Assembly: GCA_934533075.1 (NCBI GenBank)
Contig: CAKTBJ010000010.1
Coordinates: forward strand, 11,099 to 75,098
Source of the DNA: an uncultured Paracoccus sp.
Lineage (GTDB): Bacteria; Pseudomonadota; Alphaproteobacteria; Rhodobacterales; Rhodobacteraceae
Direction: 5' to 3'
DNA: 64,000 nt
Shown here: positions 1 to 64,000 of the stretch, piece after piece
Layout: each line of letters begins with the position of its first letter
How positions within the stretch are numbered: the first letter of the stretch is position 1
Translations under genes and position numbers: made by a program
Notes under the pieces: model-generated
The model's input: only the letters and a program-made list of their open reading frames with translations
Databases searched by the model: none
Told to the model about the DNA's origin: nothing

Positions 1-222
1 GGTGATGTTCCAGATCTCGTCCAGCGTCCGCCGCCCGTCCATCAGCGAGATGAACAGGTTCGCCGCCGGCGATAGGCGGTGATAGCGCCCGCTCTGATGG
101 TCTTGCAGAACATACCACAACTGCCCGCGAAAGCGGTGGCGGTGCAGCTCGACATGGCCGCGCAGGCGCAGGCGCAGGGGCGCCATGCGATACCAGGAAG
201 GATCGAACAGCGATTCCGCCAT
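1..222 (-). CDS. N-terminus of M50/HlyD-type membrane partner (partial, runs off the window)
   Basis: This is the first 74 codons of a leftward gene, cut by the window edge. The translation starts MAESLFDPSWYRMAPLRLR and continues with a PqqD-like stretch (WYVLQDHQSGRYHRLSPAAN, then LMDGRRTLDEIW). That beginning is typical of the large 'peptidase M50 / biotin-lipoyl' membrane proteins that sit next to HlyD adaptors. The start ATG overlaps the stop of the upstream GAF-HlyD gene by one base (TGATG), so the two are almost certainly translationally coupled and work together. The catalytic M50 part, if present, lies outside the window. Function as part of an export or surface-anchoring machine is inferred from the neighbour and not shown. 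Confidence 0.6.
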   Translation of the reverse strand, partial: MAESLFDPSWYRMAPLRLRLRGHVELHRHRFRGQLWYVLQDHQSGRYHRLSPAANLFISLMDGRRTLDEIWNIT

Positions 223-2174
223 CAGCCCGCCCAGCGCCACCAGGCCAGCCGTGCCCAGTTGACCATCGGCCGGGTCCAGATGGTGATCAGCCGCTCCTGC
301 CGCACGGGAATCTTGGCGATGCCGGTCATGCCGGGGCGCAGGCGGATCAGCGCCGGGTCGGTGGCGGCCCAGTCCGGGGCCAGGTCGGCCTCGGCCCGGA
401 ACAGGTTGCGGCCGGCCTGCGCCTGCGCCACCGGGGTCACGGCGCGCAAGGCGATGGGGAAGCTTTCATCGGGCAGGGCGGAAAAGACGATGCTGCCGTC
501 CTGCCCAGCCTCCAGCGCCGCGACCTCGCGCTCGTCCACGCTCATCTCGACGCGGTAGCCGGTCAGGGGTGCGATCTCGAACAGCACCTCGCCGCGGCTG
601 ACGGCATCGCCGATGCGCTGCGTCAGGTCGCCCGAGATCACCACGCCGTCAAAGGGCGCCAGCAGCCGCGTCCGGGCGATCTGCTCGTCGATCAGGCGGA
701 TCTGCGCATCGGCCTGCGCGATCTGGCTGCGGATGACATTGGCCAGCGAGGGCTGCCGCGCCGCCAGCGCCTCGTCGTATTGGTGGCTGAACTGCGCGCG
801 CTCGGTCTCGCGGCGCAGGCGGTCGAGGGTGAAGTCGCGGTCGTCCAGCTGCGCCAGAAGCTGCCCCTCGGTCACGATGTCGCCGGCGCGGATGTCCGAT
901 GCCTGGATGAAGCCGTCATAGGCGGCGGTGACGGCGCGGCGCTCCTTGCCTTCCAGCACGGCCTCGGCGGTGACGCGGAAGGTGCCGGTGGCCAGCGACA
1001 GGAACAGCACCGCCGCCAGCGCCAGCAAGGTGACCAGCTTCAGCACCGGATGGCCGAAGCCGAACAGGTTGCGCAGCTGGCGGCGGGCGGCATCGGCGGC
1101 CTTGGCGCCCAGCCAGCGGTCGTTGAGGCGCTTGTCCTCCAGCATCGGCGCCAGCAGGGCCACGGTGGCGTCCAGAAGCTGCATGGTGGCGGTGTCGAAG
1201 GGCGGGCCTTCGGCGCGCTCGAAGGTGAAGGCGCCGATGAAGCGGTCGCCGAGGAACATCGGGATGCTCAGCGCCTGCCCGCCGCCTTGCAGCCGGGCCA
1301 GCGCGGCATGGGCCATCGTGGCCAGCGGGCGGTCGTCGGGGGCGGGGTAAAGGATGGTGGCGCGCTGGTCGATGGCCTCGTCCATCGCCGAGCCGAGGCT
1401 GCGGGCGATGCTGTGGCTTTGCCCGAAGCGCGCGCTGTGCGAGATCGCCGCCACCTTCACCGCATGCCCGCGCCGGAAGCCAACGGAGACCCGGCTGCAA
1501 TCGGCACGGATGGCGAGGTCGGTGACGGCGGCCATCGCGGCTTCGCGGAAGCCCTCGTGATCCAGGGCGTTGGTGAGGATGTCCAGCGCCACCCGCGCCC
1601 GGCGGTCGGCGCCTGCGGCCTGCCCGGATTCGCGCAGGCGCAGATCCTCGCGCAGCCAGCCGGCGCCCCATTGCAGGCGGCGGATGGCGGCGGTGGCGGC
1701 CTCGCGGGCAAGCTCGGTGTCGGGCTGGGCCTCCAGCGCCACGCCGACCAGCGTGCCCAGGCGGGGGGTGCCGGGGGTCTCCGGTCCGGGCGCGTCCAGC
1801 AGCACCGGCATCGCCACCACCGGCGCGCCGGGCAGGTCGGCGCGTCCCCGCGCGATGGCGCGCGATTCCTGCAAGGCCAGCCGCGCGGCGGTCTCGATTT
1901 CCGCCAGCGCGCGGCCCGTGGGCGGATCGGCCTCGGGCCATGTCGCCAGCACCCGCAGCGCGCCGCCGGTCACCTCCCACAGCACCGCCTGGCGCGCGCC
2001 GATCTGGCCGCATTGCAGCGCAAGCCAGGCCAGCCCGCGCGCCGCCCGGTCCCCGCCCGCCACCAGCCGGTGCAGATGCGCCGATTCCAGCGGCACGGGG
2101 TCCGAAGGCGCTGGGTCCGAAGGCACTGGGCCGCCCGCCTCCGGCGCGGCCCCGGCAGGCAGCGGCGCGGTCAT
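222..2174 (-). CDS. GAF domain - transmembrane - HlyD-type adaptor fusion
   Basis: A 650-residue protein. Roughly residues 190-340 form a GAF-like sensor domain (ILTNALDHEGFREAAMAAV onward). One membrane segment follows near residues 370-395 (VLKLVTLLALAAVLFLSLAT). The rest is a HlyD/membrane-fusion adaptor: lipoyl half-motif AAYDGFIQASDIRAGDIVTEG, a coiled hairpin, the second half RLLAPFDGVVISGDL, then a beta-barrel domain. Adaptors of this family span the periplasm in export systems. The start ATG at 2174 is chosen because the frame upstream of it overlaps the DUF3467 gene and does not look like protein. Its stop overlaps the start of the next gene. A cytoplasmic sensor fused to an export adaptor is unusual and suggests signal-gated transport, which is inference. 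Confidence 0.75.
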   Translation of the reverse strand: MTAPLPAGAAPEAGGPVPSDPAPSDPVPLESAHLHRLVAGGDRAARGLAWLALQCGQIGARQAVLWEVTGGALRVLATWPEADPPTGRALAEIETAARLALQESRAIARGRADLPGAPVVAMPVLLDAPGPETPGTPRLGTLVGVALEAQPDTELAREAATAAIRRLQWGAGWLREDLRLRESGQAAGADRRARVALDILTNALDHEGFREAAMAAVTDLAIRADCSRVSVGFRRGHAVKVAAISHSARFGQSHSIARSLGSAMDEAIDQRATILYPAPDDRPLATMAHAALARLQGGGQALSIPMFLGDRFIGAFTFERAEGPPFDTATMQLLDATVALLAPMLEDKRLNDRWLGAKAADAARRQLRNLFGFGHPVLKLVTLLALAAVLFLSLATGTFRVTAEAVLEGKERRAVTAAYDGFIQASDIRAGDIVTEGQLLAQLDDRDFTLDRLRRETERAQFSHQYDEALAARQPSLANVIRSQIAQADAQIRLIDEQIARTRLLAPFDGVVISGDLTQRIGDAVSRGEVLFEIAPLTGYRVEMSVDEREVAALEAGQDGSIVFSALPDESFPIALRAVTPVAQAQAGRNLFRAEADLAPDWAATDPALIRLRPGMTGIAKIPVRQERLITIWTRPMVNWARLAWWRWAG

Positions 2175-2320
2175 CGCCCCGATCCGAAAGAGGGCCGACC
2201 GGCCGACAACGTCCCGGCCCCGCCCGTGGCGCGCGCCGCGCAGGGGCGGCGCGGCGGTCCCGTCACCGTCGTGGTCCGGCAAGGCAGGGGGTGGGCGTCG
2301 ACGGCCGGCAAGGCGGCACC

Positions 2321-2599
2321 CTATTCGATCTTCAGCGGGCCGAAGCGGTTCTCGTGCTCGGCCAGCACGCCGCCCAGCACGGTCCACAGCCGTTTCGCGG
2401 CCAGCGGCGTCAGGATCACGCGGCTGTCCAGCGTCACCACCACCTCGCCGCCCTGTGCCGGGTTCCAGGTGCGGTTGGTGCCCAGGAAGATGTCCACCTG
2501 CTCCTGCGTGCCCTGCACGTTCACCACATTGGCGAATTGCGTGACCATGCCGCTGTCGTCCCATGTCACTTGCGGCGGTTTGCCCGATTCGTCCGTCAT
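2321..2599 (-). CDS. DUF3467 family protein
   Basis: A 92-residue soluble protein whose core (FANVVNVQGTQEQVDIFLGT, then VILTPLAAKRLWTVLGGVL) matches the DUF3467 family, whose molecular role is not established. The second of two adjacent ATG codons is chosen because GAGGAGG lies at good spacing before it, while the first ATG is almost on top of that site. It lies 30 bp downstream of the beta-barrel gene and 146 bp upstream of the GAF-HlyD gene on the same strand, so the four genes probably form one transcript. The intergenic 2175-2320 shows GC-rich inverted repeats but nothing I can name. Confidence 0.7.
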   Translation of the reverse strand: MTDESGKPPQVTWDDSGMVTQFANVVNVQGTQEQVDIFLGTNRTWNPAQGGEVVVTLDSRVILTPLAAKRLWTVLGGVLAEHENRFGPLKIE

Positions 2600-2629
2600 C
2601 ATGCCTCCTCGTTGCCCCGAACCCTGCGT

Positions 2630-3925
2630 TCAGAAGCGATAGCTGAACCCGATCCGCCCGCTGAGCACCGAGGGCCGCAGCCGCACCTGCTCGCTTTGCG
2701 CGTTGGTGGTGACCAGATCGTCCTTGGTATCGGTATAGACCCCCTCGACCCGCATCGACAGGTGGCGCGAGAAGGCGGTCTCCATGCCCAGTCCCAGCTG
2801 CCAGCCGCCCAGCGTCCTGCTGCCGCCGCCGTCCAGCGGATAGAAGTCCGGCGAGGCCGTCAGCTTCATCCGGCTGCGCCCCAGGCTGGCGTAAAGCAGG
2901 GTCTCGGGCTGGATCAGGCGCCCGAAGCGCAGGCTGATCGCCTCGCTGCTTTTCAGGGTGGCGAAGACGGTCGGGCCGGAGGTGGCGATGGTGTCGGCGC
3001 CGGGATCGCGGAATTTCTGGTCGAGGCGCATGAACTCGTATTGCGCGCCCAGCACCCAGTTTTCATTGACGCGCCAGTCATAGCCCAGTTGCAACCCCGC
3101 CGCCGCCCGCCCGGCGGCATAGGGACCGTAAAGATCGCCCGCCACGCGGTTGTCCATCGCGCCCGGCGCATAGGCCGCGATCAGCCCGGCGTGAAAGCCG
3201 GTCCATTCGGCATCCGATGCCGGCAGCGCCTCGCCCGGCCGCCTTTGCTGCCAGTGATAGCTGATGCCGGCGGCGACCTGCAATTCGTCCATGCGGAAGC
3301 TGACCAGATCCGCCGTCCTGATCGTGTCGAGGCCGCGCAGATAGCGCATCTCGACCCGCGCGCTGGTGCGGTCGTTGATGAAGGATTCGATCCCGGCGCC
3401 GATCACCGCGGCGTTCAGGTTGCGGCCGGCGGTGCCGGCAAAGCCCTCCGGCACGTCCAGCGAGGTCCGCGCGAAGCCCAGCCGCCCATAGGCCAGCGTG
3501 TCGTTGCCGGTCAGATAGCCCAGCCGCCCGGTCAGCGACCATTGCCCGCGCACATCCAGCATCGAGCCGAACATCGGCAGCGGCGCGAAATCCAGGTTCG
3601 GCCTGGACCAGCCGGCTTCCACACCGCCCACCCAGCGCGGCCGGAACTGCCAGTCGTAGCCCGCGAACAGCCCCGGCGCGAGGCCGGTTTCCGAGAAGCG
3701 ATAGGTGGTCGGCGTCGATGTCGTGTAGGTCATCGACCCGCGTGCCCCGGAAAGCAGCTCGGCCCCGGCGCGCGGCCCGGTCCAGTCGCGGCCCTCGGTT
3801 GCGGCGGGGGCGGGCGGCGCCAGATCGGCGGCCAGCGCGGGGACGGGCAGCGCCAGCGCCAGCGCCAGAACCCCGGCAAGGCGTGCGGGTGGCGAAAAGG
3901 CGGGTTTCGGTGTCGGCTGGTCCAT
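2630..3925 (-). CDS. Outer-membrane beta-barrel protein
   Basis: A 431-residue exported protein. Residues about 1-34 form a signal peptide (basic start, LAGVLALALALP, cleavage near ALA-AD). The body has alternating aromatic/polar strands and appears to contain two barrel-like halves, each opening with a glycine/tyrosine pattern (GLFAGYDWQFRPRWVGG in the first, AGLQLGYDWRVNENWVLGA in the second). It ends GRIGFSYRF, the C-terminal aromatic residue typical of BAM-assembled barrels. The chosen start has GGAAAGGA just upstream; a longer frame upstream lacks these signs. It resembles the Omp25/opacity-like porin family, but substrate and role are unknown. It heads the leftward gene set and is divergent from the methyltransferase operon. 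Confidence 0.7.
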   Translation of the reverse strand: MDQPTPKPAFSPPARLAGVLALALALPVPALAADLAPPAPAATEGRDWTGPRAGAELLSGARGSMTYTTSTPTTYRFSETGLAPGLFAGYDWQFRPRWVGGVEAGWSRPNLDFAPLPMFGSMLDVRGQWSLTGRLGYLTGNDTLAYGRLGFARTSLDVPEGFAGTAGRNLNAAVIGAGIESFINDRTSARVEMRYLRGLDTIRTADLVSFRMDELQVAAGISYHWQQRRPGEALPASDAEWTGFHAGLIAAYAPGAMDNRVAGDLYGPYAAGRAAAGLQLGYDWRVNENWVLGAQYEFMRLDQKFRDPGADTIATSGPTVFATLKSSEAISLRFGRLIQPETLLYASLGRSRMKLTASPDFYPLDGGGSRTLGGWQLGLGMETAFSRHLSMRVEGVYTDTKDDLVTTNAQSEQVRLRPSVLSGRIGFSYRF

Positions 3926-4049
3926 CACGGTGTCCTTTCCACGGCAGGGCGGGGGTCCGGGCGCCGTGGCGGAAAAGGGGGGCGGCGCTGGCAATGGGGT
4001 CGTTAACCATGATCCTAGCAAAGCCGGTCATGCTATGAAAGAAAAGACT

Positions 4050-4064
4050 GGTTGCAGATCAACC
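4050..4064. promoter_or_regulatory. Inverted repeat in the divergent 3926-4099 intergenic region
   Basis: GGTTG-n5-CAACC lies between the divergent beta-barrel and methyltransferase genes. It is flanked by GAAAAG on the left and TTTTC on the right, which would extend the symmetry with a small bulge. A regulator-binding site serving both operons is plausible; no matching regulator gene is next to it. The rest of this 174-bp gap shows no clear gene. Confidence 0.25.
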
Positions 4065-4099
4065 TTTTCGTGTGCGTTCCGGGTGACAGCCGCCGCGAT

Positions 4100-6079
4100 A
4101 TGGATCAGACTGGCGCCATGTCCGGGTCCGAGTCTCCGATCCTCGATGCCGCCGCGCCGGTTTCCGGTTTCGCGGCCACGGCGCCGTTCCTGCGCTCGGC
4201 CGCGCTGGCGGGGGCGCTGGAACTCGCCCTTGCGCGCGGCTGGGTGGACCGGCTGGCGCGCGGGCCGCTGTCGCCGGCCTCGCTGCTGGAGGGGGTGACG
4301 GCGCAGGGCGGGGCGCTGCTGGTCATGCTGCTGGAGGAGGGCGGCGTCTGGGCGCGCGACAGCCTCGGGCGGCTGGGCCTGACCACGGCCTTCCGGCAGG
4401 CGCTGGGCGCGCGCGACCTGCTGGAGGCGCAGCTCTGGTTCTCGCGGCTGGCGGCGCGCGACCTTGCCGCCGGCTTTGCGGATTTCCTGACCGATCCTGG
4501 CGCGTTCCGGGCGGGGTCGGCGGTGTTCGACCTGTTCCGCTATGACCGCTGCATCGAGGTCACGCCGGAAAACCTTGCGGCGGCAAGGCCGTGGGTGCGC
4601 TATACTTCGGTGCTGACCCGATACGAGGCGGGGGTGGCGCTGGACCTGCTGGACCTGTCGGGGGTGCGGCGGATGCTGGATGTGGGCGGCAACAGCGGCG
4701 CTTTCGCGGCGGCCGCCTGCGCCCGCGCGCCGGGGCTGCGGGCCGAGGTGTTCGACCTGCCCGTGGTCTGCGCCCTCGGGCGCGAGATGCTGGCCGGCCG
4801 CCCCGAGGCCGCGCGCGTCACCTTTCGCCCCGGCGACCTGCGCCGGGGGCTGGAGGGTGTGGCGCCCGGCCTCGATCTGGTCGGCTTCAAGTCGATCCTG
4901 CACGACTGGCCGCTGGAAAACGCGCTGGATTTCATGGCGATGGGGGCGGGACTGCTGGCGCCGGGCGGGCGCGTGACCGTCTATGAACGCTGCGCGATGA
5001 CGCCGGAGAGCTGCCCCGGCCTGCTGGATCACGGCGCGCAGGCGAACATGGTCTTCCAGCCCTTCTACCGCGCACCGGAGGTCTATCGCGCGCGGCTGGC
5101 CGATCTGGGCCTGCGCGAGACCGCCTTCCACCGCCCGCGGCTGGACATGGATTTCATGCTGATCGTCGCCGAGGCTGCGGGCAAGCCCCGCCCCCGCCGC
5201 ATGCAGGCCGTGCCCAGCGCCTTTCCGGGCGACGAGATCGGGCCGCAGGGGCGGGCGCTGCTGGACGGCATCCAGTCGCTGAACCGGCCCTTCGGCTATG
5301 AGCATTCGGCCAAGTTTTCCGCGCAGGGCATCAATCGCGACCGTTTCGTGGTGTCGATGATGCGCGAGGATTTCGCCGCGCCGGGCATCGCGCCGGAGGC
5401 CGGTTTCGCGAAATTCGCCGCCACGCTGGGCGCCGATCCGGCGCGTCTGGCGGGGCTGCTGGACAAGTTGCCGCGCGCCCCCGTGGTGCATTTCGGGCAT
5501 GAGGGCGGGCGGCACCCCGTGCGCAAGATCTATCTGGAATTCACCGACGACCTGCTGGCCGCGCAGGCGGCGGGGTCCACGGCGCCGGTGCTGATCTTCG
5601 AGGCGCTGAAATGGCGCATCGACGCCCCGGCCGAGGCGCGGCTGGACCGCTATCACCTGCCGCTGGGCGAGGCCGACCCGCTGGCCGCGCTGGCGCGCTG
5701 GGACCGGGACGGGGTGCCGCATCCGGCGGCCGGCTTCGCCCGTGCCGTGGCCGGCGGCGTGGCCTGCGACCGCCTGACCCGGTTCGACGTGGCCGAGGCC
5801 GGGGGCGCGCGCGACAGCTTCGACCTGAACCTCTATCGCATCGCGCGCTCGCTGGACCAGGCGCGGGCGCCGCTGGCCGGGCTGGCCGGCGCCTTCGGGC
5901 TGCCGCCTGATGCGGTGGCGCCGATCCTCGATGCCTACGGCCCGACGCGGCTGGGCCATATCGCCGGCGGCTTCGCCTCGGACGGCAGCGCCTTCGCCAC
6001 CGTCTATTACGGCATCCAGGGCCGGCGCGGCCGCGACCCGGCGCCGATGCAGGTCCACCGGCCGGAGGCCGCGCCATGA
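4100..6079 (+). CDS. O-methyltransferase fused to an unknown C-terminal domain
   Basis: A 659-residue protein. Residues about 1-360 are a class-I SAM O-methyltransferase of the caffeate/hydroxyindole type: an N-terminal dimerisation helix region, glycine-rich motif LDVGGNSGAFA, an acidic residue after the second strand (AEVFDLPVV) and FKSILHDWPLENA, the family's characteristic catalytic-His segment. Residues about 380-660 are a second domain I do not recognise, containing HFGHEGGRHPVRKIYLEF and GHIAGGFASDGSAFATVYYG. The next gene has a comparable H/K then LELYFYDY pattern, so the two may share a fold. ATG 4100 is preferred over an upstream TTG; neither has a strong ribosome site. It is coupled to the next gene by a 4-base ATGA overlap. 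Methylation of a small aromatic or peptide substrate is the family role; the substrate is unknown. Confidence 0.65.
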   Translation: MDQTGAMSGSESPILDAAAPVSGFAATAPFLRSAALAGALELALARGWVDRLARGPLSPASLLEGVTAQGGALLVMLLEEGGVWARDSLGRLGLTTAFRQALGARDLLEAQLWFSRLAARDLAAGFADFLTDPGAFRAGSAVFDLFRYDRCIEVTPENLAAARPWVRYTSVLTRYEAGVALDLLDLSGVRRMLDVGGNSGAFAAAACARAPGLRAEVFDLPVVCALGREMLAGRPEAARVTFRPGDLRRGLEGVAPGLDLVGFKSILHDWPLENALDFMAMGAGLLAPGGRVTVYERCAMTPESCPGLLDHGAQANMVFQPFYRAPEVYRARLADLGLRETAFHRPRLDMDFMLIVAEAAGKPRPRRMQAVPSAFPGDEIGPQGRALLDGIQSLNRPFGYEHSAKFSAQGINRDRFVVSMMREDFAAPGIAPEAGFAKFAATLGADPARLAGLLDKLPRAPVVHFGHEGGRHPVRKIYLEFTDDLLAAQAAGSTAPVLIFEALKWRIDAPAEARLDRYHLPLGEADPLAALARWDRDGVPHPAAGFARAVAGGVACDRLTRFDVAEAGGARDSFDLNLYRIARSLDQARAPLAGLAGAFGLPPDAVAPILDAYGPTRLGHIAGGFASDGSAFATVYYGIQGRRGRDPAPMQVHRPEAAP

Positions 6080-6930
6080 GCGACGAAATCACCGCCCCCG
6101 GCGACGCCTATCGCGATTTCTGCCTGTGGGACTATGCCCCCGCCGCCGCGCCGGAGGGCAAGCTGCGCGCCGCCGGCCTGCTGTGGGAGGCCCTCGCATA
6201 CATGCAGGCCCCGGCCTTCTTCGCCGAGGCCCTGCACGGGCTGCGCGCGGAATTCGGGCAGGGGGCGGTGGTCTGGGGGCTGAAGCACGCCGCCGGGGCG
6301 GTCAGCCTGGAACTGTATTTCTACGACTATGCCCGCCTCGACCGGCAGGTGTCGATCGAGCGTATCCGGCAAGCCCTGTCGCCGTGGATCGAATGCGACG
6401 TGCCGGCGCCGCCGGGCTGCCCGTATTTCATGGTCTCGCTGGACCTCGACGCGCAGGTGGCCGCCAGCCGCCGCATTCCGGCGCTGAACGTCTATCTGGG
6501 CAATCCGGGCAGTTCGGTCTCCTCGGGGATGAGCTGCGAGGTGACGGCGGCGGGGATCGAGATGCGCAACATCTACAATTTCTTCGACGCCGACAACGAA
6601 GGCACCGCCATCCGCCGCAAAATCGTGGAATCGGCGCGGCTGGACCTGCGCCACTATCGCCATTCCATGCTGCTGTGGCCGGAAATGGCGGGCACGAAAA
6701 CCGTGGTCGTCGCCAACAAGCGCGCGGCGGACGGGCTGTATTACACCCGCCTGCGCGTCGGGCAATTGCTGTGGTTCCTGCGGCGCACCGGCTTTCCCGA
6801 ACCGCTGGTCGCGGCGATCGAATCGCGGGCCGGGCGCCTCGATCACCTGCTGTTCGACGGCGGGTTTGACTTTCGCATGGCGGAGGGCAGAATGGAGATC
6901 ACCAAAAGCGCCTATTATGCGCTGCTTTGA
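6076..6930 (+). CDS. Unknown protein, second gene of radical SAM operon
   Basis: A 284-residue soluble protein without signal peptide or membrane segments. I do not recognise the family. Visible features are GAVVWGLKHAAGAVSLELYF, a run of conserved-looking aromatic residues (YFYDYARLD), and GMSCEVTAAGIEMRNIYNF. The first of these is loosely similar to the C-terminal domain of the preceding methyltransferase fusion (G-H/K ... LY/LYLEF), so a shared fold or a heteromeric complex is possible. It starts inside the stop of the methyltransferase gene (ATGA) and ends 12 bp before the radical SAM gene, so all three are likely made together and act in one pathway. Confidence 0.5.
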   Translation: MSDEITAPGDAYRDFCLWDYAPAAAPEGKLRAAGLLWEALAYMQAPAFFAEALHGLRAEFGQGAVVWGLKHAAGAVSLELYFYDYARLDRQVSIERIRQALSPWIECDVPAPPGCPYFMVSLDLDAQVAASRRIPALNVYLGNPGSSVSSGMSCEVTAAGIEMRNIYNFFDADNEGTAIRRKIVESARLDLRHYRHSMLLWPEMAGTKTVVVANKRAADGLYYTRLRVGQLLWFLRRTGFPEPLVAAIESRAGRLDHLLFDGGFDFRMAEGRMEITKSAYYALL

Positions 6931-6942
6931 CAAGGTGGGGCC

Positions 6943-7869
6943 ATGAACGCGCCCGATCCCGGCCTGCACGACCAGCACCGCTATGTCTCGCTGACGATGG
7001 AGTTCCGCTGCAACCTCGCCTGCGTGCATTGCATGATAGAGGGCACGATGGACCGTCTGGTCCCGCAAAGCGATGCGCGCTTCGACGAGGTGATGGCGCA
7101 TAACTATCGCACGTCGCAATGGTCGGGGCTGATCCTGACCGGCTCGGAGATCACGCTGCGCCGCGACCTGCCCGACCTGGCCCGCCGCGCCCGCGACAAC
7201 GGTTTTCGCGACATCCGCATCCAGACCCACGGCATGCGGCTGGGCAATCCCGCCTTCGCCCGCACGCTGGTCGAGGCCGGCGTGAACGAGTTCTTCATCT
7301 CGGTCGCCGGCGACTGCGCCGAGAGCCACGACCGCATCACCCAGGTGCGCGGGTCATGGGACAAGATGATCCGGGGGTTCGAGAACCTGGAAGCCTATGA
7401 CGTGACGCTGCTGACCAACACCGTCGTCACCGAGGAAAGCTATCGCCTGCTGCCCGGCATCGTCGATGCGCTGGCGGGCTATCGCAACCTGCGACAGATG
7501 GAGTTCTGGATCTACTGGCCGATGAAGGAGAGCGACGAGAAGAACCTGATCGCCTCCTATCCCGCCATGCTGCCCTGGCTGCGCGAGGCCGCCGCCCGCG
7601 CCCGTGCGGCGGATCGCCGGGTCGAGATGAAGAACGTGCCGCAATGCCTGCTGGGCGCGGACGATCACCTGCTTGTGAACGACCAGCCGCTGCTGCTGGT
7701 CGACCCCGCCTTCTGGACCGAATTCCACCGCAACGGCTTTCACCAATGCCCGCTGCGGGACCGCTGCGCCTCGACGCAATGTCTGGGCTTCAACACGGCT
7801 TACATCCGCAAGTTCGGAACCCATGACGACCTGCTGCGCCCCTATGCGGCCGGCGTCGGCCAAGGGTAG
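6943..7869 (+). CDS. Radical SAM enzyme
   Basis: A 308-residue radical SAM protein. The [4Fe-4S] motif CNLACVHC (CxxxCxxC) sits near residues 22-29, followed by the TIM-barrel pattern LILTGSEITLRRDLPDLA in place of the usual GGEP-type loop. The C-terminal HQCPLRDRCASTQCLGF is cysteine-rich, as in twitch/SPASM-type auxiliary clusters, suggesting an extra iron-sulfur centre. AGGTGGGG precedes the ATG. Such enzymes modify peptides, cofactors or small molecules; there is no obvious precursor peptide in the window. Its position between an export gene set and a giant surface protein gene is noteworthy, but no functional link is proven. Confidence 0.75.
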   Translation: MNAPDPGLHDQHRYVSLTMEFRCNLACVHCMIEGTMDRLVPQSDARFDEVMAHNYRTSQWSGLILTGSEITLRRDLPDLARRARDNGFRDIRIQTHGMRLGNPAFARTLVEAGVNEFFISVAGDCAESHDRITQVRGSWDKMIRGFENLEAYDVTLLTNTVVTEESYRLLPGIVDALAGYRNLRQMEFWIYWPMKESDEKNLIASYPAMLPWLREAAARARAADRRVEMKNVPQCLLGADDHLLVNDQPLLLVDPAFWTEFHRNGFHQCPLRDRCASTQCLGFNTAYIRKFGTHDDLLRPYAAGVGQG

Positions 7870-7944
7870 GACGGCAGGAATCCGCCGCTCAACTACAGAT
7901 TGATATTTCTGTGGAAAAGCGGCATGATCCCGCCAAGGGAGTCA

Positions 7945-7973
7945 TTGACTGGGCGGGGTCTTGCTCATATCGT
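7945..7973 (+). promoter_or_regulatory. Candidate sigma70-type promoter for SapC / giant gene
   Basis: TTGACT (7945-7950), 17 bp spacer, TATCGT (7968-7973). The spacing is ideal and the match is 5/6 and 4/6. It lies in the 258-bp gap 7870-8127 upstream of the SapC gene and would drive SapC plus the 31.7-kb gene. No other gene is seen in this gap. Confidence 0.4.
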
Positions 7974-8127
7974 CCTGTTGGAATGTGACCTTGCGTCACG
8001 CCGGCATGGCGGTATCCGACCGGATCGCGCATCGGGGGGCCGGGTTATCGGCCCAACCGATTTTCCTGCCGAATGAAGGGCTTGGCGGATCGGTCGAATG
8101 CATAGGACGGTGAGGAGAGTTCCCGGA

Positions 8128-8931
8128 ATGGCCAGACAACTTTTGATCTATCAGAACGCGGTTCCGGTGACGGTGGCCCGCCACAGGGGCATCTCGGTCA
8201 AGACCGGCCGCAATTTCGATTTCGCGCGCGAGGTGAACGCCGTGCCGCTGATGGCGGCGGAGTTCGCGCAGGCGGGGCAGGAATATGCCATCGTCTTCGC
8301 CGGCGAGGGCGAGGACGTGGCGCCGGTCGTCCTGCTGGGCGTGCGCGACGACGAGAACCTGTTCGTGGGCGAGGACGGCGCCTGGCTGGGCAAATACGTC
8401 CCGGCCTTCCTGCGCCGCTATCCCTTCGTGTTCTCGACCAACGATTCCGCCCGCAGCTTCATGCTGTGCATCGACGAGGACTATGCCGGCGTGAACGATG
8501 CCGGCCGGGGCGAGCGCCTGTTCGACGAGGACGGCGAGCAGACGCAGTATCTGCGCTCGGTGCTGGAATTCCTTCAGGCCTATCAGGTGCAGTTCGTGCG
8601 CACCCGCGCGCTGGCGAAACGGCTGGTCGAGATGGACCTGCTGGAGCCGATGCAGGCCCGCTTTACCCTGCGCGACGGGCGCAACCTGTCGCTGTCGGGC
8701 TTCCAGACCATCAGCCGCGAGCGTCTGCGGGCACTGTCGGGCGCCCAGCTCGAGGAGCTTTCGCGCGCCGACGATCTGGAGCTGATCTTCCTGCACCTGC
8801 ATTCGCTGCGCTATCTGACCGACACGGCGGAACGGCTGGCCGCGCTGCCCGCCGATCCGGCGGTGGCGGCGGCTGCCGATACCGCGCCCGACCTGTCCGG
8901 GGCCGATCCGGCCAGTAGCAGCGTGAACTGA
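8128..8931 (+). CDS. SapC family protein
   Basis: A 267-residue protein of the SapC family (associated with S-layer or surface-protein loci). It opens MARQLLIYQNAVPVTVARHR and has the family core NFDFAREVNAVPLMAAEF, LLGVRDDENLFVGEDGAWLG, YVPAFLRRYPFVFS and QTQYLRSVLEFLQAYQ. GAGGAGAG lies just upstream of ATG 8128, which fixes the start; the frame also opens ten codons earlier without such a site. There is no signal peptide. The next gene, 72 bp downstream, encodes the giant LEPR-XLL protein, and SapC genes commonly sit beside such proteins, so a helper role in its synthesis or surface display is likely but unproven. Confidence 0.8.
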   Translation: MARQLLIYQNAVPVTVARHRGISVKTGRNFDFAREVNAVPLMAAEFAQAGQEYAIVFAGEGEDVAPVVLLGVRDDENLFVGEDGAWLGKYVPAFLRRYPFVFSTNDSARSFMLCIDEDYAGVNDAGRGERLFDEDGEQTQYLRSVLEFLQAYQVQFVRTRALAKRLVEMDLLEPMQARFTLRDGRNLSLSGFQTISRERLRALSGAQLEELSRADDLELIFLHLHSLRYLTDTAERLAALPADPAVAAAADTAPDLSGADPASSSVN

Positions 8932-9003
8932 CGGACCGATGCCACGCCGGCCGACGGGTGGTCCGTCGGTCGCGACGACCCCCGCACAGCCAGGTGTGGA
9001 ACC

Positions 9004-12000
9004 ATGTCCTATCCGTTCGAGATCAAGCCCCGGTCCACCCGCCGGACTCAATCGCGCTGGTTCCTTCGCCGCCTGGCCCATCTGATGCGACGCGACAGGC
9101 CGCGCGCATCGGCGATCCTGGCCGAGGCCACGGCGGTGCGCATGGTCTTCGACCCGCTGGAGCCGCGGCTGCTGCTGAACGCCGATCTGGGCGTCAGCCT
9201 GGCCACCGACTCGCCCGATGTGGTCCATGACATCATCGTGCGGCTGGTCGAGGACGTGGACCTGCTGACCGATGCCGCCGCGCCCGTGCAGCGGGTCGAG
9301 GTGGTGGACCGGGCCGCGGGCGGCGCCGTGCTGGCCGCGACCGTCTATGACGACAGCCAGCCCCTGACGGTGACGATCACCGGCGGGCAGGGGGACGACC
9401 GCTTCACCTTCGACGCCGACAGCTTCGGCGCGCTGTCGCTGCCCGATGTCGAGTTCATCGGCGGCGGCGGGCAGGATACGGTGTTCGTGTCCTCGGGCGC
9501 CGCCGTGGGCTGGGCGATCACCGGGGCCGACAGCGGCACGGCCGCCATCGGCGGCGGTGCGGCGAGCATCAGCTTCTCCGACATCGACCGGCTGACCGGC
9601 AGCATCGGCAATGACGATACCTTCACCCTGCAAGCCGGCGATTTCGCCGGGGTGATCGACGGCGGCCTCGGCGGCAGGGACCGGATCGTGCTGGGCGCGG
9701 GCGTCACCGCCAGCGGCATCAGCCTGGGCGCCGGCGGCTCGGGCGTGATCGGGCTGACCGGCGGCGGCAGCCTCGCCTATGAGAACATGGAGCCGTTCGG
9801 CAATCTGGGCATCGCCGGCTTCACGGTGGTGGACCTGTCCGGCCTGCCGGGCTGGGCGGGGGCCACGGCCTCGGTGACGATAGCCGGCACGACCGTGACC
9901 GTCAGCGGCGGCGGCGCGCCTGTCGTCCACAACATGGCCACCACCTCGGCGCTGTGGGTCTGGCTGGGCGATGTGGCGGGTGCCGGCGTGCAGGCGCTGA
10001 ACCTGAACGCGGTGGCGGGCGGCGCGCTGGGCGCCGTGTCGATGGCCTTCGACGGGGCGAAGACCGCCACGCTTGCGGGGGCCAGCAATTTCGGCGCGGC
10101 CAGCATCGGCGTCGGTGCCGGCAGCCTGACCGTGGGCGGCACGATCACCGCCGGGGACATCGCGTTGTCGGCGCTGTCCTATGCGAATGCCACGCCGGCG
10201 GCCGGCGGCGCGCAGAGCTTCGGCGCGCAGGCGTTGCTGAACGTCGACGGCACGCTGAACGCGAAGAATGTCGCCCTGCGTGCCGAAAGCGGGGCGCGGC
10301 TGGACCTGCAAGGCACGGTGGCCAGCCCCGACCTGGACCTGACGCTGAACAATACCGCCAAGGTCGGCCTCGGCGGCGCGGCGCGGATCAATGCGACGGA
10401 TGTGACGGTCGAGGCCCGCAACGCCACCCATCTGGACATCGACCTCGACGGGATCGCGATTCCGGGCCTGCTGGACTTTGCCGATCCGGCGCCGTTGCAG
10501 GCGCTGCTGGCGGGCATGGCCGGGGCCGGGACGCAATTCGCCAGGGACCTGGCCGACAACCCCGGCGCGTCGCTGAGCCAGCTTCTGGCGATGCTGGAAT
10601 CCGCCGTGCAGGCCGGCACCTTCACCACCGACCAGCTTGGCGAGGCCGTGGATGCCCTGCTGGGCGGCAGCCGCGCCAGGGCGGCGGTGACGATCAACGC
10701 CACCACCGGCATCGACATCGCCGCGGGCGCGCGCATCACCCAGACCGGCGCCGGCGGCATCGACCTGCGCAGCAGCGACCGGCTTCATGCCTCGGCGCAT
10801 CTGGCGACCGACAACGCGCCGGGCGTGATCTCGGCCGTCAGCGGCATCGCGGTGCTGTCGGCGCTGGACTCGCGCTTCGAGGTGACGCGGGCGAACCTGA
10901 TCGCCTCCTCGGGCACGCTGACGGCGGCGGGCGGGATCGGCATCGAGGCCACCTCGCGCGGGATGGTGGAAAACCGCATCACCTCGCGCGCGGTCGGCAC
11001 GACCCGCATCGAGGGCAGCGACAGCCTGGGCATCACGCTGGGGACGGGCGCGGTCGGCGGCGCGGCGATCACGCTGGCGGCCGCCGGCGATACGACATGG
11101 CTGTCGTCCTCGCTGGACAGCATCAACACGCTGCGCGGCGGCACCTCGGTCGCGGTCGCGGGCATCGACCTGACCGCCAGCGATGGCGGCATTGCCGTCA
11201 CGGCCCGCGATTCCTCGGATTTCGTGGCCGTGGCGCGGCCCTTCGCGGCGATGCTGGGCGGCACCCAGACCGGCATGCGCGTCACCCGCGCCAGCGCGAT
11301 CAACGACGTGGACCGCGACGTGTCGGTCACGATCACCGATGCCGTCCTGACCAGTGCCGAGGGCATCCTGATCGCGGCCGAGAATGCGGCGACCCATACC
11401 GCCCGCGTGTCCTCGGCCCCGGTGGGGGAACTGGACGGGACCGGCGGGACGCCGGACGCGGATGCGGCCACCGGCTCGACGATGGCGGCCGGCGGGCTGG
11501 CGGTTAACCTGACCAATGGCGCGGTGACGGCGCGGGTCGCGGGCGGCAGCCTGACGGCGGATGGCGCGGTGACGGTCCGGGCCGAGGACGACAGCTTCGC
11601 GGATGCGGCCATCTATCTGAACTTCCAGGCCGGCAAGGGGCTGGGCACGCTGGGCACCGCGGGCGCCAAGGCGGTCAGCGGCGCGCTGGCGATGAACATC
11701 GCCGGCTTCGAGGTCGATCACCTCGCTGCGGCGGCCTTCGATGCGCTGATCGGCACCGATTTCTGGACCCATGAGGAGCAGATCGCCGTCGAGGCGTCGA
11801 TCATCGACGCCCCGGTCACGGCGGCGGGGGCGTTGTCGCTGGTGGCGCTGTCGCGCGGCCTGGCCTCGACCACGGTGACCAATGCCAGCCGCGCCAGCGT
11901 GGCCGGCGTGACGGCGGCCAGCGCCAAGGGCATCGGCGTGGCCTTCGCCTCGAACCAGCTCAGCCGCGTGGCGCGGGCGCAGCTGGCCGGCACCGGGCCG

Positions 12001-15000
12001 GGCAAGCTGGCGGTCGAGACCGGCTCGCTGGATGTCCGCGCCAGCGATACCGCCACGATCCAGAGCGTGGTTCAGGTGACCTCCGACGCGGTGGCGACGG
12101 GCGATCTGGGCCTGCATGCGCTGACCGACGTGACGGGTCTTGGCGGCTCGGGCGACCTGAACATCGCCAATGCGGCGGTGACGGACATCGCCTTCGGCAC
12201 CACGGTCACGCTGGGCTACAACGCCGTCACCGACGGCTATAGCGACGCCGTGGACGTGGTGCCCGGCAGCATCGTGCTGAAGCGCAATCCCGGCGGCGCC
12301 GGCCAGCTTTACCGCTATGTCGGGCCGGCGGACCATATCGACTTCGCCACGCCCGCCGGGCAGGCCAAGGCGTTCCAGAACGCCGCCCTGTGGGAGGCGA
12401 TCGACGGGGTGGCCGGCCAGACCTATACCTATATGGGACCGGATGCGGTCGGACTGGACCTCGCGGCGGCCGATTTCGGCGACGAAAGCCTGTGGAAGGC
12501 GCCGGTCACGGCCTCCTCGCTGACCGACAACATGAACCTGCGCCAGTCCGGGGCCTCGGCCGTGGGCATCGCGCTGGCCTTCAACGATTTGCGCAACGGT
12601 GCCGATGCGCGGGTGGAGAATGTCGATTACCAAGGCGGCGGCGTCGCGGTGGACGCGCTGTCGCGCGGCACGGTGATCGCCCGCAACGACGTGACCGCGC
12701 AATCGCAGGGCGGCGGCGCCTTCGCGCAGAAGGCCCTGATGGACAAGGCTTTCGGCTATCTGGGTGCGTTGGGCAAGGTCGGGGGCTTCCTGATCGGCAC
12801 CGGCGATACCAGCGCGCAATCGGCGGTGGTGGCCACGAACCTGATCCAGGCCGGGCGCAGCGCCGACGGCACCTTCGGCGGCACCCGCGCCGAGATCGTG
12901 GACAGCAGCATCGACGCCTCCGGGCCGGTGACGGTCGCGGCGGACAATCAATCGGTGATCGAGGCCACCAACAGCACCGCCAGCCTGACCGATGGCGGCA
13001 GTTCGTCGATTGCCTTGCAGATCGCCGGCAACACCATCGGATACGAGCGCGGCAACCTGCTGTTCGGCACGCTGGAGACGCTGATCGGCGATGTGGTCAG
13101 CGATGGCGCCTCGCTGGCGGACAGTGACCTGTCGCTGCGCACGGTCAGCCCGGTGAAGGTGCTGGCGCGGATCGCGGAGTCCACGGTGACGACGCCCGGC
13201 GCGGTGACGGTCTCGGCGGTGAATGCCGGCACCATCCAGTCGCGCGTGGACAACCAGGCCAGCGCGGCGGTGGTCGCGGTGCTGGATGCCAAGGCGTCCT
13301 CCATCGGGCTGGCGGTGGTCGGCAACAAGGTCGCCATCGGCACCGAGGCCGTGATCGAGGATGCCGTCATCGACGCCGGCGCGGTTACGGTCGAGGCCAG
13401 GGGCGAGGCCGTCATCGACGCGCAAAGCCGGCTGGGTTCGGCGGCCTCGGCCACGAACACGCTGGGCAACAATATCCTGAACAACGTCATTTCGGCCCTG
13501 CGCGACGATTACGATTTCACCGACAAGTCCGGGGTCCAGACCCTGAATCTGGGCGATATCGTGCGGGTCGAGGATGCCGGCGGCACGCCGACGCTTTACA
13601 GGTTCATGGGCGCGGATGGCGCCTCGGTCGATCTGGGCGCGGCGGATTTCGACGATCTGGGCCTGTGGAAGCCGCTGAACAGCGACACGCTGATCCCGGC
13701 CTCGATGGTCCGGGCGGCGCTGAAGGAGATGGGCCTCGACGGTGCCCGCATGAAGCCCGAGGCCGAGGCGCTGGGCGGCATCGTGGCGCGAAACGAGGTG
13801 ACCTCCGGCACGCTGGCGCAGGTGGCGGATTCGACGCTGACCGTGGTCGGGCTGACCGCGATCACCGCGCGCGATCGGGGGGCGATCGCGTCGCGCGATA
13901 CCAGCGCGGTGAAGGCCAAGGTCGGCAAGAACGTGGTCTCGGTCACCAATACCGTGAACGCGGGCGCGCAGGCGCTGCTGACCGGCGGCGGCCTGACCGG
14001 CGCCGGCGACCTGACCCTCGATGCCGCCAGCGAGGGCATGATCGAGGCGCTGGCCGCCGGCTCGATGCAGGGTGGCGGCGATGCGGTGACGGCCGTGCTG
14101 GCCTTCAACGCGGTGGGCTACAAGCCCACGAACCTGATCCTCGACGCGCTGGAAACCATCATCGGCACCTCGGAGCTGAGCGAGGAACTGTTCGAGACCG
14201 CCACCGGCGTCGATACCGTGGCGAAGATTTCCGATGCCTCGGTGGATATCGGCGGTGCGGTCGCGCTGGACGCGCAGACCCGTGTCGCCATCGACGCCGA
14301 TACCGGCGCGGATGCCGGGGCCTCGGTGACGAACGGCTTCGCGATCCGCACCGGCGACGTGACCAGCGGCAAGTCCACCGCCGTCCTGCTGGTGTCGAAC
14401 CGCAGCCTCGGCAATGCCGAGGCCGGGATCGACGGCGGCGAGGTGACGGCGGATGGCGGGATCGCGATCACCGCCATCACCGGCAACATCATTACCGCCC
14501 ATGCCGAAGTGTCCTCATCGGCCTCGGCGACCAGTTCGCTGGGCGATATCGGCGCGCTGATCGGCACCGCCGCCGGGCAACTGGGCCTGAGCAGCTATGA
14601 GTTCACCGACCAGTCCGGCACCCGCGACCTGATCGCCGGCGACCGGGTGCGGGTGTCGGCCGGGGCGGATCAGGGCAAGATCTTCCAGTATCTCGGCAAT
14701 GGTCCCGTCGATCTGGCCGCCACCGACTACCATGACCCGCTGCTGTGGAAGCAGCTCAGCCAGACCGATTTCGAGGACCTGTTCGGCGTCACCGCCGAGG
14801 CCATACAGGCCAGCAATGCCCGCACCATCGGCATCGCCATCGTGTTCAACGAGGCCACCGGCAACGCCAGTGCCATCGCCGAGAACACCCGTCTGGTCAC
14901 CGCCGGCAGCGTCGCGCTGACCGCCGAGAACGAGGCCGCCATCGCCGCCTATCTGGCCAGTTCCGCCACCGCCAGCGGCGGCAGCAGCGTGACCGGCGAG

Positions 15001-18000
15001 GGCGAAGTGCTGGGCTTCTCGGGCCAGATCGCCACCAACGTCGTGCACGGCAAGACCGTGGCCCGGATCGCCGACAGCGACGTGCAGGCGGATGGCGATG
15101 TGACGGTTTCGGCCGACAATGCCGCGCGGGTGGATGCAAGGCTTTATGCCAGCGGCGCCTCGGCGGGGACCGATCTGGGCATCACGCTGGCCTTCAACTC
15201 GGTCGGGTGGGAATCGCAGAACGTCCTGTTCAACACCGTGGACGCGATCCTCGGCGCGCCGATCCTGTCGGGCGTCGGCGGCGGCGCGGTGAAATACGCC
15301 TTCGGGGCCGAGGAAGGCGCCGATGCCGTGGCCGAGATCATCGCCAGCCCGGTGACGGCCGGCGGCGCGGTCGCGGTCGAGGCGGTGAACGCGGCCAAGA
15401 TCAACGCCACCGTGTCGAATGCGGCGACGACCGACAGCAGCGCCATGAAGGGCGCCTCGGGCAGCGCCTACGGCATCGTGATTTCGTCGAACAAGGTCTC
15501 GGGCAAGGCCGTGGCGCGCATCGCCGGCACGGCCGGCACCCCGGACGTGGTGACGGCGGGGGCGGGGATTGCCGTCCGCGCCAGGGACGAATCCGGCATC
15601 TGGTCGAATACCAAGCTGGTCGCGGAAAGCCTTGTGACCAGCGACGGCGGCGCCGGCTTCATGCAGGAGACCGTGAACGACCTGCTGGACGTGGATCACG
15701 ACACCAGCCCCGAGGCCGGCGGCACCAAGACCCGGACGCTGGCCTATGGCGACAAGATCCGGCTGGCCGACGACTATCTGGACGTGGACATCGCCGTGGC
15801 GCGCGGCATGGACCCGGTGGTGGACGGCATCACCACCGGCACCCGCATCTCCGTGCCGGGCGAGCTGGGCGAGTCGCCGACCGTCTGGATGTATACCGGC
15901 GCGGCGGATGTGGACGGGCTGGACACCTCCAGCTTCGACTTCGAGGCTTCGGCGGACTGGCAGTTGATCGCGGGCGAGGAAGGCGCGATCTATCAATATC
16001 TTGGCGCGGGCGGCAGCTATGACCTGAACGCGCTGGACTATTCCGACCTGGGCCTGTGGAAGCGCACCGTGATGTCGGGCGTGCTGGAGACCGATCTGGG
16101 CATGTTCGCCGCCCCCTCGACCGCCGTGGCCGGGCTGGTGGTTATGAACGACGTGCGCGGCGGTGCGCTGGCCGAGGTCGATCACGCCACGCTGACCAAT
16201 ACCGGCGGCGCCATCGCGGTTCTGGCCGAGGAAAGCGCCACGATTTCGGCGGATGTGGATTCGGCGGCCTATGCCAGCGGCGGCAGCTCGATCGACTGGG
16301 GCACCGACGACGATGACACCGTGCTGGCGATCAATGCCGTGATTGCCACCAACGTGGTGCAGGGCGCCGCCAGGGCCACGGTCGGCAACACCACCATCCG
16401 CGACGGCGCCGGCACGAGCGACGTGACCGTCGAGGCGGTGAACGATTCCGGCATCACCGCCACCAATGCCTCGCAATCCTATACCAGCGGCGGCGATACC
16501 GCCGGGGTGACGCTGGCCTTCAACTCGGTCGGCTGGACGGCGCAGAACGTGCTGTTCAACACCATCGACGCGATCCTCGGCGACCCGATCCTGGCCGGTC
16601 TCAGCTTTGCCGGCAAGGGCGATGGCGGCGCGCAGGCGGTGCTCACCGCCAGCGACGTGCGCATCGACGGCGACCTGTCGGTGACGGCCCTATCCACCGC
16701 CATGATCGAGGCCGAGGTGACAAACGATGCCACCTCGGATTCCGTCTCGGTCTCGGGGACGGACGGCAAGGCGTTCGGGATCATCGTGACCTCGAACAAG
16801 ATCGCCGCCGATACCGTGGCGCTGGTCGAGAATACCCCCGTCGAGGCGGCGAATGTCGCCGTCGAGGCCGGCGACCATGCCGAGATCCTGGCCACGACCA
16901 CCATCGACGCCGTGGCGACGATCAAGAACGATTACGGCGCCAGCGTGGTGGCCAACTGGGCCAAGAACCTGCTGGGCGACTATGCCTTCACCACGCAATC
17001 GGGCACCCGCACGGTGCATACGGGCGATCTGGTCTATATCGACGCGGCGCAGGGCAGCCTGACCGAGGGCGCGGTCTATCGCTATACCGGGCCGGACGGG
17101 GCGTCGGTCGATTTCTCGGCGCTGAACGCGGCGGAGTGGTCGGAATACAAGGCGACCGAGATCATCGACACGCTGACCGGGCTGTTCCCGTCGCTGGGCG
17201 GGGGCGATGCCACCGGCGCCGCCGGGCTGATCGTGCTGAACGAGGTCGACAACTCCGCCAGGGCGCGGGTCACCGGCTCCGACGTGACCGGCACCGGCGC
17301 GCTGGACGTGGCCGCGCGGCAATCGGGCGGGATTCTGGCCGATGCGAAAGCCTCGGTCGAGGTGACGGGGGCGGGCAGCGCGGATACGACCTCGCTGGCG
17401 CTGGCCGGGGTCATTGCGACGAACCGGGTGCTGGGCAGCGCCACGGCCTCGGTCGATGCGGGCGCGCGGCCCGGCCGGGTGACGATCACCGGCATGGACG
17501 TGGCCGTCACGGCAACCTCCACCACCGAGATCGACGCCGAAGTGGCGGCCGAGGTGATTTCCAAGGAAACCTCGCTGGGCATCGTGCTGGCCTTCAACAC
17601 CATCGGCGTGGATGGCGGCAACTTCCTGTTCCAGACCGCCGACGCCTTCACCGGCGCCCAGGTCGGCGAGATGATCAACGGCGCGGCGCCGATGCTGGTC
17701 TCGGCCAGTATCGCGCGCGCCGATCTGGTGGATGCGGGCACGGTTTCGGTGACGGCGGATGCCGCGCAGGCGGTCACGGCCGGGATCGGCAAGCCCTCGG
17801 TGGGGCTGGACCCGACGAAGGGCATGTCGGTCAGCCTGAATTCCGGCGGCTCGGCCACCAGCGTCGGTGCCATCGTGGCGCTGAACCGCGTGCATGCCGC
17901 GACCTCCGCCACAATCGAGGACCTCGCCACCCTGCACGCCTCGGGCGCGGTGACGGTCGCGGCCCGCAATGCCGCCGCCATCGACGCCACGGTGATCGCG

Positions 18001-21000
18001 CCGGTGGTGGCCATCGGCTATAATCTGGGCCTCAGCGGCGATGACGACAGCGCGCGTTCGATCAGCGTGGCCTTCATCATGGCGCGCAACGCCATTCGCG
18101 CCACGACCGAGGCGACGGTCGAGGACGTGGCCGACCTGACGGCCTCGGGCCTGACGATCCGCGCCGATCAGGACAGCATGATCTCGGTCGAGGCCAGCGC
18201 GGTCGCGATCTCGGTCGCGGCCGGCAAGGGCGATTCGACCTCGGTCAGCGTGGCCGGCGCCATCGCGGTCAACAGCATCACCGGCGGGGTGGCGGCGGCG
18301 CTGAAATCCAGCATCGTCGAGACCGGCGCCGGCGGCATCGGCGTGGGCGCCACGCAGGCGGCAGGGATCGACGCGCGGATCACCGCGGCGGCGGTGTCGG
18401 TCGCCGGCTCCTTCAACGGCGGCGGCACGGCGGCGGGCGCCGGTCTGGTGCTGGCCTTCAACTATCTGGGCTATGAGGGTGCGCTGGTCGATGGCGACGG
18501 CAACCTCGCGGCCGGTGTGGCTACGCCGCTGGACACCACGGCGGAGGTCACCGGCAGCCGGCTGTCCACCGCCGGCACCATCGACGTGGGCGCCGACATG
18601 GCGGGCGCGATCACCGCGGAATCGCTGGTTCTGGCCCTGGCGCTGGCCATGTCCAAGGGCGACGCGCTGGGCCTGACCATCGGCGGCATCTATGCCGAGA
18701 ACCGCGTCAAGGGCAGCACCAGGGCCAGGCTGGAGATCGACGCGGCCGATACCGTCGAGGCCGGCGGCGGCGTGAACGTCTCGGCCAGCCAGAGCACCGA
18801 CATCGAGGCCGAGGGGCTGGCGGCGGTCGGCTCGGGTTCGGTTTCGGCCACGGGCAGCGCGACCTCGATTTCCGTGGGCGCGTCGATCGCCCGCAACACC
18901 ATCGACGTGGACGTGGATGCGCAACTGACCGGCGGCGCGGTGATCACCGGCGGGCCGGTGACGGTGGCCGCCCTGCGCGAGGGGCGCATCGAGGCCTTCA
19001 CGGCGGCCGCGTCGCTGGCGCTGGCCGGCGGTATCGGCGGCAAGGCGATCAGCGTGGCCGGGACGGCGGCGCTGGCCATGTCCTCGATCACCGGCAGCGT
19101 CGGCGCGCTGGTGCAGGATGCGCGGATCACCGGGGCATCCGCCGGGGCGGGCAGCCTGTCGGTGACGGCGGACGATTCCATGATCGTCGAAACTACGGTG
19201 GGCGCGCTGTCGGCCTCGCTGGCCCTGGGTGCCGACGGCACGGCGGTGGCGGTCGCGGTTGGCGTCGGCGTGGCCGTGAACGCGCTGGGCGGCGCGGGCA
19301 AGGCGGTTTCGGCGGCGGTGACCGGCGCGACCGTCGACGTGGCCGGGTCGGTCGTGGTCGCGGCGACCAGCGACAACCGGATTTCGGCCGATGTGCTGGC
19401 GGCGGCGGTGGCGGTCGGGGCCTCGGCCTCGGGCACGGGCGTTGCCATCGCGGCGGGTGGTGCTGCGACCACCAACACCATCGCGCTGGCCACCACGGCG
19501 CTGATCGAGGATTCCAGCGTTACCGCCGGCGCGCTGCGGGTCGAGGCCGGGGACGAATCGCGCATCCGCGCCACGGCCATCGGCGCCAGCGTGGCGGCCT
19601 CCTTCGCCGCCAGCAACGCGGTCAGCATCCCGGTGGGCGTGGCGGTCTCGCTGAACGAGATCACCGGCGGCGTCACCGCGCGGGTGCTGGACAGCACGGT
19701 GGCGGTGACCGGCGCGGCGCGGGTCGCGGCGGCGCGCAGCGGCAGCATCGAATCCGACGCCGCCGCCGCGGCGATGGCGATCGCGGTATCCGGCAGCACC
19801 AGCGTGGCGATTGCCGGCGCCGGGGCGGGCACGACGAACGACATCAAGGGCGATGTGATCGCCCGTATCGACGGCGGCAGCCTGGCCGCCGGCAGCGCCA
19901 CCGTCGAGGCGGTGGCCGATTACGTGGCCAAGGTGCAGGTGCTGGCGGCCAGCGTGATGCTGGCGGGCGGCAGCACCGGCGTGGGCGCGGCCCTGGGCGT
20001 GTCCGTCGCGCTGAACGAGATCGACGGCGACGTGACGGCCGAGGTCGTGGGCGCCGGCGTGGACGTGGCCGGCGCCATGCGGGTCGCGGCGACGGCCTCG
20101 GCCTCGATCGAGACGAAGATCGCCTCCTTCGCGGCCGGGCTGGTCGCGGGCGGCACCGGCGTCGGCATCACCGGCGCGGGGGCGGGGGCGGATGCGCGCG
20201 TGACGCTGGACGTGCTGGCGCGGGTGGCCGATGCGCCCGGCACTGCCCGCGCCGGCGGGCTGGAGATCGCGGCGACCAACACGGCCAACATCGACACGCT
20301 GGCGGCGGCCGGCGCCATCGCTGCGGCCTTCGGCGGCACCGGCGTGGCGATCAGCATCGGCGTGGGCGCGGCGACGAATACCGTCGCGCTGACCACGCAG
20401 GCCGTGCTGAGCGGCACCGTGCTGGAGGCCGGCGCGCAGGGCGTCACCGTCAGCGCCGCCGACAGCGCCACGATCAGGGCGATTGCGGCGGCGGCCTCGG
20501 CGGCCATCGCCATCGGCGGCACCGGCGTTTCCGTCGCCGGCGGCGGCGCGGGGGCGGAGAACCGGATCAATGCCGCCAGGGCGCTGGCGCAGATCGACAA
20601 TGCCACCGTGACCAGCGCCGGCAAGGTGGCGGTTTCGGCGGTGTCGTCGGGCAGCATCGAGGCGCGGATCGCGGCGGTGGCGGTGGCCATCGGCGGCGGC
20701 GGGGTGGGCGTGGGCGTCGGCATCGGCGCCTCGGTCGCGCTGAACCGCATCGGCGGCTGGGTCGATGGCGTCCAGCCCGATCCCGACGATTACGACTATC
20801 GCATCGGTGCCACCCGCGCCGGCGGCAGCCCGGTCAGCAGCGTCGCCGCGCTGATCACCGGCACGGATGTGGCGGCCGGGGGCGATGTGACCGTGGCCGC
20901 CACGGCGGATCGCCAGATCGACGCCATCGTGGCGGCGGCGGCCATCGCGCTGGCGGCCGGCGGGACCGGCGTGGGCGTCGCGGGCGCCGGCGTCTATGTC

Positions 21001-24000
21001 GAGAACCTGATCGCCACCGATGTGGAGGCCGCCATTCGCGGCACCGTCGCCAGGCGTGCCGCCGTCAGCGGTGCGAATGTTTCGGTCACCGCCGAGAATA
21101 CCTCCACCATCGAGGCCTTCGCCGGCTCGGCCGCGATCAGCGCCGGCATCGGCGGGGTGGGCGTGGCGGTCAGCTTCGGCCTCGCCATTGCCCGCAACAC
21201 CATCGACGGCAATGTCGGCGCCGTGGTGCAGCGCGCCGATGTCGCCGCGCAGGCCATTGAATCCTATTCGCTTTACCATACCGTTCCCAATCCGGGCAGC
21301 CCGACCGGCGTCACCATCGTTCCCGGCACGCCGCCCGTTGCGGCGGCGAAGGCTCCGGGCACGATCACCGTCTCGGCCCGCCAGGTGATGGAGATTTCGG
21401 CCATCACCGCCGCCGGCTCCGTCGCGGTCAGCGCGGGCGGGGTGGGGGTTTCGGTCGCCGGCGGCGGTGCCGTGGCGCTGAACACGCTGCTGGGCGACAC
21501 CACCGCGCGCGGCAGCGATGCCAGCCTGACCGCCGGTGGCGACGTGAGCGTGCGGGCCGTGCAGGAGGCCAGCATCGAGGCCATCGTGGCCTCGGTCTCG
21601 GCCAGCGCGGCATTCGGCGCGGTGGGTGTGGCGGCCTCGCTGGGGGCCTCGGTGGCGCTGAACACCATCGGCACGGCGGCGGATGCCAACCGGATCGAGG
21701 CCTCGCTGACGGATGTGGTCGTGGCCTCGACCGGCAAGACCACCATCGCGGCGCAGGCGCAGAACAGCATCGACGCGCTGGTCGCCGCCGGGGCGGTCGC
21801 GGTGTCGGGCGGCAAGTTCGCCGCCGGCATGGCGGCGGCGGGGGTGGGCACCACCAACGACGTTTACAGCACCATCACCGCGCAGGTGACGCGCGGCACC
21901 ATCACCACCGCCGCGATGGAGGTCGCCGCAGCCGACCGCACCACCGTGAAGGCGCAGGCCGATGCGGCCTCGATCGCGGCGGCGGTGGGGATTTCCGGCT
22001 CGCTCTCGATCGGGGTCAGCATCGCGCAGAACACGGTGCAGAACGCGGTTCTGGCCAGCATCGCCGATGCGGGCGCGGTCACGGTGACCGGCTATCGCCA
22101 GCGCGACGCGCTGGGCTATTACGCGCTGCGCAACGGGGCGCTGCCCGATGTGATCGCGGGATCGGGCACGCTGGTCGTGTCGGCGCAATCCACGACCAGC
22201 CTGACCGCCAGCGCCTTCATGGTCTCGGGCGCGCTGGGTTCGGTCTTTGCCTTTGCCGGCGGCGGCGCGGATGTGCAGAACACCGTGCGCAATTCGACGC
22301 AGGCGCTGATCGCCAAGAGCGGCGCCCGCGCGAATTTCAGCGTCGAGGGCAATGTTGCCGTCACCGCCAGCGACACCACCACGGTCAGCACCAAGGTCGA
22401 TGCCTATGGCGTGGCGCTGGGGCTGATCTCGGCCGCCGCGACCGGCAGCCTTGCGACTTCGACCATCGCCAGCAGCGTCAAGGCCGGCATCTCCGGCGTG
22501 AACCTGACGGCGGGCGGCGACGTGGCGGTGACGGCGCAGGCCACGCCCTCGGCCGGCGCCGAGGCCAAGGGCGTCAGCGGCGGCACGCTGGCGGTGGGCG
22601 TGTCGCGCGCCCGCGCCACGGTCGGCGTGGCGGTGGATGCCGCCATCGACAACAGCCAGTTGACCGTGAAATCGCTGGCCTTGTCCGCTGATCTGATCGC
22701 GCCGGCCAGCGGCGACACCGCCGGCGCGAAGGCGCAAGGCTCGGTCGGCGGGCTGGTCGGCGTGGCCTCGGCCGAGGCCTTCGCCACCAATACCTCGGCC
22801 GCGAAGGCCGTGATCGGCAATGGCGTGGTGATCGTGGCCTCCAATGCGGTGGCCCTCTCCGCGCGCAACGAGAACCGCCAGCGCGCCAATGCGAGCAGCG
22901 CCAGCGGCGGGCTGATCGCCGGCGGCGGCACGACCGCGCGGGCCAATTCCGGCGTGGCCGGGCTGGACAGCGCGCTGGCGCAGGTCGGCAATGCGGCCAG
23001 CATTACCGCCGGCGACCTGTCGCTGACGGCCTCCGGGCTGGCCGACAACCTCGCCAAGGCGACGCCCGGCTCGGGCGGGCTGGTGTCGGGGGTCTCGGCC
23101 GATGCCTCCACCTCCACCCAGTCGCGCACCCGCGCGCTGGTCGGCACCGGCGCCGTGCTGACCGCCGCCAATGCCGCCCGGCTGGAGGCCGCGCAGGAGA
23201 ATCGCGCCGGCACCCAGATCGACGCCGGCAGCTATGGCGTGATCGCCGGGGCCGGCGCCAAGGCCTATAACGACGTGGATTCCGCCGCGCGGGTCGAGTT
23301 CGGGGCGAACAGCCGCGTCTCGGCCCAGATGGTCGATGCCAGCGCCCGCAACAGGTTCGTCAAGCCCGACCTGGGCGACAACGTGAAGGGCGAGGCCGCC
23401 GGCCTGTTCGCCGGCGCCACCGTCACCAGCACGACCGACCTGGACCTCGACACCGTGGTTCTGGTCCATGACGGCAGCCGCATCACGGCGGCCTCCGCCG
23501 ATGGCAGCAAGGGCAACCTGACCCTCGCGGCGCTGAACAGCATCGACTATGACGACGGCGTGGCCTTTACCGGCGGCGGGCTGGGCACCGGGGCCACGGT
23601 GAAAAGCATCCTGAATGCGCAGAACCTGCTGGCGCTGGTGCAGATCGGCAGCGCGCAGACCGGAAACACCGATACCGGCATCGCCATCGACACCACCGGC
23701 CAGGTGAACCTGTCGGCCAATACCACCGCCAAGGTGCGGGTGGACCTGTCCACCCAGCTTTACGGCGGCGTCACCGTGGCCGTTCCGAAGGTGCTGGTCG
23801 ACCTGCGCCCGGTCAACACGGTCCTGCTGGGCCGGGGCGCCGACATCACTGCGCGCGGCGACGTGAACCTGATGGCGGGCACCAATCCGGCCTTCCTGAA
23901 GGACGATTTCGACATTCAGGTGTTCAACGACGTGTTCCTCGGCAGCGTGGTGCCGATCAGCGACGACGACACCGAGGCGCTGCTGTTCGTCGCCAACACC

Positions 24001-27000
24001 ATCACCACCCGCGCCGATTCCACCATCCTGACCGGCGGCAATGTCCGCGCCTTCGCCGAGCGCAACTCGATGGCGTCGATGATGGCGCAGGGCAAGACCA
24101 CCTCCTGGATCAGCGGGGTGGCGAATGCCATCGACTCGATCTTCGGGGGCAATTCGGAATCGCAGACCGCCGGCACCGCCCATTCGGAACTGCATGGCGT
24201 GGTGACCGTGGACGGGCTGGTGCGCACCGGCCTGAACCGCCATGTCTCGGTCGTCATCGAGGAAGCGGATGTGGTCGCCGGTCCCGGCAACACCGTGCTG
24301 CTGCGGCTGGAAAACGGCGCCGACGACGGCGAGGGCGCCAGGAATGTCGGCGTCTCGCTGCGGGAGGTCGAGATCGCCTCGGTCTATTACTCGGAATATC
24401 AGGCGGCCCAGCAGGCCATCGCGCGCTATCCCGACAATGCCGATCTGGTCGCCTATTACACCCAGATGATGCGCGACCTGGAGCAGAAGATGATCCGCGC
24501 CGGCGAGGGCAGCATGATCGCCCAGGGCGGCAACATGGTCTTCGTGCCCAACAAGGGCAAGCGGCTGGCGCTGGTGGTGGACGACATCCTCGCGCAGGCG
24601 GGCTATATCGACATCCGTTCGGATGTGCTGAAGGGCACCGGCACGCTGGACGCGCCCAAGGACATTCAGGTCAGGATCGACAACCGGACCGCCTATGACC
24701 TGGTGGTGAACGACATCACCGTGCCGGAAACCGCCGGCGGGGTCTATTTCAACGGCTTCCAGAACGAGGTCACGGCGGAGGCCGATCCCAACGCCTTCAT
24801 CCGCACCGTCAGCCAGAGCAACGTGGATGCCGACAATGATCCGTTCGAGCCGGCGGGCAACGCGCCCGTCTTCGTCTATGCGCCCGCCAGCACCAGCCTG
24901 ACCATCCCGACCTATGCCGACGACGCTTCCGCGCCGCTGGTCAGGATCGAGAACAGCAAGCCGGTGGCGGCCGGCGCCGCGCCCTCGATCCGGGTGGACG
25001 GCGACATCATCGCCTACAGGTCGGACGTGATCCTGACCACCAACGGCTCGGCCGGCAAGATCGAGGTCTTCGGCCAGATCCAGGCCAAGTCCGTGCAATT
25101 GCTGACCGCCGGCAGCCTGACCATCGAGCTGAAGCATGGCGAGGCCTTCCATATCGACGGTTCGCCCTATGCCGACTGGATGGCCGGCGCACCCGACAGC
25201 GGCATCGGTTCGCTGACGCCGGCGCAGGTCGCCGCGATCCTCGCGGCCGAGACCGCCAAGACCACGCCCAGCATCACGGCCAGCCTGGTCAACATCAAGG
25301 CCGGTTACGTCAACCTGAACGGCATCATCCAGAGCGGCGAGGAAACCTACGAGATCTACCTCGGCCAGGCCGTCAAGAACGAGATCGACACGATCAAGAA
25401 GAATCCCAAGACCTACGGCACCGCCGGGCAGGTGCTGCTGTCCTCGGTGGATTACGGGAATTTCTCGGTCTTCTACGATCTGTCCTCCGACAGCATCGTG
25501 ATCGGCGAGTTCCGGGTGCCCGGCGGCTCGATCACCGTGCAGGGGGTCATCGTCAACACCGGCGGCGGCAACCTGCGCGCGCTGGGCGGCTATGTCACCG
25601 TCAACGTCACCAACGACACCGATTTCGACGTGATCGTGAAGCAGATCGACGTGCGCGACCGCGGCATGGGCCTGATCATCCTGCGCGACGAGGCCAGGCC
25701 GGTCACGGTCGGCGGCACGCCCGTCGACGGCAGCTATACCGAAACCCGCTACGAGGCGCAGGCCAACGGCACGGTCAGGACCACGGTCACGCTGGTCAAT
25801 CCCGGCATCTCTGCCACGCCGCAGGGCACGCCCGCCACCGGCGGCAGCAACTTCCACATGACCACCAATTACAACCCCGTCGCCGGCTGGCGCTTCGGCT
25901 GGTCGGTGGCCAAGGAGGTCGGCATCCGCACCGAGACCACCTATGGCTCCTCGGCCTGGCTGGGCATCGACGCGCTGGCGGCCGATCCCGACAACATCGT
26001 GGACGGCCCGCATGTCGAGGTGACTTCGGCGCCCAAGCTGGTGCCGGCCAGCGACTATTTCTTCCGTGATACCGGAAATACCGGCAACGCCTATACCTAC
26101 CAGACCCGCGACACCACCCTGTCGGACGAAAGCAGCGTCATCGACAAATGGGAGACCAGCACCTGGTACGGCACCACCACCTATTACGCCAAGATCGCGC
26201 GCGAGACCTCCACCCGCACGGTCTCGACTCATACGATCAAGGCCGATTACCCGATTTCGGTGAACTTCATCGGCCATGACACGGCGACGGTGCTGGTGCA
26301 GTCGCGCGGCGCCGGCCGCATCCTGATCGAGGGCGGCATCTACAACGACACCGGCACCACCACGCTGGATTCGAAGACCAGCATCGGCCAGACCACCGAA
26401 ACCGCCATCGTGCAGGGCGTGGGGGTGGAACTGAAGGCCGGCACCGACATCGGCGACGACCAGCAGATGCTGCGCATCGACCTGGTGGATACCTATCCGG
26501 TCGGCTTCGGCGGCGCCGGCGGCACCACCGGCCCGGCGGCCAGGGCGTGGCTGGCGGCGCAATCGGCCAATGGCAGCATCTGGGTCAGCGAGGTGTCCGG
26601 CGACATGTCGGTGCATCGCGTCTCGGCGGTCCGGGGCGACGTGCATCTGGAGGCCGATGCCGGCATCCTGCGCGCCACGGCCACCGGCCGCGCCGATGGC
26701 CTGGTGATCGGCAACGACATCGACCTGCGGGCCGATCTCTATATCGACAACGGCACCGGCCGGCAGCCGGGCGCCCAGGGCGGCATCGGCGCCGCCGGGG
26801 CGGCGCTGAGGATTGACAGCTCGGCCATGAACTCGGTCCTGCATCCGGGCCGGGTGACGGCCGTGGCCGATGGCGACATCTACCTGAACGAGATTTCGGG
26901 CGACCTGAACCTGGCGCTGGCCAGGACCAGCGGGCTGTTCTGGGCCAGGGTGGACAGCGGCCGGCTGGTCGATGCCGATACCCGCTCCGTCACCGATGCC

Positions 27001-30000
27001 CGCGCCTACGAGGCGCTGCTGAACGGCGTCTGGGCCAGCCTGCAACTGACCACATCGACCGGGGCGAACGATCGCGTCACCGCCGAGCTGCTGAACTACG
27101 AGAACGGCAGGCGCGCCGAATACGATCAGTATTGGCAGTTGCGCAACGCGCTGGTGCTGGACCCGGTGAGCCATGCGCCCATCGGCGTCGCGCTGAGCGA
27201 GGACGAGATCGCCTTCTATACCGCCCGCTATACCGAGGCCCTGCTGGCCGACGATCCCGGCGCCACCCCGGCCCAGATCGACGCCTATGTGGCCGCGCAG
27301 CTGGATGCGCTGAAAGCCGCGCGTTTCGCGGCCTATGGGGCGCTGGATGCGGTCTATGGCGCCTTGGGCGACATGTATTGGTCCGACATCGACGCGGCCT
27401 ATGCCCAATATTGGGACTACCGCAACCGGCAGGGCAACCCGGCTGCCTACGATCCCGGCTTCACCGTCACGCTGACCGGGGCCGAGCAGGCGGCGCTGGA
27501 GACGCAATACGACAACGAGGCCGTGGCCCTTGGCCTGTCCGGCGCCGACCGGACCAGCCATGTCGCCGCCAGCCTCGCGGCCGAGATCGCCGGCCGCACC
27601 GCCGCCTATCACGAGTTGCACAAGCTGTTCGCCCATCTGGGCGAGACGGCCGAGGACCTGACCCGCACCGCCTTGTCCACCACGCAGGCGGATTATGACC
27701 GCTATTGGGACTATCGCGGGCGCCAGGCCGATCCGTCGGTCTATGATCCCGCCTTCGAGGTCACGCTGACCCCGGCCGAGCGGACCGCGCTGGAGACCGC
27801 CTATGGCAGCGACGCGGCGGCCCTGGGCCTGACCGGCAGCGCCCGGACCGCCTTCGTCGATGCGCGCCTGGCCGAGGAGATCGCCCGGCGCACGGCGGAT
27901 TACCATGCGCTGCACGACGCATTCGCCTATCTGGGCGAGACCGCGCGCAGCAATGCGCCGCTGGGCAGCAAGCTGATCTTCGCCATCGGCGACGTGGCCA
28001 ACGGCATCCGGGACGGCATCAAGGTCTGGACCGAGGAGGAACTGCTTTATTCCTTCGGCTCGGGCATCTCGAAATCCGTCACCGACACCGATGTGGTGAT
28101 CGAGACGCCGAACATCGTCGCGCAGCGCATCGACATCGCCACCTCGGGCAGCGTCGGTTCGATGGGCGATGACGTGCTGATCGACTTCGGCGACGGCAAC
28201 GCCCTGGTCCGGCTGGGCGACCTGCCCAATGCCAACGACATGCGCGTGGTGCTGGCCGCGGCCGAGCGCAGCCAGATCACCTATATCGGCGCCCATGAGG
28301 TGAACCACGGCGCCGCCAGCCATCGGGTCACCGGCCAGATGATCTTCGGCACCGATGCCGAGGGCGCGGCGACGATCACGCGCGGCGACGGGCTGGACTG
28401 GGATGCGGCGCTGTTCCGCGTCGGCGGCATGATCTATGTCGAAGGCTCGGCCTCGAACGATACCGGCAGCGACTGGTTCAAGATCGCCGCCGTGGAAGGT
28501 TCGGTGCTGGTGCTGGTGCCGGGCAATAGCGTGACCGCCGGCACCGAATCCGGCGTGACCGTGGGCCGGGTGCAGCTTGCCGCCTCGTTCCTCGATGGCG
28601 TCACCGCCAGCTTCGACGCCTCGGGCGTGATCACGGTGGCGGGCGGGTTCGCCGCCGGCATGTTCGCGCCGGGCGACCTGCTTTATATCGGCGGCAATAC
28701 CGGCAACGCGGTCACCAACCAGCTTTACTATCGCATCGCCTCGGTGGATGCGGCCACGGGGATCATCACCCTCGACCTGGCCGCGCCGGGCTTCGCCAAT
28801 GCCATGAGCACGGAACTGAACCGCGTGGTCCAGCTGGGCCGCGTGGTCGAGGATCCGACCTCCACCACCGAGACCATCACCCGCATCGTGGTGAACCAGC
28901 GCGACGACATCGACCTCGACGTGGCGGGGCGCATCGACGTGGCGGCCGGCGGCGATGTCTATCTGGGGTCCGAGCGTGCGGTGCAGCTCGGCCAGGTCCG
29001 GGCCGGCATCGCCGGCGACCAGCGCATCATTATCCGCGCGGGCGACACGCTGACGAACGGGCTGACCAGCGGCACCAACCTGATCGGCAAGGACATTCTG
29101 CTGGAGGCCGGCAATGGTGCCATCGGCGCCGAGGCCAGGCCGATCACCGTGCAGATGGCAGCGGGCGGCACGCTGGTGGCGCGCGCGACCCATGACATCG
29201 ACATCACCGCGCCCGGCGGCAACCTCTATCTGGAATCGGTCTATTCGGCCTCGGGCGGGGCGCGGCTGACGGCCTCCGCCGGCTCGATCCTCGACGCGGT
29301 GGCCGGGTCGGATCAGGTCAAGGTGCAGGCGGCCTTCGTGCGGCTGACCGCCTCGGGCAGCATCGGCACCGCGGCCAACCGGCTGGAAATCGACGTGACC
29401 GCCAGCATGTCCGCCGACCCCGCGCAGGATGCGGCAGGGCGCGGCACGGTTTCGGCCTCGGCGGGCGGCGACATCTACCTGACCGAGCTGACCGGCAACA
29501 TGAACGTGCGCGGCATCCACTCGGCCACGGGCACCGTCGACCTGCTGGCGCTGACGGGCGCGATCCTGGACGGCCAGCGCGACATGGTGGGCGCGCCGGT
29601 CCATGCCCCGAACGGCGATGTGGTGATGCGCCCCGGCACCGACATAAGCGGCGTGAACGTGATCCTGAACGCGCTGACCGGCATCGGCAGCGCGCTGGAT
29701 TCGCTGGAGATCGACAGTTCCGTGACCGGCAGCGGCCGGGTTTCGGCCAGCACGGCGAACGGCTCGATCCATCTGGTCGAGACCGTGGGCGACCTGAATA
29801 TCGACCGCATCGAGGCCGGCACCGCCAGCCCGGCGGCGTTCGAGAGCGCGGCGGTCTTCCTGACCGCGCTGCAAGGCGGCATCTACAGCGTGCGGCCCGG
29901 CGGCGGCGATGCGGCCAATATCGTCGCGCGCCGCGTCTGGCTGGACGCGAAGACCCATATCGGCACCGCCGCCAAGCGGGTCGAGACCCGCACCGGCAAT

Positions 30001-33000
30001 ATCGAAACCTGGTCGGACGGCAGCACATGGCTGCATAACGACGGCGCCCTGGTGATCGGCGGCGTGCGCGCCGACATGGCCGGCGCCCGTGCCGGCGGCG
30101 GCGTGGCCATCGCGGCCTCCAGCCCCGTCACGGTGATCGAGAACGTGCTGGCCATGACCGGCGACGTGGTGATCGAGGCCGGCGACAGCGCGGGCACCGG
30201 CGACGACCTGCGCGTGGTCTCGGGCGTCACCATCGAGGCGACGCTGGGCAATATCGCGCTGAACGCCGGCGATGCCCTGTATCTGGAGGCCGATGCCCAA
30301 CTGCGCGCCGGCAACGCCGTCACCCTGACCGCCGACCTGGGCGGCGCGGATGCCGAGGGCGGGCTGGTGGACCTGCGCGGCCGCATTCAGGCCCGCTCGG
30401 TGCTGATCGCCACCGGCACCGGCGCGGATACCGTGCATGTGGCCTTGCAGGCCCTGGCCGGCAACACCCGCATCGAGACCGGCGCGGGCACCGATGCCAT
30501 CCTCATCGACGCGCTGCCCACGATGAACAGCGTGGACGGCGTGGCCGTGCCCGCCGGGCCGGACGGCAAGCCGATCTTCGCCCGCGACGCGCAGGGCCGC
30601 GAGATCCGCGACGAGGTGAGCATCGACGGCGGTGCCGGCACCGATCACGTCACCGTCCAGATCACCGGCGGCGCCGATTACGTCCTCAACGTCCATGACA
30701 GCGGCGCGGCCGACGATGGCGTCGACGTGCTGACCGTCAACGGGCTGGCCTCGGACGACCATTTCCTGATGCGGGCCAATTTCATCGCCCATCTGGACAA
30801 GACGGGCGACGACTGGTCGCCGCTGTTCGAGCGGATCAACTACGATTACACCATGAATGGCAGGGTGATCGTGAACGGTCTGGACGGCGACGATCACTTC
30901 TATCTGGACGACACGTCGGCGATCATGTCGATCAATGGCGGCGCCGGGAACGACAGCTTCCAGGTCGGCCAGATGTTCGCCACCTCGCGCGACGAAGCCG
31001 ACGAGGACGGCATCTTCGCCATCACCGCGATCGAGGACCGGTTCGAGACCGTCCACACCACGCTGGGCTATCTGTCGCCGGGCATCAGCCAGCCCGCCGT
31101 GCTGAACGGCGGCGACGGCGAGGATACGTTCGTGGTCTATTCCAACAAGGCCGCCCTGCGGCTGGAGGGCGAGGCCGGCGACGACACCTTCATCATCCGC
31201 GCCTTCGCGCTGGACGACGACAGCAAGATCACCGTCAGCGGGTCCGAGGGCAACGACACCATCCGCTACAACATCAACGCCAATGTCGACATCGACGGCG
31301 GCAGCGGCAACGACACGGTGATCGTGCTGGGCACCGAACTGGCCGACACGTTTGTGATCACAAAGGACGGCGTGTTCGGCGCCGGGGTTTCCGCGACCTT
31401 CGCCAATGTCGAGGCGCTGACCGTGGACGGGCTGGAGGGGGACGACACCTTCTTCGTGCTCTCCACCCGTGCCGGCATGGTGACGACGATCATCGGCGGC
31501 ACCGGCTCGGACACGATCAACGTCGGCGGCGACATGGTGGGCGAGGTGGTGACGGCGGATGCCGACATGACCGGCTCGGTCAGCCACGGCGTGACCAGCG
31601 GCGATCCGCGCTTTGACGGCATCTTCGTGCCGGGCGTTTCGGCCACGACGACGACCGACAACGCGGCTTCGCTGGATGCCGGCGACGGGCTGGTGGTGGT
31701 CGAGGGCGGCCCCGCCGACAGCTATCGCCTGACCCTGCCGCAGGCGCCGCTGGCCGGGACCAGGGCGGTGGTGACGGTTTCCGCGCCCGACGGGCTGCTG
31801 GTCTCGCTGGACGGGGTGAATTTCGTGCAGGCGCTGACCGTGGGCTTCACGGCGGCCGATTGGGCCGCCGGGGTCGAGATCTGGGTCAGGGCGCTGCCGA
31901 ATCCGGTCGCCACCGGCACCTCGGCCCGCGTGGTCAGCCATTCGGTCGTGCATGTCGATGCGGTCGGCAACCCGCTGGCCGACAAGGCCGATCCGTCGCA
32001 GATGCACGGTCTGGCGATTCCGAACATGCGGGTCTCGGTGATCGACGACGCGCCCGGCCTGGTGATCCGCCAGTCCGAGAACGGCACCAAGGTGGTCGAG
32101 GCCAGCGGCGCCAGCGCCGGCCAGTCCGACAGCTATACCATCGAACTGGCCCAGCCGCCGGCGGCGGGCGAGGTGGTGACCGTGACCATCGCCGCCCCTT
32201 CCGGGCTGGTGGCGGACCGCACGGAAATCCGCTTTACCGCCGATGCCGGGCTGGTCGATCACGCCGCCGGCATCTTCCTGTGGAACGACGCCCAGACCGT
32301 GACGCTGAGCGCGCCCGGCGACGGCGTGGTCACGGATACGCTGCTGCGGCAGGTGACGCATGGCTTCGCCTCGAACCAGCCGGGCGGCGCCTATGCCGCG
32401 GTGGCGGATGCGGTGCTGGACGTGACCCGCATCGACGGCGACGTGGCCGCGGTGGTCGTCACCCAGACCGCCGGCGGCACAGCCGTCTCGGCCGCCGGCC
32501 TGACCGACAGCTACCAGATGGTGCTGACCACGCAGCCGACGCATGACGTGAAGGTGCGGCTGTCCCTCGCCGGCAAGCTGGCGGTGGATGCCGCGGCCTC
32601 GGATGCGCGGCTGGGGCAGGATGCGGATGGCTGGTTCATGCTGTTCACCGCCGCCGACTGGGACGTGCCGGCGACGGTGGGGCTGGTCTATGCCGACACG
32701 CCCAGCGTGGGCACCATGTTCGCGGCCCAGCCGCACGACCTGTCGTCCATCGCCGGCCCGCTGATCGTCGAGGGCGGCACGCATGGCTCCTCTTCGGCGC
32801 TGATCCAGGGCGTGGTGCTGCCGGGAGAGCTGAATCCCGACCTGATCGGCACCATTTCCTCGGATGGCGAGGGCGATCAGGACCGGCTGGTGCTGTTCAG
32901 CGACACCGTGACCGCCGATCTGGCCGGCACGATGACCGGCAGCCATATCTCGGGTCTCGGCATGGCCGGGGGCGAGACGGTGCTGGATGGCGGCGTGACG

Positions 33001-36000
33001 GTGCCGAACGGCATCACCTATGGCAACATGCACCTGGTCGAGGTGCTGCTGGGCCGCGGCAATGACAGCTTCACCATCACCGGCACCGGCACGGTCGAGA
33101 ACCCGACCGCCGAGGGCGGCACGGTGATCGAGAACACGCTGACCGTGGTGCATGGCGGCGCCGGCAACGACCATCTGTCCGTCACCGGCGGCGACGGCCC
33201 GATCGTGCTGTTCGGCGATACCTCGGCGGGCGGGCTGCGCTACAGCGCCGTCAGCGGCGTGCCGAACGGGACCGCCTATGCCTTCCCGGCGGATGGCGAT
33301 GACGTGATCGACGCCGCCGGCGCGCGCGGGATCGTGGTGATCGACGGCGGCGGCGGCCATGACGTGCTGACGGGATCGGCCCATGCGGGGGCGGTGAACT
33401 TCATCGCCGGCGGCACCGGCGACGATGTGATCACAAGCGGGGCCGGGCGCTCCTGGATACTGGGCGATGCGGGCTTCGACGTGGATTATGCCGGCCGCAC
33501 GGTCATCATCGACAGCGACGGCATCGGCTATCGCGGCAATGCCGAGACCGCCGGAAACGACACCATCCGCGCCGGCGGGCAGGCGGTGATCCTGGGCGAT
33601 TACGGCACCATCACGCAGGAGGGCATGGCCGCCGGCGTGCTGGACATGATGCAGGCCCGGCACGTGGCCGAGGTCCGCTCGGTCCTGCCCGGCAATGGCG
33701 GCGATGACGTGATCGAGGCGCAGGCCGGCGGCAATATCCTGATCGGCGGCGCCGGTTCCGACCGCATCACCGTCGGCGGCGCCGGCACCGGCGACGTGGT
33801 GATCGGCGATAACGGCATCGCGCAATTCGTGGGCGGCGTGCTGGTGCGCGCGGCCACCACCGATCCCGGCACGGGCGCGGCGGATGTGATCGCAAGCAGC
33901 GCCAGCGGCACCGTCATCCTCGCCGGCGCCGGTTCCGACAGCGTGACCGTAAGCGGGCGCGACAACACCATCCTGGGCGACAATGGCGAGGTGATCCTTG
34001 CCGGCGGCGTGCTGGAGAGCGTGCGCTCGACCGATGTGGGCGTGGGCGGCGATGCGGATGACGTGATCGCGGCCGGGGCCGGGCGCAACGTGATCCTGGG
34101 CGGCAACGGCGCCGACCGGATCACTGTGGCCGGCGGCGAGGGCGTGATCCTCGGCGACAACGGCGCGGTCCTGTTCGACGCGGCGGGCGCGCTGCGCGAG
34201 GTGGTCTCGACCGATCCGACCCTGGGCGATGCGGACGTGATCCGGCTGAACGGCGGGCGATCCATCGTCATGGGCGGCACCGGCGCGGATACGATCTCCG
34301 GCACCGGGCAGCATGTCGTGCTGGGCGATCACGGCCGGCTGGTGCTGGCGGGCGGCGTGCCCGGCCTGATCGCCAGCCTGTTCGCCGGCACCGGCGAGGG
34401 CGACGACCGCATCACCCTGGGCGACGGCGACCAGATCGTGGTGGGCGGCGGCGGCGCGGATGTCATCCGCCTCGGCAAGGGCGCCAGCGTGGTCTTCGGC
34501 GACGAGGCCGAGCTGGCCTTCGCGGCCGGCGGGCTGGTCTCGGCCCGCTCGATCTTTGGCGAGATCGGCGGGGCCGACCGCATCACCGTCGAGGACGGCG
34601 ATCATATCATCGTCGGCGGCGCGGCGGGCGACGGGATTGAGGCGGGCGTCGGCACCAGCCTGGTATTCGGCGACAATGCCGCGATCACCCTGGCGGGCGG
34701 TGCGCTGACCGGCGCCGCCTCCATCCTGCCGGAAATCGGCGGGGCGGACCGGATCATCCTGGGCGATGGCGGGCATCGCATCGCCGGCGGGGCCGGGCGC
34801 GACACGATCCTGACGGGAACGGGCGCGAGCCTGATCTTCGGCGACAGCGCCGAGATGGCCTTCGCCGCCGGCGTCCTGACCCGCGCGGCCAGCCTCTCGC
34901 CGGGTGTCGGCGGGGCCGACAGCATCACCGTGGGCGATGGCGAGCATCGTATCATCGGCGGCGCCGGGGGTGACACGATCCTGACCGGCACCGGCGCCAA
35001 CCTGATCTTCGGCGACAGTGCCGAGATGGTCTTCGCGGCCGGTGTGCTGGCCCGCGCGGCCAGCCTCTCGCCGGGTGTCGGCGGGGCGGACAGCATCACC
35101 GTGGGCGATGGCGGCCACCGCATCATCGGCGGCGCCGGCGGCGACGTGATCCGGGCCGTGACCGGCACCAACCTGATCTTCGGCGACAGCGCGGAACTGG
35201 CGTTCAACGCTGCCGGGGTCATGACCCGCGCCACCAGCACCGCGCCCGAGGTGGGCGCTGCCGACAGCATCATCGTTGGGAATGGCAATCACCGCATCAT
35301 CGGCGGCGCCGGGGGTGACACGATCCTGACCGGCACCGGCGCCAACCTGATCTTCGGCGACAGCGCCGAGATGGTCTTCGCTGCCGGCGTGCTGACCCGC
35401 GCGGCCAGCCTCTCGCCGGGTGTCGGCGGGGCGGACAGCATCACCGTGGGCGATGGCGGCCACCGCATCATCGGCGGCGCCGGCGGCGACGTGATCCGGG
35501 CCGTGACCGGCACCAACCTGATCTTCGGCGACAGCGCGGAACTGGCGTTCAACGCTGCCGGGGTCATGACCCGCGCCACCAGCACCGCGCCCGAGGTGGG
35601 CGCCGCCGACAGCATCATCGTGGGCAATGGCGGACACAGCATCATCGGCGGGGCCGGCGGCGATACGATCCAGACCGGCACCGGCGCCAACCTGATCTTC
35701 GGCGACAGTGCCGACCTGATCCTCAATGCCGCCGGGGCGCTGATCCGGGCCTCCAGCCTGGCGCCCGGCATAGGCGGCGCGGATGCGATTACCACCGGCG
35801 CGGGCAATCACCGCATCGTCGGCGGGGCGGGGGCGGATGCGATCCGCACCGGCACCGGCAACAGCCTGGTGCTGGGCGACAGCGGAGAGCTGAACTTCGC
35901 CAACGGCCTGCCCACGCGGGTGGCCAGCACCGCGCCCGAGATTGGCGGCGCCGACCAGATCACCCTGGCCGCCGGCAATCACGTCGTCGTCGGCGGGGCG

Positions 36001-39000
36001 GAGGGCGACACCATCGCGCTCGGCGCCGGCAACAGCGTGGTCTATGGCGACGGCGCCATCCTCGCCTTCGCGGGCGGGGTGCTGAAGCGCACGGTCAGCA
36101 CGGCGCCGGAGGTGGGCGGCGACGACCGCATCACCGCCGCAGCCGGCGATCACCGCATCGTCGCGGGGACCGGGGCCGATACCATCACCGTGGCCGAGGG
36201 GCGCTCGGTCGTGCTGGGCGACAACGGCACGCTGGTCTTCGACGGCGGCGCGCTGAAGCAGGCGGTCTCGACCAGCCCGCTGGAGGGCGCCGGCGACACG
36301 ATCCGGCTGAACGGCGGCCGCTCGGTGGTGATCGGCGGCACCGGCGCCGATGCGATTTCCGGCAGCGGCGAGCATGTCGTGCTGGGCGATCACGGCCGGC
36401 TGGTGATGAGGGGCGCGAATTTCTCCAGCATCGTCAGCCTGTTCTCGGGCCGCGGTGACGGGGACGACCAGATCACGCTGGGCGCCGGCAACCAGCTGGT
36501 GATCGGCGGCGGCGGGGCGGATGCGATCCGGGTCGGCGCCGGCGGCAGCCTGGTCTTCGGCGATGCGGCGCAGATCGCCTATAACGGCGCGCGCATGGTC
36601 TTTGCCAAATCGCTGGCGATGGCGGTGGGCGCCGCCGACCAGATCACGCTGGGCGTCGGCGACCACATGGTGGTCGGGGGCGCGGCGGGCGACACCATCG
36701 CCGCCGGCAACGGCAACAGCCTGATCTATGGCGACAGCGCGGTGCTGTCCTTCACCGCCGGCGCGCTGACCCGCACGGCCAGCATGGCCCCGACCGTGGG
36801 CGGCGACGACATCATCACCACCGGCGCCGGCAACCAGCGCATCGTCGGCGGCATCGGCGGCGACCGCATCACCGTGGGCCGGGGCGACAGCCTGATCGTC
36901 GGCGACAACGCCACCCTGCGGCTGAGCGGCGGCCTGCCGGTGCTGGCCCAGACCACCAGCCAGACCCGCGGCGGCAATGACGTGATCGAGGCGGGGATCG
37001 GCAATCACATGATCCTCGGCGGCGCCGGCAGCGACGCCATCACCGTCGCGCGCGGCAACAGCGTGATCTATGGCGACAACGCGCGGCTGCGCTTCACCGG
37101 CGGCGTACTGGACAGCGCCGCCAGCCTCTCGCCCAGCGTGGGCGGCGGCGACACCATCACCGCGGCCGACGGCAGCCACCGCATCAGCGGCGGCAACGGC
37201 GCCGACCGCATCACGGTGGGCAACGGCAACAGCGTGGTGCTGGGCGACAATGCGTCGTTCAAATGGCAGGGCGGGGTGCTGGTCTCGGCGCTGACCACCC
37301 ACACCGCGCGCGGCGGCAACGACATCATCGCTACCGGCGACGGCGACCAGATCGTGGCCGGCGGCAGCGGTGCCGATACCATCACCACCGGCAGCGGGCA
37401 CGACATCATCTTCGGCGACAACGCCCTGATCCTGCTTGGCGGCGGCAGCGTCGCCAGGGCCGTCACCGTCGACCCGAGGAAGGGCGGCAACGACACCATC
37501 CGCGCCGGCGCCGGCAACGACATCGTGATCGGCGGCACCGGCAACGACCTGATCCACGGCGAGGCCGGCGACGACCGGCTGCTGGGCGATCACGGCATGT
37601 ATTCGGTGGACCTGCCCTATAACCAGAGCGTGATCTCGGTCTTTTCCGGCCGGAACATGGGTGCCGGCAATGACGAGATTCACGGCGGCGCCGGCGACGA
37701 CCGCATCATGGGCCAGCAGGGCAACGACCGCCTGTTCGGCGACGAGGGCGACGACGACATCATCGGCGGCCACAATGTCATGGGCGGCGACGATGGCAAC
37801 GACACCATCCACGGCGGCGCCGGCGCCGATGTGATGATCGGCGACAACGGCGTGATCCTGCGCCAGCGCCAGGGCAACGACTGGCTGCGCGACGGCGATG
37901 CCGCCAATGCCGCCACCCGCAGCGTGGTGACGTTCGAGCTGATGGACGGCATCGGCGGCAACGACACCATCCACGGCGGCACCGGCGACGACCGCATCTG
38001 GGGCCAGTCGGGCGATGACCGGCTTTATGGCGACGAGGGCGTGGACGAGATCATCGGCGGCCTCGGCAACGACCGCATCGAGGGCGGCGATGGCGGGGAC
38101 TACCTGCTGGGCGGCCTCGGCCAGATCGTGCGGGCGCGCGATGCGGCGGGCAATCCGGTGCTGAACAGCGATGGCACATGGCATCGCGACGTGGTGCTGC
38201 TGGAGGCGGCGCGGATCAGCGGCATGACCGATGTGGTGGCCGGCAGCACGCTGCTGGCGGACCTGCTGGCCTCGGCCGATGTGGTGCTGATGGCCGGCAT
38301 GACCGATGCCGGCGGCGCCGGCGTCACCCTGCCCTCGGGGCTGGAGGCGCTGAGCGCCGTGGGGCTGGTTCTGGACGGCACGCCGGACAACGACACCATT
38401 CTGGGCGGCGCCGGCAACGACCAGATCTTCGGCCAGCGCGGCGACGATACGCTGAGCGGCGGGGATGGCGACGACTGGATCTATGGCGACACCGCCATCA
38501 ACACCACGCGGATGCCGGGCGACCTGCCGCAGGTGGTGGGCGGCTATGTGCTGAACGGCACCTATGCCGGGGTGAACCTGTCGCCGGTGGGCACGGTCAT
38601 CATCCCCGCCGCCACCCTGCTGCCGATCGAGTTGCAGCCGATGATGCCGCAGGCCGACCTGCTGCTGGAAACCGGGGGCTTCCTCGGCGATGCGGCGGCG
38701 ACGCGGCGGATCGCCCTGAACTCGGGCGCGGGGCTGGAGGTTCTGGCCGCGCTGGTGCCCGACATCCGCACGGCGGCGAAGCTTCGGGGCAATGACGTGA
38801 TCGACGGCGGTGCCGGCGACGACATGATCTTCGGCGACGAGGGCCGGATCACCGCGCTGGCCGAGACCGGCAGCGCGGCGGTGGATACCCGCCTGGCGGC
38901 GCTGTCGGTGACGATGCGCAACCTGATGGCGGGGCTGTCCTCGCTGAACCACGCCGCCGATCTGGCCGCCGGCCGGACCGGCGCGGTCAGCGCCGGCAAC

Positions 39001-40662
39001 GACACCATCACCGGCGGCAGCGGCAACGACCGTATCTTCGGCGATACCGGCCTGGTGCTGGTGCCGGCCGATGGCTGGCCGGCGACGGGTGCCGGGCTGG
39101 AGGCGGCGCTGAACGGCGTCCTCGACCGGGTGAACCGGCTGGAAGGCGCGTTCGAGAGCCTGACGCTGGCCGCCTATGACAGCGCCAACCGGGTGCTGGG
39201 CGGGCGCGGCGCGGCGATTGCGGCGGCGGGGGCCGGCGGGCTGGTTTCCATCGGCAACGACCATATCGACGCCGGCGCCGGCAATGACGTGGTGGCGGGG
39301 GATACCGGCATCGTCATGCTGCCGCTGGTCGCCGGCAGCGCCACGGGCGGCGGCACCGCCATCGGCGCCGCGCTGGAATCGCGGCTGGCGGCGAAGGCCG
39401 CGGCCGATGCCGCCACGCTGGCCGGGCAGCTGTCGCGCGGCTATGGCAGCCTTGCCGGCTCCGCTGCGCTGAGCAACGCCTATGCCGGGGCCGCCGGGCT
39501 GGTGCTGGCGATGGGCAACGACACCATCCTCGGCGGCGAGGGCGACGACATCCTGGTGGGCGACCTGCTGATCGCGATGGAGCCGGTCTCCGTCACCGGC
39601 AACACCTCGGTTCCGGTGGCCAACGGCTTGCAGAACGCCTTCCTGCGCATGGTGGACCGGCTGTTCTACGGCAATATCTCGCAGGCGCTGGTCGGGGCGA
39701 ATCCCTCGCCGGCGGCGCAGGTCACCGGGCTGGCGGGATGGTGGAACCTCGGCTCCGCCGCCGGCGTGCTGGCCGGCCGGGCCGGCAGCTATACGCTGTC
39801 GTCGGACGTGATTTCCGGCGGGGCGGGGCGCGACTTCCTGCTGGGCGACAGCGCGGCGGTCCTGCCCATCGTGGGCGCGGCCTCGGTCTCCGGCCAGCTG
39901 GCGGTGCGGGTGCTGCCCATCGGCGAGATCGGTGCCACCCTCTCGGCAGAGCTGGCCTATGTCTATGACTACCTGCCCTTCTCGCGGCTGCACGACCGGA
40001 CGGGGGCGGGGCTGGCGGTCAGCGTCAGGGGCTTTGCCGATACGCTGTCGGGCGATGCCGGCAACGACCTGATCTTCGGCCTGCTGGGCGATGACGACCT
40101 GAAGGGCGGGACCGGCGACGACCAGCTTTCGGGCGGGTATGGCCGCGACCGGCTGGAGGATACCCAGGGCGCCAACATCTTCGCCTTCAACCGGCTGGAG
40201 GACACCGCCGCGCCTGGCAATACCGGCGTCGTGCGGCAGTCGCTGGACGTGACGGCGCTGAACCCGGCCTTCCAGACGCTGCTGGCGCCGGGCGCGGTGC
40301 CGCTGCACCTGTCCATCGCCGGGGCGCAGGCGCGGATCGGTGCGTCCAGCCTGCTGCGGGTCGGCGGGGACGGCGCGCTGGGCGCGGATCGGGGCATCTC
40401 GGTCGTGGCGCCGGACGGGCGCACCGCAGCCGAGCGGCGCCTGTCCGAGATCGTGCTGCCCGCGACCGCCCCGGTCGCGCCCACGGCTGCGGCGGCCTAT
40501 ATGCTGCCGGGCGGCATCCACCACGCCATCCGGCTGGGCACGGCGGCAAGCTGGCCGGCCGCGCGGCTGGCCGGGCTGACCGGGGACAGCGAGGCCGAGG
40601 CCAGCGACATCATGTTCGTGAACATGGCGGCGCCGCCGACCTCCATCGGCATCTATATCTGA
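9004..40662 (+). CDS. Giant LEPR-XLL / RTX-like surface protein (10,552 residues)
   Basis: One uninterrupted frame of 31.66 kb, about 1 MDa. The N-terminus is basic and carries the LEPR-XLL motif (FDPLEPRLLLNADLG, residues 49-63) found at the start of huge bacterial surface proteins. Residues about 1080-2720 contain recurring modules ending in YRY/YQYLG ... LDL ... LWK. Residues about 3000-4470 are Gly/Ala/Val/Ser-rich, beta-helix-like repeats (SVAGGGA.ALN pattern). Residues about 5200-7200 are mixed beta-rich. Around 7550-7940 there are three Calx-beta/T1SS-adhesin-like domains (VVVEGGPADSYRLTL type). From about 8050 to 10,380 there are RTX-like calcium-binding repeats (GGAGNDTI, GGTGDDRIWG). 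AGGTG precedes the ATG. No Sec signal peptide is visible; type I-like export is inferred. The coding frame contains no TTA, CTA or TCA codon over 16690-40524, a strong codon bias. Likely adhesin or surface-layer role; partners are probably SapC and the HlyD gene set. Confidence 0.85.
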   Translation: MSYPFEIKPRSTRRTQSRWFLRRLAHLMRRDRPRASAILAEATAVRMVFDPLEPRLLLNADLGVSLATDSPDVVHDIIVRLVEDVDLLTDAAAPVQRVEVVDRAAGGAVLAATVYDDSQPLTVTITGGQGDDRFTFDADSFGALSLPDVEFIGGGGQDTVFVSSGAAVGWAITGADSGTAAIGGGAASISFSDIDRLTGSIGNDDTFTLQAGDFAGVIDGGLGGRDRIVLGAGVTASGISLGAGGSGVIGLTGGGSLAYENMEPFGNLGIAGFTVVDLSGLPGWAGATASVTIAGTTVTVSGGGAPVVHNMATTSALWVWLGDVAGAGVQALNLNAVAGGALGAVSMAFDGAKTATLAGASNFGAASIGVGAGSLTVGGTITAGDIALSALSYANATPAAGGAQSFGAQALLNVDGTLNAKNVALRAESGARLDLQGTVASPDLDLTLNNTAKVGLGGAARINATDVTVEARNATHLDIDLDGIAIPGLLDFADPAPLQALLAGMAGAGTQFARDLADNPGASLSQLLAMLESAVQAGTFTTDQLGEAVDALLGGSRARAAVTINATTGIDIAAGARITQTGAGGIDLRSSDRLHASAHLATDNAPGVISAVSGIAVLSALDSRFEVTRANLIASSGTLTAAGGIGIEATSRGMVENRITSRAVGTTRIEGSDSLGITLGTGAVGGAAITLAAAGDTTWLSSSLDSINTLRGGTSVAVAGIDLTASDGGIAVTARDSSDFVAVARPFAAMLGGTQTGMRVTRASAINDVDRDVSVTITDAVLTSAEGILIAAENAATHTARVSSAPVGELDGTGGTPDADAATGSTMAAGGLAVNLTNGAVTARVAGGSLTADGAVTVRAEDDSFADAAIYLNFQAGKGLGTLGTAGAKAVSGALAMNIAGFEVDHLAAAAFDALIGTDFWTHEEQIAVEASIIDAPVTAAGALSLVALSRGLASTTVTNASRASVAGVTAASAKGIGVAFASNQLSRVARAQLAGTGPGKLAVETGSLDVRASDTATIQSVVQVTSDAVATGDLGLHALTDVTGLGGSGDLNIANAAVTDIAFGTTVTLGYNAVTDGYSDAVDVVPGSIVLKRNPGGAGQLYRYVGPADHIDFATPAGQAKAFQNAALWEAIDGVAGQTYTYMGPDAVGLDLAAADFGDESLWKAPVTASSLTDNMNLRQSGASAVGIALAFNDLRNGADARVENVDYQGGGVAVDALSRGTVIARNDVTAQSQGGGAFAQKALMDKAFGYLGALGKVGGFLIGTGDTSAQSAVVATNLIQAGRSADGTFGGTRAEIVDSSIDASGPVTVAADNQSVIEATNSTASLTDGGSSSIALQIAGNTIGYERGNLLFGTLETLIGDVVSDGASLADSDLSLRTVSPVKVLARIAESTVTTPGAVTVSAVNAGTIQSRVDNQASAAVVAVLDAKASSIGLAVVGNKVAIGTEAVIEDAVIDAGAVTVEARGEAVIDAQSRLGSAASATNTLGNNILNNVISALRDDYDFTDKSGVQTLNLGDIVRVEDAGGTPTLYRFMGADGASVDLGAADFDDLGLWKPLNSDTLIPASMVRAALKEMGLDGARMKPEAEALGGIVARNEVTSGTLAQVADSTLTVVGLTAITARDRGAIASRDTSAVKAKVGKNVVSVTNTVNAGAQALLTGGGLTGAGDLTLDAASEGMIEALAAGSMQGGGDAVTAVLAFNAVGYKPTNLILDALETIIGTSELSEELFETATGVDTVAKISDASVDIGGAVALDAQTRVAIDADTGADAGASVTNGFAIRTGDVTSGKSTAVLLVSNRSLGNAEAGIDGGEVTADGGIAITAITGNIITAHAEVSSSASATSSLGDIGALIGTAAGQLGLSSYEFTDQSGTRDLIAGDRVRVSAGADQGKIFQYLGNGPVDLAATDYHDPLLWKQLSQTDFEDLFGVTAEAIQASNARTIGIAIVFNEATGNASAIAENTRLVTAGSVALTAENEAAIAAYLASSATASGGSSVTGEGEVLGFSGQIATNVVHGKTVARIADSDVQADGDVTVSADNAARVDARLYASGASAGTDLGITLAFNSVGWESQNVLFNTVDAILGAPILSGVGGGAVKYAFGAEEGADAVAEIIASPVTAGGAVAVEAVNAAKINATVSNAATTDSSAMKGASGSAYGIVISSNKVSGKAVARIAGTAGTPDVVTAGAGIAVRARDESGIWSNTKLVAESLVTSDGGAGFMQETVNDLLDVDHDTSPEAGGTKTRTLAYGDKIRLADDYLDVDIAVARGMDPVVDGITTGTRISVPGELGESPTVWMYTGAADVDGLDTSSFDFEASADWQLIAGEEGAIYQYLGAGGSYDLNALDYSDLGLWKRTVMSGVLETDLGMFAAPSTAVAGLVVMNDVRGGALAEVDHATLTNTGGAIAVLAEESATISADVDSAAYASGGSSIDWGTDDDDTVLAINAVIATNVVQGAARATVGNTTIRDGAGTSDVTVEAVNDSGITATNASQSYTSGGDTAGVTLAFNSVGWTAQNVLFNTIDAILGDPILAGLSFAGKGDGGAQAVLTASDVRIDGDLSVTALSTAMIEAEVTNDATSDSVSVSGTDGKAFGIIVTSNKIAADTVALVENTPVEAANVAVEAGDHAEILATTTIDAVATIKNDYGASVVANWAKNLLGDYAFTTQSGTRTVHTGDLVYIDAAQGSLTEGAVYRYTGPDGASVDFSALNAAEWSEYKATEIIDTLTGLFPSLGGGDATGAAGLIVLNEVDNSARARVTGSDVTGTGALDVAARQSGGILADAKASVEVTGAGSADTTSLALAGVIATNRVLGSATASVDAGARPGRVTITGMDVAVTATSTTEIDAEVAAEVISKETSLGIVLAFNTIGVDGGNFLFQTADAFTGAQVGEMINGAAPMLVSASIARADLVDAGTVSVTADAAQAVTAGIGKPSVGLDPTKGMSVSLNSGGSATSVGAIVALNRVHAATSATIEDLATLHASGAVTVAARNAAAIDATVIAPVVAIGYNLGLSGDDDSARSISVAFIMARNAIRATTEATVEDVADLTASGLTIRADQDSMISVEASAVAISVAAGKGDSTSVSVAGAIAVNSITGGVAAALKSSIVETGAGGIGVGATQAAGIDARITAAAVSVAGSFNGGGTAAGAGLVLAFNYLGYEGALVDGDGNLAAGVATPLDTTAEVTGSRLSTAGTIDVGADMAGAITAESLVLALALAMSKGDALGLTIGGIYAENRVKGSTRARLEIDAADTVEAGGGVNVSASQSTDIEAEGLAAVGSGSVSATGSATSISVGASIARNTIDVDVDAQLTGGAVITGGPVTVAALREGRIEAFTAAASLALAGGIGGKAISVAGTAALAMSSITGSVGALVQDARITGASAGAGSLSVTADDSMIVETTVGALSASLALGADGTAVAVAVGVGVAVNALGGAGKAVSAAVTGATVDVAGSVVVAATSDNRISADVLAAAVAVGASASGTGVAIAAGGAATTNTIALATTALIEDSSVTAGALRVEAGDESRIRATAIGASVAASFAASNAVSIPVGVAVSLNEITGGVTARVLDSTVAVTGAARVAAARSGSIESDAAAAAMAIAVSGSTSVAIAGAGAGTTNDIKGDVIARIDGGSLAAGSATVEAVADYVAKVQVLAASVMLAGGSTGVGAALGVSVALNEIDGDVTAEVVGAGVDVAGAMRVAATASASIETKIASFAAGLVAGGTGVGITGAGAGADARVTLDVLARVADAPGTARAGGLEIAATNTANIDTLAAAGAIAAAFGGTGVAISIGVGAATNTVALTTQAVLSGTVLEAGAQGVTVSAADSATIRAIAAAASAAIAIGGTGVSVAGGGAGAENRINAARALAQIDNATVTSAGKVAVSAVSSGSIEARIAAVAVAIGGGGVGVGVGIGASVALNRIGGWVDGVQPDPDDYDYRIGATRAGGSPVSSVAALITGTDVAAGGDVTVAATADRQIDAIVAAAAIALAAGGTGVGVAGAGVYVENLIATDVEAAIRGTVARRAAVSGANVSVTAENTSTIEAFAGSAAISAGIGGVGVAVSFGLAIARNTIDGNVGAVVQRADVAAQAIESYSLYHTVPNPGSPTGVTIVPGTPPVAAAKAPGTITVSARQVMEISAITAAGSVAVSAGGVGVSVAGGGAVALNTLLGDTTARGSDASLTAGGDVSVRAVQEASIEAIVASVSASAAFGAVGVAASLGASVALNTIGTAADANRIEASLTDVVVASTGKTTIAAQAQNSIDALVAAGAVAVSGGKFAAGMAAAGVGTTNDVYSTITAQVTRGTITTAAMEVAAADRTTVKAQADAASIAAAVGISGSLSIGVSIAQNTVQNAVLASIADAGAVTVTGYRQRDALGYYALRNGALPDVIAGSGTLVVSAQSTTSLTASAFMVSGALGSVFAFAGGGADVQNTVRNSTQALIAKSGARANFSVEGNVAVTASDTTTVSTKVDAYGVALGLISAAATGSLATSTIASSVKAGISGVNLTAGGDVAVTAQATPSAGAEAKGVSGGTLAVGVSRARATVGVAVDAAIDNSQLTVKSLALSADLIAPASGDTAGAKAQGSVGGLVGVASAEAFATNTSAAKAVIGNGVVIVASNAVALSARNENRQRANASSASGGLIAGGGTTARANSGVAGLDSALAQVGNAASITAGDLSLTASGLADNLAKATPGSGGLVSGVSADASTSTQSRTRALVGTGAVLTAANAARLEAAQENRAGTQIDAGSYGVIAGAGAKAYNDVDSAARVEFGANSRVSAQMVDASARNRFVKPDLGDNVKGEAAGLFAGATVTSTTDLDLDTVVLVHDGSRITAASADGSKGNLTLAALNSIDYDDGVAFTGGGLGTGATVKSILNAQNLLALVQIGSAQTGNTDTGIAIDTTGQVNLSANTTAKVRVDLSTQLYGGVTVAVPKVLVDLRPVNTVLLGRGADITARGDVNLMAGTNPAFLKDDFDIQVFNDVFLGSVVPISDDDTEALLFVANTITTRADSTILTGGNVRAFAERNSMASMMAQGKTTSWISGVANAIDSIFGGNSESQTAGTAHSELHGVVTVDGLVRTGLNRHVSVVIEEADVVAGPGNTVLLRLENGADDGEGARNVGVSLREVEIASVYYSEYQAAQQAIARYPDNADLVAYYTQMMRDLEQKMIRAGEGSMIAQGGNMVFVPNKGKRLALVVDDILAQAGYIDIRSDVLKGTGTLDAPKDIQVRIDNRTAYDLVVNDITVPETAGGVYFNGFQNEVTAEADPNAFIRTVSQSNVDADNDPFEPAGNAPVFVYAPASTSLTIPTYADDASAPLVRIENSKPVAAGAAPSIRVDGDIIAYRSDVILTTNGSAGKIEVFGQIQAKSVQLLTAGSLTIELKHGEAFHIDGSPYADWMAGAPDSGIGSLTPAQVAAILAAETAKTTPSITASLVNIKAGYVNLNGIIQSGEETYEIYLGQAVKNEIDTIKKNPKTYGTAGQVLLSSVDYGNFSVFYDLSSDSIVIGEFRVPGGSITVQGVIVNTGGGNLRALGGYVTVNVTNDTDFDVIVKQIDVRDRGMGLIILRDEARPVTVGGTPVDGSYTETRYEAQANGTVRTTVTLVNPGISATPQGTPATGGSNFHMTTNYNPVAGWRFGWSVAKEVGIRTETTYGSSAWLGIDALAADPDNIVDGPHVEVTSAPKLVPASDYFFRDTGNTGNAYTYQTRDTTLSDESSVIDKWETSTWYGTTTYYAKIARETSTRTVSTHTIKADYPISVNFIGHDTATVLVQSRGAGRILIEGGIYNDTGTTTLDSKTSIGQTTETAIVQGVGVELKAGTDIGDDQQMLRIDLVDTYPVGFGGAGGTTGPAARAWLAAQSANGSIWVSEVSGDMSVHRVSAVRGDVHLEADAGILRATATGRADGLVIGNDIDLRADLYIDNGTGRQPGAQGGIGAAGAALRIDSSAMNSVLHPGRVTAVADGDIYLNEISGDLNLALARTSGLFWARVDSGRLVDADTRSVTDARAYEALLNGVWASLQLTTSTGANDRVTAELLNYENGRRAEYDQYWQLRNALVLDPVSHAPIGVALSEDEIAFYTARYTEALLADDPGATPAQIDAYVAAQLDALKAARFAAYGALDAVYGALGDMYWSDIDAAYAQYWDYRNRQGNPAAYDPGFTVTLTGAEQAALETQYDNEAVALGLSGADRTSHVAASLAAEIAGRTAAYHELHKLFAHLGETAEDLTRTALSTTQADYDRYWDYRGRQADPSVYDPAFEVTLTPAERTALETAYGSDAAALGLTGSARTAFVDARLAEEIARRTADYHALHDAFAYLGETARSNAPLGSKLIFAIGDVANGIRDGIKVWTEEELLYSFGSGISKSVTDTDVVIETPNIVAQRIDIATSGSVGSMGDDVLIDFGDGNALVRLGDLPNANDMRVVLAAAERSQITYIGAHEVNHGAASHRVTGQMIFGTDAEGAATITRGDGLDWDAALFRVGGMIYVEGSASNDTGSDWFKIAAVEGSVLVLVPGNSVTAGTESGVTVGRVQLAASFLDGVTASFDASGVITVAGGFAAGMFAPGDLLYIGGNTGNAVTNQLYYRIASVDAATGIITLDLAAPGFANAMSTELNRVVQLGRVVEDPTSTTETITRIVVNQRDDIDLDVAGRIDVAAGGDVYLGSERAVQLGQVRAGIAGDQRIIIRAGDTLTNGLTSGTNLIGKDILLEAGNGAIGAEARPITVQMAAGGTLVARATHDIDITAPGGNLYLESVYSASGGARLTASAGSILDAVAGSDQVKVQAAFVRLTASGSIGTAANRLEIDVTASMSADPAQDAAGRGTVSASAGGDIYLTELTGNMNVRGIHSATGTVDLLALTGAILDGQRDMVGAPVHAPNGDVVMRPGTDISGVNVILNALTGIGSALDSLEIDSSVTGSGRVSASTANGSIHLVETVGDLNIDRIEAGTASPAAFESAAVFLTALQGGIYSVRPGGGDAANIVARRVWLDAKTHIGTAAKRVETRTGNIETWSDGSTWLHNDGALVIGGVRADMAGARAGGGVAIAASSPVTVIENVLAMTGDVVIEAGDSAGTGDDLRVVSGVTIEATLGNIALNAGDALYLEADAQLRAGNAVTLTADLGGADAEGGLVDLRGRIQARSVLIATGTGADTVHVALQALAGNTRIETGAGTDAILIDALPTMNSVDGVAVPAGPDGKPIFARDAQGREIRDEVSIDGGAGTDHVTVQITGGADYVLNVHDSGAADDGVDVLTVNGLASDDHFLMRANFIAHLDKTGDDWSPLFERINYDYTMNGRVIVNGLDGDDHFYLDDTSAIMSINGGAGNDSFQVGQMFATSRDEADEDGIFAITAIEDRFETVHTTLGYLSPGISQPAVLNGGDGEDTFVVYSNKAALRLEGEAGDDTFIIRAFALDDDSKITVSGSEGNDTIRYNINANVDIDGGSGNDTVIVLGTELADTFVITKDGVFGAGVSATFANVEALTVDGLEGDDTFFVLSTRAGMVTTIIGGTGSDTINVGGDMVGEVVTADADMTGSVSHGVTSGDPRFDGIFVPGVSATTTTDNAASLDAGDGLVVVEGGPADSYRLTLPQAPLAGTRAVVTVSAPDGLLVSLDGVNFVQALTVGFTAADWAAGVEIWVRALPNPVATGTSARVVSHSVVHVDAVGNPLADKADPSQMHGLAIPNMRVSVIDDAPGLVIRQSENGTKVVEASGASAGQSDSYTIELAQPPAAGEVVTVTIAAPSGLVADRTEIRFTADAGLVDHAAGIFLWNDAQTVTLSAPGDGVVTDTLLRQVTHGFASNQPGGAYAAVADAVLDVTRIDGDVAAVVVTQTAGGTAVSAAGLTDSYQMVLTTQPTHDVKVRLSLAGKLAVDAAASDARLGQDADGWFMLFTAADWDVPATVGLVYADTPSVGTMFAAQPHDLSSIAGPLIVEGGTHGSSSALIQGVVLPGELNPDLIGTISSDGEGDQDRLVLFSDTVTADLAGTMTGSHISGLGMAGGETVLDGGVTVPNGITYGNMHLVEVLLGRGNDSFTITGTGTVENPTAEGGTVIENTLTVVHGGAGNDHLSVTGGDGPIVLFGDTSAGGLRYSAVSGVPNGTAYAFPADGDDVIDAAGARGIVVIDGGGGHDVLTGSAHAGAVNFIAGGTGDDVITSGAGRSWILGDAGFDVDYAGRTVIIDSDGIGYRGNAETAGNDTIRAGGQAVILGDYGTITQEGMAAGVLDMMQARHVAEVRSVLPGNGGDDVIEAQAGGNILIGGAGSDRITVGGAGTGDVVIGDNGIAQFVGGVLVRAATTDPGTGAADVIASSASGTVILAGAGSDSVTVSGRDNTILGDNGEVILAGGVLESVRSTDVGVGGDADDVIAAGAGRNVILGGNGADRITVAGGEGVILGDNGAVLFDAAGALREVVSTDPTLGDADVIRLNGGRSIVMGGTGADTISGTGQHVVLGDHGRLVLAGGVPGLIASLFAGTGEGDDRITLGDGDQIVVGGGGADVIRLGKGASVVFGDEAELAFAAGGLVSARSIFGEIGGADRITVEDGDHIIVGGAAGDGIEAGVGTSLVFGDNAAITLAGGALTGAASILPEIGGADRIILGDGGHRIAGGAGRDTILTGTGASLIFGDSAEMAFAAGVLTRAASLSPGVGGADSITVGDGEHRIIGGAGGDTILTGTGANLIFGDSAEMVFAAGVLARAASLSPGVGGADSITVGDGGHRIIGGAGGDVIRAVTGTNLIFGDSAELAFNAAGVMTRATSTAPEVGAADSIIVGNGNHRIIGGAGGDTILTGTGANLIFGDSAEMVFAAGVLTRAASLSPGVGGADSITVGDGGHRIIGGAGGDVIRAVTGTNLIFGDSAELAFNAAGVMTRATSTAPEVGAADSIIVGNGGHSIIGGAGGDTIQTGTGANLIFGDSADLILNAAGALIRASSLAPGIGGADAITTGAGNHRIVGGAGADAIRTGTGNSLVLGDSGELNFANGLPTRVASTAPEIGGADQITLAAGNHVVVGGAEGDTIALGAGNSVVYGDGAILAFAGGVLKRTVSTAPEVGGDDRITAAAGDHRIVAGTGADTITVAEGRSVVLGDNGTLVFDGGALKQAVSTSPLEGAGDTIRLNGGRSVVIGGTGADAISGSGEHVVLGDHGRLVMRGANFSSIVSLFSGRGDGDDQITLGAGNQLVIGGGGADAIRVGAGGSLVFGDAAQIAYNGARMVFAKSLAMAVGAADQITLGVGDHMVVGGAAGDTIAAGNGNSLIYGDSAVLSFTAGALTRTASMAPTVGGDDIITTGAGNQRIVGGIGGDRITVGRGDSLIVGDNATLRLSGGLPVLAQTTSQTRGGNDVIEAGIGNHMILGGAGSDAITVARGNSVIYGDNARLRFTGGVLDSAASLSPSVGGGDTITAADGSHRISGGNGADRITVGNGNSVVLGDNASFKWQGGVLVSALTTHTARGGNDIIATGDGDQIVAGGSGADTITTGSGHDIIFGDNALILLGGGSVARAVTVDPRKGGNDTIRAGAGNDIVIGGTGNDLIHGEAGDDRLLGDHGMYSVDLPYNQSVISVFSGRNMGAGNDEIHGGAGDDRIMGQQGNDRLFGDEGDDDIIGGHNVMGGDDGNDTIHGGAGADVMIGDNGVILRQRQGNDWLRDGDAANAATRSVVTFELMDGIGGNDTIHGGTGDDRIWGQSGDDRLYGDEGVDEIIGGLGNDRIEGGDGGDYLLGGLGQIVRARDAAGNPVLNSDGTWHRDVVLLEAARISGMTDVVAGSTLLADLLASADVVLMAGMTDAGGAGVTLPSGLEALSAVGLVLDGTPDNDTILGGAGNDQIFGQRGDDTLSGGDGDDWIYGDTAINTTRMPGDLPQVVGGYVLNGTYAGVNLSPVGTVIIPAATLLPIELQPMMPQADLLLETGGFLGDAAATRRIALNSGAGLEVLAALVPDIRTAAKLRGNDVIDGGAGDDMIFGDEGRITALAETGSAAVDTRLAALSVTMRNLMAGLSSLNHAADLAAGRTGAVSAGNDTITGGSGNDRIFGDTGLVLVPADGWPATGAGLEAALNGVLDRVNRLEGAFESLTLAAYDSANRVLGGRGAAIAAAGAGGLVSIGNDHIDAGAGNDVVAGDTGIVMLPLVAGSATGGGTAIGAALESRLAAKAAADAATLAGQLSRGYGSLAGSAALSNAYAGAAGLVLAMGNDTILGGEGDDILVGDLLIAMEPVSVTGNTSVPVANGLQNAFLRMVDRLFYGNISQALVGANPSPAAQVTGLAGWWNLGSAAGVLAGRAGSYTLSSDVISGGAGRDFLLGDSAAVLPIVGAASVSGQLAVRVLPIGEIGATLSAELAYVYDYLPFSRLHDRTGAGLAVSVRGFADTLSGDAGNDLIFGLLGDDDLKGGTGDDQLSGGYGRDRLEDTQGANIFAFNRLEDTAAPGNTGVVRQSLDVTALNPAFQTLLAPGAVPLHLSIAGAQARIGASSLLRVGGDGALGADRGISVVAPDGRTAAERRLSEIVLPATAPVAPTAAAAYMLPGGIHHAIRLGTAASWPAARLAGLTGDSEAEASDIMFVNMAAPPTSIGIYI
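12240..17165 (+). repeat. Recurring 'YRY...LW' modules in the giant gene
   Basis: At least six related protein modules occur near nt 12240-12500 (two), 13510-13680, 14590-14760, 15640-16075 (double) and 16980-17160. Each has a DFTD/AFTTQSGTR-like opening, a 'gD.v' strand, YRY/YQYLG(P/A)DG, then VDL-aaDy.D...LWK. They are spaced by beta-rich linkers and are diverged, so they are old duplications within the gene. Confidence 0.6.
33130..40150 (+). repeat. RTX-like calcium-binding repeat region of the giant gene
   Basis: Dense GGxGxD-type nonapeptide repeats, with a central tandem series of about 50-57-residue units (pattern GADxITxGxGxHxIxGGAGxDxI...LIFGDSAEL) between roughly nt 33700 and 37450, then classic RTX runs (HGGAGDDRIMGQQGNDRLFG) to about 38110 and scattered blocks to 40150. 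Such repeats bind Ca2+ and fold after export through type I secretion. Confidence 0.75.
34981..35670 (+). repeat. 345-bp near-identical tandem duplication inside the RTX region
   Basis: The segment starting CTGACCGGCACCGGCGCC at 34981 recurs at 35326, exactly 345 bp (115 codons) later, with nearly identical sequence for most of the unit, including the passages encoding ASLSPGVGGADSITVGDGG and FGDSAELAFNAAGVMTRA. This is a recent in-frame duplication. Confidence 0.75.
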
Positions 40663-40664
40663 CC

Positions 40665-40688
40665 GGCCGGGCCTTTCGAGGCCCGGCC
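40665..40688. terminator. Hairpin terminator between convergent genes
   Basis: GGCCGGGCCT-TTCG-AGGCCCGGCC: a perfect 10-bp stem with a TTCG tetraloop, starting 2 bp after the giant gene stop and ending 1 bp before the sulfotransferase stop. There is no strong T tract. It can serve both directions. Confidence 0.7.
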
Positions 40689-40689
40689 C

Positions 40690-41703
40690 TCACCCCAGGA
40701 AATCCCGGATCGCCTGCTCGCCCGGCGCGCAGGCCCGTTCCAGCGTCTCGCGTTCCGCCCCCGACAGGCCGGCAAGGCGCGAGGGGCGCGCCTGCGGCAG
40801 CGCGGCGGCCTGTGTCACCCAGGCTTCGGGCGCGGTTCCGGCAAGATAGTCGCCAAGTGTGCGGATCGCCGGCACCGGCTTGCGGCACAGCGCGTCATGG
40901 CGCAGCACCAGCGGCGCGGCGCCCGCCAGCCCGCGCAGGCCGGCCATCGTCACTGCCGACCAGAACGCGCCCGCGTCTTGCAGGCCGGGCCGGCGGTTCA
41001 GGATGCGGCCCAGCCCCACCCGCCCGCTGATCGCCGCGACCACGGGCCAGACCGCGCCGCGCCCGAAATGGCGGGTCGGGTGCAGCAGGTCGATGCCCAG
41101 CCGGCCCAGATGGCGCCAGCACCAGATCGCCAGCCGCGCCGCCGGATAGTCGCGCATCGACAGCGCGGTCTCGGCCCCGTCGCGCAGCAGCAGCACGGGC
41201 CGCGCCTCGGGAAACATCGCCCGCAGCGTGCCGGCGGCGACCAGCGAGCCGCCGGATCGTTCCACCCAGACCCCGCGCCCGCCGACAGCCTGAGCCAGAT
41301 CGTGAAACAGCGCCCGATACTGGTCGGCCAGCGGTGCCTCGCCGCGTGCGCGGATGGCCGGGCCGAGGGCGGCAAACAGGCGATCCGGGTCGCCGCTCAG
41401 ATGCGGCAGCGTCACCGCCAGCAGCGGCGGGCACAGGAACGGGTCATGCGCGGGCGAGGGCACGCGGCCATACAGGAATTCCGAGGGCGCCGCGTCGGGA
41501 TTCGCCACCTTGGCCATCGCGCGCGAGGGCGTGGACAGGCTCGCCCAGAACCGCGCCCCGTCCAGCCGCGCGGGGCGAAAGGCATGCGGTCCCATCGTGG
41601 CGAACAGCTCGGACACGGACAGGATGTCGGGATGCAGCCGCAGGATCCGCGAAACCAGCGTCGAGCCGCAGCGGGCCGAGCCGAGGATCAGCCCGCCCCT
41701 CAC
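40690..41703 (-). CDS. PAPS-dependent sulfotransferase family protein
   Basis: A 337-residue protein with the 5'-phosphosulfate-binding loop of sulfotransferases at its start (LILGSARCGSTLVSRIL), followed by HPDILSVSELF. The second half carries ARPVLLLRDGAETALSMRD, resembling the 3'-phosphate-binding region. It would transfer sulfate from PAPS to an alcohol or lipid acceptor; the acceptor is unknown. The GTG start overlaps the TetR gene stop by 4 bases (GTGA), so it is co-translated with the regulator. It faces the giant gene and shares its terminator. Because its partner regulator probably controls the divergent KASIII operon, it may tailor that operon's product. Confidence 0.7.
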   Translation of the reverse strand: MRGGLILGSARCGSTLVSRILRLHPDILSVSELFATMGPHAFRPARLDGARFWASLSTPSRAMAKVANPDAAPSEFLYGRVPSPAHDPFLCPPLLAVTLPHLSGDPDRLFAALGPAIRARGEAPLADQYRALFHDLAQAVGGRGVWVERSGGSLVAAGTLRAMFPEARPVLLLRDGAETALSMRDYPAARLAIWCWRHLGRLGIDLLHPTRHFGRGAVWPVVAAISGRVGLGRILNRRPGLQDAGAFWSAVTMAGLRGLAGAAPLVLRHDALCRKPVPAIRTLGDYLAGTAPEAWVTQAAALPQARPSRLAGLSGAERETLERACAPGEQAIRDFLG

Positions 41704-42290
41704 GCCGCGCCCGCGTCGATGGTGGCGATCATCCGCGCCACGGCGGCATGGGCGAGGTCCAGCGGATGCTGGGCGGTGATCAGGTCCAGCCGGTCGATCG
41801 CCGCCAGCGCCACGATGCCGTGGACCGACAGCAGCAGCTGTTCCGCCAGGATACGGGGGTCCGTGCGTGGCTCCAGCGCCGCCAGCGGCACGGTGATGCG
41901 CCCGATCAGCGCGTCGATCTGCGCCAGATACCAGTCCGGGAAGGCTTCGGTCAGGCGCGGCCCCTCGAACAGCGCCCGCCAGACCACCCGGCGCTCCAGC
42001 ATGAAGCGGACATAGACATCCGCCAGCGCCGCCAGCCGGGCGCGCGGATCGGTTTCCGTCACCGCATCAACCCGTTGCGCCAGCGCCACCAGCGTCTCGC
42101 GGTTCACCTGCTGCAAGACGGCGGCCATGCTGTCGAAGACGTTGTAGATGGTGCCGGGCGTCGTCCCCACCGCCCTGGCCAGAGCGCGCGCGGTCAGGGC
42201 GGCCGGGCCGCCCTCTTCCAGCAGCACCTTGGCGGCCGCGATCACGCGGCTGCGCAGGGCATCGTAATCGTAATGTCTGGGTCGGGCCAT
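41700..42290 (-). CDS. TetR/AcrR family transcriptional regulator
   Basis: A 196-residue regulator. The N-terminal HTH is clear (AAKVLLEEGGPAALTARALA, then GTTPGTIYNVFDSM). The C-terminal ligand domain resembles the TetR_C_33/WHG type (ERRVVWRALFEGPRLTEAF). AGGA precedes the ATG. It is divergent from the KASIII operon, and two copies of TGAACnnnGTTCA lie in the 90-bp gap, one of them 8 bp from its own start, so autorepression plus control of the divergent operon is very likely. Its ligand may be a fatty-acyl compound given the target genes, which is inference. Confidence 0.85.
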   Translation of the reverse strand: MARPRHYDYDALRSRVIAAAKVLLEEGGPAALTARALARAVGTTPGTIYNVFDSMAAVLQQVNRETLVALAQRVDAVTETDPRARLAALADVYVRFMLERRVVWRALFEGPRLTEAFPDWYLAQIDALIGRITVPLAALEPRTDPRILAEQLLLSVHGIVALAAIDRLDLITAQHPLDLAHAAVARMIATIDAGAA

Positions 42291-42298
42291 GTTGTTCC

Positions 42299-42311
42299 TG
42301 AACGTCGTTCA
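42299..42311. promoter_or_regulatory. TetR-like operator 1
   Basis: Perfect inverted repeat TGAAC-GTC-GTTCA, 8 bp upstream of the TetR start codon and overlapping its ribosome-site region. Same half-sites as operator 2. Confidence 0.6.
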
Positions 42312-42352
42312 AAAATACTCTTGACAGTGTGGGGTCGCCTTGTCAAGGTTCG

Positions 42353-42365
42353 TGAACAGTGTTCA
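42353..42365. promoter_or_regulatory. TetR-like operator 2
   Basis: Perfect inverted repeat TGAAC-AGT-GTTCA, 15 bp upstream of the KASIII start. Between the two operators, TTGACA (42321-42326) and TGTCAA (42341-42346) offer -35-like hexamers for both directions; their -10 partners are weak. Confidence 0.6.
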
Positions 42366-42380
42366 ATAACGAGGCATGCC

Positions 42381-43367
42381 ATGCCCGAGATCACCATGAC
42401 CATCGCCGGAACCGGCAGCTACCTGCCGCACCGGGTGCTGACCTCCGAGGCCGTGGACACCCGTATGGGCTGGGCCACGGGCACCTGCCGGGCGCGCTAC
42501 GGGATCGCGGCGCGGCACGTGGCCGATGCGGAGGAAACCAGCTCGTTCATGGGTGCCGAGGCCGCGCGCCGCGCGCTGGACATGGCGGGCTGGGCGGCCG
42601 GCGACCTCGACCTCATCCTCGGCGCCTGCGGGGTGATGGAGCAGCCGATCCCCTCGACCGCCGTGCTGGTGCAGGACCGGCTGGGGCTGGGGGCCAGCGG
42701 CATCCCGGCCTATGACGTGAACGCCACCTGCCTGTCCTTCCTTCAGGCGCTGGACCTCGCCGCGCTGCATGTCCAGGCCGGGCGGGCGCGGCGGGTGCTG
42801 GTGTTTTCCGCCGACATCGCCTCGGTCGGGCTGGACTGGTCGCGGCCCGAGGCGGCGGCGATCTTCGGCGATGGCGCCGCGGCGGTGGTCGTGCAGGCCG
42901 GGGGCGAGGGCGCGGTGCTGGCCCATGATTTCCGCACCTATGCCGAGGGGCGCGAGGTCTGCGTGCTGGCCGCCGGCGGCACCCGCGTCAATCCGGCGAC
43001 CGGGATCGGGCCGGGCGAGGACCGTTTCCGCATGGACGGGGCGCGGGCCTTCAGGCTGGCCTCGCAGCACCTGCCCCGCTTCGTGCTGCGCTTGCTGCGG
43101 CAGGCGGGGCTGGGTCCGCAGGCGCTGGATTGCGTCATCCCGCATCAGGCCAGCGCGCAGGCATTGGAGCACGCCATCCGCGCCCTGCGCCTGCCGGCCG
43201 CGCGGGTCATCGACATCTTCGCCCGCACCGGCAACCAGATCGCGGCCTCGATCCCCACGGCGCTGGACCGGGCGGTGCGCGGCGGGCACCTGCGCCGGGG
43301 GCAGAGCGCGCTGCTGATCGGCACCTCGGCGGGGATCTCGCTGGGCGGCATGGCGGTGCGCTTCTGA
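42381..43367 (+). CDS. Beta-ketoacyl-ACP synthase III-like condensing enzyme
   Basis: A 328-residue thiolase-fold enzyme of the FabH/OleA group. The catalytic triad is complete: Cys117 in DVNATCLSF, His255 in CVIPHQAS and Asn285 in GNQIAAS. The C-terminal glycine-rich GTSAGISLGGMAVRF is also typical. It should catalyse a decarboxylative or head-to-head Claisen condensation of acyl thioesters. The start ATG 42381 has GAGG upstream and lies just after the second TetR operator; the frame also extends far upstream but only as non-protein sequence antisense to the regulator. It overlaps the next gene by one base (TGATG). Because reductase and adenylate-forming genes follow, it is more likely a specialised synthase than housekeeping FabH. 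Confidence 0.8.
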   Translation: MPEITMTIAGTGSYLPHRVLTSEAVDTRMGWATGTCRARYGIAARHVADAEETSSFMGAEAARRALDMAGWAAGDLDLILGACGVMEQPIPSTAVLVQDRLGLGASGIPAYDVNATCLSFLQALDLAALHVQAGRARRVLVFSADIASVGLDWSRPEAAAIFGDGAAAVVVQAGGEGAVLAHDFRTYAEGREVCVLAAGGTRVNPATGIGPGEDRFRMDGARAFRLASQHLPRFVLRLLRQAGLGPQALDCVIPHQASAQALEHAIRALRLPAARVIDIFARTGNQIAASIPTALDRAVRGGHLRRGQSALLIGTSAGISLGGMAVRF

Positions 43368-44299
43368 TGCGCGCGCTGGTGACGGGGGCGAGCGGCTGCC
43401 TGGGCCGGGCGCTGGTCGAGGTGCTGGAGGGGCAGGGCCGGCGCCTGCGCACCACCGCGCGCCAGCCCGTGGCCCTGCCGGATTTTCACGCCGCCGATCT
43501 GGTCGAGGCCGACCTGCGGCCGCTGGTGGAGGGGGTGGATACGGTGTTCCATTGCGCCGCGCTCAGCAGCGCCTGGGGCACGCGGGCGGCGTTTCAGGCC
43601 GCGAATGTGCAGGCCACCGCGCGGCTGCTGGCGGCGGCCGAGGCCGCGGGGGTGGCGCGCTTCGTGTTCGCCTCCTCGCCGAGCATCTATGCGGACGGCA
43701 CCGACCGGCTGGACCTAGCCGAGGATGCGCCCCTGCCCGCCCGGCCGCTGTCGCTTTACGCCGCCAGCAAGCGCGCGGCCGAGGCGCTGGTGCTGGGCCA
43801 TCGCGGCGCCATGACCTGCACGGCGATCCGGCCGCGTGCGATCTATGGCCGCCACGACCGCGCCTTGCTGCCCCGGCTGATCGAGGCGATGCGCCGGGGC
43901 CGCGTGCCGATGATCCGGGGCGGGCGGGCGCTGATCGACCTCACCCATCGCCATGATGCGGCGCGGGCGATGGTGCTGGCGGCGTCGGGGCCGCGCGGCG
44001 GGGTGTGGAACGTCACCTCGGGCGAGGCCTTTGCCTTCCGCGAGCTGGCGGCGCTGATCGGGCGGCAGGGCGGGCTGGCGTTTCGCACCGTCAATCTGCC
44101 TTACCGCCCGGCGCGCTGGCTGGCGCATCTGTCCGAGGGGCTGGCCCGGCTGCGCGGCGGGGCCGAGCCGCGGCTGACCTTGCAGGCGGTGGCCTCGCTG
44201 GGGACCAGCCTGACGCTGGACATTGCGGCGGCGCGGCGGGACCTGGGTTATCGTCCGCAGGTCGCGCTGGCCGAGGGGATGGTGGAATGCTTCGCGTGA
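43367..44299 (+). CDS. NAD(P)-dependent epimerase/dehydratase-type reductase (extended SDR)
   Basis: A 310-residue extended short-chain dehydrogenase. Residues 5-12 give the nucleotide loop TGASGCLG; the catalytic pair is YAASK (LSLYAASKRAAEAL), and FVFASSPSIYADG supplies the preceding Ser. It resembles 3-beta-HSD/OleD-type reductases that reduce beta-keto acids or related substrates. It starts on the stop of the KASIII gene (TGATG) and overlaps the following MBL-fold gene by 13 bp, so it is embedded in one tightly coupled operon. Reduction of the KASIII product is the natural inference. Confidence 0.75.
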   Translation: MRALVTGASGCLGRALVEVLEGQGRRLRTTARQPVALPDFHAADLVEADLRPLVEGVDTVFHCAALSSAWGTRAAFQAANVQATARLLAAAEAAGVARFVFASSPSIYADGTDRLDLAEDAPLPARPLSLYAASKRAAEALVLGHRGAMTCTAIRPRAIYGRHDRALLPRLIEAMRRGRVPMIRGGRALIDLTHRHDAARAMVLAASGPRGGVWNVTSGEAFAFRELAALIGRQGGLAFRTVNLPYRPARWLAHLSEGLARLRGGAEPRLTLQAVASLGTSLTLDIAAARRDLGYRPQVALAEGMVECFA

Positions 44300-45060
44300 C
44301 GGTGATGCGCGTCGGCAGTTGCCTCGCCCCGGCCTGGGCCGCCGGGCAGCCGGGGCTGGTGGCGTGCTTTCCGGCGCTGGCCATGCTGGTCAAGGCCGGC
44401 GGCCGGGCCGTGCTGGTCGATGGCGGCTATGGCCCGGCCTTCCTTACCGCGACGCGGCACTTCCCTGCCCGGCTCTACCGTTGGGCGACGCCGGTGCGGC
44501 TGGCGCAGGGCGAGCACCTGCTGCGCCAGTTGCCGCGCCTGCCGGATGTCGCCTTCGCCACGCATTTCCATGCCGACCACGTCGCCGGGCTGCTGGACCT
44601 GCCGCGCGACATTCCCCTGCTGGCCTCGCAGGCGGCGATCGACGGGCTTGCGCTGGGCGACATGGCCAGCCTGCGCGCGGCCTGCCCGGCGGGCCTGCGC
44701 GATGCCCTGCGCGCGCGCAACCCTCGTCCGGTGGAGGCCGCGTCCCGCATCGAAACCGGCCTGCCCGAGTTTCCGCTGGGCCACGACCTGCTGGGCGACG
44801 GGCGGCTGATCGCCATCGCGCTGCCCGGCCACGGCATCGGCCAGACCGGCCTGTGGCTGCCCGAGGCCGCGCGGTTCCTGATCGCCGATGCCGCCTATTC
44901 CCGCGCCGCCTTGCGCAGCGGCCGGATGCCGCCCCGCTCCGTTCTGGCGCGGCTGGGCGATGCCGATGCCTACGGGCGCACCTTCGCCGCCCTGCGCGCC
45001 CTGATGGCGCGGCGGCCGGAGATCCGTTTCGACCCCTCGCATTGCCCGGAGGTGGCATGA
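44287..45060 (+). CDS. Metallo-beta-lactamase-fold hydrolase
   Basis: A 257-residue MBL-fold protein. The metal-binding motif is HFHADH (His93, His95, Asp97, His98), followed by LPGHGIGQTG for the third ligand His, FLIADAAYS for the bridging Asp and DPSHCPE near the C-terminus for the last His, so the active site looks complete. The fold includes lactonases and thioesterases. ATG 44287 is chosen for overlap with the SDR gene; an alternative ATG lies at 44305. It sits where an alpha/beta hydrolase (OleB) would be in an ole operon, so hydrolysis of a lactone or thioester product is an attractive guess. Confidence 0.75.
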   Translation: MLRVTVMRVGSCLAPAWAAGQPGLVACFPALAMLVKAGGRAVLVDGGYGPAFLTATRHFPARLYRWATPVRLAQGEHLLRQLPRLPDVAFATHFHADHVAGLLDLPRDIPLLASQAAIDGLALGDMASLRAACPAGLRDALRARNPRPVEAASRIETGLPEFPLGHDLLGDGRLIAIALPGHGIGQTGLWLPEAARFLIADAAYSRAALRSGRMPPRSVLARLGDADAYGRTFAALRALMARRPEIRFDPSHCPEVA

Positions 45061-46334
45061 GCCTGACCGCTTTCCTGCAAGCCCGCTATGGCCGGGGCTT
45101 TCCCTCGCGCGCCGCCATCGAGGCCCACCATGCCCGCGCCTTCCTGCGCTTTCGCCAGAAGGTGATGCCGCGCTCGCCCTTCTACGACGTTTATGCCGAC
45201 ACGCCGCTGGAGGCCCTGCCGCGCATGGACAAGGCGCGGCTGATGGCCGAATTTTCGCGCATCAACACCTGCGGCATCGACCGCGACGCGGCGATGGCGG
45301 TGGCGCTGCGGGCCGAGGCCAGCCGCGACTTTCGCCCGATGATCGGCGCGGTCTCGGTGGGCCTGTCCACGGGCACCTCCGGCCAGCGGGGCCTGTTCCT
45401 CGCGACGCCGGCCGAGCGCCGGCTCTGGGCCGCGACCATGCTGGGGCGCTATTGGCCGGAGCTGTGGCGCCGGCAGCGCGTGGCCTTCTTCATGCGCGCC
45501 GACAACGCGCTGTATCGGGGCCTGTCCAACCCGCTGGTGGAATTCGCCTTCTTCGACCTGCTGGCGGATTTCGACGGCCATCTTCCAAGGCTGGCGGGGC
45601 TGGACCCCACGGTGCTGATCGCCCCGGCGCGGGTGCTGGGGCTGCTGGCCGAGGCGCAGCTGGCCGGTGCGCTGACGCTGGCGCCGCGAAGGGTGATCTC
45701 GGTGGCCGAGGTGCTTTCGCCCGAGGATGCGGCGCTGGCCGCCCGCGCCTTCGGGCGCCGCGTCGATCAGGTCTATCAGGCGACCGAGGGGGTTCTGGCC
45801 ATGACCTGCCGCGCCGGCAACCTGCACCTGAACGAGGGCCTGCTGCGTATCGACCGCGAGGTGATCGACCCGCAGACCGGCGCCTTCTGCCCGGTCATCC
45901 ACGACTTTACCCGTGAAAGCCTGCCGATCCTGAACTATCGCCTGAACGATGTGCTGGTGCCCGATCCGGCACCTTGCCCCTGCGGCTGCGCCAGCCTGCG
46001 CATCGCGCGGATCGAGGGGCGCGAGGACGATATGCTGTGGTGGCTCTCCGCGACCGGTCCCCGGCTGGTGACGGCGGAGGCCATCCGCACCGCCATCGCC
46101 GGCCTGCCGCAGCCGCTGCGCGATTATCGGGTGATCCAGCAGGATGGGGTGCTGCATCTGTGGCTGGAAGGCGCCGCGCCCGGCGCCGCCGGGGCGCTGG
46201 ACGCCGCGCTCGCGGCGCTGGCTTTGCGTCTGGGGTGTCGCTGCCCGCCGCTGGTGTTCCACGCGGGCCTGCCGCCCGAGGCGGATGCCAAGCGCCGCCG
46301 CATCCGGGTGCTGGACCGCCGGGCCGCCGCCTAG
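45057..46334 (+). CDS. F390 synthetase/PaaK-like adenylate-forming enzyme
   Basis: A 425-residue member of the phenylacetate-CoA ligase / coenzyme F390 synthetase group. The phosphate loop is SVGLSTGTSGQRG, the adenine region is QVYQATEGVLAMTC, and NYRLNDVLVPD matches the YRxxD motif. CPCGCASL resembles the small zinc-like knuckle of the PaaK family. A lysine in EADAKRRRIRV near the C-terminus is the expected catalytic one. GGAGG precedes ATG 45057, which overlaps the MBL gene (ATGA). It would activate a carboxylate as adenylate, for ligation or, as in OleC, ring closure. The substrate is probably made by the KASIII and SDR enzymes upstream. Confidence 0.75.
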   Translation: MSLTAFLQARYGRGFPSRAAIEAHHARAFLRFRQKVMPRSPFYDVYADTPLEALPRMDKARLMAEFSRINTCGIDRDAAMAVALRAEASRDFRPMIGAVSVGLSTGTSGQRGLFLATPAERRLWAATMLGRYWPELWRRQRVAFFMRADNALYRGLSNPLVEFAFFDLLADFDGHLPRLAGLDPTVLIAPARVLGLLAEAQLAGALTLAPRRVISVAEVLSPEDAALAARAFGRRVDQVYQATEGVLAMTCRAGNLHLNEGLLRIDREVIDPQTGAFCPVIHDFTRESLPILNYRLNDVLVPDPAPCPCGCASLRIARIEGREDDMLWWLSATGPRLVTAEAIRTAIAGLPQPLRDYRVIQQDGVLHLWLEGAAPGAAGALDAALAALALRLGCRCPPLVFHAGLPPEADAKRRRIRVLDRRAAA

Positions 46335-46660
46335 CCGGGGGCGTCTTGCCTGGGCGGGCGCTGCGGCCGACTTGCGCGGGCCGGGGCGGTGCGGTGCGCG
46401 ATGCCGGTGCCGCCCTGCCCTGTCCGGGGCGCGCTGGGGCGGTCAGGTCCCGCGCGGCATGCGGGGGGAGGCGGGATCGCCGGCCGCGCCGTTTCGCCGC
46501 TGCCGTCTGCCTGCGGCGCATGGCTCTGCCGCGAGGAGGCCCGGCGCGCGGCGGAGGGCCGCCGCCCGCCGCTCACGGGCGCGTGGGCGGGTGAAACCGG
46601 CGGGGCGGTCTGGTGGTTGAGCGGGAAACGGCGCCGTCGCGCCCGCAAGAGGATCAGCCC
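46335..46660 (+). other. Intergenic region, nothing recognised
   Basis: 326 bp of very GC-rich sequence between the adenylate-forming enzyme and the exported repeat protein. I see no convincing gene, terminator or RNA here; only the ribosome site AGAGGA just before 46661 is clear. Confidence 0.4.
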
Positions 46661-48238
46661 ATGCGCCCGCTTTCCCTGCTTCTGGCCGCCCTGGTCGCGG
46701 CGTCGCCCGCTCTGGCCGAGGACCGGGGCGTCGTCGTCGCCAATGCCGATTATGCCCATGCCGAATCCGTCGCCGGCGCGGAAACGGATGCGCTGACCGC
46801 CGCGCTGGAGGCGGCGGGGTTCAGCGTGGTCTCCGGTGCCGACATGGCGGTGGCGGAGGCGCGCGGGGCGGTGGCGGACCTGCTGCGGCCCGACGACGCG
46901 CCCGGCGCGCGGCTGGTGCTGCTGAGCGGGCGCTTCCTGCACGGCGCCGGCGATGCCTGGTTCATGGGCGTGGATGCCGACACGCCCGACCTGCTGGGGG
47001 CGGGGGCGCAAGGCGTGTCGCTGTCCACGCTGATGGGCCTGCTGCGCGGCGCCAGCCCCGGTGCGGTGCTGCTGCTGGGCAGCGACGGCGCGGCGATGGA
47101 GCATGCGGCGGGCCTGTCGGACGGCATCGGCCCGCTGGTGCCGCCGGAGGGGGTGACGGTGATCTCCGGCCCGCCCGACGCGGTGACGGCGGCAGGCGCG
47201 GCGCTGCTGAAGCCCGGCGCCTCGGTGGGCGACGTGCTGGCGGCCGACGACCGGCTGGCGATGGCGTTGGGCGGCGATGCGGCGCTGGTGCTGGTCGCGG
47301 GGGCGCAGGCGCCGAAGCTGCCCGACCGCGACCTCTGGGCACAGGCGGCCGCGGCCGACACGCCGGAGGCCTATCGCGACTATCTGGCGGCCTGGCCCGC
47401 CGGGCTTTACGCCAAGGCGGCGCAGGAGCGGCTGGAGCGTCTGGATACCGCCGGCAGCGATCGCGACCTTTGGGCCGAGGCGGCGGCGGCGAATACGCTG
47501 GCGGCCTATGAGGATTATCTGGCCCGCTATCCGAATGGCGAATTCGCGGCGGCGGCGATGCGGCGCCGCGACGAGTTGCGGCCCATAGCCGCCCCCGCCC
47601 CGGCACCCGCGCCCGTGACCACGCCGGCGCCCGCGCCCGCGCAGCAGGCCGCGCCGGGGCAGGCGGCCGAGACCCGGCTGGGCCTGTCGCGCGCCGACCG
47701 CGTGACCATCCAGCGGCGGCTGAACGCGCTGGGCTATGCGACGGGCGGGGCGGACGGCATCTTCGGCAGCCGCAGCCGGCAGGCCATTCGCGGCTGGCAG
47801 CAGCAGAACGGCTATGCCGTCACCGGCTATCTGACCGGCGACCAGATCGCCCTGATGCGCGACCAGGCCGGGACGCTGACCAGCCAGCGCGCGCGCGACG
47901 ACGAGGCCTATTGGCAGCGCACCGGCGCCCAGGGCGGTGCCGCCAGCCTGCGCGCCTATCTGGACCGCTATCCCGACGGCGCCCATGCCCGCACCGCCCG
48001 CGCCCGCCTGGCCGAGATCGAGGGCGATTCCGCCAGCGACCGCGAGCGCCGCGCCTGGGAACAGGCCCGCCGCGCCGATACGGTGCAGGCCTATACGGCC
48101 TATTTGCAGAACTGGCCGCGCGGGGCGCATGCCGACCAGGCCCGCAGCCGTCTCGACCGGCAATTGCGGCGCGGCGTGATCGACGGCAGCCCGTTGCAGA
48201 TCTCGCCCGAGGCGATCATCCGCGAACTGTTGCGCTGA
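46661..48238 (+). CDS. Exported pseudo-caspase / peptidoglycan-binding repeat protein
   Basis: A 525-residue protein with signal peptide MRPLSLLLAALVAASPALA. Residues about 20-215 look like a caspase-fold domain (VVVANADYAHAES, ETDALTAALEAAGFSV, AWFMGVDADTPDLL), but the usual Gly-His and Cys catalytic positions appear replaced, so it is probably inactive. Four helical repeats of the pattern W-x-A ... T-x-x-AY-x-x-YL-x-x-xP-x-G follow; repeats 2 and 3 are separated by a Pro/Ala linker and a peptidoglycan-binding domain (RVTIQRRLNALGYATGGADG onwards, IFGSRSRQAIRGWQ). AGAGGA lies upstream of ATG. It is likely a periplasmic, cell-wall-associated scaffold. It stands alone; no operon partner is visible. 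Confidence 0.7.
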   Translation: MRPLSLLLAALVAASPALAEDRGVVVANADYAHAESVAGAETDALTAALEAAGFSVVSGADMAVAEARGAVADLLRPDDAPGARLVLLSGRFLHGAGDAWFMGVDADTPDLLGAGAQGVSLSTLMGLLRGASPGAVLLLGSDGAAMEHAAGLSDGIGPLVPPEGVTVISGPPDAVTAAGAALLKPGASVGDVLAADDRLAMALGGDAALVLVAGAQAPKLPDRDLWAQAAAADTPEAYRDYLAAWPAGLYAKAAQERLERLDTAGSDRDLWAEAAAANTLAAYEDYLARYPNGEFAAAAMRRRDELRPIAAPAPAPAPVTTPAPAPAQQAAPGQAAETRLGLSRADRVTIQRRLNALGYATGGADGIFGSRSRQAIRGWQQQNGYAVTGYLTGDQIALMRDQAGTLTSQRARDDEAYWQRTGAQGGAASLRAYLDRYPDGAHARTARARLAEIEGDSASDRERRAWEQARRADTVQAYTAYLQNWPRGAHADQARSRLDRQLRRGVIDGSPLQISPEAIIRELLR

Positions 48239-48343
48239 ACCCGACCGGCGGGACTGCGGCATGAGGACGGCCGGCGGGGTGGCCTTTCCTGTGGCGCCGA
48301 GGCAGGGATGCCCGGCACGGCGCCGTTGGCTTGGTCAGGTCGG

Positions 48344-48366
48344 TTTCGATCCGTGCTGGGAGCGAC
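48344..48366 (-). CRISPR. Degenerate terminal CRISPR repeat (trailer end)
   Basis: A 23-bp copy matching both ends of the array repeat (plus strand GTTTCGATCCGTGCT, then GGAGCGAC) but lacking about 9 central bases. A 35-bp spacer-length gap (48367-48401) separates it from the next repeat copy. Degenerate repeats are typical of the leader-distal end of an array. Confidence 0.7.
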
Positions 48367-48401
48367 GGTTACACCGGCCTGATCGCCCTCGCAGCTCACC
48401 A

Positions 48402-48433
48402 GTTTCTATTCGCGCTCCTGCGCAGGGAGCGAC
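48402..48433 (-). CRISPR. Orphan CRISPR repeat left of the IS66-ars element
   Basis: A full 32-bp repeat with two base changes from the main array repeat (T for C at the ninth and eighteenth positions on the plus strand). It is followed by 15 bp and then the terminal inverted repeat of the mobile element. It shows that the array once continued to here. Confidence 0.85.
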
Positions 48434-48448
48434 GCGATCCGTACAACG

Positions 48449-48464
48449 GTAAGCGGTGCAAAGA
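48449..48464 (+). repeat. Left terminal inverted repeat of the element
   Basis: GTAAGCGGTGCAAAGA, then GCCCC. Pairs with 54151-54166. Confidence 0.75.
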
Positions 48465-48635
48465 GCCCCTAGAATACTGCTCACGCTCGTTGCACGAAGA
48501 CTGTGAGCATCTGAACGAACCAGGAAGAGAGGCGTAGCAGATGACCTGATTCGGTTTATGCCGCCACGATGGATGCCGGCCGCCCGCCAAGGGAAGACCA
48601 TCATCGACGCGACCCACAGATAATGCGAGAAGCCC

Positions 48636-49694
48636 TTAGCGGACGCTCATCCCACTTGGGCGGAACCACCGCTCCCCCAGTCGCAAGGCGACATGGACTA
48701 GCAGGATCAGCGCGGGCACCTCGACCAGCGGGCCGATTACCGCCGCGAAGGCCACGGGGGAGGCCAGGCCGAAGGCCGCCGCAATCGCCAGCTCGAAACT
48801 GTTGCCCGCCGCCGTGAAGGCGATGGCGGTGGTGCGGGGATAGTCGGCCTCGATCAGCCGTCCCATGACAAAGCTGACGAGGAACTGGATGACGAAGTAG
48901 AGCGCCAGCGGCACCGCGATCCGCAGGGCGTCCACCGGCAGGCGCACCACGTCGCCGCCTTTCAGGCTGAACATGGCGACGATGATGAACAGGAGCGCCG
49001 CCAGGGTGATCGGGCCGATCCACGGCAGGAAGGCGGTCTCATACCAGCCCTCGCCCTTGCGGGTGACGAGGATGCGCCGGGTGAGGAACCCGGCCGCGAA
49101 GGGGATGCCGAGATAGATCAACACCGCCTCGGTGATGGTCCAGAAGCCCGCGTCGATCACGCTGCCTTCCAGGCCGAACAGAGGCGGCAGGACCGAGAGG
49201 AAGAACCACGCATAGGTGGAGAAGAACAGGATCTGGAACACCGAGCTGAAGGCGACTAGCGCCGCGACATACTGGCCGTCGCCTCGGGCGAGCTGGTTCC
49301 AGACCAGCACCATGGCGATGCAGCGCGCCAGCCCGATCAGGATCAGGCTGGTCATGTATTCCGGGTGATCGCGCAGGAAGATCACCGCCAGCGCGAACAT
49401 CAGCACCGGGCCGATGATCCAGTTCTGCACCAGAGACAGGATCAGCACCTGCCGGTCGGAGAACACGCGGGGCAGCTCCTCGTAGCGCACCTTTGCCAGC
49501 GGCGGATACATCATCAGGATCAGGCCGATGGCGATGGGAATATTGGTCGTGCCGACCGAGAGCGCATCGAGCGCGCCCGGCAGGCCGGGGAACGCCGTGC
49601 CGAGCAGGATGCCGAGCGCCATCGCGGCGAAGATCCACAGCGTCAACCAGCGGTCGAGGAAAGAGAGCCGCGACGGCGGCGCGATGGCGGTCAT
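48636..49694 (-). CDS. acr3: ACR3-family arsenite efflux transporter
   Basis: A 352-residue integral membrane protein with about ten hydrophobic segments. Family landmarks are [18 protein letters not shown] with the conserved membrane cysteine and [17 protein letters not shown] near the C-terminus. ACR3 carriers expel As(III) from the cytoplasm using the proton motive force, the last step after arsenate reduction. It is the final gene of the leftward ars operon, 14 bp after the broken arsC. Between it and the element's end (48465-48635) I see no gene. Confidence 0.92.
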
Positions 49695-49708
49695 GGGTCT
49701 GTCTTCGG

Positions 49709-50139
49709 TCAGGATGCGGGGGGTGTCATATGAAGGCCGTCAGCCCCCACCACGGCTTCCCCGTCCTCCTTCGAGAACGCAGCCCGTTGCGGGGGCAGAA
49801 GGTCCAGCACCGCCTCGGACGGGCGGCAGAGCCGCACCCCCTTGGGGCTGACCACGATAGGCCGGTTGATGAGGATCGGGTGCGCCATCATCGCATCCAG
49901 AAGCTGATCCTCGGTCAGCGCCGGATCGCCGAGGCCAAGATCGGCATAGGTGTGCCCTTCTCGCGCAGCAGCGCCCGCACTGTGATCCCCATGCGCGCGA
50001 TCAGTTGCACCAGCAGTTCCCGGCTTGGCGGGCATTTCAGATACTCGATCACATGCGGCTCGACCCCGGCGTTGCGGATCAGGCCGAGGGTGTTTCTGGA
50101 CGTGCCGCAGTCGGGGTTGTGGTAGATCGCAACATCCAT
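49709..50139 (-). pseudogene. arsC: Glutaredoxin-type arsenate reductase, frameshifted
   Basis: The N-terminal half reads MDVAIYHNPDCGTSRNTLGL with the catalytic Cys11 and continues to LLREKGT; the normal C-terminal half (YADLGLGDPALTEDQLLDAM, then HPILINRPIVVSPKG and LCRPSEAVLDLLP) is in another frame. One base is missing near position 49950, in the codons after GGCACACC. Without it, the product would stop at 74 residues and be inactive. Either the gene is broken, which the second arsC could compensate, or this is a sequencing indel; tnpB in the same element shows a similar one-base loss. Confidence 0.8.
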
Positions 50140-50148
50140 GACCCACCC

Positions 50149-50694
50149 TCACGCCACATCCGGCCGGGGCCGGGTCGCGCCCTCGGCCTGGCCGATCTCG
50201 CGCAGCCTGGTCGCAAGGCTCATCCGATCAAGGGAAGCGATGGGGAGCGCCGAAAAGGCTGCGATCCGGGCCTTCATGGTGCGCAGCGCGTTGATGAAGG
50301 ACATTTCCCGTTCCAGCGCGGTGCCGACAGCAGTTGCGGGGTCTTCGATCCCCCAATGCGCCGTCATCGGCTGGCCAGGCCAGAGCGGACAGGTCTCGCC
50401 CGCAGCGTTGTCGCAGGCGGTGAAGACGAAATCCATCACCGGCGCATCCGACGCGGCGAACTCTTCCCAGCTTTTTGAGCGCAAGCCATCGGTCGGGTAG
50501 TGGAAGTTCTCCAGCACCTTGAGCGCGGTCGGGTGGACGTCGCCTTTCGGCTGGCTTCCGGCCGAGAAGGCCCGGAAGCGCCCGCCGCCGTCCTGACGCA
50601 AGACGCTTCCGGCGATGATCGACCGGGCCGAATTGCCGGTGCAGAGGAAGAGCACGTTGAACACGCGCGCGGTTTGGTCGGTCATGGCGATCAT
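50149..50694 (-). CDS. arsC: Arsenate reductase, low-molecular-weight phosphatase type
   Basis: A 181-residue protein of the LMW protein-tyrosine-phosphatase fold. The catalytic P-loop is LCTGNSARSI (CX5R) near residues 17-26, followed by FSAGSQPKGDVHPTALKVL and MDFVFTACDNAAGETCPLWP, which holds the resolving cysteines of the thioredoxin-type reductase. It reduces As(V) to As(III) for ACR3. ATG 50694 overlaps the stop of the DUF6428 gene (ATGA), so it is coupled; an ATG at 50685 is possible. It ends ten bases before the damaged second arsC. Confidence 0.85.
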   Translation of the reverse strand: MIAMTDQTARVFNVLFLCTGNSARSIIAGSVLRQDGGGRFRAFSAGSQPKGDVHPTALKVLENFHYPTDGLRSKSWEEFAASDAPVMDFVFTACDNAAGETCPLWPGQPMTAHWGIEDPATAVGTALEREMSFINALRTMKARIAAFSALPIASLDRMSLATRLREIGQAEGATRPRPDVA

Positions 50695-51212
50695 CCGCAG
50701 CAAGGCTGCGCCCCGGATGAGGCCGAGCAGCTCTTCTGGTCCTGAAGCCAGCGGTCGCGGGGCTTGCAACTCGCCGGTCGCGCCGACAGCGCGACGCGGA
50801 CCTGCCCGTCCTCGATCCGGGGCAGCGCGGCCCGGTGAAGCTGCATCGGGCGTTTTCCATCGCTGACCTCGAAGGTTAGCTTTGCCGTGCGGTCGAGGGC
50901 GACATGCTCGACCACCTTGCCAATGATCTTCATGAACTTGCCTGCTGGCATGTGGTTGCGATCCTCGTTCACGTCCCAAAGCTGGATGAAGATCTCCGTC
51001 CAGCTTTCCGGGTTCGCGCCGCAGTCCAGGGCCTCGAACCGTCCCGCCTTGACCTCGGTGACGTGGTAGCCGGGCTTCACGTCTCGACCGTCATAGCTGA
51101 ACACCAGCGGCAGGTCGGTCGCGCCGTCCAGCGCCGCCAGCAGTTCACCGATGGTGATGTCTTCCGAGTCGGCCGCGCCGGTCAGCGCGCCGAGGTTGCC
51201 TTGGATGGTCAT
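50691..51212 (-). CDS. DUF6428 family protein, ars operon
   Basis: A 173-residue soluble protein commonly linked to ars operons (DUF6428). Its core is ITIGELLAALDGATDLPLVF, GYHVTEVKAGRFEALDCG and FIQLWDVNEDRNHMPAGKF. The C-terminal tail is cysteine-bearing and ends SGAQPCCG, which could bind As(III). Function is not established. It is the first gene of the leftward operon, starting 42 bp from the divergent arsR, and its stop overlaps the next arsC start. Confidence 0.75.
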   Translation of the reverse strand: MTIQGNLGALTGAADSEDITIGELLAALDGATDLPLVFSYDGRDVKPGYHVTEVKAGRFEALDCGANPESWTEIFIQLWDVNEDRNHMPAGKFMKIIGKVVEHVALDRTAKLTFEVSDGKRPMQLHRAALPRIEDGQVRVALSARPASCKPRDRWLQDQKSCSASSGAQPCCG

Positions 51213-51254
51213 CTGCGATACCTTTTGATTCGATATTTGCAGGATTGTAGAAAT
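51213..51254. promoter_or_regulatory. Divergent ars promoter/operator region
   Basis: The 42-bp AT-rich gap between arsR and the ars operon (contains TTTTGATTCGATATTTGC). ArsR-family repressors bind imperfect AT-rich dyads in exactly this position; both promoters must overlap here. Confidence 0.5.
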
Positions 51255-51590
51255 ATGGAAGAGCGTCAAGCCCTCCTGGCCTTCGGGGCGCTGTCCCAGG
51301 AAACCCGGCTGTGCATTCTGCGCCTGCTGGTCGTGGCCGGGCCGGAAGGGTTGGCCGCAGGTGTGATTGCGGATCAGGCCGGAGTGTCCGCCTCGAATGT
51401 GAGCTTCCACATCAAGGAACTGGAGCGCGCGGGGCTGGTCAGCCCGCGCCGGGAAAGCCGGTCGATCCTCTACAGCGTCGATTTTGCTGCGCTGAACGGG
51501 CTGGTGCGATTTCTGATGGAAGACTGTTGTGGTGGGCGGATGCAGCTATGCGCAGATAGCCCTACGGCATCCCGTTCTGATCGCCAATGA
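51255..51590 (+). CDS. arsR: ArsR family arsenic-responsive repressor
   Basis: A 111-residue winged-helix repressor. The HTH is IADQAGVSASNVSFHIKELE, followed by the wing LVSPRRESRSILYSVDF. The inducer site is probably the C-terminal cysteines, LMEDCCGGRMQLC, as in ArsR types that sense As(III) with a C-terminal Cys pair rather than the classic ELCVCDL motif. It is divergent from the ars operon and would repress it until arsenite binds. It ends convergent with tnpC across two hairpins. Confidence 0.88.
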   Translation: MEERQALLAFGALSQETRLCILRLLVVAGPEGLAAGVIADQAGVSASNVSFHIKELERAGLVSPRRESRSILYSVDFAALNGLVRFLMEDCCGGRMQLCADSPTASRSDRQ

Positions 51591-51624
51591 CCACGCCGTC
51601 CCGCTCACCATCCATGGCTTCGTA

Positions 51625-51646
51625 CCGGAACCCTCGTGGGTTCCGG
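51625..51646. terminator. Hairpin between convergent arsR and tnpC
   Basis: CCGGAACCC-TCGT-GGGTTCCGG, a perfect 9-bp stem with a tetraloop, 34 bp after the arsR stop. No T tract. Confidence 0.55.
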
Positions 51647-51668
51647 CTGCAAGGCTTTGGAAGGTGCT

Positions 51669-51691
51669 GGCCCGGTTCCGTTGGCCGGGCC
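51669..51691. terminator. Second hairpin next to the tnpC stop
   Basis: GGCCCGG-n9-CCGGGCC, 8 bp beyond the tnpC stop; probably its terminator. Confidence 0.4.
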
Positions 51692-51699
51692 GATCGGGG

Positions 51700-53109
51700 T
51701 CAGTCCTCGAGGCGTCCAACCGGGCAGAACCAGGGCCTCAGCGTCGCGTGATCGATCTCGCCCCGGGTGCGTTCGATCTCGCCCACTACCCAGTTCAGGT
51801 AGGCGCGCGGGTTGATACGGTTCAGGCGGGCGCTCTCGATCAGGGTGTAATAGATCGCCCAGGCCTGCGCCGCCTCGTGCGATCCGGCCCCGATCGAGTT
51901 CTTCTTCGCCAGGGCGATCAGGCGCATGCAACGTTCGATGGGATTGTTGTCGATCTCCAGCCGGCCATCGAAGACGAAACGCTGCAAGGCGTCGAAGGCG
52001 TTCATCGTGTAGCTGATCGCCTTCTTCAGTTCCCCGTGCGCCATGCCCTCGACCCTGGCCAGCTCTGCCCGGATCCCCCCGAGGATCGGCAGGGATTGCT
52101 CCTGCCGGATCGCAAGGCGCGCCTTAGCAGGCAGCCCTGCCGCGGTCTTCTCGATCCTGTACAGGGCGTTGATCTGCTTCCTGGCCCAACTCGCCAGCCT
52201 GCTGTCCGTGGCCTTGATGGTCTCGTGGAACTTCCGCCGGGCATGCGCCCAGCACCGCACTGAGGTCGTGGAGTGGCTCGTGCCGTGAGCCTTGAACAGG
52301 CGGTTGTATCCTCCATAGCCATCAGTCTGGAGATACTCGATCGAGGAACCGGCAAGCAGCCTTTCAGCGACCTCGCCCGCCCGGGTAGGGGCATATTCAT
52401 AATAGACTGCGGGATGCGTATCTGCGTTCCAGCGCCGCTCGTCGCGGCAGATGGCCCAGAGATAGCCGGTGGCGCTTTTTCCCGAGCCGGGCGCCTGGAC
52501 CCGCAGCGGGGTTTCGTCCATATGCGCCACCGTGCCGGACCGGATATGTGCGAGCAGTTCCGCACAGACCGGGCGCAGGAACCGGGACAGGTGGGCGATG
52601 TTTCTGCCGATGGCCTGACGGGTCAGGTTGATGTTGCTGTTGATCAGCCGCCGCTCCATCCGGTAGGTCGCGGTGCTTTCGAAGAACTTCTCGCAGGCGG
52701 ACTCGACGACGAACCCGAGTTCGACGCCCCGCCCCCGCATGATGTATTTCGTCGTCATGGCCGCCACGGGCTTGTTCTCCTTGCAGATGCCGCGGTTGCA
52801 GGCGCAGGTGTGATAGACGTCCTTTCTCAGGACAACGTGCTCGGGCACCAGTTCGAAGGTGCCCACGCGCTCCTCGCTTTTGATCGTTTTCATCTGACAG
52901 CCGCAGGTGCAGCAGGTCATGTCGTGGGGATAATGGTCGATCCGGATGATCTCGATGTCATTCGGGATCTTCCGGGGCGATTTCCCCTTCGCTCGCACCT
53001 CCTCCTCCAGCTCATCATCCTCGTCGGGCTCATTGCCGGCGAAGCCGATGTCGACATCGCTGTTGGGACCCTGCTCGGATTTTCTCCCGAAACGCTCGTC
53101 GATCAGCAC
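51700..53109 (-). CDS. tnpC: IS66 family transposase (TnpC), probably 5'-damaged
   Basis: A 469-residue IS66 transposase. It begins in the conserved RFGRKSEQ block, then has a zinc-finger region (MTCCTCGC, HTCACNRGIC) and the DDE core: Asp in VAHMDETPL, Asp in LQTDGYGGYN and Glu in NNPIERCMR. The IS66 C-terminal domain is present to the end. The frame opens at GTG 53109 without a ribosome site, and the leucine-rich N-terminus usual in TnpC is missing. A good ribosome site and ATG just upstream (about 53154) open a different, non-TnpC frame. A frameshift or small deletion at the 5' end is therefore likely, and activity is doubtful. Confidence 0.8.
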   Translation of the reverse strand: MLIDERFGRKSEQGPNSDVDIGFAGNEPDEDDELEEEVRAKGKSPRKIPNDIEIIRIDHYPHDMTCCTCGCQMKTIKSEERVGTFELVPEHVVLRKDVYHTCACNRGICKENKPVAAMTTKYIMRGRGVELGFVVESACEKFFESTATYRMERRLINSNINLTRQAIGRNIAHLSRFLRPVCAELLAHIRSGTVAHMDETPLRVQAPGSGKSATGYLWAICRDERRWNADTHPAVYYEYAPTRAGEVAERLLAGSSIEYLQTDGYGGYNRLFKAHGTSHSTTSVRCWAHARRKFHETIKATDSRLASWARKQINALYRIEKTAAGLPAKARLAIRQEQSLPILGGIRAELARVEGMAHGELKKAISYTMNAFDALQRFVFDGRLEIDNNPIERCMRLIALAKKNSIGAGSHEAAQAWAIYYTLIESARLNRINPRAYLNWVVGEIERTRGEIDHATLRPWFCPVGRLED

Positions 53110-53239
53110 GGCCAGGGTCGAAGAAGCGGGCTTCGATGAACGGGATGCGCAACATGGGGTGGTGTCCTTTCGTGCGCGGCTCCGCCGACGACCGGCTTGA
53201 GGCCCGGCCGGGGCATGGAAAAACAGGGAGGTGCGGGAT

Positions 53240-53587
53240 CAGAGGAAGCTGGGTCTGGGGACCGAGGCGGCCTTGATCCGGGTCCAGTCGACGCCGCCGA
53301 ACAGCGTCGAACTGGACCCGGGTCAGAGTGACAGGCCCCTCCTGCGGCTTCGGCCAGATGAAGCGGGCGCCCTGCATGCGCTTCATCACCAGCACTAGGC
53401 CGGTGCCGTCCCAGACCAGAAGCTTCAGCCGGTCCGCGCGGCGGGACCTAAAAACGTAGATCGCGCCGGAGAACGGGTCAAGTTCGAAATGGTTGGCGAC
53501 ATGTGCCGCCAGCCCGTCCATGCCCTTGCGGAAGTCCACCGGCTGGGCGGCCAGGTAGATGCGGAAACCGTGGATTGGGACGATCAT
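53240..53587 (-). pseudogene. tnpB: IS66 accessory protein TnpB, frameshifted
   Basis: The first part is a clear TnpB (VDFRKGMDGLAAHV, GAIYVFRSRRADRLKLLVWD, GARFIWPKPQEG, TLTRVQFDA). The normal ending (LFGGVDWTRIKAASVPRPSF) is present in the neighbouring frame and stops at 53240-53242. One base is missing near 53303-53306. As written, translation runs on to 53030 with a nonsense tail. Its start overlaps the tnpA stop (ATGA). Confidence 0.8.
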
Positions 53588-54087
53588 TGCGCCGACCTCA
53601 CCGCGTGCAGGATCTCGGTTAGGTGAGAAGCGGGGTAGCCGGCAGGTATCGTGATCTCCGCGTCACCGAGGCGGATCCGGCATTCGCCCGTCGAGACGGA
53701 ATCGGTCGGCGGTTTGGCAGGCGCCTTGGCCGTGCCAGGCGCAAGCACCTCGATGAACGCGGCCGCGGGTGCAGCGGCGCGGGCGCGCTTGGCCCAATCG
53801 GCCACTACGGAGTTACAGGTCCCGAGTTCCTTGGCGATCTCTTGCACCTGGGCCCCGGCCAGAACCTTCGCCGCCGCCATCTCGCGCAGAGCACTGGGCC
53901 AGCGGTGCCGGCCGCTGGGCAGGACCGGGACAGGAATGCCCCAGATCGTCACAGTGTCGGGGATCGCCCCATCCAGGTCGGACCGTTCGCTCTCGATCGG
54001 CAGCCTGTGGCTGCCTCCTCGGCGCCCGGCCGCGACAGGGCCGTCGACTTCATCGGCCATTCGGCCATTTCCGTCTCCGTCCAGCAT
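53584..54087 (-). CDS. tnpA: IS66 accessory protein TnpA
   Basis: A 167-residue protein with the helix-turn-helix of IS66 OrfA (ALREMAAAKVLAGAQVQEIA, then CNSVVADWAKRARA) and the C-terminal CRIRLGDAEITIPAGYPASH. GGAGGAGG precedes ATG 54087, deciding the start over an upstream TTG. It is the first gene of the element's transposition operon, about 80 bp inside the right end. Confidence 0.85.
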   Translation of the reverse strand: MLDGDGNGRMADEVDGPVAAGRRGGSHRLPIESERSDLDGAIPDTVTIWGIPVPVLPSGRHRWPSALREMAAAKVLAGAQVQEIAKELGTCNSVVADWAKRARAAAPAAAFIEVLAPGTAKAPAKPPTDSVSTGECRIRLGDAEITIPAGYPASHLTEILHAVRSAQ

Positions 54088-54150
54088 CGTCACCTCCTCC
54101 AATCAGGTGGTGACAGTATCGCTAACTCATTGATTCATTAAGACATGGGG

Positions 54151-54166
54151 TCTTTGCACCGCTTAC
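54151..54166 (-). repeat. Right terminal inverted repeat of the element
   Basis: TCTTTGCACCGCTTAC on the plus strand, the exact complement of 48449-48464. The following 11 bp (54167-54177) are what remains of a spacer before the first array repeat. Confidence 0.75.
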
Positions 54167-54177
54167 GTTTGAGCGCG

Positions 54178-57100
54178 GTTTCTATCCGCGCTCCCGCGCA
54201 GGGAGCGACGGCCTTCGCCGTCGAAATGCACAAGACGCGAGGTGAGTTTCTATCCGCGCTCCCGCGCAGGGAGCGACGCCTGATTCGGATAGTGCGATAA
54301 GAATCTCACCTTGTTTCTATCCGCGCTCCCGCGCAGGGAGCGACTGCAGTTCTGGTGATAGGTTCGAGACCTATCATGTTTCTATCCGCGCTCCCGCGCA
54401 GGGAGCGACTGCGATTATTGTTGACGATCCGCTAAAGCCTGGAGTTTCTATCCGCGCTCCCGCGCAGGGAGCGACGCAAGTCATGCGCAGAGAGGCGCTC
54501 TAAAGTTCGGGTTTCTATCCGCGCTCCCGCGCAGGGAGCGACGCCCGCGCTATGGTTGGCGCGGGCTGCTATCAATGTTTCTATCCGCGCTCCCGCGCAG
54601 GGAGCGACGCCCTGCTGACGTGTCGCCGCGCGATGTGCATGGCGTTTCTATCCGCGCTCCCGCGCAGGGAGCGACTGTTCGATCAGGTAGCAGATCCTTC
54701 GGAGGCTAAGTTTCTATCCGCGCTCCCGCGCAGGGAGCGACAGCCCGCGCTATGGTTGGCGCGGGCTGCTATCAATGTTTCTATCCGCGCTCCCGCGCAG
54801 GGAGCGACCGGTTGGTCTGTCAATAAGGATGGTGGCACAACTGTTTCTATCCGCGCTCCCGCGCAGGGAGCGACCCTTGTCCTTGCACATTTCCATCAGG
54901 ATCGGCGCGTTTCTATCCGCGCTCCCGCGCAGGGAGCGACCGTCAAAGTCTGTCCCCTTGCCAGCATCGTCTGCGGGTTTCTATCCGCGCTCCCGCGCAG
55001 GGAGCGACGTGACAAGTTGGATGGGCGCAAACGGATTCGACCTGTTTCTATCCGCGCTCCCGCGCAGGGAGCGACACGCCGATTTGAAGTGGAATGCGGA
55101 GCGTGAATTGTTTCTATCCGCGCTCCCGCGCAGGGAGCGACGTCTTTGCGCAACGGGGTTGAACCGGCGGAGGGAGTTTCTATCCGCGCTCCCGCGCAGG
55201 GAGCGACTTCAGGAACAGGTGGCGGAATATCGACAGGGCGGAGTTTCTATCCGCGCTCCCGCGCAGGGAGCGACGCTCAATTCCCAATGCGCCGGATCAT
55301 AAAGAGATTTGTTTCTATCCGCGCTCCCGCGCAGGGAGCGACAACCACGCCTGAAAATTGGCATGAACCGCGTTCGTTTCTATCCGCGCTCCCGCGCAGG
55401 GAGCGACAGATGGGGCTTGACAGTCGCCCAGATGTATGGGCGTTTCTATCCGCGCTCCCGCGCAGGGAGCGACATCAGATTGGCGGTGCCCCTTCCCCCC
55501 TCGGTCGTCGTTTCTATCCGCGCTCCCGCGCAGGGAGCGACAATGGCACGTCAATCGACTACCCCTGTGCAATTGTTTCTATCCGCGCTCCCGCGCAGGG
55601 AGCGACGGCTTCAACTCATCCGCAAGGGTCGGGACAGACATGTTTCTATCCGCGCTCCCGCGCAGGGAGCGACGGGGTCGATTATCAGCGGCTGCGGCGT
55701 GATGCCGTTTCTATCCGCGCTCCCGCGCAGGGAGCGACGTCCTGATGAGTCGGGGGGTTCCACCATAGCAGCAAGCAGGGACGTTTCTATCCGCGCTCCC
55801 GCGCAGGGAGCGACGTGACCGTGACCGGCGGTGTCGGTAAGCAGGGATGGTTTCTATCCGCGCTCCCGCGCAGGGAGCGACTTAAGGATGCTTTCCCTTC
55901 CGCGATGGAAGAAAAGTTTCTATCCGCGCTCCCGCGCAGGGAGCGACGCCCCCATCGGGCGCTTTGGACTCGATGAAACCGTTTCTATCCGCGCTCCCGC
56001 GCAGGGAGCGACGCCCTACATTGTCGCCATTAGCGACAATCTAGGGTTTCTATCCGCGCTCCCGCGCAGGGAGCGACGCGCGCGCTGCTTTCTCATGCCT
56101 GCAATCTGCCCCGGTTTCTATCCGCGCTCCCGCGCAGGGAGCGACCTCAATTCCCAATGCGCCGGATCATAAAGAGAGCTGTTTCTATCCGCGCTCCCGC
56201 GCAGGGAGCGACGCGCCGCTTTCGCCCGGCATGCGGTCGATGTTGGTGTTTCTATCCGCGCTCCCGCGCAGGGAGCGACGCTATGTCTGCAAATACATCC
56301 TCGCGGAGGATAAGTTTCTATCCGCGCTCCCGCGCAGGGAGCGACGGCGGTTCCCAAAGGTGGCCAGCTACATAGAGTCCAGTTTCTATCCGCGCTCCCG
56401 CGCAGGGAGCGACGACAGACGCATTCAAAGGCATCGGCCTTGGTATCAGTTTCTATCCGCGCTCCCGCGCAGGGAGCGACGATACCGACGCGGCCAGTTG
56501 CACCGTCGCCGGGGTTTCTATCCGCGCTCCCGCGCAGGGAGCGACGAAACGTATACGCTACATCATCAGCCGTTTTCAGTTTCTATCCGCGCTCCCGCGC
56601 AGGGAGCGACTTTAGCCTTGGCGACAGCGAACACGCCACGCGAGGTTTCTATCCGCGCTCCCGCGCAGGGAGCGACATTGAGCCGCGACCTGCAATAGGT
56701 TTCAATTCGGAGTTTCTATCCGCGCTCCCGCGCAGGGAGCGACGCTTCACCAATGTTATGAGCGCCGTTAGGATAGCGTTTCTATCCGCGCTCCCGCGCA
56801 GGGAGCGACGGTTCACAATCTTTTCCAGAAATCCGTTGCCAACGGTTTCTATCCGCGCTCCCGCGCAGGGAGCGACCGCAAGCTTTGCAGGGACAGACTG
56901 CACCGGAACGGTTTCTATCCGCGCTCCCGCGCAGGGAGCGACAATTTCCCAATGCGCGGGGTCGTAGAGCGATTTGGTTTCTATCCGCGCTCCCGCGCAG
57001 GGAGCGACTCAATACCGACGCGGCCAGACGCGCCGTCGCCGGGGTTTCTATCCGCGCTCCCGCGCAGGGAGCGACGGTTCACAACTTGTTTCACAAATCC

Positions 57101-57942
57101 GTTGCCAACGGTTTCTATCCGCGCTCCCGCGCAGGGAGCGACAATGAGCCGGGCGGCGAGTCGTCCGTTGAATTCGACGTTTCTATCCGCGCTCCCGCGC
57201 AGGGAGCGACTTGCCGTCCCGGTCGAGATTGGGTTTATTGCGCCGGTTTCTATCCGCGCTCCCGCGCAGGGAGCGACATTATAACCAATGTCGGCGGCAA
57301 GCTTCATAGTAGTTTCTATCCGCGCTCCCGCGCAGGGAGCGACGAGCCGGGCGGCGAATCGTCCGTCGAATACGATGTTTCTATCCGCGCTCCCGCGCAG
57401 GGAGCGACATACCCTTTTAGTGACACCGCCAAGGATGGGGCCGTTTCTATCCGCGCTCCCGCGCAGGGAGCGACCCTGTTCGGTTGCCGGGCGGTCAGCG
57501 CGGCCAACTGGTTTCTATCCGCGCTCCCGCGCAGGGAGCGACGGCCTTGTCGCGCAACGCGCAATGCACATAGAGCGGTTTCTATCCGCGCTCCCGCGCA
57601 GGGAGCGACCATTCATCCGCCATCCGCTCGTCAACACGTTCAGGTTTCTATCCGCGCTCCCGCGCAGGGAGCGACATCGCCACGCATGGCCCGATGAGGC
57701 CGCCTGCGTGTTTCTATCCGCGCTCCCGCGCAGGGAGCGACCGATTGACGAATAGACCGGCTTCGGACACGGCCAGTTTCTATCCGCGCTCCCGCGCAGG
57801 GAGCGACCGCCGCGCTCGATCTTGGTGCCGGATCGAGGTCTCGTTTCTATCCGCGCTCCCGCGCAGGGAGCGACGACGAAGAGCTTGACGGCATCAGCAC
57901 CATAAAAGTTGTTTCTATCCGCGCTCCCGCGCAGGGAGCGAC
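54178..57942 (-). CRISPR. Type I-C CRISPR array, 57 repeats and 56 spacers
   Basis: 57 copies of a 32-bp repeat. Read on the minus strand it begins GTCGCTCCCTGCGC and ends GCGCGGATAGAAAC, with a 7-bp stem CGCTCCC/GGGAGCG, as expected for subtype I-C. The copies look identical by eye. Spacers are 33-36 bp, except one of 44 bp (55739-55782). The array is transcribed leftwards from a leader at 57943-58130, the same strand as the cas genes, so the spacers nearest 57942 are the newest. Two older degenerate repeats survive at 48344-48433 beyond the inserted IS66-ars element. Confidence 0.98.
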
Positions 57943-58130
57943 GCTCTGGGGTCTAACCCAATTGCGGATATGGGTAAATCCCTCCAAAAATGCGGAGCCG
58001 AGGGCGGAGGGCACTCTTTCAGATTCTCTCGTTCCTATAAAATCAAGAAACTTAACGATTTCAAAAAGCTGGACCCGATGCGAACCTGCGCCGGAAAATG
58101 GGCACACTTGCGGTTCGCAGGGGCCGGATC
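57943..58130 (-). promoter_or_regulatory. CRISPR leader
   Basis: 188 bp, AT-rich compared with its surroundings, between the last repeat and cas2. A candidate leftward promoter is TTGAAA (58064-58059), 17 bp, TTTATA (58041-58036). Leaders hold the array promoter and the integration signals for Cas1-Cas2. Confidence 0.75.
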
Positions 58131-58421
58131 TCAGATGATCAGCGGGCCGTGCAGATCGGTGGCCGGCTTGGCGCCGACATGCTCGACCCGGCGGGACCAG
58201 TTCGCCCCAAGATAGTAGTAACGCAGGCTGTCATGCGCGGGCTGGATGATGCCCTCCAGACGTGCCTTCAACCGCGTCCATTGTGCAGGATCAACCTCGA
58301 TCTCGAAAACCGAGAATTGCACCCGCTGACCGTAATCTTCGCAAGCACGGGCGACCTGACGCAAGCGCTTCCTGCCGCCCTCTTCCAGCGTGCTTACGTC
58401 GTAGGTGACCAGAACCAGCAT
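58131..58421 (-). CDS. cas2: Cas2
   Basis: A 96-residue Cas2, the ferredoxin-fold dimer that bridges two Cas1 dimers in the spacer integrase. It starts [20 protein letters not shown] with the conserved Asp of the first strand and continues [19 protein letters not shown]. Length and the YYYLGANW region fit I-C Cas2. It begins one base after the cas1 stop, using the end of cas1 (CTGGAG) as ribosome site, and lies next to the leader. Confidence 0.95.
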
Positions 58422-58422
58422 C

Positions 58423-59457
58423 TCAACTCCAGAACCAGGGCGGATAGGCGTCGATGTCGCCGCGCAGGTGACGGGCCAACATCTGGGCCTGAAGATAGGG
58501 CACCAGCCCGAAAGGGGCTTTCTCCTGAAGGAACGGGTGCAGGCGCTCTTCTTTCTTGCGCTCCTGCCAGGCGGTCAGCACGAGCTTGCGGGCATCGTCC
58601 GACAGCAGCACCGCGCCGCTTTCCATCCGGCGGAAGTCTCCGGTCCGCAGCTGTCGGCGGTTGACCAGCGACAGTGCCAGCCGATCGGCCAGGGGCGCGC
58701 GCAATTCCTCCATCAGGTCCAGCGCCAACGAGGGCCGGCCGGGCCGGTCACGATGCAGGAAGCCCACCGCCGGGTCGAGGCCCACGGCCTCGCAGGCCGA
58801 ACGGCAGTCATGGGTCAGCAGCGTATAGAGGAAGGACAGCAGCGCGTTCATACCGTCCAGCGGGGGCCGGCGCGAGCGTCCTGTCCAGCGCAGTTCCGGA
58901 TCGGGCGAGCGGATCAGGTGATCGAAGGCCGAGAAATAGAGATTCGCCGCCTCGCCTTCCGAGCCGCGCAGCAGGTCGATGCTGTCATCCTTCAACTGGA
59001 CGCGGCGCAGGATCATCGCCATGCGGTCGCTGGCACCGTCCAGTGCAGCACGGGCGTCGGGATTCATCTCGGTGCCATAGTCGCGCAGGCCCCGCCGGAT
59101 CACCGCGCGCTGGTTGGCGATCTTGCCCATCACGATCGAGCGCACGATGTCCTCGCCAGTTTCGGCCAGCCGGTATTGCGCCCGGCGCAGCAGCACGTTG
59201 CCCGAGACCGGCCCCTCGATCCGGGCCTGAAAGCGCCCCTGACGGTCCAGCAGCACGAGCGTAATACCGCGCTCGGCACAGGCGCCGATCAGGGCGGGGG
59301 TCAGCAGGACCGGTCCGAAGGCCACGACCGAGGCCAGCATATGCAGCGGCACCCGCGCCCGTTCGGCGCCGTCGATCTCGGCCACCAGGTTCTCGCCGTC
59401 CTTTCGCAGCGCGCTGCCTTCGGTCGTGGCATAAATGGTATTCAGAAGCTTTTTCAC
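58423..59457 (-). CDS. cas1: Cas1 integrase
   Basis: A 344-residue Cas1, the metal-dependent integrase for new spacers. It starts [14 protein letters not shown] at GTG 59457 with GGAG upstream; this start gives normal I-C length, while a longer frame upstream overlaps cas4. Catalytic residues are visible: Glu in [12 protein letters not shown], His in [12 protein letters not shown] and Asp in [10 protein letters not shown]. It overlaps the end of cas4 by 4 bases and precedes cas2 by one base. Confidence 0.95.
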
Positions 59458-60092
59458 GAGGTCTCCAGAGTATGTGCCAGCATGCGGTCGCGCCATTGCC
59501 GGACCGGGCGGGCGACGGTTGCCGGGCGGCACAACTCCAGCAGCGAGCAGGCGCGGCAGCGGGACTTGTGAGATGTAGGCGGCGGCGTGTCCTGGCGGGC
59601 AAGGACCGCGGCGAGGTCGGCCACCGCGGCCTCGGTCAAGGCGCGCAGCGCGGCGTCGAATGGCACGATGACGCGACGCCGGGTCTGTGCATAAAACAGC
59701 GCGCCTTCAGGAACGGGGCGGCCGGTCATCTCTTCCAGGCAAAGCGCCTGCGCGCAAAGCTGCGCCTCGTCGGCGCGGTGCAGCTTGGGCTTGCCGCGCT
59801 TGTATTCGACGGGGAAGGCAGTCTCGCCCGCGTCGCCGGCCCTGAATTCTACGACATCCGCAATACCAGTGAGGTTCAGGCGACGCGAGGCCAGCGGAAG
59901 CGACATCACCCGCCGCACCCCGCGCATCCTGCGGCTGCCGCCTTTGTCAGCTATGGCGTGGAGCACATCCCCCTCGGCGGTGAAGCGGTTCTCGGCCCAG
60001 AGCCGTTCCAGATGGATCAGCGCGGCTTGCCGCAGGCAATAGACCGCGTGCTGCACCGCCGAGATGGGGATGGGTTCCGTCCCGGCGGGCAC
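59454..60092 (-). CDS. cas4: Cas4 nuclease
   Basis: A 212-residue Cas4 of the RecB-like family, which trims and PAM-selects prespacers before integration. The first Fe-S cysteine is in AVYCLRQAALIHLE; three more are in CRACSLLELC near the C-terminus. The nuclease core is FPVEYKRGKPKLHRADEAQL. GTG 60092, four bases after the cas7 stop, is chosen because it gives the expected VPAGTEPIPISAVQH beginning; an upstream ATG frame is antisense-like filler overlapping cas7. Confidence 0.92.
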   Translation of the reverse strand: MPAGTEPIPISAVQHAVYCLRQAALIHLERLWAENRFTAEGDVLHAIADKGGSRRMRGVRRVMSLPLASRRLNLTGIADVVEFRAGDAGETAFPVEYKRGKPKLHRADEAQLCAQALCLEEMTGRPVPEGALFYAQTRRRVIVPFDAALRALTEAAVADLAAVLARQDTPPPTSHKSRCRACSLLELCRPATVARPVRQWRDRMLAHTLETS

Positions 60093-60096
60093 GGTG

Positions 60097-61047
60097 TCAG
60101 ACCAGATCCAGGATTTCGACACCCTCGGGCAGGCCGTCACGGTCGATCTGGACGATATAGTCCGAGAACTTTCGCGCCGGTGCCAGGTTGCCGAGGCCCC
60201 GGTCGTCCGCTGCGCGGAACTCGCCATCGACGTTGCGGCCGATCTTGACGCGATCGAACAGGGTATGCGCCGGCGCATTGCCGAGCGCGCTGTCATGGCG
60301 GAAGGCGATCAGGCGGCGGGTGGTCATCTCGCCCCGCGCGGCCGAGCGGTCATGCTCGAACATGCTGGCCAGCGCCTCGAACAGCAAGTCCAGATCGGTC
60401 TCGGAAAACCCCGTGCGTTCCGCGAACTTGGCCGAGATGAAGCCATGCGCGACATAAAGCCCATAAGGCACGATATGCTTGCGGCCCATCGTGCGGTTGT
60501 CAGTGCGGGCATCGCCATCCTCGCCTTCGGCGCGCTTTTTCTGCTCGGCCTCGTTGGTGGCGGCCATGCGGGTGATCGAGATTTCCACCGGCAGGATCGG
60601 CTCGACCGAATTAGCGAAGGTCATCTGTACCGGTCCCTTGACCTGGCCGCAATTGATGCCGGTGGACATGACCGCGCCGAAGGTGCGCACGTCGAAGAAA
60701 TTGGCGCACATCCAGTCGCTGAGCGCCTTGGCCTCGGTTGCGTCCTTCGGGTTCAGCTTGGGGTCTTTTTTCGACTTCTCGTCGGCGCGCAGGGCAATAT
60801 AGGCCTGACGGTGCTTTTCGTTCAGGATCGAGCCTTCCTGCACATAGATGTGGTGGCCGGCCTCGCCGGTGCGGGCCAGATCGACATAGTTGCGGATCTT
60901 GCGTTTCAGGCTGACATCGCTGACCAGCCCGTGATTGGTCTCGGGGTCCAGCCGGGGCAGGTTGCCCGCGTCGGGATCGCCATTGGGATTGCCATTGGTG
61001 ACATCGAAGATCAGCACGAAGTCGTGGCGGCGGGAAAGCGTAGTCAT
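60097..61047 (-). CDS. cas7: Cas7 (Csd2), Cascade backbone
   Basis: A 316-residue Cas7 of subtype I-C, which polymerises along the crRNA. It has FDVTNGNPNGDPDAGNLPR at its start, VSLKRKIRNYVDL, the thumb-like TFGAVMSTGINCGQVKGP and FANSVEPILPVEISITRM, and GRKHIVPYGLYVAHGF. AAGGAA precedes the ATG. It lies 46 bp downstream of cas8c. Confidence 0.95.
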   Translation of the reverse strand: MTTLSRRHDFVLIFDVTNGNPNGDPDAGNLPRLDPETNHGLVSDVSLKRKIRNYVDLARTGEAGHHIYVQEGSILNEKHRQAYIALRADEKSKKDPKLNPKDATEAKALSDWMCANFFDVRTFGAVMSTGINCGQVKGPVQMTFANSVEPILPVEISITRMAATNEAEQKKRAEGEDGDARTDNRTMGRKHIVPYGLYVAHGFISAKFAERTGFSETDLDLLFEALASMFEHDRSAARGEMTTRRLIAFRHDSALGNAPAHTLFDRVKIGRNVDGEFRAADDRGLGNLAPARKFSDYIVQIDRDGLPEGVEILDLV

Positions 61048-61093
61048 CGGCGGGGTTCCTTCGCGGTTTTCGTGAAAAGATCAGGCTGCCCGG

Positions 61094-61498
61094 TCATTCG
61101 TCCGCCTCGCCTGCATCGGCCTTGTCATCGCGTTTGCGGAAAAAATCGCTGCGTTGGTGGTAATAGCCGATGCCGAACAGCGCCTGTTCCGCAGCATTCA
61201 AAGAGGCCGGGATGGGGTCGTTGCCAGGCTCCATCAGATCGGTGATCGTCGTCAGCAGCTTTTCCAGGTTGACGGCGCGGCCGGGACTTTGCTTGCGCAG
61301 TTTCGAGAAATGGTTCTGCGAACCCGCGTCCAGTGTGCGGAACACCTTCTGCGGCGTGGCCGAGGCCGAGCCATAAAACTTGTCCTTGATGGTGGCATTT
61401 ACATTGCCGCCCAATGCGGCGCGCTGGACCTCCTCGTAGACGGCGAACAGCCGCCCAAGGATATAGCCCTTGTTCGTATTGGCGGGATCGAGCGCCAC
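61094..61498 (-). CDS. cas11: Cas11c small subunit from an internal start in cas8c
   Basis: Inside cas8c, a perfect ribosome site AAGGAGGT (63-like spacing, at 61510-61503) is followed after 4 bases by GTG 61498 in the cas8c frame. Translation from it gives a 134-residue helical protein, V/MALDPANTNKGYILGRLF... to the shared C-terminus. Independent translation of Cas11 from the 3' part of cas8c is established for type I-C systems, and the small subunits stabilise the target DNA in Cascade. The site fits that precedent closely in position and size. Confidence 0.75.
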   Translation of the reverse strand: MALDPANTNKGYILGRLFAVYEEVQRAALGGNVNATIKDKFYGSASATPQKVFRTLDAGSQNHFSKLRKQSPGRAVNLEKLLTTITDLMEPGNDPIPASLNAAEQALFGIGYYHQRSDFFRKRDDKADAGEADE

Positions 61499-62842
61499 GG
61501 GGACCTCCTTCGACTTGAAATTGCGGATCAGGACGGATTTCAGGATCGCCGCGCGCAGGGCATTCACCTCGCCATCGGCGCGGATGCGCATCAGCGCGGT
61601 GGACAGCAGTGTCAGCGGATAGGGCGTGCCGGTCAGGATCGCGCGCATCCACTCGCCCGCGATCAGCGGCGGCACATTCTCGCGCTTGTTCAGTACCGCC
61701 AACTCGGTCAGATAGCGCCAGAGGGGCGGCCAGTCGTCGCGGGGCGGCGGCTCCAGCCTGGTGTCGTCGAGATAGCGCTGGTAATTCGCGGTCAGCGTGC
61801 CGAAATCGCTTTCCCACCAGAACCGCACCGACAGACGCGCGGCGTTGGGGGCCAGGCCGAGGACGTAGAAGCGCACCCCCTTGTCCAGTTCCGGGGCGAT
61901 GTCCACCAGCCGCTGCCCGTCGCGGATGCCGGTCAGCCGGTCCTTGACCTTGCTGGCTTCCACGCTGTCTTCGGCACTGCTGTCGTTGGAGGGGTCGAAC
62001 ATGCCGACGAACATCGCCTCGGCGGCCTTGGCCTCCTCCGAATTCGATGCATCCGCCCAGAACACTGTGGAAGCATCGCCGATCTGGAGGCGGTGGGCCT
62101 TGTCGGCAAGAAATCCGTTCAACGCCGTGGTGTAGGCGAAGGCCGCGGCCTCCGACACCGGTGCGTTGTCGCCCTGTTCGTGGCCGTAGGAGGTGAAGGC
62201 GTCGAGGTTGAAGGAGACCAGACTGGCACCCGAGGATTGCGCACCCCACACACCCTTGATCGACGAGTGCAGGCGCGCAGCCGGCGCGGATGTGCCGGTG
62301 ACAAGGCACAGTTTCGGGTCGGATGCGCCTTCGGCCGCGATGCGGCGCCACAGATCGCGGGCGGCAGGGCGGTCATGCAGGAAGGCGAGTTCGGAGGACA
62401 GCCGGAATGTGACGTTCTGGTCGCGCATTTCCTCGGGCCAGAGGGGCGGAACGAACTGGTCCGCCGTCCAGCCCTCCAGAAAGCGACGCAGCGCCACCAG
62501 CCCTTCGTCATCGGCTTCGGCCAGCCAGCCCAGGTGCTTTGCCCGAAAGGTCGCATGTTCGTCGGCGGTCCGCTTGCCCTCGCCCGCGGTCACGCCCAGC
62601 ACATAAGCGGTCTTGTCCCACAGCACATTCGGGTCGATGCCGACCGTGCGCTTCCTTGCTTGCGGCACCAGCAGCATCCGCGGGCTGCGCTTCTTGTCGG
62701 GCGCGCGCAGGTCGGTCACCTCCGTCACCGAGCCGTCCGGGTTCAGCACCACGCAAAAGCCGATCTTCTCCAGGGAATAGCCAAAGGGCGGTGCGTCGGG
62801 CAGGCGGTCATAGGCGCGGACCAGGGCGGAAAGCAGGCTCAT
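61094..62842 (-). CDS. cas8c: Cas8c (Csd1), Cascade large subunit
   Basis: A 582-residue I-C large subunit that reads the PAM and helps open target DNA. It begins MSLLSALVRAYDRLPDAP with GYSLEKIGFCVVLNPDG, the Csd1 N-terminus, and contains NAARLSVRFWWESDFG and the helical C-terminal domain from about residue 450. ATG 62842 overlaps the cas5 stop by 4 bases. The gene contains a second internal start that should give Cas11 separately (see 61094-61498). Confidence 0.95.
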   Translation of the reverse strand: MSLLSALVRAYDRLPDAPPFGYSLEKIGFCVVLNPDGSVTEVTDLRAPDKKRSPRMLLVPQARKRTVGIDPNVLWDKTAYVLGVTAGEGKRTADEHATFRAKHLGWLAEADDEGLVALRRFLEGWTADQFVPPLWPEEMRDQNVTFRLSSELAFLHDRPAARDLWRRIAAEGASDPKLCLVTGTSAPAARLHSSIKGVWGAQSSGASLVSFNLDAFTSYGHEQGDNAPVSEAAAFAYTTALNGFLADKAHRLQIGDASTVFWADASNSEEAKAAEAMFVGMFDPSNDSSAEDSVEASKVKDRLTGIRDGQRLVDIAPELDKGVRFYVLGLAPNAARLSVRFWWESDFGTLTANYQRYLDDTRLEPPPRDDWPPLWRYLTELAVLNKRENVPPLIAGEWMRAILTGTPYPLTLLSTALMRIRADGEVNALRAAILKSVLIRNFKSKEVPVALDPANTNKGYILGRLFAVYEEVQRAALGGNVNATIKDKFYGSASATPQKVFRTLDAGSQNHFSKLRKQSPGRAVNLEKLLTTITDLMEPGNDPIPASLNAAEQALFGIGYYHQRSDFFRKRDDKADAGEADE

Positions 62843-63603
62843 TGCTTGACCTCAGGGCTGCCGGGCCGGGGCACCTCGATCACGCCGTCGCGCAGGATGG
62901 CGCGAAAAAGCAGCGACGGACGACCCGGCGCGGCGTGGTCGATGTCCCATAGCATGAAGCCCAGATCGCGCGGATTGCCGAAGCCCAGTTCGGGCGTTTC
63001 GGCCTCGGGCGCGCGGAAGGGTGCGGGGGTCGTGGTCGTGGCGCCGGCGCGGCAAAGCTGGCCCCAGGCCGGGCCGGTGGTGGCGGGCAGGAGGGCACGC
63101 GGCTCGACCAGGGCGAAATTCGCGGCGAATTCACGGGTGCCGAGGCAGGGCTGGTTGAAACATTGCCCGCGGCTGGCGCGGCGATTGAAGATGTCCAGGT
63201 GCTTGCCCTCGCTGTCCGAGGCGTCGGCGCGGCGGGTCATCTCGAAATGCGCCTCGATCACATAGGCAGGGTTCACCAGCACCGTGGAGGCGCGCTGCTG
63301 GCGATCCTCGTCGACCAGCAGTTGCAGGCCCTCCAGGTCGCCCCGGTTCATGGCGCGCTTGATCGAGCCAGCCGGCGCCTTGTGGCCCACCTCGTTGCGG
63401 CGTATGGATTGGAAGCGGATCGGCTCCAGCACGTGGATGCGGTCGATGACCCAGCGGATCGCCGGCTTCCAGTGGATCGCTTCGAGGATGCCGCGTGCCG
63501 CCGAAGGCGTCATGACGTCATAGCTTGTCCGTTCGACCTTCAGCTCCGGCCGGGTGAACAGGGCATGCCGCCCCCAGACGTGCAGTCGTATTCCGTATGC
63601 CAA
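62839..63603 (-). CDS. cas5: Cas5c (Cas5d), crRNA-processing subunit
   Basis: A 254-residue Cas5 that in type I-C replaces Cas6 as the crRNA endonuclease and then caps the 5' handle. It starts MAYGIRLHVWGRHALFTRPE and has VERTSYDVMTPSAARGILEA, typical of the subtype. The start is TTG 63603, supported by GAGGAG 8 bases upstream; there is no ATG nearby. It opens the leftward cas5-8c-7-4-1-2 operon, with a predicted promoter at 63686-63658. Confidence 0.93.
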   Translation of the reverse strand: MAYGIRLHVWGRHALFTRPELKVERTSYDVMTPSAARGILEAIHWKPAIRWVIDRIHVLEPIRFQSIRRNEVGHKAPAGSIKRAMNRGDLEGLQLLVDEDRQQRASTVLVNPAYVIEAHFEMTRRADASDSEGKHLDIFNRRASRGQCFNQPCLGTREFAANFALVEPRALLPATTGPAWGQLCRAGATTTTPAPFRAPEAETPELGFGNPRDLGFMLWDIDHAAPGRPSLLFRAILRDGVIEVPRPGSPEVKQ

Positions 63604-63650
63604 GCTTTTCTCCTCTGTAGAGGTGGAACCATAGGCTCGGTCGTTTTACA

Positions 63651-63670
63651 TTCGTTCAGTGTATGCAGTA
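63651..63670 (+). promoter_or_regulatory. Putative target of the crRNA-like RNA (TTC PAM plus seed)
   Basis: TTC (63651-63653, the usual I-C PAM) is followed directly by GTTCAGTGTATGCAGT. The pseudo-spacer at 63852 reads GTTCAGGTGTAAGCAGT: six matching bases, one extra G, then TGTA, one mismatch and GCAGT. The target covers the predicted cas5 -10 box and lies upstream of the small frame at 63734. Confidence 0.5.
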
Positions 63671-63686
63671 GTATTTTCTACGGCAA
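63658..63686 (-). promoter_or_regulatory. Predicted promoter of the cas5-cas2 operon
   Basis: On the minus strand: TTGCCG (63686-63681), 17 bp, TACACT (63663-63658), 55 bp before the cas5 start. Each hexamer matches consensus at 4/6 with ideal spacing. The -10 box lies inside the sequence resembling the pseudo-crRNA guide (63654-63669). Confidence 0.5.
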
Positions 63687-63733
63687 GTGATTCGTGATAC
63701 GATCCCTTCGTTGGCAGAATAGGAGGTTCCATC

Positions 63734-63805
63734 TTGTCCAGGCGTTATGCGTTGAGGCTTCTTGCTGGAGCGTCTTTGTTCGCCGTGCTCGAAGAGCCAT
63801 TATAG
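63734..63805 (+). CDS. 23-codon small frame with strong ribosome site (CreT-like candidate)
   Basis: On the plus strand, between cas5 and cas3, AGGAGGT (63721-63727) is followed after 6 bases by TTG 63734 and a 23-codon frame ending at TAG 63803-63805. The peptide starts MSRRYALRLLAG and ends FAVLEEPL: basic, then hydrophobic. It uses AGG twice, CTT twice, TCT and TTA, codons otherwise rare here (the neighbouring giant gene uses no TTA over some 7,900 codons). It lies 16 bp upstream of the degenerate CRISPR repeat. In CreTA modules, a tiny toxin gene with rare codons precedes the crRNA-like antitoxin in this order. A chance frame cannot be excluded. Confidence 0.4.
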   Translation: MSRRYALRLLAGASLFAVLEEPL

Positions 63806-63821
63806 CCCGCCTGATCGTCTG

Positions 63822-63890
63822 GTCGCGGAGACACACCGCGCGGGTTGAAACGTTCAGGTGTAAGCAGTGTTGATGGGTGCTTGTCCGGCG
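63822..63890 (+). ncRNA. crRNA-like RNA: degenerate repeat plus pseudo-spacer (CreA/CreR-like candidate)
   Basis: 63822-63851 on the plus strand begins GTCGC and ends GCGCGGGTTGAAAC. The array repeat (minus strand) begins GTCGC and ends GCGCGGATAGAAAC, so the 5' five bases and 12 of the last 14 match; the middle differs but still allows a hairpin (CGCGG/CCGCG). The conserved end is the I-C crRNA handle. The pseudo-spacer starts at 63852 with GTTCAGGTGTAAGCAGT. A weak second repeat-like end, GCGTATTGAATC, lies at 63888-63899. TATAGC at 63801-63806 could be a -10 box. The RNA would run opposite to the cas genes and the main array. The 3' end is not defined. Confidence 0.55.
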
Positions 63891-63918
63891 TATTGAATCT
63901 GCGTCGGGCAAGCGCGTT

Positions 63919-64000
63919 TCATACAATGGTGGATTCCTCCGCCAGATAGTCCGCGCGCTCCCACCAAAGGCCGGCGTCGTCGCGATAGAGGCTATCGGTT
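63919..64000 (-). CDS. cas3: Cas3 C-terminus (partial)
   Basis: The last 26 codons of a leftward gene entering from beyond the window: ...DSLYRDDAGLWWERADYLAE, then ESTIV and a stop at 63921-63919. Position upstream of cas5 in a I-C operon and the Y-x-x-x-x-GL-W ending fit the Cas3 helicase-nuclease tail. Too short for domain assignment. Confidence 0.7.
   Translation of the reverse strand, partial: TDSLYRDDAGLWWERADYLAEESTIV

Follow-up and report, generated by a model that had tools for sequence, protein, structure and literature searches.

The cas3-cas5 gap and its contents

The window (the whole 64,000-nucleotide stretch of DNA analysed here) ends in a minus-strand type I-C operon. We identify cas5 (type I-C Cas5c/Cas5d; 62839-63603, minus strand, NCBIfam TIGR01876 above cut-off) and, in the same operon, cas8c, cas7, cas4, cas1, and cas2 (58131-62842, minus strand, NCBIfam above cut-off), with a CRISPR array after cas2 (54178-57942, minus strand, repeat GTCGCTCCCTGCGCGGGAGCGCGGATAGAAAC). 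To our knowledge, type I-C systems lack cas6. By eye, two array spacers at 54543-54776 on the minus strand have ATTGATAGCAGCCCGCGCCAACCATAGCGCGGGC in common, and several others are near-copies of each other. The start of cas5 at 63603 and the stop at 63919 of the gene upstream, both on the minus strand, bound a gap of 315 bp (63604-63918) that holds the entire module discussed here. Of the upstream gene, no more than the final 26 codons fall in the window, a piece so short that family models gave no match; we name it cas3 because the long frames at the same place in relatives end similarly.

On the plus strand of the gap lies a creT-like small frame of 23 amino acids (63734-63805, MSRRYALRLLAGASLFAVLEEPL), which starts with TTG and is preceded by a perfect Shine-Dalgarno sequence, AGGAGGT (63721-63727, plus strand). 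Two of its codons are AGG, which makes up 0.13% of the codons in four cas genes of the window. The frame is followed on the same strand by a degenerate CRISPR repeat (63822-63851), composed of a 5-bp hairpin (63824-63840) and then an 11-nt handle, CGGGTTGAAAC (63841-63851); the pseudo-repeat ends in GCGGGTTGAAAC and the array repeat in GCGGATAGAAAC. Local alignment of these two repeats gives p = 0.06 against shuffles, which is weak alone, and the hairpin (CGCGG-AGACACA-CCGCG), 11 nt upstream of the guide, is by itself no stronger than in shuffled sequence. What makes the repeat and hairpin of the window secure is the comparison with relatives.

The guide, or pseudo-spacer, was taken as the bases from 63852, right after the handle (63852-63885, plus strand), and shares its 3′ part with a terminator-like hairpin of 16 pairs with a weak T tail (63877-63915, plus strand; fold of 63815-63915, z -2.66). 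This hairpin was not listed by the terminator scan, Rfam gave no match, and no second pseudo-repeat was found after the guide, the gap of the window having one exact handle. Most but not all CreTA modules have a second pseudo-repeat, and creA of H. hispanica is described as also ending in a terminator (PMC8501985), so that the missing repeat is not decisive.

Each TTC-flanked site was scored at guide positions 1-5, 7-11, and 13-17, which are those that a type I Cascade reads, with or without one target base missing at position 6. The guide of the window agrees at 15 of 15 scored positions, guide position 6 being skipped, with a target at 63654-63670 that follows a TTC PAM at 63651-63653 (both plus strand) and reads GTTCA, the base of position 6 missing, GTGTA, a mismatched T, GCAGT, and a mismatched A. 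The other 1418 of the 1419 TTC sites in the window score at most 11 with this guide, and 23 guides of other loci score at most 10 against the same target region. The match of guide and target is far beyond chance. A strictly in-register scoring, tried and rejected, rated the window and locus L022 poorly, and a missing target base at position 6 explains both; in the best register, the sixth target base is absent in the window, L022, and L104, the last with further mismatches.

A sequence-only reading of this DNA had described a 23-codon plus-strand frame with a perfect AGGAGGT and rare codons, a degenerate type I-C repeat with a conserved handle, and a pseudo-spacer resembling TTC-adjacent DNA at 63651-63670 upstream of the frame, with toxin gene, pseudo-repeat, and pseudo-spacer in the order known from CreTA. 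All of these features are confirmed at the positions given above, and the 15/15 match with its every-sixth-base pattern makes the relation of pseudo-spacer and target more than a resemblance. The same reading had placed the target over a predicted cas5 -10 box, and this too was borne out, with a predicted promoter of the small frame at the same site. That promoter (63645-63674, plus strand) consists of TTTACA (63645-63650), an 18-nt spacer, and TAGTAT (63669-63674); the consensus scan found one promoter against a shuffle mean of 0.1, and its matrix score has p 0.04. The PAM abuts its -35, and the matched part of the target spans the spacer into its -10. The predicted cas5-directed promoter (63658-63686, minus strand) consists of TTGCCG (63681-63686), a spacer of 17, and TACACT (63658-63663), and has the best matrix score in its direction, a score taken without a shuffle control. 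The matched part of the target covers this -10 completely.

The module in other type I-C loci

We compared the gap across 110 type I-C loci: a first set of 80 cas5 loci from a species-level genome collection, drawn from at least 581 stretches with a cas5 relative and brought to 81 by the window, and a second set from the genomes of two orders (51 matches, 45 loci, 29 of them non-duplicate). In the first set with the window, an exact repeat handle is present in 20 of 27 gaps of at least 200 bp versus 1 of 54 shorter gaps, 19 of which (under 20 bp) were covered by the all-loci handle scan only; the sole short-gap handle, in L045, has no target. The second set has a handle in 5 of 6 long gaps versus 1 of 23 shorter ones, the short one being L103, with a target of 15/15. 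The gaps of L026 and L103 had been shortened by a chance frame, behind which the L026 module lies directly upstream of cas5, and both modules were recovered by the unbiased handle scan. Across all 110 loci, 64 handles lie outside arrays, and 28 of these have a TTC target of at least 12/15 within 1.2 kb, a score that swapped guides reached in 6 of 1253 trials. The sequence-only reading had looked to related gaps for conservation of repeat, guide, and target, and these counts answer positively. Twenty-three of the 28 modules sit in a bounded cas3-cas5 gap, and the others are in L026, L114, L011, L012, and L023. In-gap handles with lower scores are those of L015 and L035 (11) and of L045, L076, and a second handle of L047 (9); the L035 target is decayed, and L076 has no convincing target. 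A plasmid search also returned type I-C cas5 relatives, the nearest at 68% protein identity. In L114, the guide lies between cas5 and cas8c, with a 14/15 target 75 nt away.

Pairing was tabulated in 30 modules (the 28 together with L015 and L035), with agreement at the scored positions raised by selection and positions 6, 12, and those beyond 17 unused in target choice. Positions 1-5 each pair in 29-30 of the 30, positions 7-11 in 25-30, positions 13-16 in 23-27, position 17 in 17, and positions 18-30 in 4-12, while positions 6 and 12 match at chance level (5/27 and 5/30). Guides differ among loci yet fit their own targets; guide and target therefore change together. The layout of the repeat is shared as well: in 29 of the 30 modules, a hairpin with a stem of at least 4 bp stands immediately above the handle (combined p 6e-9 against shuffles, the hairpins taken singly being mostly not significant), exactly 11 nt are left after it in 26 of 30, and the stem sequences differ. 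The repeats of L035, L058, and L103 are nearly intact.

The small frame of the window belongs to a peptide family of 23-32 amino acids, which we term family A, found at ten loci including the window, L026, and L098 (26-32 amino acids in the nine relatives; consensus MxRRxYALRLxIGxFxIALELDLEPP). The window copy is the weakest member, with its TTG start and a length below that of the family, and a profile of eight relatives ranked it top among 1336 window frames, if weakly (E 0.022). In a gap-free comparison of seven members, with the window, L026, and L072 left out, codon differences comprise 215 synonymous and 200 nonsynonymous changes, a balance that 0 of 1000 column shuffles matched. Judged by these codons, the family A peptide is under protein-level selection in the seven relatives compared. 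The family is rare outside the known loci: among sampled genomes, 1 of 390 from one order and 2 of 397 from a second order have it; these three genomes are L013, L047, and a new one, whose copy also lies in a cas3-cas5 gap. In 13 genomes searched by handle, a clear copy is present in seven, and there was no second copy in those 13 except one weak match (E 0.045). From its arrangement and by analogy with known CreTA modules, the small gene is likely a toxin.

A guide that would silence a small gene

We propose, with a probability of roughly 0.78, that the guide directs type I-C Cascade to block the promoter of the small gene and thereby silences a likely toxin. A CreTA-like module of type I-C that possibly also tunes cas5 is the best reading of the locus as sequence, and a module guarding or tuning this locus, as first suggested, finds support in the gene order, the guide-target match, and the relatives. 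Guarding and tuning are both kept because the target of the window lies at predicted promoters in both directions. Several properties of type I-C systems, as published, bear on this proposal: crRNA is processed by Cas5 (PMC10651486), TTC is a PAM, and in a type I-C CRISPRi system repression is obtained with a single repeat-spacer unit and with a TTC spacer placed on a -10 box (PMC10865793). A plus-strand RNA of repeat and guide would be produced and cut by Cas5 below the hairpin, leaving the 11-nt handle, and Cascade carrying this RNA would occupy the target. With pairing that ends at about position 17, activation of Cas3 is improbable, and the expected outcome is binding of the site, not cleavage. 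Were Cascade lost or inhibited, the small gene would be released, and the peptide, or its rare-codon mRNA, would then harm the cell and make the operon addictive.

Because the target in the window also covers the predicted -10 of cas5, expression of cas5, cas8, and cas7 would probably be lowered by this complex as well. Among the other members of the window's orientation class, the geometry varies: relative to the best predicted creT promoter, the target lies upstream of the -35 in L015 and L075 and after the -10 in L013, and several of these promoter predictions are no better than shuffles. Given this variation, and an overlap with the cas5 -10 in L047 only of the other eight, we offer double control of the window as a hypothesis and not as a rule.

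Could the guide act on cas5 alone? Autorepression of the cas5 operon in the manner of CreR, with the small frame incidental, strikes us as improbable. It would suit the window and L047, the two of nine class members scanned in which the seed lies wholly over the predicted cas5 -10, the target PAMs of this class at 0-159 nt upstream of cas5, and L006, where no small gene is recognised beside guide and target. CreR is also described as widely distributed, its range being given as type I at large and V-A in a review (PMC12737573) and as I-B, I-E, and V-A in another review (PMC13131331). However, the small frame is conserved as protein in the seven relatives tested, and in the other orientation class the target lies at least 242 nt upstream of cas5 in the ten loci with a target, its PAM starting within 4 bases of the start of the small gene's best -35 in six of ten loci scanned (L002, L003, L058, L063, L064, and L121). 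L035 combines an apparently broken small frame with a decayed target, as expected if the small gene and not cas5 maintains the target. A solitary repeat left by a phage as an anti-CRISPR RNA decoy (Racr) would likewise be degenerate, single, and outside an array, and Racrs are known for type I-C (PMC10651486), but a decoy needs no guide, the guides here fit local PAM targets with the sixth-base pattern, and the modules found lie within cas operons; we give this account very little credence. A chance repeat-like stretch with a chance match in a long intergenic gap would accommodate the marginal repeat similarity and the weak small-frame profile match of the window, but a full match unique among its TTC sites and the recurrence of the module in relatives leave this with almost no probability.

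Within the proposed silencing of a toxin, the harmful agent might be the mRNA of the small gene, whose strong ribosome site and rare Arg codons would sequester scarce tRNA, like haloarchaeal CreT. We consider this less likely than not. The perfect AGGAGGT and the two AGG among 23 codons in the window fit it, as do the rare Arg codons of the family (23 of 48 Arg codons across the ten family A genes versus 24 of 228 for the corresponding cas5 genes, p 2e-8), with at least one AGA, AGG, or CGA in nine of ten members; this enrichment therefore leaves room for an effect of the mRNA. Yet amino acids far beyond Arg are kept through synonymous change, rare Arg codons number 0 of 4 in L015 and 1 of 6 in L047, and a second peptide family at the same site (family B, below) is conserved as protein with, by eye, few Arg codons.

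The module is close to type I-F CreTA of Acinetobacter, which, as described (PMC10097628), occupies the equivalent cas3-csy1 gap, has a degenerate repeat and a guide that partly matches a PAM-flanked site, and controls a mini-ORF with a Shine-Dalgarno sequence. The type I-F module has a CC PAM, two pseudo-repeats, a mini-ORF divergent from creA, and a toxic small RNA, whereas the window has a type I-C context, a TTC PAM, a single recognised repeat, a small frame that shares its strand with the guide, and peptide-level conservation in its family. Type I-B haloarchaeal CreTA, according to its published account (PMC8501985), shares the TTC PAM and the pairing of positions 1-5 and 7-11 with 6 and 12 free, and represses the toxin promoter, as is predicted here; it differs in being processed by Cas6, in lying beside cas6 or the cas operon, and in a toxin that is an RNA sequestering a rare tRNA, whereas family A is conserved as a peptide. 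CreR may resemble the window in being a crRNA-like RNA that partly matches a cas promoter (PMC12737573, PMC13131331), which in the window would be the predicted cas5 -10, but is generally described in the review (PMC12737573) without a coupled toxin gene, whereas the window has a conserved small frame, a putative toxin gene, between target and guide. In CrePA, as outlined in that review (PMC12737573), a CreA-like RNA holds down a protein that is freed on inhibition of Cascade, as proposed here; CreP typically has a KilA-N domain, whereas the products here are short peptides and, in L011, L012, and by eye L023, a DUF1508 protein, and the small frame of the window matched nothing in NCBIfam or Pfam, KilA-N included.

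The CreTA descriptions that we found concern Cas6-based I-B and I-F systems, and in the literature searched neither CreTA nor CreR is described for type I-C. A survey by Shmakov et al. (NAR 2023) reportedly covers standalone repeats in type I and V-A loci whose guides have partial matches to promoters. The departures from the CreTA of the literature searched are Cas5 in place of Cas6, peptide-level conservation, and probably exchangeable cargo, and they may be new to print. If the proposed reading is true, the CreTA guard would extend to type I-C, with a guide processed by Cas5 and peptide genes conserved as protein. The 28 natural guide-target pairs of at least 12/15 would also point to the bases on which non-cutting binding by type I-C Cascade probably depends, and targets with a missing base bear directly on how strict the sixth-base spacing is. 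We predict that anti-CRISPR proteins against type I-C trigger the module genes.

Varied and probably exchangeable cargo at the module site

Loci with the guide on the cas strand have small frames other than family A. Family B (L002, L003, L004, L120, and L121) shows 86 synonymous versus 58 nonsynonymous differences over 18 codons, a balance matched in 0 of 1000 shuffles. Family C is hydrophobic and was grouped by eye (L052, L058, and L064, for example); the frames of L025 and L035 look broken relative to it, and there are single cases besides. In L011, L012, and L023, the module gene encodes a protein of 55-56 amino acids about 4 kb downstream of the cas5 start. Pfam DUF1508, which we take to be YegP-like, matches the proteins of L011 and L012, and that of L023 is similar by eye. 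This gene lies between the TTC target and the repeat-guide unit in all three loci; a larger protein may therefore share the same control.

On a fast cas5 tree, the seven groups require 34 changes against a shuffled mean of 36.0, a number as low in 12 of 200 shuffles, so that the clustering of cargo on this tree is slight, and the nearest rows to the window have other cargo. Since the families are scattered, modules have probably often been gained, lost, or exchanged; many branches of the tree are weak, and finer claims are unsupported. The cargo comprises at least four unrelated types: an RR..ELDLEPP peptide, a KPPKP..LLECLALALR peptide, an FW-hydrophobic peptide, and a DUF1508 protein. We regard the odds as about even that type I-C operons of Alphaproteobacteria carry an exchangeable addiction cassette, in which at least four unrelated genes would have their own Cas5-processed guides pairing with promoters at positions 1-5, 7-11, and 13-17, and in which the complex of the window would shut both a peptide toxin and the cas5 operon while tolerating loss of the sixth base. 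As part of this broader proposal, the window version would hypothetically combine, at a single site, the guard function of CreT with the thermostat function of CreR.

The cas3-cas5 gap is a cargo site. Among the 27 long gaps of the first set, seven have no handle: six contain a conserved frame of about 100 amino acids (by eye), and the seventh is that of L012, whose module lies at another place of the operon; L093 is the sole long gap of the second set without one. The frame of about 100 amino acids, VTWPNGKIYVGSDLTDS..., was seen in L001, L014, L017, L055, L056, and L079 and partly in L062, and was translated for L014 and L079. For these two, NCBIfam gave no match and Pfam none above cut-off; presumably the frame resembles GIY-YIG domains. 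By eye, the guide units of L025, L052, L058, and L064 stand between long inverted repeats, which may loop the guide unit, terminate transcription, or affect cas5 translation. In the gap of the L078 module, a 68-codon frame upstream of the target resembles what we take to be a BrnA-type antitoxin.
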